From Rhodanobacteraceae bacterium (GTDB lineage: Bacteria > Pseudomonadota > Gammaproteobacteria > Xanthomonadales > Rhodanobacteraceae), in the NCBI GenBank assembly GCA_025928585.1, contig JAICJG010000010.1, positions 1 to 43,335 on the forward strand: a stretch of 43,335 bases of DNA, in the 5' to 3' direction. The position numbers and the translations under genes are program-made. Shown here piece after piece: positions 1-43,335 of the stretch. Each line of letters opens with the position of its first letter. Position 1 is the first letter of the stretch. The notes under the pieces were generated by a model, which was not told the DNA's origin, did no database searches, and saw only the letters and a program-made list of their open reading frames with translations.

Positions 1-1062
<1,062 letters not shown>

Positions 1063-1068
1063 GCACTG

Positions 1069-3354
1069 CTATCCGCCCGGGTGGTAGGTGCGCGCCGTGT
1101 GGCCCTCGAGCTGTTCCGGCCAGAAGTACACGGTGCGAAGATCCCCGGACACGTAACGTTGCGCCTGGTCGGTGAAATGCGGTGACTTCGGGTCGCCGCT
1201 CTGGCCGCCGACGTGGATCGCGCGCGCGCTCACCCTGGGTCCGAATTCGACCACGGCGACGAAGCTGTTGCCGCTGCGCCCGTAGTACTTGTTGGTGTTC
1301 GGCCAGCGATGCGCGTTCGAGGCCGCGAGCGAACCCCAGCGTGATGCCGTGAACGGGACGCCGATGCTCGGCTTCGAATCATCGAAATGCGGCCGGATCG
1401 AATCATCCAGCCGCTGGTAGCGGTTGACCTGGCCCCAGGGCACGCCCCAGTATCCGAAGTCCTTCCCAAGCCGATCGACCGCGGCGGCGAGTGCGCCGAG
1501 GCGTTGCTTCGGCGTGGCCTTTTCGGCGATGTAGTCGATTTCCCTCAAGTCCGTGGTGTGGGCGTCGAGTCCGCTGGCTTTCGCTTCCGCGGCGATCTCG
1601 TTCCACAACGTGTCGCCCCAGGTTACCGCGACAGTCGTCGGAATCGAGGCGAGCCCCCAGCGGAAGTCCCAGTTCCGCAATACCGCGATCGGCCCGGCGA
1701 GCTCGGTCTTCTGCGGATCTCCCGAAGGCAGGCTGTCGTAGTCCTTGACGAGGATGGGGATCAATCGCGCGAACGCGGGCAGGTAGGAGTCGAACGCATC
1801 GGTGATGAGTTTCGCCTTGGTGAAATCGTGCGCGCCCGTCAGCATCAGGGTCGCATGGATGCCGCGCGCGTTCTCGCCGAAAGAATCCATGTATTGCGGG
1901 AAATCCGATCGCTTGGGACTGTACTCGCCGGCGGCGGAGTAGGGCCAGTTGTTGGTGTTGAACACCCAGCCGTTGGGCGGATCGATGCTGTTCGGCATGT
2001 CTTTCAGCGGCGTCATGCCTTGCCAGGCGGTTGCGGGATTGCTGCCGTCGACGGGTTGCAGGTAATCGAACGCGTTGTCGCGCCTGGGGATGAACTGCGG
2101 CGCGAGGAACGCGATCTCGCCCTTGTCGTCGGCGAAGATGGTGTTGTTCGACGAATTGGCCTGGAACTCGGCGACCTTCATGTAGCTCGCAAGGTCCGTC
2201 GCCTTGGTGCGCAACCAGCTCTGCTCCAGCGCCGGAATCGGGCGGTTCATCAGCGCTTCGGCGATCCACTTGCCGTTGTCGCTGCGGACGATCGGGCCGT
2301 GCTGGGTGAAGTACGCCGTGAAGGTGCGTTTCGCCGTCGAGCCGTCGTCGTCGCGGTACTGGATCGTGATGTCGCGCGTCTTGACCGGCAGCAGTTGCTT
2401 GCCGAATCGGTAGAAAAGCCTGCCATTCTTCTTCTCGATCGTCTCGGCGAACTCGTCCACCGCGTCGACGCCGGTCGAGGTGTGCATCCAGCCGATGTGC
2501 GGGTTGAAGCCCTGGTAGATGAAGAACTGGCCCCAGGTCGAGGCACCGTAGGCGTCGAGCCCTTCGTCGCTCGACATCTGCGACTCGGTACGGAAGTTGA
2601 AGGTGACGTGCGGATTGATCAGGAGCAGGGCATGACCATCGGCGGAAAGCTTCGGCGCGATCGCGATGCCGTTGGAGCCGATCGGATCGACCCAGGTCGG
2701 CGGCGTCGTCTTCGCCAGCGCGATGGTGGTCGCGGGATCGGCGCCATAGAACTTCGCGAGGTCGGCGAGATCCACGCGGGTGATGTCGCCGCCGATGCTG
2801 CCTTCGGTGAAGGACAGCGCCATCCACGGTTCGTAGTGCGTGATGACGGGATGCGCATCGGAGTGCGTTGCGAGATACCAGTTGAGGCCATCGGCCCATG
2901 CGTTCATCAGCTTCTTCAGCCACCGCGGGCTCTTGGCGTAATCCTGCTTCAGCACCGCCGGATCGATCCACAACTGCTCGCGCAGGTCCGACCAGATCGC
3001 GGACTTGCCTTCCGCTCGCGCGGTCCAGCCGAGCGCGTCCAGCAGGTTGCTCTGGACCCGGCCGAAATCGTCCTCGCATTGCGCGTAGATCATCCCGAAC
3101 ACCGCGTCCGCATCGGTCTTGCCGTGGACGTGCGGAATGCCCCAGTCGTCGCGGGTGATCGTGACGTTCTGCGCTTCGGCCTTGAGGCGCGCGTATTCCT
3201 GCGAGCCTTTCGACCCGATGGAATTCGAGGGGGTCGATGCAGCTGGCGCAGTCGCGTCGGTGCGCGCCTGCGCTGCGCCGCAGAAGGAAACGGTCAGTGC
3301 TACGAGCAGGGCGCCCGCGCAACGGCATGAGACCGGGACGAAACGTGCTGGCAT
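1069..3354 (-). CDS. Penicillin acylase family N-terminal nucleophile hydrolase (acylase precursor)
   Basis: A 761-residue secreted precursor of the penicillin amidase (S45) family, which cleaves amide bonds of beta-lactams, N-acyl-homoserine lactones or other acyl amides. A signal peptide is visible: a basic start, a hydrophobic stretch at about 12-28 and a likely cut after AAQA. The alpha region begins with ITRDDWGIPHVHG (about 66-78). The autoproteolysis site is DPIGSN, so Ser227 becomes the N-terminal nucleophile of the beta chain. The family usually reads GSNxW here; this protein has GSNGI. Asn and Arg residues typical of the oxyanion and autoprocessing region follow (NTNNW near 470, SFGENARG near 494). 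The start is ATG, preceded by GAGGGG. It is periplasmic by inference. Whether it degrades quorum signals or beta-lactams cannot be told from the sequence. It runs in the same direction as the DUF2147 gene, but 389 bases of repeats separate them. Confidence 0.92.
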   Translation of the reverse strand: MPARFVPVSCRCAGALLVALTVSFCGAAQARTDATAPAASTPSNSIGSKGSQEYARLKAEAQNVTITRDDWGIPHVHGKTDADAVFGMIYAQCEDDFGRVQSNLLDALGWTARAEGKSAIWSDLREQLWIDPAVLKQDYAKSPRWLKKLMNAWADGLNWYLATHSDAHPVITHYEPWMALSFTEGSIGGDITRVDLADLAKFYGADPATTIALAKTTPPTWVDPIGSNGIAIAPKLSADGHALLLINPHVTFNFRTESQMSSDEGLDAYGASTWGQFFIYQGFNPHIGWMHTSTGVDAVDEFAETIEKKNGRLFYRFGKQLLPVKTRDITIQYRDDDGSTAKRTFTAYFTQHGPIVRSDNGKWIAEALMNRPIPALEQSWLRTKATDLASYMKVAEFQANSSNNTIFADDKGEIAFLAPQFIPRRDNAFDYLQPVDGSNPATAWQGMTPLKDMPNSIDPPNGWVFNTNNWPYSAAGEYSPKRSDFPQYMDSFGENARGIHATLMLTGAHDFTKAKLITDAFDSYLPAFARLIPILVKDYDSLPSGDPQKTELAGPIAVLRNWDFRWGLASIPTTVAVTWGDTLWNEIAAEAKASGLDAHTTDLREIDYIAEKATPKQRLGALAAAVDRLGKDFGYWGVPWGQVNRYQRLDDSIRPHFDDSKPSIGVPFTASRWGSLAASNAHRWPNTNKYYGRSGNSFVAVVEFGPRVSARAIHVGGQSGDPKSPHFTDQAQRYVSGDLRTVYFWPEQLEGHTARTYHPGG

Positions 3355-3519
3355 CGGATTTCCCCTCGCGATACAGGAATTTTGGAAACCTTACCGGGAA
3401 AACCCGCGCGTTGCGCATCGGCCGTGCGCCGGCTCATGGCTCGTGGGCGGGTGGGTGCAATTCCCGCAATCCTGCTTCGGCACCTGAATTTGAACAACAA
3501 GATGGCATCGCTTCGCGAC

Positions 3520-3705
3520 GATCCCCTTCCGAAGGCTACAAGCCTGGACGCTTCGCGCTGGTCTTCCCCTTCCGAAGGAAAGGGATCGAGCTGAATGGCT
3601 TGGACATCGCGCGGAATCTTCCCCGGCCGAAGGAAATCGAGCGGGATGGCTCTGGCTCCTCGCGCTTGTCCTTCTCCCTTCCCAGGGAAGGGGGATCAAG
3701 GGTGA
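3520..3705. repeat. Degenerate tandem array of about 55-base hairpin units
   Basis: The 389-base gap between the DUF2147 and acylase genes holds about three and a half degenerate units of roughly 55 bases. Each is built around a CCTTCC..GGAAGG-type inverted repeat: near 3524-3534, 3574-3590, 3619-3632 and 3672-3692. Between the hairpins recur gcgcga and gccat/ggatgg-like blocks. In all three frames the array translates without sense, and neither neighbour extends into it. It may end transcription of the upstream minus-strand DUF2147 gene, but no T-run is visible. I see nothing recognisable in the remaining 3355-3519. Confidence 0.6.
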
Positions 3706-3743
3706 AGACGTATTCTGCGGGCGCGAAGCCGGATCAGCGGGGG

Positions 3744-4199
3744 TCAATCCGGTTTGCGTATCCACGTCTGCGTACGCCCCAGCAACGGCATGCCGATGTA
3801 ACCGCGCACATCGAGCTTCCCTCCGTTGTCCTTGGGCGTCAGCTTGACCTTGTAGATCTTGCCGTTGTTCGGATCGAGGATGTGGCCGCCGTCCCACACC
3901 TCGCCGTCCTTCTTGACGCCCCACAGGATCGTCATGCCGACGACCGGCTGGTTGTGCCGCTCGCCCTCGCACTGCTTGCAGATCGGATGCGTGCCCTGAT
4001 CCGAAAAGAGCACCTGCTTGACCACGCCCTGGAGCGTGCCGTCGGCCTGTTCGGTGATCTCGATGATGGATTTGGGCTTGCCGGTGGCGTCGTCGACCTG
4101 GGTCCAGGTACCGACCGGCGTCGCGGTCTCAGTGGCGGCATAGGCCGTGGCCAGCAGCAGGGCGAGGACGACGAGTGCGGAACGGACCACATTGCGCAT
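3744..4199 (-). CDS. DUF2147 domain exported protein
   Basis: A 151-residue protein with an N-terminal signal peptide (hydrophobic 8-21, likely cleaved at the AYA/AA region) followed by a single DUF2147 domain. The family hallmark is visible as PVGTWTQVDDATGKPKSIIEI at about 28-48, a DP(N)NGKIYKVKL stretch near 109-120 and LDVRGYIGMPLLGRTQTW near the C terminus. Cys74 and Cys77 (ICKQC) could form a disulfide or bind metal. The domain is a small lipocalin-like beta barrel, and its function has not been established. A GGGAGA ribosome-binding site lies 9 bases before the ATG. It is transcribed divergently from apbC across 147 bases. The location is periplasmic by inference. Confidence 0.88.
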   Translation of the reverse strand: MRNVVRSALVVLALLLATAYAATETATPVGTWTQVDDATGKPKSIIEITEQADGTLQGVVKQVLFSDQGTHPICKQCEGERHNQPVVGMTILWGVKKDGEVWDGGHILDPNNGKIYKVKLTPKDNGGKLDVRGYIGMPLLGRTQTWIRKPD

Positions 4200-4346
4200 G
4201 GCGAGTCTCCCGGGATTGTGGCCCTAGACTGCGCGCTGGCCGTGGGCGCGTCAACTCCCGCAGCATTGTGGCGTCGGCTGACCCGGATCAGGGCCGCCGC
4301 GGCGCCGTCTGGCATAATGGACGGCTGTTACCGGCAGGGAAGACGA

Positions 4347-5441
4347 ATGGCATCCGCCGTCACCGAGGCCCAGGTTCGCGCCAACCTCGCGGGCATCCTC
4401 GATCCGCATACCGGCGCGTCGCTCGCGGAGAGCGGCGAGGTCCGTGCGGTGGGCGTGGACGGCGATCGGGCTGCGGTCGAGATCGTGCTGGGTTACCCGG
4501 CCGACGGCTGGCGCAAGCACTTTGCCGCGGAAATTCGCGAGAAGCTCGAGGCCGACCCGGCGATCGCGCAGGCGACGGTTTCGGTGACCTCGCACATCGC
4601 GACGCACAAGGTGCAGGGCAACCTGATGCCGCTGCCGGGCGTCAAGAACATCATCGCCGTCGCCTCGGGCAAGGGCGGGGTCGGCAAGTCCACGGTCGCC
4701 GTGAACCTCGCGCTGGCGCTGGCGGCCGAAGGCGCCAATGCGGGCATCCTCGACGCCGACATCTACGGGCCCAGCCAGCCGCTGATGCTCGGCATCCACG
4801 GCCGCCCCGAATCGCCCGACGGCAAGACCATCATTCCGATGACCAACCATGGCCTGCAGGTGATGTCGATCGGCTTCCTCGTCGGCGAGGACACGCCGAT
4901 GGTGTGGCGCGGCCCCATGGTGACCCAGGCGCTGTCCCAGTTGTTGCATTCCACCCGCTGGCAGGACCTCGACTATCTCGTCGTCGACATGCCCCCCGGC
5001 ACCGGCGATATCCAGTTGACGCTCACCCAGCGCGTGCCGGTGGCCGGCGCGGTGATCGTGACCACGCCGCAGGACATCGCGCTGCTGGATGCGCGCAAGG
5101 GCCTCAAGGCTTTCGAGAAGGTGCAGGTGCCGGTGCTCGGCGTGATCGAAAACATGGCCACCCACATCTGTTCGAACTGCGGTCACGAGGAACACGTGTT
5201 CGGCGCCGGCGGCGGTGCGCGGATCGCCAAGCAATACGGCGTGCCGCTACTCGGCTCGCTCCCACTCGACATCCGCATCCGCGAACAGGCCGACAGCGGC
5301 AATCCGACGGTGTCCGCAATGCCCGATTCGGAACTCGCCGCGCGCTATCGCGAGATCGCCCGCAACACCGCCGCCCGGTTGTCGCTCCAGGCCGAACGCG
5401 ACATGACCGGCGTGCCGGACATCCGCATCGCCGACGATTGA
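4347..5441 (+). CDS. apbC: Iron-sulfur cluster carrier protein ApbC/Mrp
   Basis: A 364-residue P-loop ATPase that carries and transfers Fe-S clusters to apoproteins in the cytoplasm. The N-terminal 85 residues form the MIP18/DUF59-like domain. The deviant Walker A motif GKGGVGKS is at 108-115, the [10 protein letters not shown] switch near 137-146, and the cluster-binding CxxC is Cys275/Cys278 in [13 protein letters not shown]. The open frame continues far upstream with no stop, but the ATG at 4347 is the right start. It has AGGGA 9 bases before it and gives the family's normal N terminus and length (about 360). Translation upstream has no similarity to anything and runs through antisense and repeat DNA. 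dcd follows after 55 bases on the same strand, an arrangement common in gammaproteobacteria. Confidence 0.96.
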
Positions 5442-5496
5442 GAACGAGCTTCGCTGGCAGGCTCCCCCGTCTTCCGTCCCAGGTCTTCGTATTTCC

Positions 5497-6060
5497 ATGA
5501 GCATCAAAAGTGACAATTGGATCCGGCGCATGGCTGCCGTCGGGATGATCGATCCGTTCGAACCTGGCCAGGTCAAGGAGAACGGCGGCGGCCGGATCGT
5601 TTCGTACGGCACGTCGAGCTACGGCTACGACGTGCGCTGTGCCGACGAGTTCAAGATCTTCACCAACATCAATTCGACGATCGTCGATCCGAAGGCGTTC
5701 GACTCGCGCAATTTCATCGACTTCAAGGGCGAGTGCTGCATCATTCCACCGAACTCGTTTGCGCTGGCACGCACCGTGGAATACTTCCGCATCCCGCGCA
5801 ACGTGCTGACGGTCTGCCTCGGCAAGAGCACCTACGCGCGCTGCGGCATCATCGTCAACGTGACGCCGCTGGAGCCCGAATGGGAAGGCCACGTCACCTT
5901 GGAGTTCTCCAATACGACGCCGCTTCCGGCCAAGATCTACGCGAACGAAGGTATCGCGCAGATGCTGTTCCTCGAATCGGACGAAGTCTGCACGACCAGC
6001 TACAGGGACCGCGGCGGCAAGTACCAGGGCCAGAAGGGCGTCACGTTGCCGAAAACCTGA
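5497..6060 (+). CDS. dcd: dCTP deaminase
   Basis: A 187-residue enzyme that deaminates dCTP to dUTP, the first step of the main dTMP supply route in gammaproteobacteria. It is a homotrimer in the cytoplasm. The dUTPase-like fold is evident from SSYGYDVR (40-47), [10 protein letters not shown] (109-118, with the family's Ser111 and Arg115) and the [10 protein letters not shown] segment containing the catalytic Glu136. The C terminus ([14 protein letters not shown]) is the conserved lid that closes over the nucleotide. The length equals that of the monofunctional Dcd family (about 188), not the bifunctional archaeal type. The Shine-Dalgarno site is weak (AGGT about 13 bases upstream). It is probably co-transcribed with apbC. 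Confidence 0.97.
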
Positions 6061-6155
6061 GCGCTGGGACCCCTGATGGATGCGCTTCCTCGTCGCTCCG
6101 GTGTGGCGCCCAGTTCGACTATTTGTCGGGACCACAGGCCGTCATCGGCGTCCTC

Positions 6156-6184
6156 ACTGGATACCGGCCTGCGCCGGCATGACG
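6156..6184. repeat. REP-like repeat in the dcd-lipoprotein gap
   Basis: The short element ACTGGATACCGGCC followed by TGCGCCGGCATGACG forms a CCGGC..GCCGG hairpin. It belongs by appearance to the very common proteobacterial intergenic repeat that reads CTGGATTCCGGC..GCCGGAATGACG. The same family appears inside pxpB at 11529-11559. The rest of the 231-base gap 6061-6291 shows no gene. Confidence 0.6.
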
Positions 6185-6291
6185 AGCAAGGTCGGTATTT
6201 CCCCGGCCGGCGGATTCAGGTGGTTTGTGGCAGACTTGCACGGCTGCAGCGCTGCCCGCCTGCCATCCCGATCAGCCACGGAGACCGTTCC

Positions 6292-6699
6292 ATGAACCTG
6301 CGTTCGTTTCTTTCGCGCCTTGGCGGTGCGGCCCTGGTAGCCACGATGCTGGTGCTGGCCGCGTGCAACGGCACCGTGCGCAGCGGCGGCGAGACCGTTG
6401 CCAACGTGCCGCAACAATTCGACATGACGATCGGCGCGTACAAGGACAACCAGTTCCTGCTCGACGGCGCGGTTCTCAGCGCGCCGGATCTCGAAGCGCA
6501 TTTCCGTTATCTCCAGGACCAGAAGCAGTTGCCGAAGACGGTCCTGCTGAAGGACTCCGACTCCGCCAAGATCAGCAACAGCGATCTCGAGGAATTCGCG
6601 AGCCTGCAATTGAGCTTCCATTTCACGGGCTACATCGAGCACAAGGGCAAGCTCACGCTGATGAGCGCGGTCGAATCGCCGGATTCGAAGAAGAAGTAG
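6292..6699 (+). CDS. Small predicted lipoprotein of unknown function
   Basis: A 135-residue protein with a lipoprotein signal: a basic start, a hydrophobic stretch at 11-23 and the lipobox VLAAC with Cys25 as the acylation site. The mature part is mostly polar. It contains an AYKDNQFLLDGAVLSAPDLEAHFRYLQDQKQLPKTVLLKD-like region (46-86), which resembles the short periplasmic domains that carry an ExbD/TonB-accessory-like fold, but I do not recognise a named family. The frame is open upstream of 6292. This ATG is chosen because GGAGA lies 8 bases before it and the lipobox follows at the proper distance. Gene 3' ends are convergent with pcp, 18 bases apart. It is likely anchored in the inner or outer membrane. 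Confidence 0.75.
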   Translation: MNLRSFLSRLGGAALVATMLVLAACNGTVRSGGETVANVPQQFDMTIGAYKDNQFLLDGAVLSAPDLEAHFRYLQDQKQLPKTVLLKDSDSAKISNSDLEEFASLQLSFHFTGYIEHKGKLTLMSAVESPDSKKK

Positions 6700-6717
6700 C
6701 CGCCGCCGGTCCGGACG

Positions 6718-7359
6718 TCAGGATTCCGCTCCGGCCGCGACGCGCGCATCGCCGCGCGTGGTCAAGGCGGTGCGAACGATGATGCCGAGTGCGCGCTGCA
6801 TTTCCGCGAGCGGCATGCCCGGTGCCCCGTGGTGTTCCGCCTGCTCCGGCAGCCACGGCACGTGCACGAAGCCCGCACGGGTGTTGCGGCGGCGCCGCAG
6901 GGCGTGCATCAACGCGTAGAACACCTGGTTGCAGACGTAGGTGCCTGCCGTCTGCGAAATGTGCGCGGCAATGCCGGCTTCCTGCAACGCCAACAGCGAG
7001 GCCTTCACCGGCAGCGTCGAAAAGAACGCCGCCGCACCCCCGCGCAGCACCGGCACGTCCACCGGTTGCGCGCCGGCGTTGTCGGGAATCCGCGCATCGA
7101 TCAGGTTGATCGCGAGGCGTTCCAGCGAAATGCCCGCGCGGCCCCCGGCGAGGCCGACTGCGATCACAACGCGGGGTTCGGTCGCCCGCAAGGCGTGCCA
7201 CAGGACGGGCAGCGACGCATCGAACTCGGTAGGCAACTCCACCGCCGTGACGTGGTGGCCCGCGATCACGCTGCCGTCGAGCGCACGTACCGCCTGCCAG
7301 GACGGGTTGAGCACCTCGCCGCCGAACGGCTCGAAGCCGGTGAGCAGCACGCTCGGCAC
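6718..7359 (-). CDS. pcp: Pyroglutamyl-peptidase I (peptidase C15)
   Basis: A 213-residue cytoplasmic cysteine peptidase that removes N-terminal pyroglutamate from peptides. The start LLTGFEPFGGEVLNPS is the family signature. The catalytic triad is visible as Glu80 (GISLERLAIN), Cys143 (GTYVCNQVFY) and His166 (FVHVPWLPEQ). The GTG at 7359 is chosen because it gives the family's standard N terminus and length. The open frame runs far upstream only as an out-of-frame shadow of the DUF979 gene. It is the last gene of the 5-oxoproline operon, 20 bases after the DUF979 gene. The context makes its job clear: it frees 5-oxoproline that PxpABC then opens to glutamate. Confidence 0.95.
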   Translation of the reverse strand: MPSVLLTGFEPFGGEVLNPSWQAVRALDGSVIAGHHVTAVELPTEFDASLPVLWHALRATEPRVVIAVGLAGGRAGISLERLAINLIDARIPDNAGAQPVDVPVLRGGAAAFFSTLPVKASLLALQEAGIAAHISQTAGTYVCNQVFYALMHALRRRRNTRAGFVHVPWLPEQAEHHGAPGMPLAEMQRALGIIVRTALTTRGDARVAAGAES

Positions 7360-7379
7360 ACGGCGGCGGGCGGTCGGGT

Positions 7380-8348
7380 TCAAAACCGGAATACCAGGAA
7401 GTACATCAGCGCCAAGTTTACGACCAGCAGCAACGCGCCGGTCTTCCACTGGGCGCGGATCACGTCGTTCTGGTTCGGCAGTTCCAGGAGTGCGACCGGC
7501 ACGATGTTGAAATTGGCCGCCATCGGCGTGAACAGCGTGCCGCAATATCCGGTGACCATGCCGATCGATCCGAGGATCGCCGGATTCGCGCCGTGCAACT
7601 GGATCAGCAGCGGCAACCCGACCCCGGCGGTCAGCACCGGGAAGGCGGCGAAGGCGTTGCCCATGATCACCGTGAACAGCACCATCCCGAGACCGTAGGC
7701 GATGACGCACGCCACGGCGCTATCGACCGGGATCACCATCCGCACCAGGTCGGCGACAGCGGTGCCGACCCCGGTGGCCGCGAACACGCCGCCGAGCGCG
7801 GCCAGGGTCAGCGGCAGCAGCGCGGCCCAGCCGAGCGTATCGAGCAGGCGCCTTCCTTCGGCGATGCCGGCGGCTGGCTTGGCGCGCGTTACCCACAATG
7901 CCGCGATCAACGCGACCATGCACGCCAGGGCCAGCCCGGTCAGGGTCATGCGGGTCGGGTCGAAGAGGTGCCAGCCGTCGACCACCACGTAGGCGCCGAA
8001 CAGGGCCACCAGCAGGGTCACCAGCGGGATCAGCAGGGCCGGGCCGAACAGGCGGTGACGCAGGCGTTTCGCATCGGCCTCGCGGGCGGCGGCTTCACGT
8101 TCGAAGATGTGCCCGCGCTTCATCCGGGGCGACAACACCGCCAGTGCGATCACGCCGACCCCGGCGAGCTGCGCGGGCAACGCGTCATGCGCGGCGGTCG
8201 CCTCCATCACGTAGCGGCCACCCCCCATCAGCGCCGCCAGCACCAGCCAGAACGCGGCGTGCCACCAGCGCCGGTCGCGCAGGTTGAACCACGCGGCTCC
8301 CGCGAGGAACAGCGCGACCAACCAGTACGCGTGCTCGATCTTCAGCAT
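7380..8348 (-). CDS. DUF979 integral membrane protein, candidate 5-oxoproline transporter component
   Basis: A 322-residue polytopic membrane protein with about nine to ten hydrophobic segments (around 5-22, 30-50, 58-75, 105-128, 135-152, 173-195, 205-225, 228-250, 255-290, 300-320). The conserved DUF979 region is GNAFAAFPVLTAGVG followed by GANPAILGSIGMVTGYCG and TPMAANFNIVPVALLEL. It lies 12 bases after the DUF969 gene, with which DUF979 is habitually paired. It is embedded in a pxp-pcp operon. The pairing resembles a split secondary transporter. A role in moving 5-oxoproline or pyroglutamyl peptides is inference from context; no substrate can be read from the sequence. Confidence 0.88.
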   Translation of the reverse strand: MLKIEHAYWLVALFLAGAAWFNLRDRRWWHAAFWLVLAALMGGGRYVMEATAAHDALPAQLAGVGVIALAVLSPRMKRGHIFEREAAAREADAKRLRHRLFGPALLIPLVTLLVALFGAYVVVDGWHLFDPTRMTLTGLALACMVALIAALWVTRAKPAAGIAEGRRLLDTLGWAALLPLTLAALGGVFAATGVGTAVADLVRMVIPVDSAVACVIAYGLGMVLFTVIMGNAFAAFPVLTAGVGLPLLIQLHGANPAILGSIGMVTGYCGTLFTPMAANFNIVPVALLELPNQNDVIRAQWKTGALLLVVNLALMYFLVFRF

Positions 8349-8360
8349 GCGGCTCGAAAA

Positions 8361-9122
8361 TCACGGGTCAAGGTCAGGTGCCCTTTTGTCCGGCATGTTT
8401 TGCCGTTCGTCCGTGGAGCGAGCCTGGAGTCGTCCCGGCGAAGCCGAGGCGCCCGTGCCCGCATTCTTTATCCGCCGAGCGAACAACACCGTGCGCGCTG
8501 CATGGATGAAGAACGCCGCGATCGCGGTCGGCAATGCCCACAGCGCGATCTGCAGCGGCTCCAGCTCGATGCCGTGCTGCGAATAAAACCCCTGGATCAA
8601 CAGCACCGCGCCGAGCGCGATGAAAACGTCCTCACCGAAAAAACGACCGACATTGTCGGTGGCCGCGCTGAAGGCGCGCACGTCGTTGCGTTCGTTTTCA
8701 TCGAGCGCTTTGCCGCGCTTTTCCGCGGCCGATTCCGCCATCGGCGCCAGCAGCGGGCGCACGGTCTGCGCCTGTCCCGCGACATCGGTCAAGCCGAGCA
8801 TCGCCAGGATTTGTCGTATGGCCAGGTAGACGATCAGAATGCGCGAAAGGGTGAGTCCTCGTAGCGTTGCAATCCAATTGCCGACATGCTCGCGGAGCCC
8901 CGCGCGCTCCAGCACACCGATCGCCGGCAGCGTCAGGACGAACAACAGCAGCGCACGTTCGGAGACGAAGCTGTTGCCGATCAGCGCGAGGATCTCGGCG
9001 ATCGACTTGCCGGCGGCGAGTCCGCTGACGATGGCTGCCGCAACCACCACCGGCACCGGGTTGAAACGCAGCGCGAAGCCGATGACGATCGCGAGCACAC
9101 CGAGCAGCGGCAACCAGTGCAT
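8361..9122 (-). CDS. DUF969 integral membrane protein, partner of DUF979
   Basis: A 253-residue membrane protein with about six hydrophobic segments. The family region is visible as FNPVPVVVAAAIVSGLAAGKS, then GNSFVSERALLLFVLTLPAIG and LAIRQILAMLGLTDVAGQAQ, followed by SAATDNVGRFFGEDVFIALGAVLL. The C-terminal tail (about 220-253) is polar. The ATG at 9122 overlaps the pxpA stop as TGATG, a strong sign of translational coupling. A GTG one codon upstream is also possible. Together with DUF979 it probably forms a two-part transporter for the pxp pathway (inference). Confidence 0.87.
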   Translation of the reverse strand: MHWLPLLGVLAIVIGFALRFNPVPVVVAAAIVSGLAAGKSIAEILALIGNSFVSERALLLFVLTLPAIGVLERAGLREHVGNWIATLRGLTLSRILIVYLAIRQILAMLGLTDVAGQAQTVRPLLAPMAESAAEKRGKALDENERNDVRAFSAATDNVGRFFGEDVFIALGAVLLIQGFYSQHGIELEPLQIALWALPTAIAAFFIHAARTVLFARRIKNAGTGASASPGRLQARSTDERQNMPDKRAPDLDP

Positions 9123-9889
9123 CACGCCGGGCGTTCCACCGCGGCGATCTTCAGCCCGGCGCCTTCCAATGCCTCGTGCAGTGCCTTTGCGAGCGCGGCG
9201 GCGTTGGCGCGGTCCCCGTGCACACACAAGGTGTCGGTGTCGAGCTGAACTTTGTTGCCGTCGACGGCAACGGCCTCGCCGCGGCACGCGAGGGAGATCG
9301 CCTGCGCCACGGCCGCGTCGGGTTCGTCGATCACCGCGCCGGGCTCCGAGCGTGCTGCGAGCGAGCCGTCGGGCCGGTAGCGGCGGTCGCAGAAGCCCTC
9401 CCCGAGCACCGGAAGTCCGGCGCGGCGGCCGGCCGCGACGAGCGCGCTCCCCGCAAGCCCGACCAGAATCAACGTGGGGGCGAAGTCGCGGACCGCGGCG
9501 GCAATCGCATCGGCAAGCTCCGGGTCGCGCGCGGCCATGTTGTACAGCGCGCCGTGGGGTTTGACGTGGTGCAGCCTGCCGCCGGCGGCTTTCACCAAGG
9601 CATCCAGGGCGCCGACCTGGTACAGCGTTTGCGCGTAGGCTTCACTGGGGGCGATCGGCATTTCGCGTCGCCCGAATCCTTGGAGGTCGGGGAGCGACGG
9701 ATGGGCGCCGATCGCGACGTCGTGCTCCATGCAGAGGGTGATGCTGCGTTGCATCGTGGCGGGGTCGCCGGCATGGAACCCGCAGGCGAGGTTGGCCGAG
9801 GTGATCCACGGCATCATGCCGGCATCGTCGCCCATGCGCCACGCACCGTAGGATTCCCCGAGGTCGGCGTTGAGATCGATGGATTTCAC
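9122..9889 (-). CDS. pxpA: 5-oxoprolinase subunit A (LamB/YcsF family)
   Basis: A 255-residue subunit of the ATP-dependent prokaryotic 5-oxoprolinase, which hydrolyses 5-oxoproline to glutamate together with PxpB and PxpC. The family start IDLNADLGESYGAW, the metal-site-like segments SANLACGFHAGDP and IGAHPSLPDLQGFGRR, and HVKPHGALYN are all present. The GTG at 9889 gives the standard N terminus (VKSIDLNADLGE). No Shine-Dalgarno site is visible, because the upstream bases 9890-9920 are a heptamer repeat. The open frame continues upstream through that repeat to a GTG at 9970, so an N-terminally extended form is possible. pxpA follows pxpC after 156 bases of repeat DNA, an unusually wide gap for this operon. 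Confidence 0.94.
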   Translation of the reverse strand: MKSIDLNADLGESYGAWRMGDDAGMMPWITSANLACGFHAGDPATMQRSITLCMEHDVAIGAHPSLPDLQGFGRREMPIAPSEAYAQTLYQVGALDALVKAAGGRLHHVKPHGALYNMAARDPELADAIAAAVRDFAPTLILVGLAGSALVAAGRRAGLPVLGEGFCDRRYRPDGSLAARSEPGAVIDEPDAAVAQAISLACRGEAVAVDGNKVQLDTDTLCVHGDRANAAALAKALHEALEGAGLKIAAVERPA

Positions 9890-9920
9890 GGGATCAGGGA
9901 TTGGGGATTGGGAACGGGGA
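9890..9920. repeat. GGGATTG heptamer repeat at the pxpA start codon
   Basis: Units GGGATCA (9890-9896), GGGATTG (9897-9903) and GGGATTG (9904-9910) are followed by a decayed GGAACGGGG. The array touches the pxpA GTG directly, so on the minus strand the bases that should hold the ribosome-binding site read as CCAATCCC units. The same period-7 family occurs in fabD (39293-39319). Confidence 0.8.
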
Positions 9921-9949
9921 ATGAAGCGAGGGAACAGCCGGAACTTCTG

Positions 9950-10020
9950 CCCCTCCCCAAGCGGGTTCACCGCCCGGGGAGAGGCGGCCGCAGACCGGGC
10001 GCGTAGCGCTGGGTGAGGGG
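9950..10020. repeat. Imperfect inverted repeat between pxpC and pxpA
   Basis: CCCCTCCCC at 9950-9958 faces GGGTGAGGGG at 10011-10020, with an inner CGCCCGGGGAGAGGCGG palindromic patch near 9970-9988. It has the look of a dispersed intergenic repeat and leaves no room for a gene. Confidence 0.45.
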
Positions 10021-10045
10021 CCGGGGCGCGTTCGTGGTCGGGATT

Positions 10046-11104
10046 TCATATCGATCCATATTGATCGTGATCCTGTCGCAGCCGTCTGTGGATGGTGGCT
10101 TCTAGTTCATCGAGTGCACGTTTGCGTTTGCGTAGCGCGCCCGACGCTTCGTCCAACGTGCAGGGCTGGAAGCGTAACGCATCGCCGGGCCGGCGTTGCG
10201 CGAGGCTCGGCAGGTCCACGGCGGCGATCTGCCCGACACGCGGATAGCCGCCGCTGACGGGGCATTCGGGCCCGAACGCGATCGGTTGGCCCGAGGGTGG
10301 CAATTGCAGCACGCCGGGCACGCAGCCTTCGCTCACCATCTCGAAGGGCGTGTCCCATTCGGGGGCCGGACCCGAGAGGCGAACGCCCACGCGATTCGAA
10401 TCGACGCCAACGACAAACCGTTCAGAAAACAGCCTCTTGCGTGAGATTTGTTTGAGTCGTTCGAGATGGCTTCCCGGCAACAGTCGCAGCGGTTTGCTCG
10501 AATCACCGGAGAACCACGGTCGTGGATCGAGCCGCCATTTGGAAACGGGGTCAGGTTCACTTTTGCGCAACCACTGGCGCGTCCCTGAAGGTGCCGGGAA
10601 AAGTGAACCTGACCCCGTTTCGAGCACATCGCCTGCGCGAAGGGGCCTGCCTTCGTTCGGACCGAGGCGCGCATTGACGTCGACGCTGCGGCTGCCGAGC
10701 ACCGGATCCACATCGAAGCCGCCGGCCACCCCGAGGTAACTTCGACAACCCGAGCGGATCGCGCCGAAGGTCACGGTGGCACCGGCAGGCACGGACACGG
10801 GTGACCACATCGGTCGTTCGGTGTCCTGAACGTGGAATGCAATCGGTGCCCCGGTGACCGCGATCCATGTACCCGAGTGGAACTGCAGCGTCGGCCCCAG
10901 CAAGGTGATTTCCAGCCCGCTGGCATCGGGCGGGTTGCCACACAAGGCGTTTGCGATCCGCAGCGCGGGCTCATCGAATGCGCCCGCGCGGCCGATGCCG
11001 AGATGCGCGTATCCGCTGCGTCCCGTGTCCTGCAGGGTGGTCAGCAGCCCCGGCTTGCGGACTTCAATCACCACGCGGATGCTCGACGAGTCTTGCGAAT
11101 TCAT
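10046..11104 (-). CDS. pxpC: 5-oxoprolinase subunit C (biotin-dependent carboxyltransferase family) carrying an in-frame repeat insertion
   Basis: A 352-residue subunit that works with PxpB in the ATP-dependent phosphorylation of 5-oxoproline. Family blocks are KPGLLTTLQDTGRSGYAHLGI (18-38), GAFDEPALRIANALCGN (41-57), SYLGVAGGFDVDPVLGSRS (122-140) and, near the end, GECPVSGGYPRVGQIA-type sequence followed by QRRPGD. Residues 162-189 do not belong to the family. They are encoded by the palindromic element at 10542-10621, and both arms are translated (ETGSGSLF and KSEPDPVS). The insertion falls between VDVNARLGPNEGRPLRAGDVL and the next conserved block, probably a surface loop, and keeps the frame. 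Start choice: the ATG at 11104 overlaps pxpB by 41 bases; a GTG at 11074 overlaps by 11 and gives the commoner N terminus. Confidence 0.92.
   Translation of the reverse strand: MNSQDSSSIRVVIEVRKPGLLTTLQDTGRSGYAHLGIGRAGAFDEPALRIANALCGNPPDASGLEITLLGPTLQFHSGTWIAVTGAPIAFHVQDTERPMWSPVSVPAGATVTFGAIRSGCRSYLGVAGGFDVDPVLGSRSVDVNARLGPNEGRPLRAGDVLETGSGSLFPAPSGTRQWLRKSEPDPVSKWRLDPRPWFSGDSSKPLRLLPGSHLERLKQISRKRLFSERFVVGVDSNRVGVRLSGPAPEWDTPFEMVSEGCVPGVLQLPPSGQPIAFGPECPVSGGYPRVGQIAAVDLPSLAQRRPGDALRFQPCTLDEASGALRKRKRALDELEATIHRRLRQDHDQYGSI
10542..10621. repeat. 80-base palindromic element inside pxpC
   Basis: Two perfect 23-base inverted arms, 10542-10564 and 10599-10621, flank a 34-base centre. The core of each arm is GGGGTCAGGTTCACTTTT or its complement. 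A sister copy lies between ybaB and recR (29868-29959) with GGGGTCAGAGTCACTTTT. The form is that of a REP-type or miniature element mobilised in trans. No transposase is present in the window. Confidence 0.9.
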
Positions 11105-11810
11105 CGTCCCCGATCGCGTGAAAGCGGACGTCGTCGCCGGGGGCAAGCAGGCAGGGCGGCTCGCGTCGCGGGTCGAACAGCACCAGCGGCGTGCGCCCGA
11201 TCAACTGCCACCCGCCCGGCAGCTCGCGCGGATAGATGCCCGTCTGCGCACCACCGATCGCGACCGAACCGGCGGGGACGCGGGTGCGCGGCTCCGCACG
11301 GCGCGGGATCGCGAGCGCCGGATCGAGGCCGAGCAGGTAGGGAAACCCTGGTGCGAAGCCGATCATCGCGACGGTGTAGTCGGGCCCCGTGTGGCGCGCG
11401 ACGATTTCGTCCGGCGCGAGGCCCGCATGTCCCGCGATCGCAGCGAGATCGGGCCCGTATTCGCCGCCGTAGCATACCGGGACTTCGATGGTGCGGCCCG
11501 CTTCGCGCGCCGGGACCGCATTCTTCTGCCTGTCATCCCGGCGACGGCCAGAATCCAGGATCGCGCGCAAGGCAGCCGCGACGCGTTTGAACGGGTGGGC
11601 TCCAGCAGCGTCGATCCATTCGGCGGGATCGAACCGCACCAGCAACGTTGCATAAGCCGGCGCGATGTCGAGGATGCCGGGGAGGTCCCCCGACCAAAGC
11701 GCACGCGCGGCGGCGTGCACTCGCTGGTTGATCGACACTTCGATGCCGTCGCCGAACCGCAGCAGCAGCGCGTCTTCGGCCAGCGGCTCGATGGTGACAT
11801 CACGGCTCAT
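11064..11810 (-). CDS. pxpB: 5-oxoprolinase subunit B (KipI family) with repeat-derived linker
   Basis: A 248-residue subunit of 5-oxoprolinase. The N-terminal KipI-like domain (about 1-88) begins EPLAEDALLLRFGDGI. The C-terminal cyclophilin-like domain (about 108-235) holds IEVPVCYGGEYGPDL, GFAPGFPYLLGLDP and the conserved SVAIGGAQTGIYPRELPGGW block. Between the domains the residues LDSGRRRDDRQ are encoded by a dispersed repeat (11529-11559), not by family sequence. The gene is first of the pxp set on the minus strand, 82 bases after the HIT gene, and overlaps pxpC. The length is only slightly above the family's usual 220-240. Confidence 0.94.
   Translation of the reverse strand: MSRDVTIEPLAEDALLLRFGDGIEVSINQRVHAAARALWSGDLPGILDIAPAYATLLVRFDPAEWIDAAGAHPFKRVAAALRAILDSGRRRDDRQKNAVPAREAGRTIEVPVCYGGEYGPDLAAIAGHAGLAPDEIVARHTGPDYTVAMIGFAPGFPYLLGLDPALAIPRRAEPRTRVPAGSVAIGGAQTGIYPRELPGGWQLIGRTPLVLFDPRREPPCLLAPGDDVRFHAIGDDEFARLVEHPRGD
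11529..11559. repeat. REP-like repeat translated within pxpB
   Basis: On the plus strand the element begins CCTGTCATCCCGGCGACGGC and ends CAGAATCCAGG. It matches the form of the common proteobacterial repeat TGTCATTCCGGC..GCCGGAATCCAG. On the coding strand it gives LDSGRRRDDRQ, the usual translation of this repeat when it enters genes. It lies exactly in the interdomain linker. Confidence 0.75.
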
Positions 11811-11892
11811 TCATGACCCTTTCAGCCGAATACTGCCTGTCTTGCGAGGGTGCTCGCATCTCGAACCCTCCCCTTGGAGGGGAAGGAGAAAA

Positions 11893-12318
11893 TCAGGATC
11901 CTGTGCCCGAACGCAACTGCGTTGCGAGCGACTGACGTTGTGCTGGCGTGTAGCGCAGCGCCTCTCCCTGGCCCCACACCGGCCCGGGCCATGCCGCGTC
12001 ACCCACACGCCGCGCCACTACGTGCACATGCAGTTGTCGCACGATATTGCCGAGCACACCGACGTTGAGCTTGTCGCATGCGGCCACCGTGCGCAGCGCC
12101 TTCATCGCGGCCTGGATTTCCTGCATGAGCAGCGCACGCTCGTCGTCGTCGAGATCGTCCAGTTCCCTCATGCCGGCACGTCGCGGAACCAGGATAAGCC
12201 AAGGGAAGCGGGCGTCGTCCATGAGCAGCACGCGGCAGAGCGGCCAGTCGGCGATGAACACCGTGTCACGGGCGAGCCGCGGGTGGAGTTCAAAACCCGC
12301 TTCGGGTTCCCGGCTCAT
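11893..12318 (-). CDS. HIT domain protein
   Basis: A 141-residue histidine-triad nucleotide-binding protein. The HIT core spans about residues 20-105 and ends with QLHVHVVAR, the HxHxx catalytic loop near 94-102 (family consensus HxHxHxx; the first His is replaced by Gln). The upstream VFIADWPLCRVLLMDD and WLILVPRRAGMREL blocks are typical of the HIT branch found next to proteobacterial hydrolases. These proteins hydrolyse nucleotide phosphoramidates or dinucleotides; the substrate here is unknown. Its start overlaps the end of the dienelactone hydrolase gene by 4 bases (ATGA), so the two are translationally coupled. In the 82 bases downstream (11811-11892) there is a CTCCCCTTGGAGGGG hairpin but no gene. 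Confidence 0.88.
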   Translation of the reverse strand: MSREPEAGFELHPRLARDTVFIADWPLCRVLLMDDARFPWLILVPRRAGMRELDDLDDDERALLMQEIQAAMKALRTVAACDKLNVGVLGNIVRQLHVHVVARRVGDAAWPGPVWGQGEALRYTPAQRQSLATQLRSGTGS

Positions 12319-12992
12319 GCGTGGCCCGCGAGGTGCCGTTCGAAGAAATCGAGGGTGCGTTGCAGCGCCAACGGCGCGGCGGCCGGATCGTGGTGGTGGG
12401 GATCGACATCCCGGTTGAACGCGTGCCCGGCGCGTTCGTAGACGTACACCGGCGTGTCCGGGTATGCGTCTCGATGCTTCTGGACGGCGTCCGCGGTGAT
12501 GGAGCGATCCTTGGCGCCGAAGTGGAACATTGCCGGCGCCTGCAGTGGCTGATCGAGGAAAGGCACGTTGCGCGCGCCGTAGTAACTCACCGACGGCAGC
12601 CCCAGTCGTTGCGCGGCGAGCAACGCGACCGTGCCGCCCCAGCAGTAGCCGACTACGCCGATCTTGCCTGCAGACCGGATCGAATCCGCCGCGCTCGCGA
12701 CGGCCTCTACGGCGCGGTCAAGCCCCACCTCCGCTGCGAGATCCTTGCCGCGTTCCGTGCCCGCCTGGCCATAATCGAGTTCCACGTCGTCCTCGACGAA
12801 GTCGAAGAACGCCGGCGCGATCGCGGTGTAGCCCTGCTTCGCGAAGCGATCGGCGACGTCGCGAATGTGCGCAGTGACACCGAAGATTTCCTGCACCACC
12901 ACGATGCCGCCCCTGGGGCGGCCTTCCGGCTTCGTGAGATAGGCGCCGATGCAATGCGTGCCGGACGTGTTGAGGTTGATGCGCTCGCCCAT
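12315..12992 (-). CDS. Dienelactone hydrolase family protein
   Basis: A 225-residue alpha/beta hydrolase of the dienelactone hydrolase family. The nucleophile elbow is GYCWGG with Cys117. The acid is Asp162 in FGAKDRSI and the histidine is His190 in ERAGHAFN; all three members of the Cys-Asp-His triad are in place. The N-terminal GIVVVQEIFGVTAHIRDVADRFAKQGY block is the family signature. The enzyme is cytoplasmic and opens lactones or esters. The true substrate is unknown, since no chlorocatechol pathway is nearby. It is divergent from rimO across 131 bases and overlaps the HIT gene. Confidence 0.93.
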   Translation of the reverse strand: MGERINLNTSGTHCIGAYLTKPEGRPRGGIVVVQEIFGVTAHIRDVADRFAKQGYTAIAPAFFDFVEDDVELDYGQAGTERGKDLAAEVGLDRAVEAVASAADSIRSAGKIGVVGYCWGGTVALLAAQRLGLPSVSYYGARNVPFLDQPLQAPAMFHFGAKDRSITADAVQKHRDAYPDTPVYVYERAGHAFNRDVDPHHHDPAAAPLALQRTLDFFERHLAGHA

Positions 12993-13123
12993 GGCGGCCT
13001 CCGCGAGTCGTGATCTGATCAGCGTACTACGCGAAACCCAATGGGAAGGACTTTTCCCGGGTCCGCGGGTTGGGCGTTGCGAGCTCCGCTAGAATCGCGG
13101 GTTTCGCTCTGCGTCGATCCGCA

Positions 13124-14527
13124 ATGACAACCGCGTCCTCCAAAATCGGATTCGTCAGCCTGGGCTGCCCCAAGGCACTGGTCGATTCCGAACGGATCCT
13201 CACCCAGTTGAAGGCCGAGGGCTACGACATCGTGCCGCGCTACGACAAGGCGAATGCGGTGATCGTCAACACCTGCGGCTTCATCGACGCGGCGGTGCAG
13301 GAATCACTGGACGCGATCGGCGAGGCGCTGCACGAGAACGGCCGGGTGATCGTGACCGGCTGTCTCGGCAAGCGCGACGCGCTGATCCGCGAAGCCTATC
13401 CGGACGTGCTGGCGATCACCGGTCCGCAGGACTACGCGAGCGTGATGGGCGCGGTGCACGCGGCCTTGCCGAAGCCGCATGATCCATTCGTCGATCTTGT
13501 TCTCCGCGGGCGCGTTGGCGACGCTGAAGAAGGAGATGTCGGCATCAAGCTCACGCCGAAGCACTACGCATACCTCAAAATTTCCGAGGGCTGCAACCAC
13601 CGCTGCACCTTCTGCATCATTCCCTCGATGCGCGGAAATCTAGTCTCGCGCCCGGTCGACGAGGTGCTGGTCGAAGCCGAAAAGCTCGTGCGTTCAGGCG
13701 TCAAGGAATTGCTGGTGATCAGTCAGGACACCAGCGCCTACGGCGTCGACCTGCGCTACACCGAACGCACGTGGCGCGAGCGGCCATACGCCACGCGCAT
13801 GACCGACCTGTGCCGCGGCCTGGGCGAGCTCGGCGCGTGGGTGCGGCTGCACTACGTGTACCCGTATCCGCACGTGGACGAGGTGATCCCGTTGATGGCG
13901 GAAGGCAGGATCCTTCCGTACCTGGACATCCCGTTCCAGCACGCCAGCCCGCGCATCCTCAAATTGATGAAGCGCCCGGCGCATTCGGAGAAGACGCTGG
14001 AACGCATCCGCGCGTGGCGGGAGGTGTGCCCCGACTTGACGATCCGCAGCACCTTCATCGTCGGATTCCCCGGCGAAACCGATGCCGAATTCGAGGAATT
14101 GCTGGACTATTTGCGCGAGGCGCAGCTCGACCGCGTCGGCGCCTTTGCCTATTCGCCGGTCGGCGGTGCCAGGGCCAACGACCTGCCGGATCCCGTGCCC
14201 GAGGAATTGAAGGAAGACCGGCTCGAGCGCTTCATGGAAGTGCAGGCGGAGGTTTCCGCTGCCAAGCTGCGGAAGAAGATCGGTCGCGGGCTGACCGTGC
14301 TGGTCGACGAAGTGAACGCCAGTGGCGCGATTGCGCGTTCGATGGCCGATGCCCCCGAAATCGATGGCGTGGTGCGGATCAGCGATGGAGCTTCGCTGAA
14401 GCCGGGGCAGTTCGCCGAGGTATGCGTAACCGAAGCCGGCGAACACGATCTTGTGGCGTCCCTGGCGCTGGCGGGACATGGCACGCCGGCAGGCGCGCCG
14501 CGCGCCACGCCGGCTGGCGTGCGATGA
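13124..14527 (+). CDS. rimO: Ribosomal protein S12 methylthiotransferase RimO
   Basis: A 467-residue radical-SAM enzyme that adds a methylthio group to the conserved aspartate of ribosomal protein S12. The N-terminal UPF0004 domain carries the auxiliary 4Fe-4S cysteines Cys15 ([13 protein letters not shown]), Cys51 (NTCGFID) and Cys80 (VTGCLGKRD). The radical-SAM triad is Cys157, Cys161 and Cys164 in [20 protein letters not shown] domain occupies roughly 385-450. The [11 protein letters not shown] motif separates RimO from MiaB. The open frame reaches up to 13070, but the ATG at 13124 gives the family N terminus and a normal length. No strong Shine-Dalgarno site is visible. Confidence 0.96.
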
Positions 14528-14554
14528 TCTGCCGACCACTGGGGAGGCCCGCCC

Positions 14555-14938
14555 GTGATCCCGCATTTCAGCGACCACGCCGCCAATGAGCGCACCTATC
14601 TCGCCTGGGTGCGCACGGCCATCACCATCATGGCGTTCGGCTTCCTGATCGAGCGGTTCGACTTGTTCCTGGCCTCGGTGTCGCACATCGCCGGACGGAC
14701 CCTCGCGGGTCTGCATCTGCGCGGGACCGAATGGGCAGGGTTGCTGCTGATCATCTTCGGCGCGCTGATGATCCTGCTGGCGACCCTGCGCTTCCTGCGT
14801 GCCCGCGGCAACATTTCGGAAGAGCGGACGATTCCCTACGCCGGCACGCTGGCCGAAAAGGTGCTCGCCGCGATACTGGTTCTGACCGCGCTGTTCCTGG
14901 TGGCCTACGTCGGCCAGCAGATCGTGCTCCTGGGTTGA
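14555..14938 (+). CDS. DUF202 (YidH-type) membrane protein
   Basis: A 127-residue inner-membrane protein with three predicted helices at about 23-43, 62-83 and 100-122. The DUF202 signature is at the N terminus: NERTYLAWVRTAITIMAFGF. The function of the family is not established; members are small stress- or lipid-associated membrane proteins. It follows rimO after 27 bases, with a GGGGAGG site before the ATG, so it is probably co-transcribed with rimO. It is convergent with greB, only 7 bases apart. Confidence 0.85.
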   Translation: MIPHFSDHAANERTYLAWVRTAITIMAFGFLIERFDLFLASVSHIAGRTLAGLHLRGTEWAGLLLIIFGALMILLATLRFLRARGNISEERTIPYAGTLAEKVLAAILVLTALFLVAYVGQQIVLLG

Positions 14939-14945
14939 CGGCGGT

Positions 14946-15455
14946 TCAAACGGCGGGCAAGTACTCCACCGCCACCACGACGAAGCGGGTCCGTCCGCCC
15001 GGCAACTCCGCCTCGAATTCCTCGTCGATCCGCTTCTTCAACGCTGCGCGCGCGAGTGGCGAATCGATGCTGATCCAGCCTTTCTTCGCGTCCGTCTCGT
15101 CGGGGCCGACGACCCGGTAGGTCTGCGTCTCGCCGGTGTCGACGTTTTCGATTTCGAAGCGGGCACCGAAGAAGACCGCCTCGCGGTCGGCGGGCACCCC
15201 TTCGGCGACTTTCAGCGACGGGATGCGCTTGGACAGGTAGCGCACGCGGCGGTCGATTTCGCCGAGCTGCTTCTTGCGGTACGTGTATTCGGCATTTTCG
15301 GAGCGGTCGCCTTCCGCGGCGGCGGCGGCGAGTGCCTTCACGACTTCCGGGCGCAGTTCGCGCCAGAGGTGGTCGAGCTCGGCCTTGAGCGCGTCGAATC
15401 CCGTGCGCGTGATGATCGCGGTCGAGCGGGGCGGGGGCGGACGCCAGCGGCTCAT
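14946..15455 (-). CDS. greB: Transcription elongation factor GreB
   Basis: A 169-residue factor that binds in the secondary channel of RNA polymerase and stimulates cleavage of backtracked RNA. The N-terminal coiled coil begins [17 protein letters not shown] and has the acidic tip at [20 protein letters not shown]. The C-terminal FKBP-like domain includes [11 protein letters not shown] and the [16 protein letters not shown] block, which is characteristic of GreA/GreB. The Tyr-Arg-Lys-Lys basic patch after the tip fits GreB rather than GreA. The ATG overlaps the stop of the upstream membrane-protein gene (ATGA), so the two form one transcription unit. Confidence 0.94.
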
Positions 15456-16612
15456 TCGGTCGGAGCCCGGTCCGCCACGAACCCGCGGAGCTCCGCCGCG
15501 GCCTGGTGCCGGGGCCAGCGTTGCAGGAAGCCGCGCGCCAGGTGCCCCGCGAGCGCAGGCACTCCGATCCGCGCGGCAAGCCCCGCAAGGGTGGCGCTGT
15601 GGTCCGGATCGTCGGGCAGGAACGCTGGGTCGATCTCGCGGCACTCCTGCACCACCCCGAGTGCGCGCCGGGCCTCCCCGGCCGCGCAAAGTTGCGCGAT
15701 CCAGGTCTGGCCGTGCTGGAGCAGCAGGTCGTCGCGACGGAGCTTGCGCAACAGTGCGCGGAACTGCGCATGGACGGGCGCGGGGGCTGCGCGCTCGCGG
15801 ATGCGGTCGCGCAGGCGGAGCGCGGCCGTTTCGGGGTCGCTCTGGGCCAGTGCCTCGCATTCGCGCACCAGTTCGCCGTCGGCGTCCTGGCCGATGGCGC
15901 GCGCGAGGGCGGGGCCTTCGGGCTGCATGCCGAAGCGTTCCCGATAGTGCCAGACGAGCATTCCCATCCAGTGGAAATCGAGCACCACGAGGTAGGTGCA
16001 TGCGAATCCGTACAACGGCAGGCCGAACAGCAGCGGCAGGTCCGATGCGCCGCGCGATGCCATCCAGACCAGCATCGCGAGCACCAGGTTCGCCGCCACC
16101 GGGATCAGGTAGACCATGCCGAACCGGCCGATCGTGAGCGCCCACGTCCACGGATTGAGCGCGACCGGCAGGCTGCCGTCGAACGCGAGCGACATGTCGA
16201 TGACGGGCAGCAGGACCGCCGCAATGACGAGCGCGAGCCACAAGTAGTTCTGGGCGAACAGGGCCAGCATGACGCAGGCCAGGAGCACCACGGCGTGCAC
16301 CACCATCAGCGCGTGCGGACCGCCGAGACGGTCTTCGAGGCCCACTTCGGGCGGTTCGGCGTAGCCGTTGGCGGTCTGCACCATGCAGTCGACCGCGTAG
16401 CGCCAGGTCGCCGTCCACAGGGCGACGCTGACGATGATCCCGAGGACGACGCCGACGAAGCCGGGCACGGCCCTCGCAAGGAGGTTGGCATAGCGGCACA
16501 GCGCGAGCGCGACGGAGGCCGTGAGCGCGCCGCCCGTCAGCGGATACCGCAGCCCCGCGAGGAGGCGTTGTCCCAGCGGCAGGTCGGCGGCGGCGAGCGC
16601 AATGCGCGGCAT
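15452..16612 (-). CDS. Membrane protein with C-terminal helical (TPR-like) region, unknown function
   Basis: I do not recognise a named family for this 386-residue protein. The N-terminal two thirds contains about six hydrophobic segments (near 25-47, 52-74, 102-122, 124-142, 164-186 and 196-220). An intracellular-looking helical tail from about 235 to 386 is rich in Ala, Leu and Arg and has repeats reminiscent of TPR-like helix pairs ([51 protein letters not shown]). The gene is complete, starts with ATG, and overlaps greB by 4 bases. Co-transcription with greB suggests a conserved neighbourhood rather than a shared function. Confidence 0.7.
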
Positions 16613-16786
16613 CGTGCGTCAGCTCCCTTCCGAACCGCAGGGCGTGGCCTCGCGCGCAGTCGCATCACCTGCACCCCCTGGGTTCTGGCGGATCAGGATG
16701 TCGTTCACGGCGCGATTGTATGGGGGCGGCATGATGTGCGCCGTTTCCTTGAGTCATCATGCACTTCCCGCTAGGGTGCGGCAGTC

Positions 16787-18283
16787 ATGTGCTTTTCGCG
16801 GGTGGTTCGGATGCTGGGGCGATCGGGGTGGTTGGCGTGCGTGGCGGTGGTGGGCTCGTTGGCGGGGTGCGCGCAGGCGCCGACGCACGCGGATGCGAGC
16901 GCCCCCGGCCTGAACGGCTTGTACGCGAAGCTCGACCAGGCCACCGCCGAATACGACCAGGCGCTCGCGCAGGCGCGGCGCGGCGACCATGCGCGCTCGG
17001 AGAAGACGCTGGAAGCCGCGCTGGACGCCATGCGCAGCGATTCAGATGCCTGCGTCAACACGGCGGGGTGTGACCCGCAGCGGTTCCTGTCGGCGTACGA
17101 CCGTGCGCTTCGCCTCAAGGATGGCAGCTTCCTCGGTACCGAGAACGACGACGACACGCTCGACCAAGAGCAGTCGGCCGCCGGCACGGATTCGGGCGTG
17201 CTCGCGACCCTGCCGCAGGCCCAGCGAACCGTGCAGTTGCTGCATGGCCACACGCTTTCCGACCTGGTGGCGACCAACGGCTCGGTGCAGGCGGCGTTGC
17301 AGGTGTGGCTGACGCGCCTGCGCCCCAACCTGATCCGCGCCTACGTGGACTACCAGTACTTGCGTTACCAAATGTGGCCGGCGTTCCACCAGGCGGGGCT
17401 GCCGGAGGCGGTCCTGTTCGGGATCCTCGCCAAGGAATCCGGCGGCAACGTCCACGCCGTTTCGCGGTCGGGTGCCGCGGGTCCACTGCAGTTCATGCCG
17501 GCGACGGGGTCCCGCTTTGGCCTCGACACCATCGACGGCTTCGATGAGCGCTTCGATCCCACCATGGCCTCGCGTGCGGCCGCGTCCTACCTGGACGAGC
17601 AACTCGGCAACCTCAACGACGATCTCGCGCTGGTGCTGGCCGCGTACAACGGTGGCGAGGGCAGGATCGGCCGGCTCGCGGCGGGTACGCAGAACGCGAA
17701 CTTCTGGGATCCGGACATCTACTTCTCGTTGTCGGCCGAAACCCGCGCATACGTGCCGATGGTGCTCGCCGCGGCCTGGCTGTTCCTGCATCCGGCGGAA
17801 TACCACCTGCGCTTCCCGAAGGTGGACGGCGCGCCGGGCCACGTCGATCTCGCCAACGCCGCATCGCTCGACGAACTGTCGGTGTGTCTCGGCAACGACG
17901 ACAATGCGCGCTATGGGTGGTATCGCACGCTCCGCAACCTCAATCCGCAATTGGGCCCTTCGGACGTGCAGCCACCGGGCACGCGCGTCAACATGCCGAA
18001 ATTCCTCGAGGCTGCGTACCGGCGCTCGTGCGTCAGCGGAAAGTGGGTCGCCCTCGCGGATGAGTTGCAGAACGCGCAAGTGCCCGAGCGCGTGGCGGCC
18101 GCCGACCCGCCCGCGCCCGAAACCCGCCACTACACCGTGCGTCGCGGGGATACGCTGTCCGCCATCTCGCGGCGGTTCCACTGCGACGGCGCCCGCGAAT
18201 TGGCGCGCAGCAACCACCTCCACTCCGCGTCCGACCTGCAGATCGGCAAGCGATTGAAACTCGAAGGCTGTAGCCGGCGCTGA
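16787..18283 (+). CDS. Membrane-bound lytic transglycosylase with LysM domain (MltD-like)
   Basis: A 498-residue lipoprotein that should cleave peptidoglycan glycan strands in the periplasm. A hydrophobic signal (about 14-27) ends in the lipobox SLAGC, with Cys28 as the lipidation site. A start at Met9 (16811) would also fit. The central SLT domain (about 195-320) has catalytic Glu217 in AKESGGNVHAVSRSGAAG, then PLQFMPATGSRFGL and LAAYNGGEGRIGRL. One LysM peptidoglycan-binding domain is at the C terminus (about 447-493: HYTVRRGDTLSAISRRF ... LQIGKRLKL). The N-terminal 35-150 segment is a helical region without clear homologs. MltD usually has more than one LysM, so the exact class is uncertain. 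The neighbouring genes give no functional hint. Confidence 0.92.
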   Translation: MCFSRVVRMLGRSGWLACVAVVGSLAGCAQAPTHADASAPGLNGLYAKLDQATAEYDQALAQARRGDHARSEKTLEAALDAMRSDSDACVNTAGCDPQRFLSAYDRALRLKDGSFLGTENDDDTLDQEQSAAGTDSGVLATLPQAQRTVQLLHGHTLSDLVATNGSVQAALQVWLTRLRPNLIRAYVDYQYLRYQMWPAFHQAGLPEAVLFGILAKESGGNVHAVSRSGAAGPLQFMPATGSRFGLDTIDGFDERFDPTMASRAAASYLDEQLGNLNDDLALVLAAYNGGEGRIGRLAAGTQNANFWDPDIYFSLSAETRAYVPMVLAAAWLFLHPAEYHLRFPKVDGAPGHVDLANAASLDELSVCLGNDDNARYGWYRTLRNLNPQLGPSDVQPPGTRVNMPKFLEAAYRRSCVSGKWVALADELQNAQVPERVAAADPPAPETRHYTVRRGDTLSAISRRFHCDGARELARSNHLHSASDLQIGKRLKLEGCSRR

Positions 18284-18373
18284 ATCGGCGCTGGCAAACA
18301 CAGGGCCGGCGGCCGATGGGATGAACGAGCGGCCGGAGGCCGCTGACTCGCAACTGGCGAGCCTGAGAGGGCG

Positions 18374-18450
18374 CGTCCACGCCACCCACGTCCCCGGAAT
18401 CAAAAACGCCCGCAAGGGCGTCATCTGTTTCTGGCGGAGAGGGTGGGATT
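18374..18450 (-). repeat. Duplicated 3' end and terminator of tRNA-Ser(CGA)
   Basis: These 77 bases are a direct repeat of 18544-18622, about 85% identical by eye. Read on the minus strand, the unit holds the last 19 bases of the tRNA (18450 to 18432, from ATCCCACC through CCA), a copy of the ACGCCC..GGGCGT terminator with its T-run (18402-18421), and about 30 further bases. The two copies are separated by the structured element at 18451-18535. The arrangement looks like an integration scar or a tandem duplication. Confidence 0.85.
18432..18450 (-). pseudogene. 3' fragment of a tRNA-Ser (T arm and acceptor end only)
   Basis: On the minus strand these bases read ATCCCACC followed by CTCTCCGCCA, identical to the 3' end of the intact tRNA-Ser(CGA) at 18604-18694. 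The 5' part of a tRNA is missing. It is replaced by the structured element, which ends in GGTTCGA at its far side. Confidence 0.8.
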
Positions 18451-18535
18451 GCTCGGCCCATCCCTGGGCCTCACCCTCGCTGCGCTCGGGGCCGCCTTCG
18501 GCGTCCAATTTTGTTCCCGACAAAATTGTCGAACC
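18451..18535 (-). repeat. Structured three-hairpin element next to a tRNA-Ser relic (copy 1)
   Basis: In minus-strand order: GGTTCGA (18535-18529), a 9-bp hairpin CAATTTTGT/ACAAAATTG with loop CGGGA (18528-18506), a 3-bp GCC/GGC hairpin with loop GAA (18502-18494), a GC-rich GAGCGCAGCGAGGG block, and a 5-bp GGCCC/GGGCC hairpin with loop AGGGAT (18470-18455). It then runs into the tRNA 3' fragment. The second copy at 27224-27310 has the same order, loops and flanks but different stem bases that still pair. Confidence 0.85.
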
Positions 18536-18570
18536 AGCGAGTTCGTCCACACCACCCACTTCCCCCAGAA

Positions 18571-18593
18571 ACAAAAACGCCCGCAAGGGGCGT
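18571..18593 (-). terminator. Rho-independent terminator of tRNA-Ser(CGA)
   Basis: Read on the minus strand, ACGCCC (18593-18588) and GGGCGT (18582-18577) form a 6-bp stem with a 5-base loop, followed by the T-rich run TTTTTGT. It begins 10 bases after the tRNA CCA end. Confidence 0.8.
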
Positions 18594-18601
18594 TTCCTGT
18601 T

Positions 18602-18694
<93 letters not shown>

Positions 18695-18706
18695 GGTCAG
18701 CCGCTC

Positions 18707-18736
18707 ATGATAAATGCGCACCGTCCCGAGTGACAA
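18707..18736 (-). promoter_or_regulatory. Sigma-70-type promoter of tRNA-Ser(CGA)
   Basis: On the minus strand TTGTCA (18736-18731) and TATCAT (18712-18707) are separated by 18 bases. Each matches consensus at five of six positions. The -10 box ends 12 bases before the tRNA 5' end. Confidence 0.65.
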
Positions 18737-18841
18737 CCGACAACCGAGCGCGCAACGCCGGGCCCTGCGGTCGACAGCCTGATCACTTGAGCCGAAGCCC
18801 GTGATGCCTTAGCTTGATGGGAGACACAGGAGGGGGTCGCC

Positions 18842-20500
18842 ATGCGTAAGCCGTCGGTGGTGGGTGTCTTGGTGCTGGGGATCGCCGTTGCGATGCCGGG
18901 CTGGGCGCTCGATGCCGGCCGAGCTTCGACCGGCGCGCCCACGTTCTACGCCACCATCCGGGAATTGCAGCAGCAGATGGCGAGCGGCAAGCTGGACTCG
19001 CAGCAGCTCGTTCGTGATTTCATCCGCCGGGTCGACCAGCTCGACCAGGCGGGGCCGCGGGTGAATTCGGTCATTGCGCTGAATCCGGACGCGCTCTCGA
19101 TTGCGAAGCAGCGCGACGCCGGTCACGCAGCGCACCCGCACGCTGCGCTCTGGGGTATCCCGGTGCTGCTCAAGGCCAACATCGACACTGGCGACAAGAT
19201 GCCGACCACCGCGGGCTCGCTGGCCCTGCTCGGAGCGCCGGCACCGCGCGATGCGACGGTAGCGGCGAAGCTGCGCGCTGCCGGCGCGGTGATTCTAGGC
19301 AAGGCCAACCTGAGCGAGTGGGCGAATTTTCGTTCCACCCGTGCGACCAGCGGCTGGAGTGCGCGCGGCGGGCTGACCCGCAATCCGTACGTGCTCGATC
19401 GCAGTGCCTGCGGATCGAGCTCGGGTTCCGCGGCGGCGGTCGCGGCCGGATTCGTGACGGTTGCGATCGGGACAGAAACCAACGGATCGGTCATCTGTCC
19501 GTCGGCGGCCAACGGTGTGGTCGGAATCAAGCCGACCGTGGGACTGGTGAGCCGCGCCGGGATCGTGCCGATCAGTTCGACCCAGGACACGGCAGGCCCC
19601 ATCGCGCGTGACGTGCGCGATGCGGCCATCGTGCTCACGGCGCTCGCTGGCAGCGACCCGCGCGATCCGGCGACCAAGTACGCCGACGCGCACGCGACCG
19701 ATTACACGAAGTTCCTGGACCCGAATGCGCTCAAGGGCAAGCGCATCGGTGTGGTGCGGGAACTCGCCGGCAACAATCCCGACGTCGACCGCCTGCTGAC
19801 CGAGTCGATCAAGGTGCTGCGCGCCCATGGTGCGACCGTGGTCGACCACGTCAGGATTCCGCACCTGCACGAGTATGGCAAGGCCGAGTCGACCGTGCTG
19901 CGGTACCAGTTCAAGCACGACATCGATGCCTACCTCGCCACCCGCAAGGGGCTTGCCGTGCACTCGCTGGCGGACCTCATCACGTTCGACAAGGCACACG
20001 CGGCCGAAGAAATGCCGTGGTTCGGGCAGGAACTGTTCACCGACGCCGAGGCCAAAGGTCCGCTGACGGACAAGACCTATACGGATGCGCTGAGGAAGCT
20101 CCAGACCCTGGCGGGGCCCGAAGGGATCGATGCGGCGATGCACTCGCAGCACCTGGATGTGTTGATGGCGCCGGCGCAGGACCCCTCGTGGCGGATCGAT
20201 CTCGCCAACGGCGACGCTGGCTCGGCTTCGGCGTATGGCCCGGCGGCGGTCGCGGGCTATCCCTCGATCACGGTGCCGGCAGGATTCGTGCACGCGCTTC
20301 CGGTCGGAATGCTGTTCTTCGGCGGCAAGTGGAGCGAGCCGACCCTGATCGGAGTTGCCTATGCCTACGAACAGGCCACCCACGCCTTGCGGCATCCCCG
20401 GTTCCTGACGACACTCCCGGCGCCGAAGGGAATCGATCCGCACACGCAGAAATCCTCGGCGTCGGCGCAGCCCGTAAAGCCACCACCTTCCGGTGGGTGA
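18842..20500 (+). CDS. Exported amidase (amidase signature family)
   Basis: A 552-residue amide hydrolase with an N-terminal signal peptide (hydrophobic 7-20, likely cut near WALDA). The amidase signature domain shows the Ser-cisSer-Lys triad: Lys111 in PVLLKANID, Ser192 in ACGSSSGSAAA and Ser216 in TETNGSVICPS. GKANLSEWAN (153-162) and the NGVVGIKPTVGLVS block are also typical. The C terminus ends in a low-complexity proline-rich tail. The start is clear: AGGAGGGGG lies 8 bases before the ATG. It is probably periplasmic, and the substrate is unknown. The gene stands alone and converges with the DJ-1 gene. Confidence 0.94.
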   Translation: MRKPSVVGVLVLGIAVAMPGWALDAGRASTGAPTFYATIRELQQQMASGKLDSQQLVRDFIRRVDQLDQAGPRVNSVIALNPDALSIAKQRDAGHAAHPHAALWGIPVLLKANIDTGDKMPTTAGSLALLGAPAPRDATVAAKLRAAGAVILGKANLSEWANFRSTRATSGWSARGGLTRNPYVLDRSACGSSSGSAAAVAAGFVTVAIGTETNGSVICPSAANGVVGIKPTVGLVSRAGIVPISSTQDTAGPIARDVRDAAIVLTALAGSDPRDPATKYADAHATDYTKFLDPNALKGKRIGVVRELAGNNPDVDRLLTESIKVLRAHGATVVDHVRIPHLHEYGKAESTVLRYQFKHDIDAYLATRKGLAVHSLADLITFDKAHAAEEMPWFGQELFTDAEAKGPLTDKTYTDALRKLQTLAGPEGIDAAMHSQHLDVLMAPAQDPSWRIDLANGDAGSASAYGPAAVAGYPSITVPAGFVHALPVGMLFFGGKWSEPTLIGVAYAYEQATHALRHPRFLTTLPAPKGIDPHTQKSSASAQPVKPPPSGG

Positions 20501-20541
20501 AGCGCCGGATCAAGGGGAACCGCTCGCCGGGCCGCTGCGGC

Positions 20542-21237
20542 TCATGCCGCCTGCGCGGTCTGGCCCAGTTGCTGCAGGACCGCCTTCGCAGCGTCGACCG
20601 ACGAGGCCGGGTTCTGGCCGGTGATCAGGTTGCCGGAATTGACGACGTGGGTTTGTCCGTCTGCCGCCTTCGAATACTCTCCGCCGCTTTCCTTCAACAT
20701 GTCCTCGACCAGGAACGGCACGGTGTCGGCGAGCCCAACGGCTTGTTCTTCCGAGTTGGAAAATCCGGTGACTGCCTTGCCCCGGACCAGCGGCAGGCCG
20801 TAGGGGCCCCGCGCGTGGCGCAGTGCCGCCGGCCCATGGCAGACGAGAGCTACTGGCTTGCCGGTGGCGTACATCGTTTCGATCAACACACGTGAGTCGC
20901 CATCTTCGGCGAGATCCCACAGCGGCCCGTGCCCGCCCGGGTAGAAGACCGCGTCGAAAGCGTCGGCGCTCACCTCGGCGAGCTTCTGGGTTCGTGCGAG
21001 CGCCTGCATCGCTTCCGGGTCACCGCGAAAGCGCCGGGTGGCGTCGGTCTGGTGGGCGGGCTCCTCGCTGCCGGGGTCGACCGGCGGCTGGCCGCCTGCA
21101 GGCGAGGCGAGCGTCACGTTCGCCCCCGCATTCTTGAACACGTAATAAGGCCCCGCCAGTTCATCGAGCCACAGACCGGTCGGCTTGCCGGTCTTGCCGA
21201 GCTGGCCGTGCGATGTCAGCACCATCAGGATCTTCAT
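20542..21237 (-). CDS. DJ-1/PfpI family protein (Hsp31/glyoxalase III type)
   Basis: A 231-residue single-domain class I glutamine-amidotransferase-like protein. The nucleophile elbow is VALVCHGPAAL with Cys133 and His134, and Glu26 (GLWLDELAGPY) is the conserved partner. FYPGGHGPLWDL near 99-110 places it in the Hsp31/chaperone-glyoxalase III branch, whose members convert methylglyoxal to lactate or protect proteins. It is cytoplasmic. Its start is followed upstream by 129 bases with no gene before the divergent DUF6165 gene. Whether it is a glyoxalase or a chaperone cannot be decided from the sequence. Confidence 0.9.
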   Translation of the reverse strand: MKILMVLTSHGQLGKTGKPTGLWLDELAGPYYVFKNAGANVTLASPAGGQPPVDPGSEEPAHQTDATRRFRGDPEAMQALARTQKLAEVSADAFDAVFYPGGHGPLWDLAEDGDSRVLIETMYATGKPVALVCHGPAALRHARGPYGLPLVRGKAVTGFSNSEEQAVGLADTVPFLVEDMLKESGGEYSKAADGQTHVVNSGNLITGQNPASSVDAAKAVLQQLGQTAQAA

Positions 21238-21366
21238 ACTGTGCTCCGTCGTTCTCGGGTTGCGGACCTGTATTGAAGAGTGGGAGCGCCCGGGCGGAAT
21301 GCAAGGCGCGCATCCCAGAATCCGCGCGCTGTTAGGCTTCGCGTAATTTTCCTGAGCGGCAACGAA

Positions 21367-21768
21367 ATGAACCTGATCTCAGCGCCGGTCTCCTGCGGCG
21401 AGCTGGTCGACAAACTGACCATCCTCGAAATCAAGTGTGAACGGATCGCCGATCCCGCCAAGCTGGCGAACGTGCGCGACGAGCTGGGGCTGCTGACTGC
21501 CTTGTGGGAGGCCGACCCCGCTTCGTCCATGGACATCGCGGCCGAACGTGCAGAGTTGAAGCGCATCAACGAGGCGCTGTGGGACCTCGAGGACGAAATC
21601 CGGCTCAAGGAGCGGGAGCAATCCTTCGATGCCCGGTTCATCGAACTGGCGCGGTCGGTGTACCGCACCAATGACCAACGGGCCGCGGTCAAGCGCGCGA
21701 TCAACCTGAAGCTGGGATCGCGGCTGGTGGAAGAGAAGTCGTACCAGGATTACGGCGGTTCGCCGTAG
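21367..21768 (+). CDS. DUF6165 family protein
   Basis: A 133-residue protein, mostly helical, starting ISAPVSCGELVDKLTILEIKCERI, the characteristic beginning of a small family often found near lipopolysaccharide or glycan genes. A second conserved stretch is RTNDQRAAVKRAINLKLGSRLVEEKSY at the C terminus. No catalytic motif or membrane segment is visible. The frame opens at 21280, but the ATG at 21367 gives the normal family length. Its neighbour is the family 9 glycosyltransferase (convergent), which agrees with a glycan-related role. The function is unknown. Confidence 0.8.
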   Translation: MNLISAPVSCGELVDKLTILEIKCERIADPAKLANVRDELGLLTALWEADPASSMDIAAERAELKRINEALWDLEDEIRLKEREQSFDARFIELARSVYRTNDQRAAVKRAINLKLGSRLVEEKSYQDYGGSP

Positions 21769-21833
21769 GTTTTTCGTGCCCCGCGGCGGCGGGCGGGCGT
21801 ATTTCGCGATGCCTGTTCCGCGCAGCCCTGGAT

Positions 21834-21940
21834 GGAGCGGCGAAGCCGGCCCGCAGGGCGAGCGACATGGACGTCGCGGATGAATCCAGGAAGGGTGTTG
21901 CGACTTTCCCGGATTCCGCTTCGCTGCACCGGGGCTAGCG
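21834..21940. repeat. Intergenic repeat block between DUF6165 and glycosyltransferase genes
   Basis: The 178-base gap holds two dispersed repeats. The first has GGCGAAGCC (21839-21847), GGCCCG, AGGGCGAG and a 5-bp GCGAC/GTCGC hairpin with loop ATGGAC (21862-21877). It shares this plan with the AGGGAT-loop elements at 18.45, 27.29 and 37.70 kb. The second (21909-21938) has CCCGGATTCCGCTTCGCT and GGGGCTA, the same family as 27633-27662. Confidence 0.6.
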
Positions 21941-21946
21941 TGAGTG

Positions 21947-22987
21947 TTACGGCTGAAGCGCGGCTTCGAGTTTTTCGATCGCGTCGTCCACGGTCACGAG
22001 GTCCATCACCCCCGGGTACTCGATCTTGGTGCCCCATGGGATGTCGGCGGCGGACTTGTGCAGGTGCTTGCGCGCGGCATCCTCGTAGCGATCGACGCAC
22101 CAGCGCCGGTCCGAGTAGGGGCCGGAACGCGCGGGATTGCTGGCCGCGTGCAGTCCCAGCACGCGTGCGCCGACCGCGTTCGCCATGTGCATGGGGCCCG
22201 CGTCGGGCGTCAGCACCAACGCGGCGCGCCGGTACAGCGCCAGGGCGCGCTTGAGGGTGTCCTTCCCGATCAGGTCCAGCGGTCTGGTTTGCATGTACGC
22301 GAGGACTGCATCGCCCAAGGCGCGTTCGGCCGATGACGGTCCGCCGGTCAGGACCACCCGCATCCGCAGCGCGCGCGCGGCGTGATCGGCGACCGCGGCG
22401 TAGCGTTCCGCACGCCAGTTCCGCAGGGCGTGGCTGGAGGCCGCGCTGATGACGAGGGCCGGTTGCCCGTCGTCCGGCCACTGGGCCGCTGCCCACTCCG
22501 TGGCTTCGTCGGGAATCGGAATGTCCCAGCAAACCGTTTCCTGTCGCAGCCCCAGCGGTTCCACGAAACTGCCGATGGCGTCGAGCACGTGTTCGCCGGT
22601 CCGCGCGGGAATCCGCTCGCGCACGAACAGTCCGTGCAAATCCTTGCTGCGCGCAAGGTCGTAGCCGATGCGCCGGTGCGCATGCACGGCGAGGCTCACG
22701 AGATTCGCGCGCAGGGCGACCTGCATGTGGAGCAGCGCATCGAAGCGGCGCCCGGCCAATGCCTTGCGCACCGCGCGGTAGCCCGCGATCCCCGCGCCCT
22801 TGTCGAACGCCACGAACTCGACGCCGGCGATATCACCGACCAGCCGATGTTCCAATTTTCCGACGATCCAGGTCAGACGGGTCGCGGGCCACGCCGCCTG
22901 CAACGTGCGCACCAGCGGGACCACGTGAGTGACGTCGCCGAGGGCCGATGTGCGCAGCAGACAGACGGATTGCGGGATCGCGGGCAT
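21947..22987 (-). CDS. Glycosyltransferase family 9 (heptosyltransferase-like)
   Basis: A 346-residue GT-B fold enzyme of family 9, which adds heptose or a related sugar to lipopolysaccharide core at the inner face of the membrane. The N-terminal RTSALGDVTHVVPLVRTLQAAWP and LTWIVGK segments (about 12-45) and the C-terminal LVLTPDAGPMHMANAVGARVLGLHAASNPARSGPYS block (about 267-302) are the family signatures. Its start is 20 bases from the kdkA start on the other strand, so both are likely expressed from one small divergent region. The pairing with a Kdo kinase supports a core-oligosaccharide role. The sugar donor is not determined. Confidence 0.9.
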   Translation of the reverse strand: MPAIPQSVCLLRTSALGDVTHVVPLVRTLQAAWPATRLTWIVGKLEHRLVGDIAGVEFVAFDKGAGIAGYRAVRKALAGRRFDALLHMQVALRANLVSLAVHAHRRIGYDLARSKDLHGLFVRERIPARTGEHVLDAIGSFVEPLGLRQETVCWDIPIPDEATEWAAAQWPDDGQPALVISAASSHALRNWRAERYAAVADHAARALRMRVVLTGGPSSAERALGDAVLAYMQTRPLDLIGKDTLKRALALYRRAALVLTPDAGPMHMANAVGARVLGLHAASNPARSGPYSDRRWCVDRYEDAARKHLHKSAADIPWGTKIEYPGVMDLVTVDDAIEKLEAALQP

Positions 22988-23007
22988 CGGCTTGCTAGAC
23001 TGGATGG

Positions 23008-23778
23008 ATGGAAGCGCCAGCGCATTCAGGCGGTGAACGTCACGCGGTCGACCCGCGCATTGTCGCATCGGCGGGCGGCGCGATGGTGTACGACGCGCGA
23101 CTGCCGGAGCCGCCCACCGAGGCCTGGTTCGAGCCGTCCTGGTGGCAATCGCAAGACCGGATGCGCGCGGCCAGCGGCGGGCGCGGCGGCATCGCCTTCA
23201 TCGACACGCCGGTCGGGCCCTGCGTGCTGCGGCACTACCGGCGCGGCGGATGGATGGCGCCGCTCCTCGGCGACCGCTACGTGTGGTGCGGTCGCGACCG
23301 CAGCCGCGGTTTTGCCGAATTCCGGATGCTGGCGGAACTGTCCCGGCACGGATTGCCCGCACCGGCGCCGGTCGCGGCGCGCTATCGGCGGCAGGGCCCG
23401 TACTATCGCGCGGACCTGATCACGCGCACCGTCGAGGGCGCGCGGACCCTCGCCGAGGTCATAGCCGAAGGCCGCCTCGATGCCAGGCTGGGGGAGCAGG
23501 TCGGCGAGCTCGTTGCCCGGTTCCACGCCGCGGGGGCCGACCACGCCGATCTGAATGCGCACAACATCCTGGTCGCCGCCGAGCGTCTGTGGCTGGTCGA
23601 TTTCGACCGCGGCGAGATCCGTGCACCCGGCACCGCGTGGAAGCTCGGCAACCTTGCGCGCCTCAAGCGCTCGCTGTTGAAGGTCGGCGCGTGCGATCAT
23701 GACGAAGCAGCGCTGGACCGCGAAGTCTGGACGCCCCTGATGCGCGGCTACGAACGCGCGTCGCGGACAAACCAATGA
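23008..23778 (+). CDS. kdkA: 3-deoxy-D-manno-octulosonic acid (Kdo) kinase
   Basis: A 256-residue kinase that phosphorylates Kdo of lipid A-Kdo on the cytoplasmic face. The fold is protein-kinase-like. GGIAFIDTPVGPCVLRHYRRGGWM (60-83) is the nucleotide-binding N lobe, HADLNAHNIL (179-188) the catalytic loop with Asp181, and VDFDRGE (197-203) the metal-binding segment with Asp198. The length is close to that of gammaproteobacterial KdkA. The next gene overlaps it by 4 bases (ATGA). Its presence indicates a phosphorylated single-Kdo core of the Haemophilus/Xanthomonas kind. Confidence 0.93.
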   Translation: MEAPAHSGGERHAVDPRIVASAGGAMVYDARLPEPPTEAWFEPSWWQSQDRMRAASGGRGGIAFIDTPVGPCVLRHYRRGGWMAPLLGDRYVWCGRDRSRGFAEFRMLAELSRHGLPAPAPVAARYRRQGPYYRADLITRTVEGARTLAEVIAEGRLDARLGEQVGELVARFHAAGADHADLNAHNILVAAERLWLVDFDRGEIRAPGTAWKLGNLARLKRSLLKVGACDHDEAALDREVWTPLMRGYERASRTNQ

Positions 23779-24590
23779 AGAAGAGACGCGCCGACAAGGA
23801 TGCCGCAGCTCCCGTCCCGGAAACCAAACCCGGAACCTGGTCGCTGCACGTGCTCGGCACCGGCGCCGCGGGCGCCGTCGACCTCGGATCTTCCGGCGCC
23901 GTGCTCGAGCGCGATGGCGAGCCGCTGCTGCTGATCGATTGCGGGCCCGGCACGCTCGAACATTACCTGCGTTGTTACGGCGCACTCCCGCCGGCCGTGT
24001 TCATCACCCACGGGCACATGGATCACGTCGCCGGACTCGAGCGGTTGTTTCATGCCGCATGGTTCGATCCGCGCGAGCGTGGTCGCGTCAAGCTGTTCGT
24101 GCACGCGAACCTGGTGCCGATCCTGCAGGCCCGTGCAGCCGATTATCCCAATGCGCTGGCCGAAGGCGGCGCCAACTTCTGGGAAGCATTCCGGTTTGTT
24201 CCGTTGTCGCGTGGCTTTTGGCTCGAGGGCTGGTGGTGCGACGTGTTCGGCACGCGTCACCATGTACCGGGTACCTCGTTCGGCGTGGCCCTGCGGGGCT
24301 GCTTTGCGTGGACGGGCGATACCCGCCCGATCCCCGAGCTGCTGGTCGAGCATTCCGACGCCCGCACCCTGGTCGCGCACGACTGCGCGCTGGTGGGCAA
24401 CCCGTCGCATACCGGTGTCGAGGATCTGGAGCGCGAGTACCCGGAGGAACTGCGCGAGCGGCTGCTGCTGTATCACTACGGCAGCGAGGCTGACGCGGCG
24501 GCACTTCGCGCACGGGGCTTCCGGGTTGCCGTCCCCGATGGCCGCTATCCGTTGCAGGCACCGCATCCGGTGCGCCCGGAGGCCGGATGA
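23775..24590 (+). CDS. Metallo-beta-lactamase-fold hydrolase of unknown substrate
   Basis: A 271-residue protein with an N-terminal polar leader of about 20 residues and one metallo-beta-lactamase domain. The metal motif THGHMDHV gives His79, His81, Asp83 and His84. His163 (RHHVPGTSFG), Asp182 (WTGDTRPIP) and His234 (LLYHYG) complete the RNase Z/MBL-type set. Despite the fold, nothing marks it as a beta-lactamase. It overlaps kdkA upstream and moaA downstream by 4 bases each, so it is translationally coupled between a lipopolysaccharide gene and the molybdenum-cofactor genes. I cannot assign its substrate. A phosphodiesterase or RNase-like role is possible. Confidence 0.87.
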   Translation: MKKRRADKDAAAPVPETKPGTWSLHVLGTGAAGAVDLGSSGAVLERDGEPLLLIDCGPGTLEHYLRCYGALPPAVFITHGHMDHVAGLERLFHAAWFDPRERGRVKLFVHANLVPILQARAADYPNALAEGGANFWEAFRFVPLSRGFWLEGWWCDVFGTRHHVPGTSFGVALRGCFAWTGDTRPIPELLVEHSDARTLVAHDCALVGNPSHTGVEDLEREYPEELRERLLLYHYGSEADAAALRARGFRVAVPDGRYPLQAPHPVRPEAG

Positions 24591-25636
24591 CCCGCCGCGA
24601 AGCACCGCTGGCCATGCAGCAGGGTACGGCACCGCCGGACGCGCTCGGGCGCACGCTCGCCGACCTGCGGATATCGGTGATCGACCGTTGCAACTTCCGC
24701 TGTCCGTACTGCATGCCGGAAGAGGCGTACCCGGCGGACCACGCATTCCTGCGCGCCCGCGAGCGGCTGGAGTTCGACGAGATCGAGCGCATTGCGCGGG
24801 TGTTCGTGTCGCTCGGCGTCCGCAAGCTGCGGCTGACGGGCGGCGAGCCGTTGCTGCGCCGGGGATTGCCCGATCTGGTCGCGCGGCTGGCGGTGATCGA
24901 AGGGCTCGAGGACTTCGCGCTCACCACCAACGGTGCGCTGTTGCCGCGGCTTGCGCAGCCCCTGCGCGACGCCGGGCTCCAGCGCGTCACCATCAGCATG
25001 GATAGCGCGGACGCGGAAATCTTCCGTCGGATGTCCGGCGGGCGCGGTGAGCTGGCCGGCGTCGAGGCCGCGATCGCCGCGGCAGAACGGGCGGGATTCG
25101 CCCCGCTCAAGATCAACTGCGTGGTGATGCGCGGGGTCAACGATGGCGGCGTGCCGGAACTCGTCGAGCGCTTCCGCGGCACCGGCCACATCCTGCGCTT
25201 CATCGAATACATGGATGTCGGAACGGTGAACGGCTGGCGCAACGACCGCGTGGTGCCGGGCGCCGAACTGGTGCGGCGGATCGACGCGCGATGGCCGCTC
25301 GAACCGTTGCCGCGCAATCCTGCATCGACCGCGCGCCGCTGGCGCTTTCGCGATGGCGGCGGCGCGATCGGCTTCATCAATTCGGTGACCGAGCCTTTCT
25401 GCGGCGGCTGCACCCGGGCGCGGCTGTCGGCCGACGGCAAGTTGTATACGTGCCTGTTTGCACATGCCGGGCACGACCTGCGGGCGCTGCTGCGCGCGGG
25501 CGAATCGGACGCAGCACTGCGCGCTTCGATCGCGGGGATCTGGAGCCATCGCGGCGACCGCTACAGCGAACGTCGCGCGGAACTGCGTGCAGCGGGCGTT
25601 CTGGAGCATGTCGAAATGTACAGGATTGGCGGGTGA
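24587..25636 (+). CDS. moaA: GTP 3',8-cyclase MoaA
   Basis: A 349-residue radical-SAM enzyme that makes 3',8-cyclo-7,8-dihydro-GTP, the first step of molybdopterin synthesis. The radical-SAM cluster cysteines are Cys35, Cys39 and Cys42 (DRCNFRCPYCMPEE). The C-terminal auxiliary cluster is FCGGCTRARLS plus the YTCLF cysteine, and the protein ends with Gly-Gly (RIGG), the MoaA hallmark that enters the active site. LRLTGGEPLLRRGL and RFIEYMDVG are also present. It overlaps the upstream hydrolase by 4 bases. No molybdenum-cofactor riboswitch is visible upstream, since the gene begins inside another coding sequence. Confidence 0.97.
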   Translation: MTRREAPLAMQQGTAPPDALGRTLADLRISVIDRCNFRCPYCMPEEAYPADHAFLRARERLEFDEIERIARVFVSLGVRKLRLTGGEPLLRRGLPDLVARLAVIEGLEDFALTTNGALLPRLAQPLRDAGLQRVTISMDSADAEIFRRMSGGRGELAGVEAAIAAAERAGFAPLKINCVVMRGVNDGGVPELVERFRGTGHILRFIEYMDVGTVNGWRNDRVVPGAELVRRIDARWPLEPLPRNPASTARRWRFRDGGGAIGFINSVTEPFCGGCTRARLSADGKLYTCLFAHAGHDLRALLRAGESDAALRASIAGIWSHRGDRYSERRAELRAAGVLEHVEMYRIGG

Positions 25637-25698
25637 AGATCGGCTCCTTGTTCGAAATAATTCCGAATCCATTTTGGCCCAGGGCAAAGCCCGATCTG

Positions 25699-25744
25699 CA
25701 TTCCGGGTTCTGTTGCCGGCAGAGCCGGCAAAAGCCCGGGAATG
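25699..25744. repeat. Nested inverted repeat between moaA and moaC
   Basis: The outer arms CATTCC (25699-25704) and GGAATG (25739-25744) enclose GGG/CCC pairs and a perfect inner hairpin, TTGCCGGC (25713-25720) with GCCGGCAA (25724-25731) and loop AGA. The hairpin interrupts an otherwise tight moa operon. It may be a dispersed repeat or an attenuator. No T-run follows. Confidence 0.6.
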
Positions 25745-25793
25745 ACGACCTTGAAACGCTCCGAGGCAAGCCCCTTCGATCCGGCGACAGAGA

Positions 25794-26321
25794 ATGCCCA
25801 GACACCGAGAGCCACCATTGACTCATCTAGATGCCGCTAACCGCCCGCGCATGGTCGACGTCGGCGCGAAGTCGCCCACCGCACGCGTGGCGGTGGCCGA
25901 AGCCGTTGTGCGTTTCCCTGTCGAAGTTGCGGACGCGCTGCGCGCCGGCGGGATGCGGAGCGCCAAGGGACCGGTCATCGACACCGCGATCGTCGCTGGC
26001 ACCATGGCTGTCAAGCGCACCCACGAGCTGATCCCGTTCTGCCATCCGCTCGCGATCGAACGCTGCCGGATCGAAGCCGATTTCGTGTCGGACACCGAGC
26101 TCGCGATCCGTTGCGAAGTCGCGGTCACCCACAAGACTGGCGTGGAGATGGAGGCGCTCACGGGTGCCAGCGTCGCGGCGCTCACCGTATACGACATGTG
26201 CAAGGCGCTCTCGCATGCAATCGTGATCGGACACGTACGCCTGCTGGAAAAGTCCGGCGGCAAACGCACGGTGCGGGAAGGGAAGGCGGCCCCGCGCGCG
26301 AAGGCGCAGGGGAAACGATGA
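25794..26321 (+). CDS. moaC: Cyclic pyranopterin monophosphate synthase MoaC
   Basis: A 175-residue enzyme that converts the MoaA product to cyclic pyranopterin monophosphate. The family start [23 protein letters not shown] is present. Catalytic and binding residues are in [22 protein letters not shown] and in [32 protein letters not shown]. The C-terminal 15 residues ([15 protein letters not shown]) are a basic extension. The ATG at 25794 is listed, but a TTG at 25818 would give the more usual N terminus beginning at LTHLD; neither has a strong Shine-Dalgarno site. The gene overlaps moaD by 4 bases. Confidence 0.95.
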
Positions 26322-26557
26322 ATTACCGCCTGCTGTATTTCGCCTCATTATGTGACGCCGCTGGCCGGGCGGAGGAAATCGTTGCGAGCGAAGCGGCCGA
26401 CGTGCGCGCCCTGTACTCGGAACTGGCGGAGCGGCACGGTTTCACCTTCGCGCCCGAGCGGTTGCGCGTGGCGGTCAACGGAGCATTCACGGACTGGGAC
26501 CACTGCCTCGCCGACAACGATGAGGTGGTGTTCCTGCCGCCGGTGAGCGGCGGGTGA
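26318..26557 (+). CDS. moaD: Molybdopterin synthase sulfur carrier subunit MoaD
   Basis: A 79-residue ubiquitin-like protein whose C-terminal Gly-Gly (PPVSGG) is thiocarboxylated and supplies sulfur to molybdopterin. The beta-grasp pattern begins [18 protein letters not shown] and includes RVAVNGAF and the [11 protein letters not shown] tail. It starts at the ATG inside the moaC stop (ATGA). The length is normal. It functions with MoaE as the two-subunit synthase. moaE starts 103 bases downstream, across a hairpin region. Confidence 0.95.
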
Positions 26558-26599
26558 GGAGCGGCGTTTACGTGATGCCAGTGGCATCGCGTGCCACGG

Positions 26600-26617
26600 G
26601 CGGCCAGGGATGGCCGC
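26600..26617. repeat. AGGGAT-loop hairpin between moaD and moaE
   Basis: GCGGCC (26600-26605) pairs fully with GGCCGC (26612-26617) around the loop AGGGAT. A second small hairpin, GATGCC/GGCATC, lies just before it (26576-26588). The same loop with other stems recurs at 18455-18470, 27292-27307 and 37695-37710. Confidence 0.7.
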
Positions 26618-26659
26618 ACCGGCGCCACGCACCATGGACGGTTGCTCGGTGAGATCTGC

Positions 26660-27109
26660 ATGAATACGAAGGCATCCACTGCAAAGTTCTGGATCAGCGA
26701 GGCGCCCATCGATATTGCGCATCTGCAGCGCGAGTTGGAGGCGGCCGGTGTCGGGGCGGTGGTCTGCTTCGAGGGGCGGGTGCGCGACCACAACGAGGGT
26801 CGCCCGGTGGACAGTCTCACGTACCAGGCCTACGGCGAATTGGCGGAAGCGGAGGGGCAGCGGATCCTCGAGGAAGCACGGGCTCGGTTCGCGATCGAAC
26901 GCGTCGTCTGCCTGCACAGGGTTGGCGAGCTGGCAGTGGGGGAGGTCGCGGTGTGGGCCGGAGTTTCGGCGGGGCATCGCGCCGCCGCGTTCGATGCCTG
27001 CCGCTACGTCATCGACGAGGTCAAGGCGCGAGTTCCGATCTGGAAGCGCGAGCACTACCGCCAGGGCGCTTCGGAATGGTTGCATCCCGACTCCGCCGGG
27101 CCGAAATGA
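26660..27109 (+). CDS. moaE: Molybdopterin synthase catalytic subunit MoaE
   Basis: A 149-residue catalytic subunit of molybdopterin synthase. Family segments are AVVCFEGRVRDHNEGRPVDSLTYQAY, RVVCLHRVGELAVGEVAVWAGVSAGHR and the active-site lysines in DEVKARVPIWKREHY. The open frame starts earlier (26591), but the ATG at 26660, preceded by GGTGAG, gives the accepted N terminus. It completes a moaA-C-D-E cluster. moaB and moeA are not in the window. The gene ends 46 bases before the tRNA-Ser relic, and the tRNA promoter begins at its stop codon. Confidence 0.95.
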   Translation: MNTKASTAKFWISEAPIDIAHLQRELEAAGVGAVVCFEGRVRDHNEGRPVDSLTYQAYGELAEAEGQRILEEARARFAIERVVCLHRVGELAVGEVAVWAGVSAGHRAAAFDACRYVIDEVKARVPIWKREHYRQGASEWLHPDSAGPK

Positions 27110-27138
27110 TTGCCCGGAAGCAGTGGCACCGGTATCCT
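27110..27138 (+). promoter_or_regulatory. Probable promoter of the tRNA-Ser(GGA)-SRP RNA unit
   Basis: TTGCCC (27110-27115) and TATCCT (27133-27138) are separated by 17 bases and lie 17 bases before the truncated tRNA-Ser copy. I see no comparable promoter between the truncated copy and the intact tRNA, so transcription probably runs through both. Confidence 0.5.
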
Positions 27139-27155
27139 GCTGCGTTCACTTTCCC

Positions 27156-27230
27156 GGAGAGGTGTCCGAGCGGTCGAAGGAGCACGCCTGGAAAGTGCGC
27201 AAGCGGCCAAACCCCGCTTCGCGGGTTCGA
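27156..27230 (+). pseudogene. 5' three quarters of a tRNA-Ser(GGA), lacking the 3' acceptor end
   Basis: The sequence matches the intact tRNA-Ser(GGA) at 27346 from GGAGAGG through the anticodon arm (anticodon GGA retained) to the T-loop TTCGA. There it stops: the structured element begins at 27231, and only a TCCCGCCC-like remnant (27313-27320) follows it. The variable arm differs from the intact gene (GTGCGC..GGCC against GTGTGT..GGCT). Without an acceptor 3' strand and CCA it cannot be a normal tRNA. Confidence 0.85.
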
Positions 27231-27310
27231 CGAATTCGTCAGGAACGAATTCGGACAACCGCAGGTCGGCCCCTAGCGCAGCGAGGGGTGAGCATCAGGG
27301 ATGATGCGAA
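27231..27310 (+). repeat. Structured three-hairpin element in the T loop of a tRNA-Ser relic (copy 2)
   Basis: After GGTTCGA come a 9-bp hairpin CGAATTCGT/ACGAATTCG with loop CAGGA (27231-27253), a 3-bp ACC/GGT hairpin with loop GCA (27258-27266), a CCCCT..AGGGG stem around AGCGCAGCG (27270-27288), and a 5-bp GCATC/GATGC hairpin with loop AGGGAT (27292-27307). It has the same order as the copy at 18451-18535, with three compensated base pairs in the first hairpin, one in the second and three in the last. Confidence 0.88.
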
Positions 27311-27345
27311 CAGTCCCGCCCGCGGGCGGGATGGGAACAATCCGT

Positions 27346-27438
27346 GGAGAGGTGTCCGAGCGGTCGAAGGAGCACGCCTGGAAAGTGTGTAAGCGGCTAA
27401 ACCCCGCTTCGCGGGTTCGAATCCCGCCCTCTCCGCCA
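27346..27438 (+). tRNA. tRNA-Ser(GGA)
   Basis: A complete 93-base class II tRNA reading TCC and TCT codons. Acceptor GGAGAGG (27346-27352) pairs with CCTCTCC, followed by G and encoded CCA (27436-27438). The anticodon loop CTGGAAA carries GGA. A long variable arm and the T arm GCGGG-TTCGAAT-CCCGC are intact. SRP RNA begins 12 bases downstream. Confidence 0.97.
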
Positions 27439-27449
27439 GTTTCAGTCAT

Positions 27450-27562
27450 GGTGGCCCCGTTGGTGCCTTCGCGACGATAAATCGAAAACCCCGCCAGGGC
27501 CGGAAGGCAGCAACGGTATCGATCGACTCGTGCGCCGGAGATCCGCTGGCGGGGCCGCCTCC
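27450..27562 (+). ncRNA. ffs: Signal recognition particle RNA (4.5S, small bacterial type)
   Basis: About 113 bases, the size of the Escherichia coli 4.5S RNA. The conserved apical domain is GGGCCGGAAGGCAGCAACGG, with the GGAA tetraloop and the asymmetric AGCA internal loop that binds Ffh. The long stem is made by CCCCGCCAG (27489-27497) with CTGGCGGGG (27546-27554), and by GGTGGCCCC (27450-27458) with the 3' GGGGCCGCC. The GTTGGTGCC..GCGACG segment also parallels 4.5S. Only 11 bases separate it from tRNA-Ser(GGA), with no promoter between, so it is probably processed from a shared transcript. It lies directly before dnaX, a widespread arrangement. Confidence 0.93.
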
Positions 27563-27632
27563 ATTTCCCGGGCGCGAGTGGCGAGGATGTAGCCGCATCG
27601 CGGCGGAATCCGGGATCATCCAAGCACTTCTT

Positions 27633-27662
27633 CGGATTTCGCTTCGCTTCATCCGGGCTACT
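27633..27662. repeat. Dispersed repeat upstream of dnaX
   Basis: CGGATTTCGCTTCGCTTC followed by ATCCGGGCTAC is the common intergenic repeat of this bacterial group, with a GGAT..ATCC stem. A diverged copy is at 21909-21938. The 285-base gap 27563-27847 contains no gene. Confidence 0.65.
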
Positions 27663-27847
27663 GGCATCGGCCCGTTCCCCGCGCGTGGTTTTCTCGCCCA
27701 TGGGTTGGCACAATGGGCAGTGGTTCGTACGGTCGTCGGGATCACGGTTCACGTTAACCCCGCCAGGCGGCTGCGTTACGGATCGAGAAACTCCAGAATG
27801 GCCGTTCGTCGCGTGACATTTCGAGAAGGCAACTCCGGATCTTGCCC

Positions 27848-29533
27848 ATGAGCTACCAGGTCCTGGCCCGCAAGTGGCGTCCGAAGCAGTTCGACGAGTT
27901 GGTCGGGCAGGAACACGTCGTCAAGGCTTTGGCCCACGCGCTGGACTCGGAGCGCGTGCACCACGCCTATCTCTTCACCGGCACCCGCGGGGTCGGCAAG
28001 ACCACCATTGCGCGGATCTTCGCGAAGTCGCTCAATTGCGAGCGCGGCATGTCTGCGCATCCTTGCGGTGAATGCGCGATCTGCACGGCGGTCGACGCCG
28101 GGCGCTTCGTGGACCTGATCGAAATCGATGCGGCCAGCAATACCGGGGTCGACGACGTGCGCGAGGTGATCGAGAACGCCCAGTACGCGCCGGCGCGCGG
28201 CCGCTACAAGGTGTACCTCGTCGACGAAGTGCACATGCTCTCGAAGAACGCGTTCAACGCGTTGCTGAAGACGCTGGAAGAGCCGCCGGGGCACGTGAAG
28301 TTCCTGCTGGCGACCACCGATCCGCAAAAGCTTCCGGTCACGGTGCTTTCGCGCTGCCTCAAGTTCGGTTTGAAGCGTCTGCTGCCGGAGCAGATCGCCG
28401 GGCAGATGCGGATGATCCTCGGCCGGGAGGGCATCGGGTTCGACGAAGCCGCGATCATCGAGCTCGCGCGCGGCGCGGACGGCTCGCTTCGCGACGGCCT
28501 GTCGCTGCTCGACCAGGCGATCGCCCACGGGGGAGGCACGCTGCGCGCCGAGGATGTGCGGGCCATGCTCGGCACCATCGCGGACAACGACGTCGGCACC
28601 CTGTTGCGCTCGCTCGCCGATGGCGACGGCAAGGCCCTGCTGGCCGAAGCCGACCGGATTGCCGGATTGTCGCCCGATTTCGCGATGGTGCTGGAGCAGC
28701 TTGCCGGCGCCTTGCACCGTATCCAGTTGCGCCAGTTGGTGGCCGGGTTCGAGGCCGACGAGCCCGAGCGCGAAGTACTCGCGGCGCTGGCGGGCGAAGT
28801 CGATCCCGAGGACGTGCAGGTCTGGTACCAGTTTGCGCTCAATGGCCGGCGCGACTTGCCGCTCGCGCCGGACGCGCGTACCGGCTTCGAGATGACCCTG
28901 CTGCGGATGCTGGCCTTTCGGGGCCATGGGGTGGATGCCGGGCGGGCGAAGGAACGTCCGGTGCCTCCGCAGCACGCGCCAGTGCGGACCGGGGCACCAC
29001 GAGCGGCTGCCGCGGCGCCTCCGCCCTACGACTCATCTCGGTGCGAGCGTCACGCCGCGGCGGAGCCGGTGACGCCGCGGGTGGCCGATGCACCTGGCAA
29101 GCCGGCCGTGGCCGCACCTGCAGCCACATCGCCACGGATCGACAGCGTCGCCGACTGGGAGGCCTGGATCGAGTTGGCAGGACTCGGCGGCCCCGCCGGG
29201 CAACTCGCGCGGAACGCGCTGCCGAAGTCGTTCGAGCACGGCGTGTTGACGCTGGAGCTGAAGCCCGAGCACATGATCTTGTGCAGCGACGCCTTGTGCG
29301 GGCAATTGCAGGATCGGCTCGGCAAGGCGGTCGGGCGCAGCCTGCGGGTTCGGGTCGTCCCGGCCACCACCGTTGCCGAAACCCCCGCAGCGCGGGCGGC
29401 GGCGGCCCGATCGGAGCAACAGGCGGCGGCGGAGCGCGCGCTCGCGGACGACCCGATCGTCCAGGATTTCCAGCGCGAACTCGGCGCCGAAATCATCCCC
29501 GAGAGCATACGACCCGTAGGCAGGCAGGCATGA
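27848..29533 (+). CDS. dnaX: DNA polymerase III subunit tau (clamp-loader ATPase)
   Basis: A 561-residue clamp-loader subunit that couples the polymerase cores to the sliding clamp loader. The AAA+ domain starts [22 protein letters not shown]. Walker A is GTRGVGKT (45-52), the zinc-binding cysteines are 64, 73, 76 and 79, Walker B is [10 protein letters not shown] and sensor 1 includes [12 protein letters not shown]. Domain III follows to about 365. A variable Ala/Pro-rich linker (375-420) leads to a C-terminal tau domain ending near [17 protein letters not shown] find no A-rich slippery heptamer of the E. coli type, so there is no sign of frameshifted gamma. The ATG at 27848 is the family start. 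It overlaps ybaB by 4 bases. Confidence 0.96.
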
Positions 29534-29853
29534 AAGGACAACTGGGACAATTGATGCAGCAGGCGCAGCGGATGCAGGAAGACCTCAAGCGCGCGCAGGA
29601 AGAAATCGCCAAACTCGAGGTCAGCGGCAGCGCTGGCGGCGGCATGGTGGAAATCACCATGACCGGTCGCCACGAGGTGCGCCGGGTGCGCATCGACCGC
29701 AAGCTGATGGCCGACGATCCGGAGATGACCGAGGACATGGTCGTGGCGGCGTTCAACGACGCGGTCAACAAGGTCGCCGAGGCCAGCCAGCAGAAGCTGG
29801 GCGGTGTGGGTTCCGGGATGAATCTTCCGCCGGGATTCAAGCTGCCGTTCTGA
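29530..29853 (+). CDS. Nucleoid-associated protein YbaB/EbfC
   Basis: A 107-residue DNA-binding protein that dimerises as a tweezer-like structure on the nucleoid. The start [26 protein letters not shown], the core [27 protein letters not shown] and the C-terminal [27 protein letters not shown] are diagnostic. Its ATG sits within the dnaX stop (ATGA), so translation is coupled. In most bacteria recR follows at once; here a 92-base palindromic element separates them. Confidence 0.95.
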
Positions 29854-29867
29854 TTCGGGTGGGGGTC

Positions 29868-29959
29868 GTGAAATCGGGGTCAGAGTCACTTTTCCGACAG
29901 CGGCCCGGAATGGCTACCGTAAATCGTCACCGGAAAAGTGACTCTGACCCCGGTTTCAC
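29868..29959. repeat. Palindromic element between ybaB and recR
   Basis: Arms of 29 bases (29868-29896 and 29931-29959) are inverted copies with a single mismatch, around a 34-base centre. The arm core GGGGTCAGAGTCACTTTT is closely related to the arms of the element in pxpC (10542-10621). Confidence 0.9.
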
Positions 29960-29989
29960 GGTTTCACCGCAAATGGAAAGCCACCGCGC

Positions 29990-30595
29990 ATGTCTTCGGA
30001 ACCCAACCTGCTTGCCGAACTGGTCGAAGCCCTGCGCTGCCTGCCGGGCGTCGGCGCCAAGAGCGCCCAACGCATGGCCTTCCACCTGCTCGAACGCGAT
30101 CGCGACGGCGGCATCCGTCTCGCAGCCGTGCTCGACCAGGCGATGCGGCGCATCGGGCACTGCAGATCCTGCCGCAACTTCAGCGAGACCGACCAATGCG
30201 CGATCTGCGCAAGCTCCTCGCGCGACGCGTCACAGGTCTGCGTGGTCGAAACGCCCGCCGACCTGCTCGCGATCGAACAGGCGACCGGCTATCGGGGGCG
30301 CTATTTCGTGTTGATGGGAAGGCTGTCGCCGCTGGACGGCCTGGGCCCGCAGGAACTCGGCGCGGAACTGCTGGCAGGCACGCTCGCGACCGGCGAAGTA
30401 CGCGAGATGGTGATCGCGACCAATCCCACGGTGGAAGGCGAGGCCACCGCGCATTGGCTGGGGCAACTGGCGCGCGCGGCGGGCGTGCGTGCCACGCGGC
30501 TCGCGCACGGCGTGCCGCTCGGCGGCGAACTCGAATACGTCGATCGCGGCACGCTGGCGCACGCGTTTGGAAGCCGGCAGGATCTGGGCGACTGA
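29990..30595 (+). CDS. recR: Recombination protein RecR
   Basis: A 201-residue DNA-binding subunit of the RecFOR pathway that loads RecA onto gapped DNA. The helix-hairpin-helix region is [19 protein letters not shown] (16-34). The zinc finger uses Cys58, Cys61, Cys70 and Cys73. The Toprim domain holds [27 protein letters not shown] and the conserved [12 protein letters not shown]. Near the C terminus, [17 protein letters not shown]-type sequence is present (here TRLAHGVP). The upstream gap contains the palindromic element; no strong Shine-Dalgarno site is seen. Confidence 0.97.
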
Positions 30596-30634
30596 CACGG
30601 GCCCTGTCAGCGTCGTGATCGGCCGGGCATCCCT

Positions 30635-30655
30635 GCGGGCGCGATGCGCGCCCGC
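30635..30655. repeat. GC-rich hairpin downstream of recR
   Basis: GCGGGCGC (30635-30642) pairs fully with GCGCCCGC (30648-30655) around a 5-base loop. It may end the dnaX-recR transcript, but no T-run follows. The 145-base gap before the HIT gene otherwise shows only GC-rich repeat-like sequence. Confidence 0.5.
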
Positions 30656-30740
30656 GCTGCGCGCGCGTTCGCTTCGCTCCGTCCTTCCTGCGGAAGGGGG
30701 TTAGTCAAGTATCCTTTGCCCGAGTCCCGAGTGCCCCACC

Positions 30741-31085
30741 ATGCCCGATACCATTTTCGACAAGATCATCCGGCGCGAACTTCCCGCCGACATCGTGTAC
30801 GAGGACGACGACGTCCTCGCGTTCCGCGACATCCATCCGCAGGCTCCGGTGCACGTATTGTTCGTTCCGAAGAAATCCTTCGCCACCTTGAACGATTGCA
30901 GCGAGGCCGACGCGGAATTGCTCGGGACGTTGCTGCTGGCCGCATCTTCGTATGCCAAGCGCGAAGGGTTCGCCGAGGAAGGCTACCGCTGTGTGGTCAA
31001 CTGCAACCGGGGCGGCGGCCAGACCGTCTTCCACCTGCACGTGCACCTGATGGCGGGCAAGCAGATGCCCGAGCGGATGTCCTGA
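30741..31085 (+). CDS. hinT: HIT family purine nucleoside phosphoramidase (HinT-like)
   Basis: A 114-residue histidine-triad protein that hydrolyses adenosine phosphoramidates. The triad FHLHVHLM gives His98, His100 and His102. The N-terminal IFDKIIRRELPADIVYEDDDVLAFRDIHPQAPVHVLFVPKKSF and CNRGGGQTVFHLHVH blocks match the PKCI/HinT branch. The length is normal. It is cytoplasmic and monocistronic, and converges with slp across 50 bases containing a hairpin. Confidence 0.95.
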   Translation: MPDTIFDKIIRRELPADIVYEDDDVLAFRDIHPQAPVHVLFVPKKSFATLNDCSEADAELLGTLLLAASSYAKREGFAEEGYRCVVNCNRGGGQTVFHLHVHLMAGKQMPERMS

Positions 31086-31098
31086 CCCCGTTCGCAAC

Positions 31099-31120
31099 GA
31101 CGCCCGCTGGTGCGGGCGTC
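31099..31120. terminator. Hairpin between convergent hinT and slp
   Basis: GACGCCCGC (31099-31107) and GCGGGCGTC (31112-31120) form a perfect 9-bp stem with a TGGT loop between the two 3' ends. It lacks a T-run on either side, so rho-independent action is uncertain. Confidence 0.5.
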
Positions 31121-31135
31121 GCAGCCGGACTCGAT

Positions 31136-31732
31136 TCAGCCCTTCTTCGGCGGCGGTGGCGGAGGCGGCGGTTGGCGTGGCACCACGATCACCCGCGGCG
31201 GATAGGACCAGGGCCCGTAGCCCCAGCCGCATCCCCACGGCGACCAGAAGGGATCGCACGGTCCCCAGGGCCCCCACGGATCGTAGGGACGCTGCACGTA
31301 CAGTGGCCGCCGGGGCCAGAGGTACACGTTGTCGGCCTCGACCTTGGGGTAGGTGTAGTCGAACTCGCCGATCTTGTGCTGGAGGGTGCCGTCCAGGGTG
31401 CCGGTGACGGTGAGTTCGCGGCCCTTGGCGAACACTTCCGGATCGTAAAAGCCCTGCTTGCATGCGACGAAGCGGCCGAGGCTGTCGCCATCGCTTTCCG
31501 GACGCGCCTGCGAATCGAGTGGCTCGGCCAGTACGAAGAAGCAGGTTTGCTGCTCTCGCGGCTGGGTTTCGATGATTTTGCCGCCCCAGCGCACTCTGGC
31601 ACTGGCAGTGCCGCTGCGCGCCGCGTCCAGCGAAACCGGCGGATAGTTTCCTTGCAGGGGTTGCGGAATGGTGGCGCAGCCACCCAGGGCCAGCGCGCCC
31701 ACGGCCGAAAGAAACAAGACGCGACGTGACAT
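31136..31732 (-). CDS. Slp family outer-membrane lipoprotein
   Basis: A 198-residue lipoprotein with lipobox ALGGC (Cys19) after a short hydrophobic signal. The Slp domain starts PQPLQGNYPPVSLDAARSGTASARVRWGGKII and includes CFFVLAEPLDSQARPESDGDSLGRFVACKQGFYDPE and GRELTVTGTLDGTLQHKIGEFDYTYPKVEADNVYLWP. The C-terminal 50 residues are an unusual Trp/Pro/Gly-rich tail (WGPWGPCDP, WSPWGCGWGYGPW) ending in a run of eight prolines and KKG. The outer-membrane location is by family. It follows the transglutaminase gene after 30 bases on the same strand. Confidence 0.9.
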   Translation of the reverse strand: MSRRVLFLSAVGALALGGCATIPQPLQGNYPPVSLDAARSGTASARVRWGGKIIETQPREQQTCFFVLAEPLDSQARPESDGDSLGRFVACKQGFYDPEVFAKGRELTVTGTLDGTLQHKIGEFDYTYPKVEADNVYLWPRRPLYVQRPYDPWGPWGPCDPFWSPWGCGWGYGPWSYPPRVIVVPRQPPPPPPPPKKG

Positions 31733-31762
31733 GGCAGGCCTCCGGGATAGTGAACCGATGGT

Positions 31763-33757
31763 CTATTTGACCACACGGCGGGGACGGAATTGCCGAACCC
31801 GACGCACGAATACGCGAATTCGTTCAGGCGGCGGTTCGCAACAACGGTAACGCAGCGCGAGGTACTCGCTGGCCAGTTCCTGCAGCGCCAACGCCTGTCC
31901 GGGAAGCGCGGCTGCCGTGCGCAGGTAGAAATCACGCGGGCCTTCGCTGCTGCCGCGCACAAGGCCGAGGCGCGCCAGCCGCCGTTGCAGGCGCAATTGC
32001 GCCCTCGCGAGCGCGTCAAGCGGTTTGCCGCGCGGCCGCAACGACGCCAGCAGCGCGCCGGCGCCGAGTGCGAGGAACACCACGACCGCCAAGGCGATCC
32101 CCAGTATCTGCGCGCTCGCATGGTCGATCCCGAACGGCCGGAACAGCCGGGCCTGCGTGATGGTGTCGAAACCCATCACCGTTTGTCCCCACCAGCGATT
32201 GATCACATCCAGGCGGTCCTGCCATGGCAGCCACCAGTTGCCGCCATCGCCCGCAACATCCGCGCCCGCGGCGCCCGTCCCGGCGAGAACCACGCGGCTC
32301 ACGGCGGCGGTCGGGTCGACCCGAACCCAGCCTCGGCCTGGCAGCCAGACTTCCGACCAGGCGTGTGCGTTCGACTGGCGGATCAGCAGATAGTGTGCGA
32401 AGTCGTTCCAGTAGCCGCCCTGGTAGCCGATCACCACCCGCGCCGGGACACCGGCGGCGCGCATCAGGAAGGTGAAGGCGCTGGCGTAGTGCTCGCAAAA
32501 GCCGGTTTTGGTGTCGAACAGGAAGTCATCGATGCTGTTGCGCCCGAGCGGCGGCGCCTCGAGGTCGTAGGCGAACCCGCCGTCGTGGAAGAGCTCCAGC
32601 GCGTCGCGCACGATCGCGGCGCCGTTGCCACCGGAATGCGCGCGCCACGCGGCCGCCAGCGCGCGCGCGCGCGGATCGAATCCGTCCGGCAGGGCGAGCG
32701 CCGCGGCACGGACCGCCCGGGGCAGCTCCTCCGGCGCCAAGCGGTATTGCGTTGCCGAGGCGACGCGGTAATGCACGCTCTGGTTGATGGGCTGGATCGA
32801 CCACAGGGTATGGTCGGGCCCCATTTGCGCGGCATCGGGCTCGTCGATCGGCACGTCCAGCGCAAACAGCCAATGCTGGTGGCTGGGCAGGAGCGTAACG
32901 TCGTACTGGACCGTCGGGCCGAGGATGCGGACCGGGACCGGCGACCGGCGGCGGGTCGCGGCGACGCCCGGAAACCAGCTCCGCCCATCGAAATCCCACA
33001 GCACGGCGCCGCGGAAATAGCGCTCGGCGGCGCGCGGCGGCGCACCATCGAACCCGATCCGCATCGCGACCGCGTTGTCGGTCAGCAGGTGTTGCAGGTC
33101 GCCAGGGGCCATCCGGTCGGAAATGCCGGTGCTCGCCGCGCCGTTGCCGGGCGAACCCCACAGCGGCGTGTCGAGCCGCGGGATCAACAGGAAACCCAGC
33201 AACGCCGCCGGCAGGCTCGCCGCCAGCATCACCGCGCCCGGCCGGAACGCGCGCAGCCAGCCGCGCTCGGGGAGGCCGGGCTCGAGTGCGCGCAGGGTCG
33301 CGAGGGCCGGCAACAGCATCGCGCCGACCAGGATCGTGGATCCGAGCGACTGGTCGAACAGCAGCGCGCTCATCAGGATGAAGCAGGCGAATCCGACCGC
33401 CATCCGTGCGTCGCGCGTGGATTCGCTCTCCAGCACTTTCAACACCAGCAGTCCGCACACGATGGCGGCACCCGGTTGCTGGCCGAGCGGCGTACCGTAC
33501 ACGAGAGTCACCACGACCGGAATCGCCACCAGCATCATCAACCTGAGCCATCCCGACACCCGCCGGTGCCGACCCCGGCGCTGCCACCAGCGGGCCGCCA
33601 GGAGTCCCGCGAGTGCTGCGGTGTACCAGGCGGGAAGGTGTGGCGCATGCGCGGCCAGCACGCAGAGCACGCTCGCGCACAGCAGGTTGAACGGCAACGC
33701 GCCGAGCGCGGAGGCGACCACGCGGGTTCCGGGGGGCGTCTCGACGCGGGGCTTCAC
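31763..33757 (-). CDS. Membrane transglutaminase TgpA-like protein (DUF3488/DUF4129)
   Basis: A 664-residue inner-membrane protein. Six helices fill the first 195 residues. A periplasmic transglutaminase-like domain (about 330-490) follows with the triad Cys421 (TGFCEHYAS), His465 (QSNAHAWSEV) and Asp481 (VRVDPTAA). Another membrane helix near 550-575 leads to a cytoplasmic DUF4129 tail containing YLALRYRC. The GTG start at 33757 overlaps the DUF58 stop (GTGA), so the two are coupled. The MoxR-DUF58-TgpA trio is a conserved cluster. TgpA is essential in Pseudomonas aeruginosa, but its reaction is not settled. The substrate is unknown. Confidence 0.92.
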   Translation of the reverse strand: MKPRVETPPGTRVVASALGALPFNLLCASVLCVLAAHAPHLPAWYTAALAGLLAARWWQRRGRHRRVSGWLRLMMLVAIPVVVTLVYGTPLGQQPGAAIVCGLLVLKVLESESTRDARMAVGFACFILMSALLFDQSLGSTILVGAMLLPALATLRALEPGLPERGWLRAFRPGAVMLAASLPAALLGFLLIPRLDTPLWGSPGNGAASTGISDRMAPGDLQHLLTDNAVAMRIGFDGAPPRAAERYFRGAVLWDFDGRSWFPGVAATRRRSPVPVRILGPTVQYDVTLLPSHQHWLFALDVPIDEPDAAQMGPDHTLWSIQPINQSVHYRVASATQYRLAPEELPRAVRAAALALPDGFDPRARALAAAWRAHSGGNGAAIVRDALELFHDGGFAYDLEAPPLGRNSIDDFLFDTKTGFCEHYASAFTFLMRAAGVPARVVIGYQGGYWNDFAHYLLIRQSNAHAWSEVWLPGRGWVRVDPTAAVSRVVLAGTGAAGADVAGDGGNWWLPWQDRLDVINRWWGQTVMGFDTITQARLFRPFGIDHASAQILGIALAVVVFLALGAGALLASLRPRGKPLDALARAQLRLQRRLARLGLVRGSSEGPRDFYLRTAAALPGQALALQELASEYLALRYRCCEPPPERIRVFVRRVRQFRPRRVVK

Positions 33758-34716
33758 GGCAGCTCCGCGAGTGCGCTCAGGCAGCGGTGGTAATGGGCCG
33801 CGTCGCTGGCGGGTCCGATGGGCCGGCGGTCCTCGAGCACCAGGATCCAGGGGTGCGCCGCCGCGTAGGCGTCGCAGACCCAGCTTGTCAGGCGCGAGAT
33901 GCGGGTTTCCCGCTCGACGCCGGTGAGGGCGTTCCAGTCGAAGCGCAGCGGTTGTCCGGGCGCGGCGCGGTCGAATTCGCGCACCAGCAGGTGATCGTGG
34001 CGGGCGCTGGCCTTCCATGCCACGTGGCGGATCGGGTCGCCCGGGCGGTAGTTGCGCAGGTTCGCGAATTCGTCGCCGCCCGCGATGCGATCGTTGGGGT
34101 CGTCGTGGCGTTCGCGCGGCCTGGCGTCACGCAGGATCCGCGGATAGACCAGCATGTGCCCGGCGGGCGTGATCCAGCTCCACGCGCGAAACAACCCGAA
34201 CGGCAGCGTGCTCGACACCTGCATGCGCGGCAGCGCCATCCAGCCGCGCCGTTCCGTCGGTACCGTCACGGTGGCGAGGCTGTTGCCGGGCTGCAGGGGA
34301 CAGGGTTGCTCCAGCTTGTCGATCGAGATGCGCAATCCGTGCCGGGGCTGGCGGTCGTCGGCGAACGCGAGGTGCAACGGAACCCGGGCGCCGCAGAATC
34401 CGTGGTCGGCGTGCAGCGAGCGCAGGTTGAGGTCATGCAGTTCGCGCCAGGTCAGCAGCATGCTGCTCGCCAGCGCGGCACCGAGCATGCAGGTCAACAG
34501 CAGCGCGGCGTTGTTCTGGTAGTTCAACGCACCGACCAGCATGGCCGCGAGCAACACCGTGAAGCCGAGGCCCGCGCGCGTCGGGACGATGTAGATGCGG
34601 TGGCTGTCGAGGCGTACCGGCAGCGGTTCCGGTTGCCGGCCGCGCATCAGGCTGCGCGACCAGTGGCGCACACGGGTCGCGATCCCGGGTCCTGCGCCTC
34701 GCGCGATGGTATCCAT
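33754..34716 (-). CDS. DUF58 domain protein
   Basis: A 320-residue protein with two adjacent membrane helices (about 50-90), a periplasmic or cytoplasmic beta region, and the DUF58 signature at about 225-260: GDEFANLRNYRPGDPIRHVAWKASARHDHLLVREFD. The C-terminal part resembles a decayed von Willebrand A domain. It is the usual partner of MoxR ATPases and TgpA-type transglutaminases. It starts 4 bases after the MoxR stop and overlaps the TgpA gene. A scaffold or activator role is inferred from context. Confidence 0.92.
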   Translation of the reverse strand: MDTIARGAGPGIATRVRHWSRSLMRGRQPEPLPVRLDSHRIYIVPTRAGLGFTVLLAAMLVGALNYQNNAALLLTCMLGAALASSMLLTWRELHDLNLRSLHADHGFCGARVPLHLAFADDRQPRHGLRISIDKLEQPCPLQPGNSLATVTVPTERRGWMALPRMQVSSTLPFGLFRAWSWITPAGHMLVYPRILRDARPRERHDDPNDRIAGGDEFANLRNYRPGDPIRHVAWKASARHDHLLVREFDRAAPGQPLRFDWNALTGVERETRISRLTSWVCDAYAAAHPWILVLEDRRPIGPASDAAHYHRCLSALAELP

Positions 34717-34720
34717 ACCG

Positions 34721-35683
34721 TTACTCGACCGCGACGGATTCCAGCAGCGCCTGGGCCAGCGCCTCGCGCGTCGCGCTGCGCGAGGGGATGAGTCGGTGGC
34801 CCGCGACACCGGTGAAAACCGCTTGCACGTCTTCCGGCAACACGAAGTCGCGATCGCCGAGCAGCGCCCAGGCGCGGGCGCAGGCGAGCAGGGACAGGCC
34901 GGCCCGCGGCGACAGCCCGGTCCGGATCTCGTGGTGCCTGCGGCTGGCGGCGAGCAGGGCCTGCACATAGTCGAGCAGGGCCGGGCTGGCGGTGACCGCA
35001 CGCACCTGCAGGCGCAGCGCCTGGATGTCGGCGCCGGTTAGGCAAGCCGACAGCCGGCCCACCATGCGGGAGCGGTCCTCGCCGGTCAGCAGCCTGCGCT
35101 CCGCTTCCGCGTTCGGATAATCGAGTGCGATCCGCAGCATGAAACGGTCCAGTTGCGAGTCGGGCAGCGGATACGTACCTGCCATGTCGAGCGGATTCTG
35201 GGTGGCGATCACGAAGAACGGCTGCTGCAGTGCACGGCTCGCACCGTCCACGGTGACCTGGCCCTCGGCCATCGCCTCCAGGAGCGCGCTTTGCGTCTTG
35301 GGGGTCGCGCGGTTGATTTCGTCGGCCAGCAGCAGTTGCGCGAAGATCGGTCCCGGCTGGAACCGGAACGAGTCGCTTTCGCGATCGAACACGCTGACCC
35401 CGACGATGTCGCTGGGCAGCAGGTCCGAGGTGAACTGGATGCGTCGGAAGCTGAGGCCGAGCGTGGCCGCCAGCGCGTGGGCGAGGGTGGTTTTGCCGAC
35501 CCCCGGCACGTCTTCCACCAGCAGGTGGCCGCCCGCGAGGAGGCATGCAAACGCCATCCGCACCGCCAGGTTCTTGCCGACCAGCACGTCGTTGACCTGC
35601 GCCAGGGCGGCATCCAGGCGGTGGCGGGGCGCACCCCGCTCGGGCGCGGGCATTTCGGTTGCAGTGACGACGCTCTGATCCAT
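34721..35683 (-). CDS. MoxR family AAA+ ATPase
   Basis: A 320-residue AAA+ chaperone-like ATPase. Walker A is GVGKTT (61-66), Walker B is LLLADEINRA (Asp121, Glu122), sensor 1 includes FFVIATQNPLDMAGTYPLPDSQLDRF, and the helical C-terminal lid is present (SPRAGLSLLACARAWALLGDRDFVLPEDV). The family remodels or activates partner proteins, here probably DUF58/TgpA. The open frame runs upstream to 35839. The ATG at 35683 is chosen for its normal length and because upstream sequence lacks homology. It is first of the three-gene unit. Confidence 0.94.
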   Translation of the reverse strand: MDQSVVTATEMPAPERGAPRHRLDAALAQVNDVLVGKNLAVRMAFACLLAGGHLLVEDVPGVGKTTLAHALAATLGLSFRRIQFTSDLLPSDIVGVSVFDRESDSFRFQPGPIFAQLLLADEINRATPKTQSALLEAMAEGQVTVDGASRALQQPFFVIATQNPLDMAGTYPLPDSQLDRFMLRIALDYPNAEAERRLLTGEDRSRMVGRLSACLTGADIQALRLQVRAVTASPALLDYVQALLAASRRHHEIRTGLSPRAGLSLLACARAWALLGDRDFVLPEDVQAVFTGVAGHRLIPSRSATREALAQALLESVAVE

Positions 35684-35825
35684 GGGATGCCTGAACCCGG
35701 ACTCGCGGAGAAAGTGTACGATGCCGCACGTCGCGGAAGGGCGAATGCGCGCCCAATCGCGGCGGACCGACTCGCCGTCGCACGCAGACAGCATTGGTTG
35801 CAGGGTTCGGTCCGGCTGCATCCCC

Positions 35826-36410
35826 TCAGGGAACGGCATGTCCCGCCTGGCGCAGGAGCCGCGCCAGGGCCATCAACGGCAGGCCGACGAGGGCCGTCGG
35901 GTCCTCCGTCTCGATGCGCTCGAACAGTGCGATGCCGGCGCCTTCGGACTTGAAGCTGCCGGCGCAATCGAACGGTTGTTCGCGGGCGAGGTAGCGATCG
36001 ACCTCGGGGCCCTCGAGGCCGCGGAAGAACACCCGGGTGTGGTCGAGTACTTCCCACCGGCACCCGTCGCGGCTGGTCGTCAGGCACACGCCGGTATAAA
36101 AATCGACGATTCGTCCGCTACTTGCGAGCAATTGTTCGCGCGCATTCTCGATATTGCCGGGCTTGTGCAGGATGCGGCCGTCCAGCGCGGCGACCTGGTC
36201 GGAGCCGATCACCAGCGCGTCGCCGAGGCTGGCCGAGGCCGCGCTCGCCTTGGCGGCTGCCAGGCGCCCGGCGCGGGCCGCCGGCGTTTCGTCCGGCAGT
36301 GGCCGTTCGTCCACCGCCGGCGCCACTTGTTCGAAATCGTCCAGCAGCCGGCGCAACAGGTCCGCGCGGTAGCGGGAGGTGGAAGCCAGCACGATGCGCG
36401 GGGCACTCAT
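35826..36410 (-). CDS. Maf-like nucleotide pyrophosphatase (YceF type)
   Basis: A 194-residue house-cleaning pyrophosphatase that removes modified nucleotides such as 7-methyl-GTP. The active-site start is IVLASTSRYRADLLRR. The second motif is GSDQVAALDGRILHKPGNIENAREQL, and FFRGLEGPEVDRYLAREQPFDCAGSFKSEGAG is also conserved. The STSRYR and DQVAAL forms point to the YceF (m7GTP) branch rather than the dTTP/UTP type. It is divergent from yceD, a pairing known in E. coli. It overlaps the upstream coiled-coil gene by 4 bases. Confidence 0.93.
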   Translation of the reverse strand: MSAPRIVLASTSRYRADLLRRLLDDFEQVAPAVDERPLPDETPAARAGRLAAAKASAASASLGDALVIGSDQVAALDGRILHKPGNIENAREQLLASSGRIVDFYTGVCLTTSRDGCRWEVLDHTRVFFRGLEGPEVDRYLAREQPFDCAGSFKSEGAGIALFERIETEDPTALVGLPLMALARLLRQAGHAVP

Positions 36411-36865
36411 TGCTGCGACAGGTCCTCGATTTTCTCGCGCACCGCGGTTTCGAGCGCGTGCTGCGCGGAAGCCAATTCGCGGAGTTGGCGCCCCAGCGCA
36501 CCGCGCGCCTTGCCGATCGCCCTGACCGCGGCGTCGAGCTCGTGCTGGTTGGCGCTGTCGGCTTGATCGCGCAGCCACAGCCGGTGCGCGAGGAGTTCGC
36601 GCAGCGCGGCGTCGACCGCCACGCGTGCCTCGGCCTCACCGGCTGCCGGCTGGTTCGGGCCCATCGACATCGATGCGTGGGCGCGGGCGAGGCGGGAGCG
36701 GCATTCCTTCAGGTCGTATTCGAGGCCATCCGCCTCAAGATACAGCGTGCGCAGCGCGCGCTGGTGGCGCACCTCGCGGACCAGCACGTAGATGATCACC
36801 GCGCAGGCAATCACGGCGAGCAGGGCGGGCAGGCCTACGGCGAGCAAGGTGGTGGGCAGTGACAT
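36407..36865 (-). CDS. Membrane-anchored coiled-coil protein, unknown function
   Basis: A 152-residue protein with one N-terminal helix (about 5-27, LPTTLLAVGLPALLAVIACA and onward) followed by long amphipathic helices with coiled-coil character (28-150: REVRHQRALRTLYLEADGLEYDLKECRSRLARAH, and GALGRQLRELASAQHALETAVREKI). I recognise no named family. It starts at ATG 36865, and the stop overlaps the maf start (ATGA), so it belongs to the same transcript. It is likely an inner-membrane protein with a cytoplasmic coiled coil. The divergent yceD gene starts 125 bases away. Confidence 0.75.
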   Translation of the reverse strand: MSLPTTLLAVGLPALLAVIACAVIIYVLVREVRHQRALRTLYLEADGLEYDLKECRSRLARAHASMSMGPNQPAAGEAEARVAVDAALRELLAHRLWLRDQADSANQHELDAAVRAIGKARGALGRQLRELASAQHALETAVREKIEDLSQQ

Positions 36866-36990
36866 CAGGAAATCGCTTGGCCGAGGGGCCCGATCGGCAG
36901 GCCCCCTTGTTGGCAAGCATGATACGGGCCACGCCGGATGGATGCTTCGCGGTTGACTTTGTGCAGTGCGGAATCTAGCATTCCCCGCTT

Positions 36991-37533
36991 ATGCCTGCGT
37001 CCCTGCCAGCGAGTGTGGACGCCGAACGCATGGTGACCGGGCGGCGGTCGTTCGAGGGCGTCCTGTCCGTCGCGGAGTTGCCGCGGCTGGTCGAGGCGCT
37101 GGCGGACGACCGGGGCGAAATTGCCTACAGGCTGGATTTCGGCCGGGGCGAACTCGGCGGTCCTCAATTGGCTATCCGGTTGCGGGCGGGGCTTACGCTC
37201 GAATGCCAACGGACCCTCGAACCGTTCGAATGGCCGGCCGTGGTGGAGACTCGGCTGGGGTTGCTCGCGAGCGAGGCGGAAGCCGCAGCGCTGCCGCCCG
37301 ACTGCGAGCCGCTTCTACTCGAGGACGGCTCGCTGTCGCCGCGGCGGGTCATCGAGGACGAATTGTTGTTGGCATTGCCGCTGGTGCCCGTCAAGCCCGG
37401 CAGCGAGATAATGCAGGGCGAATGGAGCGCGCCCGGACATGACCCGCGGGATGCGGAGCGAAGCGAACCGGCCACGCACCCCTTCGCGGGACTGCGCGAC
37501 CTGTTGGAAGCCCGCGACAAGAAGCATCGTTGA
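36991..37533 (+). CDS. yceD: YceD family protein (DUF177)
   Basis: A 180-residue DUF177 protein, associated throughout bacteria with rpmF and implicated in 23S rRNA or ribosome biogenesis. Segments typical of the family are FEGVLSVAELPRLVEAL, IAYRLDFGRGELGGPQLAIRLRAGLTLECQRTLEPFEWP and the acidic ILEDELLLALPLVPVKPGSE-like region (here VIEDELLLALPLVPVK). The tail HPFAGLRDLLEARDKK is conserved. rpmF follows, but 236 bases away rather than almost directly, because of an inserted block of hairpins. Confidence 0.93.
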   Translation: MPASLPASVDAERMVTGRRSFEGVLSVAELPRLVEALADDRGEIAYRLDFGRGELGGPQLAIRLRAGLTLECQRTLEPFEWPAVVETRLGLLASEAEAAALPPDCEPLLLEDGSLSPRRVIEDELLLALPLVPVKPGSEIMQGEWSAPGHDPRDAERSEPATHPFAGLRDLLEARDKKHR

Positions 37534-37539
37534 TTACCT

Positions 37540-37710
37540 GAGGGTGCCACCCGCACCCTCGGCACATGGATGCGCCGGCGCATCCGGTGCGTGCCACCGG
37601 GGCGGCAAACGTGACGCGGCTTTGCCCGCGGCCGTTTGTTTGCACTGCGCCCGCAGGAGCGGGCGCGAACGGCGGAGCCGGCCCGAAAAGGCGAATGCCA
37701 GGGATGGCAT
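37540..37710. repeat. Cluster of hairpins between yceD and rpmF
   Basis: At least four perfect hairpins: GAGGGTGC/GCACCCTC (37540-37560), the 18-base palindrome GGATGCGCCGGCGCATCC (37568-37585), GCGCCCGC/GCGGGCGC with loop AGGA (37647-37666), and ATGCC/GGCAT with loop AGGGAT (37695-37710). The last is preceded by GGCGGAGCC and GGCCCG, matching the block at 21839. Some may modulate rpmF expression. Confidence 0.7.
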
Positions 37711-37769
37711 GAGTAAACCGCGACACGATGTCCGGTTTTGCAATTTGAACACACTTCAGGAGAGCCATC

Positions 37770-37964
37770 ATGGCCGTTGCCAAGAGCCGCAAATCCCCCT
37801 CACGACGTGGCATGCGCCGTTCGCACGACGCGCTGACCCAGGTCCAGCTCGCCACCGATTCGACGTCGGGCGAGATCCACCGCCGCCATCACATCACCAA
37901 GGACGGCTACTACCGCGGCCGCAAGGTGATCGAGGACAAACAGGCGGTCGTCGACGAGGACTGA
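37770..37964 (+). CDS. rpmF: 50S ribosomal protein L32
   Basis: A 64-residue ribosomal protein with the typical start [22 protein letters not shown]. The zinc-binding cysteines of many L32 proteins are absent: the middle reads [18 protein letters not shown], as in E. coli-type L32. AGGAG lies 8 bases before the ATG. It is followed by fabH, with 192 bases between and no plsX. Confidence 0.96.
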
Positions 37965-38054
37965 GGTCCTCGGCAAGAAGGCATCAGACCTGCGTGCGCC
38001 GCGCGGCGAACACGGGGCATTCACGTGGCTCTGCCCCCTTGGGTGAGGGGGGTG

Positions 38055-38077
38055 GTCGAACCGTGCCGCGGTTCGAC
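38055..38077. repeat. Hairpin between rpmF and fabH
   Basis: GTCGAACCG (38055-38063) pairs perfectly with CGGTTCGAC (38069-38077) around TGCCG. There is no T-run; the function is unknown. The rest of the 192-base gap shows only the fabH ribosome-binding site. Confidence 0.55.
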
Positions 38078-38156
38078 GAGGGTTGTGGGGGTGTACGACG
38101 TGGAAGCGAAGCGTAAGCCGACAGGTGGAATCGCATCGTTTCCGGAGGACCGCACC

Positions 38157-39125
38157 TTGACCTACGCCCGTATTGTCGCCACCGGCAGCGCGTTGCCCGA
38201 ACGCGTGGTCACCAATGCCGACCTCGAGAAGATCGTCGATACCAGCGACGAGTGGATCCGCACGCGCACGGGAATCCGAGAGCGCCGGGTTGCCGCGGAC
38301 GGCGAGACCACCGGCGACCTCGCATTCCGGGCCGCCGAGCAGGCGTTGCACGACGCGGGCATCAAGGGGTCCGACCTCGACCTGATGGTGCTCGGCACCA
38401 CCACGCCGGACTTCATTTTCCCGGCGACCGCATGCCTGATCCAGGACCGCCTCGGCGCGAACGGCTGCATGGCGTTCGACGTCAACGCCGCGTGTTCGGG
38501 CTTCATGTACGCGCTCGGCATCGCCAACAATTTCGTGCGCACGGGACAGTGCAAGCGCGCGCTGGTGATGGGTGCGGAAACCCTGACGCGCATGGTCGAC
38601 TGGAGCGAGCGCGAGACCTGCGTGCTGTTCGGCGACGGCGCGGGCGCGGTGGTGCTGGAAGCGTCCGCAGAGCCTGGCATCCTCGCGACCTGCCTGCATG
38701 CGGACGGTGGCTACCGGCACCTCCTGTACAACCCGGTGGGCGTCTCGGCCGGATTCCGGGACGAGAAGAACCACGGCGTCAGGATCAAGATGAGCGGCCG
38801 GGAGGTCTTCAAGGTCGCCGTCAAGACGCTTGATGCCCTGGTGGAGGAAACGCTGCAGGCGGCGAACCTGCACCCGGACCAGCTCGACTGGCTGATTCCC
38901 CACCAGGCCAATCTCCGGATCATCGAAGCGACCGCCAAGCGCCTCGGCATGTCGATGGAGCAGGTGATCGTCACCGTCGACAAGCACGCCAACACGTCGT
39001 CCGGATCGGTTCCGCTGGCGCTGGATGCCGCGGTGCGTTCGGGCAAGGTCAAGCGCGGGCAGAACCTCTTGCTGGAAGCGTTCGGCGGCGGGTTTACCTG
39101 GGCGTCCGCGATGGTGCGCTTTTAG
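38157..39125 (+). CDS. fabH: Beta-ketoacyl-ACP synthase III
   Basis: A 322-residue initiating condensing enzyme that joins acetyl-CoA with malonyl-ACP. The thiolase-fold triad is Cys113 (NAACSGFMYAL), His249 (IPHQANLRI) and Asn279 (HANTSSGS). The C terminus GGGFTWASAMVRF is typical. The open frame extends to 38025, but the start is the TTG at 38157: a GGAGGA site lies 8 bases before it, and the protein then begins MTYARIVATGSALPER, matching the family. The upstream 44 codons are spurious. It begins the fabH-fabD-fabG-acpP-fabF operon. Confidence 0.94.
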   Translation: MTYARIVATGSALPERVVTNADLEKIVDTSDEWIRTRTGIRERRVAADGETTGDLAFRAAEQALHDAGIKGSDLDLMVLGTTTPDFIFPATACLIQDRLGANGCMAFDVNAACSGFMYALGIANNFVRTGQCKRALVMGAETLTRMVDWSERETCVLFGDGAGAVVLEASAEPGILATCLHADGGYRHLLYNPVGVSAGFRDEKNHGVRIKMSGREVFKVAVKTLDALVEETLQAANLHPDQLDWLIPHQANLRIIEATAKRLGMSMEQVIVTVDKHANTSSGSVPLALDAAVRSGKVKRGQNLLLEAFGGGFTWASAMVRF

Positions 39126-39199
39126 TGCGATGGTCCCTGATCGCTGCGCAATCGAGCTGTCTGTCGCATCGAGACCGTCGCGTCAGTGAGCACCAGAAC

Positions 39200-39240
39200 G
39201 GCCCTCCATGGCCCGACTTTCCACACCAGCCGTTTCGGGC
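39200..39240. repeat. Repeat between fabH and fabD
   Basis: A short hairpin GGCC-CTCCAT-GGCC (39200-39213) is followed by a 26-base motif GACTTTCCACACCAGCCG plus TTTCGGGC (39215-39240). The latter recurs before acpP at 41149-41174 with 22 of 26 bases identical. Confidence 0.6.
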
Positions 39241-39266
39241 AGAGACGCAAAGAGGCTTTTTCACCC

Positions 39267-40253
39267 ATGAGCGACAAGACATCGAACGATCGGGTCCCCG
39301 GTCCCCGGTCCCCGGTCCCGCAACTCGCTTTCGTGTTCCCGGGCCAGGGTTCCCAGGCGGTCGGGATGCTCGCCGAACTCGGCGCGGAATTTCCCGAAGT
39401 CCGCAAGACTTTTGACGAGGCATCCGAAGGCGCGGGGCTCGACCTGTGGGAACTGTCGCAGCGAGGTCCGGAAGACGAACTCGGCAAGACCGAAAACACC
39501 CAGCCGGCATTGCTGGCCGCGAGCGTCGCGGTGTGGCAGGTCTGGCTCGCCCAGGGCGGCCCGGTGCCGGCACAAATGGCGGGACACAGCCTCGGCGAAT
39601 ATTCGGCGCTGGTATGCGCGAGTGCACTGCCGCTGCGCGAAGCCGCGGCCCTGGTCGCCGAACGCGGCCGGTTGATGCAGGCTGCGGTACCGGCCGGCAT
39701 CGGTGCGATGGCAGCCGTGCTGGGTGCCGACGACGAGCTGATCCAGGAAGTCTGCCGGGAGGTTTCCGCCGAGCAGATCGTGACGCCGGCGAACTACAAC
39801 AGTCCCGGACAGCTGGTGATCGCGGGCCACGCGGGCGCGGTCGATCGCGCTATCCAGCGACTGGCCGAGCGCGGCGTGCGCAAGGTCGTCAAACTCGCCG
39901 TGTCGGTTCCCTCGCACACGCCCCTGATGCGCGAAGCCGCCCAGCAATTGGCCGCAAAGATGGCCGGACTTCCCTGGCAGGTGCCGGTGATCCCGGTACT
40001 GCAGAACGCCGATGCCAAGGGGCACGTCGGCATCGAGTTCATCCGCGCGGCGCTCGAACGCCAGTTGTACATGCCGGTGCTGTGGACCGACACGGTGCAG
40101 TCGCTGGTGCGCGGCGGTGCCACGAAGATCTTCGAATGCGGCCCCGGCAAGGTACTTTCGGGGCTGTGCAAGCGCATCGACAAGGGCATCGACGCGCGCC
40201 CTCTCGGCACGCCCGCCGAACTGCGCGCGGCGCTCGCGGAGGTGCAGTCATGA
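39267..40253 (+). CDS. fabD: Malonyl-CoA:ACP transacylase with repeat-derived N terminus
   Basis: A 328-residue enzyme that moves malonyl from CoA to ACP. The core begins LAFVFPGQGSQAVGML. The active serine is in GHSLGEYSALVCA, and GPGKVLSGLCKR is typical of the C terminus. Residues 9-18 (RVPGPRSPVP) are encoded by the 7-base tandem repeat at 39293-39319 and are not family sequence. The ATG at 39267 is the best start, although GAGG lies about 12 bases before it. The stop overlaps fabG by 4 bases (ATGA). A downstream alternative start is not obvious. Confidence 0.95.
   Translation: MSDKTSNDRVPGPRSPVPQLAFVFPGQGSQAVGMLAELGAEFPEVRKTFDEASEGAGLDLWELSQRGPEDELGKTENTQPALLAASVAVWQVWLAQGGPVPAQMAGHSLGEYSALVCASALPLREAAALVAERGRLMQAAVPAGIGAMAAVLGADDELIQEVCREVSAEQIVTPANYNSPGQLVIAGHAGAVDRAIQRLAERGVRKVVKLAVSVPSHTPLMREAAQQLAAKMAGLPWQVPVIPVLQNADAKGHVGIEFIRAALERQLYMPVLWTDTVQSLVRGGATKIFECGPGKVLSGLCKRIDKGIDARPLGTPAELRAALAEVQS
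39293..39319. repeat. GGTCCCC heptamer tandem repeat inside fabD
   Basis: Three full GGTCCCC units (39293-39299, 39300-39306, 39307-39313) and a partial fourth lie within codons 9-18 of fabD. A change of one unit would shift the reading frame. Confidence 0.85.
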
Positions 40254-40993
40254 GCGGCGTGCTGGAAGGTGAAATCGCGCTGGTCACCGGCGCCTCGCGC
40301 GGCATCGGGGCCGCGATCGCGGACGAACTCGCCGCACAGGGCGCCAGAGTGATTGGCACCGCGACGTCCGAAAGCGGGGCGCAGGCCATCGCGCAGCGGC
40401 TCTCCGCCCACGGCGGCGATGGCCGCGTACTGGACGTCACCGATGGCGCGTCGGTCGAGGCGCTGATCGGGGCGATCGTCAAGCAGCACGGCGGCCTCTC
40501 GATCCTCGTCAACAACGCGGGCATCACCCGCGACCAGTTGCTGATGCGCATGAAGGACGAGGACTGGCAGGTGATCCTCGACACCAACCTCACTTCCGTC
40601 TATCGCACGTCCAAGGCGGTGATGCGCACGATGATGAAGGCGCGCAAGGGCCGCATCGTCAACATCGCCTCCGTGGTCGGCGTGACCGGCAATCCCGGCC
40701 AGACCAATTACGCCGCGGCCAAGGCCGGCATCATCGCGTTCTCGAAATCGCTGGCGCGCGAGGTCGGCTCGCGCGGCATCACGGTGAATGTGGTGGCGCC
40801 CGGTTTCATTGATACCGACATGACGCGCGCACTCTCCGAGGACCAGCGCAAGGCGCTGGAAGGCACGATCGCGCTGGGGCGGCTGGGCGAACCGGCGGAC
40901 ATCGCGAAGGCGGTGGCGTTCCTGGCGTCGCCGGCTGCGAATTACATCACCGGCGAGACGATGCACGTCAATGGCGGCATGTACATGGCATGA
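40250..40993 (+). CDS. fabG: 3-oxoacyl-ACP reductase
   Basis: A 247-residue short-chain dehydrogenase that reduces beta-ketoacyl-ACP with NADPH. The Rossmann motif is TGASRGIGAAIADEL (14-28). NNAG is in ILVNNAGITRD, and the active Ser-Tyr-Lys is visible in IVNIASVVG and NYAAAKAG. The C-terminal GGMYMA is typical of FabG. It overlaps fabD by 4 bases. acpP follows 390 bases downstream across a region with its own promoter and repeats. Confidence 0.97.
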   Translation: MSGVLEGEIALVTGASRGIGAAIADELAAQGARVIGTATSESGAQAIAQRLSAHGGDGRVLDVTDGASVEALIGAIVKQHGGLSILVNNAGITRDQLLMRMKDEDWQVILDTNLTSVYRTSKAVMRTMMKARKGRIVNIASVVGVTGNPGQTNYAAAKAGIIAFSKSLAREVGSRGITVNVVAPGFIDTDMTRALSEDQRKALEGTIALGRLGEPADIAKAVAFLASPAANYITGETMHVNGGMYMA

Positions 40994-41074
40994 CTTTGCG
41001 ATCATGCTTGATCGCATTTCCGCTTTGTGTTCCAAAAATTCAACGCGAGCAACCATCCGGGGTGCTGGCGCCGG

Positions 41075-41174
41075 CCCGGCCCTCCCTGGCCGGGCGCCCG
41101 GTCGGGCACGCCACGCACCGGCATCGCGCAAGCGCCCGCCTTCGCCCTGACTTTCCATGCCAGCCGCTCCGGGC
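41075..41174. repeat. Repeat region upstream of acpP
   Basis: A 7-bp hairpin CCCGGCC/GGCCGGG with loop CTCCCT (41075-41094) is followed by the 26-base motif GACTTTCCATGCCAGCCG plus CTCCGGGC (41149-41174) shared with 39215-39240. The 390-base gap 40994-41383 also holds the acpP promoter; no gene is seen. Confidence 0.6.
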
Positions 41175-41184
41175 CGGGTAATGG

Positions 41185-41213
41185 TTCAATTGGGCTCCGG
41201 AACCGGGTAATAT
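41185..41213 (+). promoter_or_regulatory. Candidate acpP promoter
   Basis: TTCAAT (41185-41190) and TAATAT (41208-41213) are 17 bases apart in otherwise GC-rich DNA, followed by about 170 bases of leader before acpP. The match to consensus is moderate. A separate strong promoter for acpP is common. Confidence 0.4.
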
Positions 41214-41383
41214 GGCGTCTTTCGTGCCGCGGTCGCAGCGCGGAAGGTCGTCGCGGAATGCCACACGGAACCGTTGTGGGCCGGCTTGAACTTGTACCCT
41301 GCGGATCCAGGTGGACACGCATGGGGTAATGGGGAAGGGCAGTGCCCGACCTCGAATGCATTTGTCCCGGGAGGCACTGTCAC

Positions 41384-41623
41384 ATGAGCAGCATCGAAGA
41401 GCGCGTCAAGAAGATCGTGGTGGATCAGCTGGGGGTCAAGGAAGAGGATGTCACGCCGAACGCTTCGTTCGTCGACGATCTGGGTGCGGACTCGCTGGAT
41501 ACGGTGGAACTGGTGATGGCTCTCGAAGAGGAATTCGAGACCGAGATCCCCGACGAGGAAGCCGAAAAGATCACCACCGTGCAGCAGGCGGTGGATTACA
41601 TCAAGGCGCACGTCAAGTCCTGA
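41384..41623 (+). CDS. acpP: Acyl carrier protein
   Basis: A 79-residue acidic four-helix carrier of fatty-acyl chains. The phosphopantetheine serine is Ser37 in [21 protein letters not shown]. The rest follows the family ([23 protein letters not shown] at the start, [16 protein letters not shown] near the end). GGGAGG lies 9 bases before the ATG. A terminator-like hairpin is downstream, consistent with the high, separate expression usual for acpP. Confidence 0.98.
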
Positions 41624-41679
41624 GCCCGGTTCCCGGCGCACGCCCCACGGCGGCGCGACGGTCGGGTCTGTCGGTCCGG

Positions 41680-41710
41680 AAGCTGCGCCTTCGTGCGCAG
41701 CTTTCGTTTT
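41680..41710 (+). terminator. Terminator-like hairpin after acpP
   Basis: AAGCTGCGC (41680-41688) pairs with GCGCAGCTT (41695-41703) around CTTCGT, followed by CGTTTT. The T-run is short, so it may act as a partial terminator or attenuator, lowering fabF relative to acpP. Confidence 0.65.
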
Positions 41711-41902
41711 GATGGGCCCTCCAACTGTGCGCCGGAGTATGGCGCCTGGCGAAACGCGAGCGATGCCCCATGCAGACCTTCATTTCGAAGGTGCGGAAGC
41801 GTGGGCCATGGAGCCAGCGCTGCTGCGCGCGCCGCCTGACACAACCGCTGCGAAAGCAATGCGGTGGCTTGGCGTGGCGTTGAAAGGCCCTGAGGAGTTC
41901 CC

Positions 41903-43141
41903 ATGAACAAACGGCGTGTGGTGGTCACCGGCCTGGGTACGGTTTCGCCCGTCGGCAACGACGTGGCGACGGCATGGAAGAACGTGGTCGAAGGCCGCAG
42001 CGGGATCGGGCCGATCACCCACTTCGATCCAGGTCCCTTCCCCACCCGAATCGCGGGCGAGGTGAAGGATTTCGATCCGGCCGCGTACATCGCTGCGAAG
42101 GACGTCAAGAAGACCGACACCTTCATCCACTACGGCATTGCCGCAGGCACCCAGGCGCTGCGCGATTCCGGGCTGGAAGTGACGGAGTCGAATGCTCCGC
42201 GCATCGGCATTGCGGTGGGTGCGGGCATCGGTGGCATCGCCAGCATCGAGCGCACGGCCATCGCCTATCACGAAGGCGGGCCCCGCAAGATCTCGCCGTT
42301 CTTCGTGCCGGGCTCGATCATCAACATGGTGTCGGGCAATCTCGCCATCATGCATGGGCTGAAGGGACCGAATATCGCCTGCGTCACCGCCTGCGCCACC
42401 GCGACGCACAACATCGGCCTGGCGATGCGGATGATCCAGTATGGGGATGCCGACGCGATGCTGACCGGCGGCGCGGAGTTCTCGGTCACCCCCACCGCGA
42501 TCGGTGGGTTCTGCTCGGCGCGCGCGATGACGACGCGCAACGACGAACCGACGCGCGCCAGCCGCCCGTGGGACAAGGACCGCGACGGCTTCGTACTGTC
42601 GGACGGTTCCGGGGTGCTGATGCTCGAGGAATACGAGCACGCCAGGGCACGTGGCGCGAACATCTACGGCGAACTTGCCGGATTCGGGATGAGCGACGAC
42701 GCCTATCACATCACCGCGCCGAGCGAGGGCGGCGAGGGCGCGGCACGCTGCATGGAAAACACGTTGAAGGACGCCGGCGTCAATCCGGAACAGGTGCAGT
42801 ACATCAACGCGCACGGCACGTCGACTCCCCTGGGGGACGTGGGCGAGGTGCTGGCCGCCAAGCGCGTGTTCGGAGAGTACGCGAAGAAGCTCGCGGTGAG
42901 CTCCACCAAATCGGTGACCGGCCACCTGCTCGGCGCGGCCGGCGGCGTGGAGGCGATCTATACCCTGCTCGCGATGCGCGACGGCGTGCTGCCGCCGACC
43001 ATCAACCTCGACCAGCCGGGCGAGGGTTGCGATCTGGACTTCGTGCCGAACACCGCCCGCGACGGCAAGATCGACATCGCGCTATCCAACTCCTTCGGCT
43101 TCGGCGGCACCAATGGAACGTTGTTGTTCAAGCGGATCTGA
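41903..43141 (+). CDS. fabF: Beta-ketoacyl-ACP synthase II
   Basis: A 412-residue elongating condensing enzyme. The active cysteine is Cys164 in [14 protein letters not shown], and the two histidines are in [12 protein letters not shown] and [13 protein letters not shown]. The C terminus [17 protein letters not shown] is typical. The GAGGAG site lies 7 bases before the ATG. It ends the fab operon in this window. The 279 bases between acpP and fabF hold a terminator-like hairpin and one short open frame I do not accept as a gene. Confidence 0.97.
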
Positions 43142-43157
43142 GCGGCCTTCGTTGCGC

Positions 43158-43335
43158 CCGGGGCTCAGCACGGCATCGGTTGCGGGCGCGGCGAACCGCG
43201 TCTGGCGTTGGGCTTCGCTGCGCTCAGCGCCAACCTACGAAAGGCACGTTCGGCCGGGGCTCAGCACGGCATCGGTTGCGGGCGCGGCGAACCGCGTCTG
43301 GCGTTGGGCTTCGCTGCGCTCAGCGCCAACCTACG
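43158..43335. repeat. 82-base direct repeat with internal palindrome at the window end
   Basis: Two apparently identical 82-base copies, 43158-43239 and 43254-43335, are separated by 14 bases. Each contains GTTGGGCTTCGCTGCGCTC followed by AGCGCCAACCTACG, a common dispersed repeat of proteobacteria with a GTTGG..CCAAC stem. The window stops at the end of the second copy, so more units may follow. Confidence 0.85.

Follow-up and report, generated by a model that had tools for sequence, protein, structure and literature searches.

Small palindromic elements, REPs and ERIC sequences are known kinds of element, and the same holds for an internal insertion of about 70 bp in ERIC elements, reportedly described by De Gregorio in 2005 and by Wilson and Sharp in 2006. 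Transfer RNA genes are landing sites of large integrative elements, and elements that target them duplicate tRNA 3' ends. The tyrT repeats of E. coli (RtT RNA, RF00391) are tandem repeats with a tRNA 3' end, situated downstream of the tRNA gene. In the open-licence papers, searched by title and abstract, no report was found of a hairpin element in tRNA T- or D-loops with tRNA-Ser duplications like the one described here. We consider it probable that this element, designated E, is non-autonomous palindromic mobile DNA, carried as tolerated cargo in a co-transcribed tRNA-Ser(GGA)-SRP operon.

The stretch of DNA analysed (the window, 43,335 nucleotides) is contig C163 of a draft genome of 2.73 Mb in 183 contigs (genome G000). 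Six neighbouring ORFs match the MoaA-type radical SAM, MoaC, MoaE, DnaX, RecR and HIT families. The initial annotation had placed a truncated tRNA-Ser copy and a hairpin element 5' of the intact tRNA-Ser(GGA) and the SRP RNA, and the coordinates confirmed this: positions 27156-27230 and 27346-27420 are 96% identical over 75 nt, at a spacing of 190. The features are as follows.

27110-27115 and 27133-27138, plus strand: promoter-like pair TTGCCC and TATCCT with a 17-nt spacer, likely the native promoter of tRNA-Ser(GGA)-SRP RNA
27156-27230, plus strand: truncated copy, the first 75 nt of tRNA-Ser(GGA), with the T-loop end GGGTTCGA (sequence comparison)
27231-27312, plus strand: element E, 82 nt (covariance-model match, E-value 4.8e-19 for the window genome)
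27231-27253 and 27256-27268, plus strand: hairpins H1 (loop CAGGA) and H2 of E, counted by hand from the alignment
27270-27288 and 27292-27307, plus strand: hairpins H3 and H4 (hexaloop AGGGAT) of E, counted in the same way
27313-27345, plus strand: GTCCCGCCC-GC-GGGCGGGA hairpin with inverted T-arm, and a short spacer
27324-27338: inverted T-arm, complementary to 27415-27429 of the intact tRNA (15 nt, 87% complementary)
27346-27438, plus strand: intact tRNA-Ser(GGA)
27458-27554, plus strand: SRP RNA, bacterial small type (RF00169, 65.4 bits)
18604-18694, minus strand: intact tRNA-Ser(CGA), with a second E copy downstream
18450-18528, minus strand: second E copy of the window, 79 nt, GGTTCGA before it, 75 nt after tRNA-Ser(CGA)
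18432-18449, minus strand: second tRNA-Ser 3'-end copy ATCCCACCCTCTCCGCCA, directly after the second E

The region 27229-27345 has a predicted fold of -50.5 kcal/mol (z -2.96), equalled by 1 of 200 shuffles, and the family of homologues described below is better evidence for its hairpins than the fold energy. Hairpins resembling GTCCCGCCC-GC-GGGCGGGA also occur in G002, G011 and G012, and in G005 without E. The inverted T-arm at 27324-27338 could compete with folding of the 3' half of the intact tRNA (27415-27429).

Promoter and gene order of the operon

The pair at 27110-27138 had been regarded as the sole promoter-like pair, located before the truncated copy, and under relaxed criteria this was borne out for 27050-27560. 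TTGCCC-17-TATCCT has 8 of the 12 consensus bases, and the whole plus strand (43,335 positions) holds eight sites with at least 4/6 in both hexamers and a spacing of 16-18. The pair is weak by consensus, since a stricter standard promoter scan gave no promoter-like site in 26500-27900; the predicted promoter at 27110-27138 is called on conservation and not on consensus fit. Ten of the 13 genus loci (window counted) have the motif TATYCTGC at a distance of 23 to 76 nt on the 5' side of their first tRNA block; in G002, G011 and G015 a stretch of 320 nt was searched and gave none. Its distance to the tRNA block is 23 nt in G008, as in the window. In G008 the promoter sequence of the window stands directly before a single intact tRNA-Ser(GGA), followed by the SRP RNA, and both the truncated copy and E are missing. 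Thus the native promoter of the operon is very likely the one that precedes the truncated copy, and the window has an extra 190-nt block (27156-27345) between promoter and operon.

This block, made up of the 5' tRNA copy, E and the inverted T-arm hairpin, separates the likely native promoter from the tRNA-Ser(GGA)-SRP operon. Since it lies 3' of that promoter, a single precursor is most likely, which would carry the truncated tRNA, E, the intact tRNA and the SRP RNA. RNase P and other nucleases would cut the mature RNAs from it. No promoter-like pair was found between 27156 and 27450 in the relaxed scan, and no terminator-like site on the plus strand of 26500-27900. Together with the promoter layout of G008, these results support the co-transcription part of the earlier proposal, and co-transcription of the truncated copy, E, tRNA-Ser(GGA) and SRP RNA appears the likeliest arrangement on the sequence evidence. 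A transcription start may lie within 27313-27345. The SRP RNA had been said to begin 12 bases after the tRNA CCA, at 27450. The gene order stands and the start differs, the Rfam match beginning at 27458, 20 nt past the tRNA; 27450 may be the start of the SRP RNA precursor.

An SRP RNA match was obtained in 37 of 41 genomes, and 30 loci were taken for comparison. The tRNA-Ser(GGA) gene lies upstream of the SRP RNA in 22 of these 30, namely in 21/21 loci of the same family and in 1/9 outside it. In G008 a second, shorter SRP RNA match was seen downstream of the first (G008:C122:8994-9077, in L066). The position of E at the 13 genus loci was read over 100 nt upstream plus the tRNA-SRP interval. 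It was found upstream of the intact tRNA in four (G000, G002, G011, G012) and between tRNA and SRP RNA in six (G002, G006, G007, G011, G013, G014), two loci having it at both positions; it was absent in five (G004, G005, G008, G009, G015), of which G005 retains the inverted T-arm hairpin. Because of this distribution (upstream 4, between 6, absent 5) E is more fittingly regarded as a passenger of the operon than as its fixed leader.

Structure and distribution of element E

A DNA search with 27221-27325 gave matches in 19 of the 41 genomes, and none of the 16 genus genomes was without one. Of 67 copies, taken from these matches and from additional stretches, 65 were aligned, two degenerate ones having been excluded; this alignment (A2) defines a family of 71-89 nt with four covarying hairpins and sharp ends. 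In these 65 copies 94.0% of 1642 cells are paired and 217 cells show two-sided changes, values reached by none of 500 shuffles in either case. Two-sided changes are seen at 16 of the 26 pairs (3/500 shuffles as high), and when the alignment is slid by 1-3 columns at most 41.8% of the cells are paired. Further pair types were not in excess (36, against 35.9 in the shuffles; 286/500 as high).

The covariance model was built largely from the genus of the window and its E-values are rough. It matched in 155 of 197 family genomes at E 0.001 (genus 16/16), in 154 of 299 order genomes at 1e-4 and in 38 of 299 phylum genomes at 1e-5, the three samples overlapping. Genomes of the genus carry 6-23 copies, and some of the phylum genomes are many-copied (G429, 14 matches); at loci L287-L291 of G429, a distant genome, 72-nt E variants lie inside larger mosaic repeats whose left parts differ. 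Copies were also present in records named Rhodanobacter, Dyella, Dokdonella, Luteibacter, Luteimonas, Rudaea and Fulvimonas and in MAGs labelled Salinisphaeraceae, Acidiferrobacterales and others. No Rfam family matched E, whether the gathering scores or a permissive E-value limit of 10 was applied (20 loci in one run). The window E had no match among the INPHARED phages and PLSDB plasmids, nor had the E of L012 among the PLSDB plasmids. For one phage variant of E a 26-nt match was obtained in two Klebsiella phage records, and no stretch was retrieved with a second viral pattern. In four viral contigs E variants stand directly 3' of ATGA (L268:1407-1478, L269:3268-3339, L266:199-244 and L267, minus strand, 5134-5063), and in L268 and L269 E forms the in-frame beginning of a phage ORF.

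Insertion sites and tRNA duplications

The window genome yielded four tRNA-Ser genes (GGA, CGA, TGA and GCT), each with an E copy at most 80 nt away, the GCT copy being degenerate. The other 33 tRNA matches (37 Rfam matches in all, in a draft assembly) are without E, including the six other long tRNAs, five Leu and one Tyr. The model gave 15 matches at E 0.01 in this genome, and only the four tRNA-Ser ones are near a tRNA. At L008:623-1305 (G000:C16) a degenerate E copy and tRNA-Ser(GCT) lie directly downstream of csrA.

For the analysis of contexts, 301 hits were reduced to 194 copies by dropping those short of the model ends or at most 60 nt from a locus end and by merging copies with identical flanks. 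Since 94 of the 194 came from loci chosen by a T-loop pattern, which included GGTTCGAC, the counts of contexts refer to the remaining 100, a set that still includes SRP loci and loci fetched by place. The classes, assigned by regular expressions of our own making, were T-loop (52), D-loop (11), REP type (16), after another E (4) and other (17). The triplet left of E is CGA in 72 of the 100 copies and another one in 28, and ATCCC stands to the right in 52. The target of E is most often CGA^ATCCC and is not strict; a target-type sequence is GGTTCGAATCCC. An intact tRNA or tmRNA lies within 700 nt of 75 of the 100 copies; it is a tRNA-Ser for 66 of these 75, and 74 have the same orientation as E.

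Single copies widen the range of sites. E was found in the tmRNA T-arm (L128; by eye also L303 and L306), in tRNA-Arg(CCG) (L019, L031), in a tRNA-Gln copy (L204) and inside other E copies (L018, L079, L097), and in L148 copies stand head-to-tail; once it directly follows a tRNA CCA (L028), and in L219 its orientation is antisense to the T-loop copy that holds it. E is adjoined, or tRNAs are preceded, by another hairpin module, GGCAGGATGCC, which has a GGA loop and often ends in GA(A/G)CA; its sites include L128 (minus strand, 1500-1470), L094 after 1560, L058 before a tRNA and L010 before tRNA-Asp.

Removal of E from the REP copies predicts the site GGCGGGAnnAGCGnAGCGA^ATCCCGCC, and this was found empty 24 times in 6 of the 16 genus genomes; the reversed control gave 0 occurrences in the same 16 genomes. 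Filled and empty alleles were also observed in E. coli, where a 71-nt E relative lies within ERIC after panC in strain L73 (L308) and is missing from R32_14_1F, the junction of the empty allele being GTGA^ATCCCC. The E relative was matched in 604 of 5426 E. coli genomes, and a second site is located near ybfA (L310/L311). ERIC-like flanks, identified with the ERIC reference sequence in Table 1a of PMC2759123 (an excerpt of that paper), were seen only in the enterobacterial E relatives read (L298-L300, L304, L307, L308, L310, L311). At the insertions of E no target duplication was found beyond one ambiguous A. E thus resembles small non-autonomous palindromic mobile elements (MITE/REP-like in the broad sense), having dispersed homologous copies at unrelated sites, sharp ends and unoccupied target sites (in REPs, at panC, and in G008 with the whole 190-nt block missing), and is not a MITE in the strict sense, as it is without target-site duplication and its ends are separate hairpins instead of one inverted repeat.

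The tRNA pieces around E are of two types. At the GGA locus of the window and in G002, G011 and G012 (5' type) a 5' part of the tRNA is followed by E, about 9 nt of T-arm, the inverted T-arm and the intact tRNA. The 3' type, represented by the CGA and TGA loci of the window and by G006, G007, G013 and G014 and best seen in L151 and L148, begins with the intact tRNA; next, in those loci that were read, stands a tRNA 3' end in inverted and frequently decayed form, and after it GGTTCGA-E and another tRNA 3' end. Arrays of E have a period of 150 (L129), 181-182 (L151) or 88, the last being exactly head-to-tail (L148). In L151 (1380-1500) and L148 (minus strand, about 1880-1755) a long near-perfect palindrome stands directly before GGTTCGA-E and consists of the 3' half of tRNA-Ser(GCT) with its terminator, then an inverted copy of both. 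Simple insertion does not account for the duplicated and inverted tRNA pieces by E, and some tRNA-Ser copies may have spread through recombination between tRNA-Ser genes and not by transposition.

As a mechanism we propose that E, of about 80 nt, would insert cleanly at a short target in hairpin-forming DNA, its hosts being the T-arms and D-arms of tRNAs, the tmRNA T-arm, GTAG-type REPs, ERIC and E itself. It would be mobilised in trans by a putative enzyme acting on hairpin DNA, E itself probably being devoid of function. Since the tRNA-Ser genes are single-copy here, the surviving E copies would be those in partial duplicates beside an intact tRNA. A RAYT is a weak candidate for the mobiliser, as the Y1 transposase family PF01797 was detected in just 7 of the 16 genus genomes (6 over the cut-off), against 16/16 for E.

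Weighing of the explanations and comparison with known systems

The loops of E resemble binding sites of CsrA/RsmA. GGA is present in both the H1 loop (CnGGA) and the H4 loop in 178 of the 194 copies, the H4 hexaloop is mostly AnGGAT/C, with an AnGGA start in 143 of 158 distinct copies fitting the loop pattern, and the pair closing H4 is C-G in 65/65 aligned copies. The CsrA SELEX site, in an excerpt of PMC7652899, is RUACARGGAUGU, mostly in hexaloops, and to that extent the H1 and H4 loops are similar to it; csrA is present in the window genome. Accordingly, E could be a mobile pair of CsrA/RsmA-binding hairpins, so that RNA from the tRNA promoters would bind the regulator and arrays would serve as CsrB/RsmZ-like sponges, a reading that we hold to be unlikely. 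It is equally doubtful that a mobile hairpin element of this kind, spread through Gammaproteobacteria via tRNA, tmRNA, REP and ERIC hairpins, makes the tRNA/SRP RNA precursors a dispersed selfish sponge for the global regulator RsmA by its place in strongly transcribed tRNA-Ser operons. However, csrA is near-universal in the relatives (39/41), and its presence is therefore not discriminating. In Xanthomonas RsmU, according to the excerpted part of PMC7694677, RsmA still bound after every predicted GGA motif had been altered, and little can therefore be concluded from GGA by itself. The mismatches in the stems also speak against it: in E there were 24 G.T and 20 A.C among 1577 cells, compared with 116 and 43 among 988 cells in an SRP RNA control, whose counts are inflated by misregistered pairs, and an alignment-free tally of G.T and A.C gave 13 and 12 for H1 and 13 and 24 for H4. 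Selection of the E stems at the RNA level was not seen in these data, since there is no excess of G.T over A.C. For this reason, and because of the antisense copy in L219, mobility at the DNA level was ranked above titration of RsmA.

The initial annotation had also suggested the hairpin element as a leader that every precursor would carry, and E would then be a functional leader or spacer tuning the processing or abundance of tRNA-Ser and SRP RNA. Its place between promoter and intact tRNA in the window, its occurrence in the tRNA-Ser(GGA)-SRP operon at 8 of the 13 genus loci and its presence beside all four tRNA-Ser genes found in the window genome are in line with such a role. The varying position at these loci (upstream in 4, between the genes in 6, none in 5) and the copies in REPs, ERIC, phage gene starts and tmRNA are not, and a leader proper to the operon was thus not borne out; we consider a tuning function quite improbable. 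The 3' type, with tRNA 3' ends duplicated around E, recalls what integrative elements leave behind, and the 190-nt block might be a scar of such an element with E as a part of its attachment site. Clean insertions of single E copies in REPs, ERIC and D-loops and the lack of an integrase among the six neighbour genes checked (MoaA, MoaC, MoaE, DnaX, RecR, HIT) disfavour an attachment-site remnant and make this very unlikely. The precise insertion into T- and D-loops, once right after CCA (L028), and the sense orientation in 74 of 75 copies near tRNA would suit an element acting as RNA, for example a tiny intron reverse-splicing into tRNA loops. Yet the host tRNA copies lack a half, one copy is antisense in a T-loop copy (L219), and the stem mismatches do not have the look of RNA selection. 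Joining the flanks restores a tRNA across the junction in just 7 of the 194 copies, each with an intact tRNA-Ser(GGA) 28-136 nt away, and an intron in a sole tRNA copy was rejected on this basis; such an RNA-level element is extremely improbable.

With mobile hairpin DNA as the preferred explanation, the filled and empty alleles, available also in E. coli, make the choice of target, the enzyme and the survival of essential tRNAs after insertion testable, and the conserved GGA loops offer a cheap test of the link to CsrA/RsmA.

Compared with the CsrB/RsmZ sponge RNAs, E has in common the repeated GGA in hairpin loops, a likeness that may be one of loop sequence only, and it differs in that no Rfam family covers it. 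Membership of RF00391 was rejected, the score being 15.2 bits against a threshold of 45 and the match lying largely on the tRNA. The Rickettsia palindromic elements, as presented in excerpts of PMC3733652 and PMC10969869, are likewise short palindromes inside genes, comparable to E behind ATGA in the viral contigs; unlike them, E prefers tRNA-Ser copies in Lysobacterales, and the likeness drawn here is one of architecture. The GTAG REPs and REPINs, as far as the excerpt of PMC3733652 describes them, resemble E in being short, palindromic, non-coding and dispersed, and E copies often lie inside such REPs. In contrast to them, E starts with C, has no GTAG head or GTAG at its ends, is four hairpins long and has few copies per genome (6-23), and the Y1 transposases to which the RAYTs of REPs belong occur in only 7/16 genus genomes. 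The ERIC insert differs from the window E, which is 82 nt long, has four hairpins and is hosted by a tRNA-Ser copy and not by ERIC, the reported insert being compared by description; it is similar in that the 71-nt E relative of E. coli lies in ERIC at GTGA^ATCCCC, with both filled and empty alleles.
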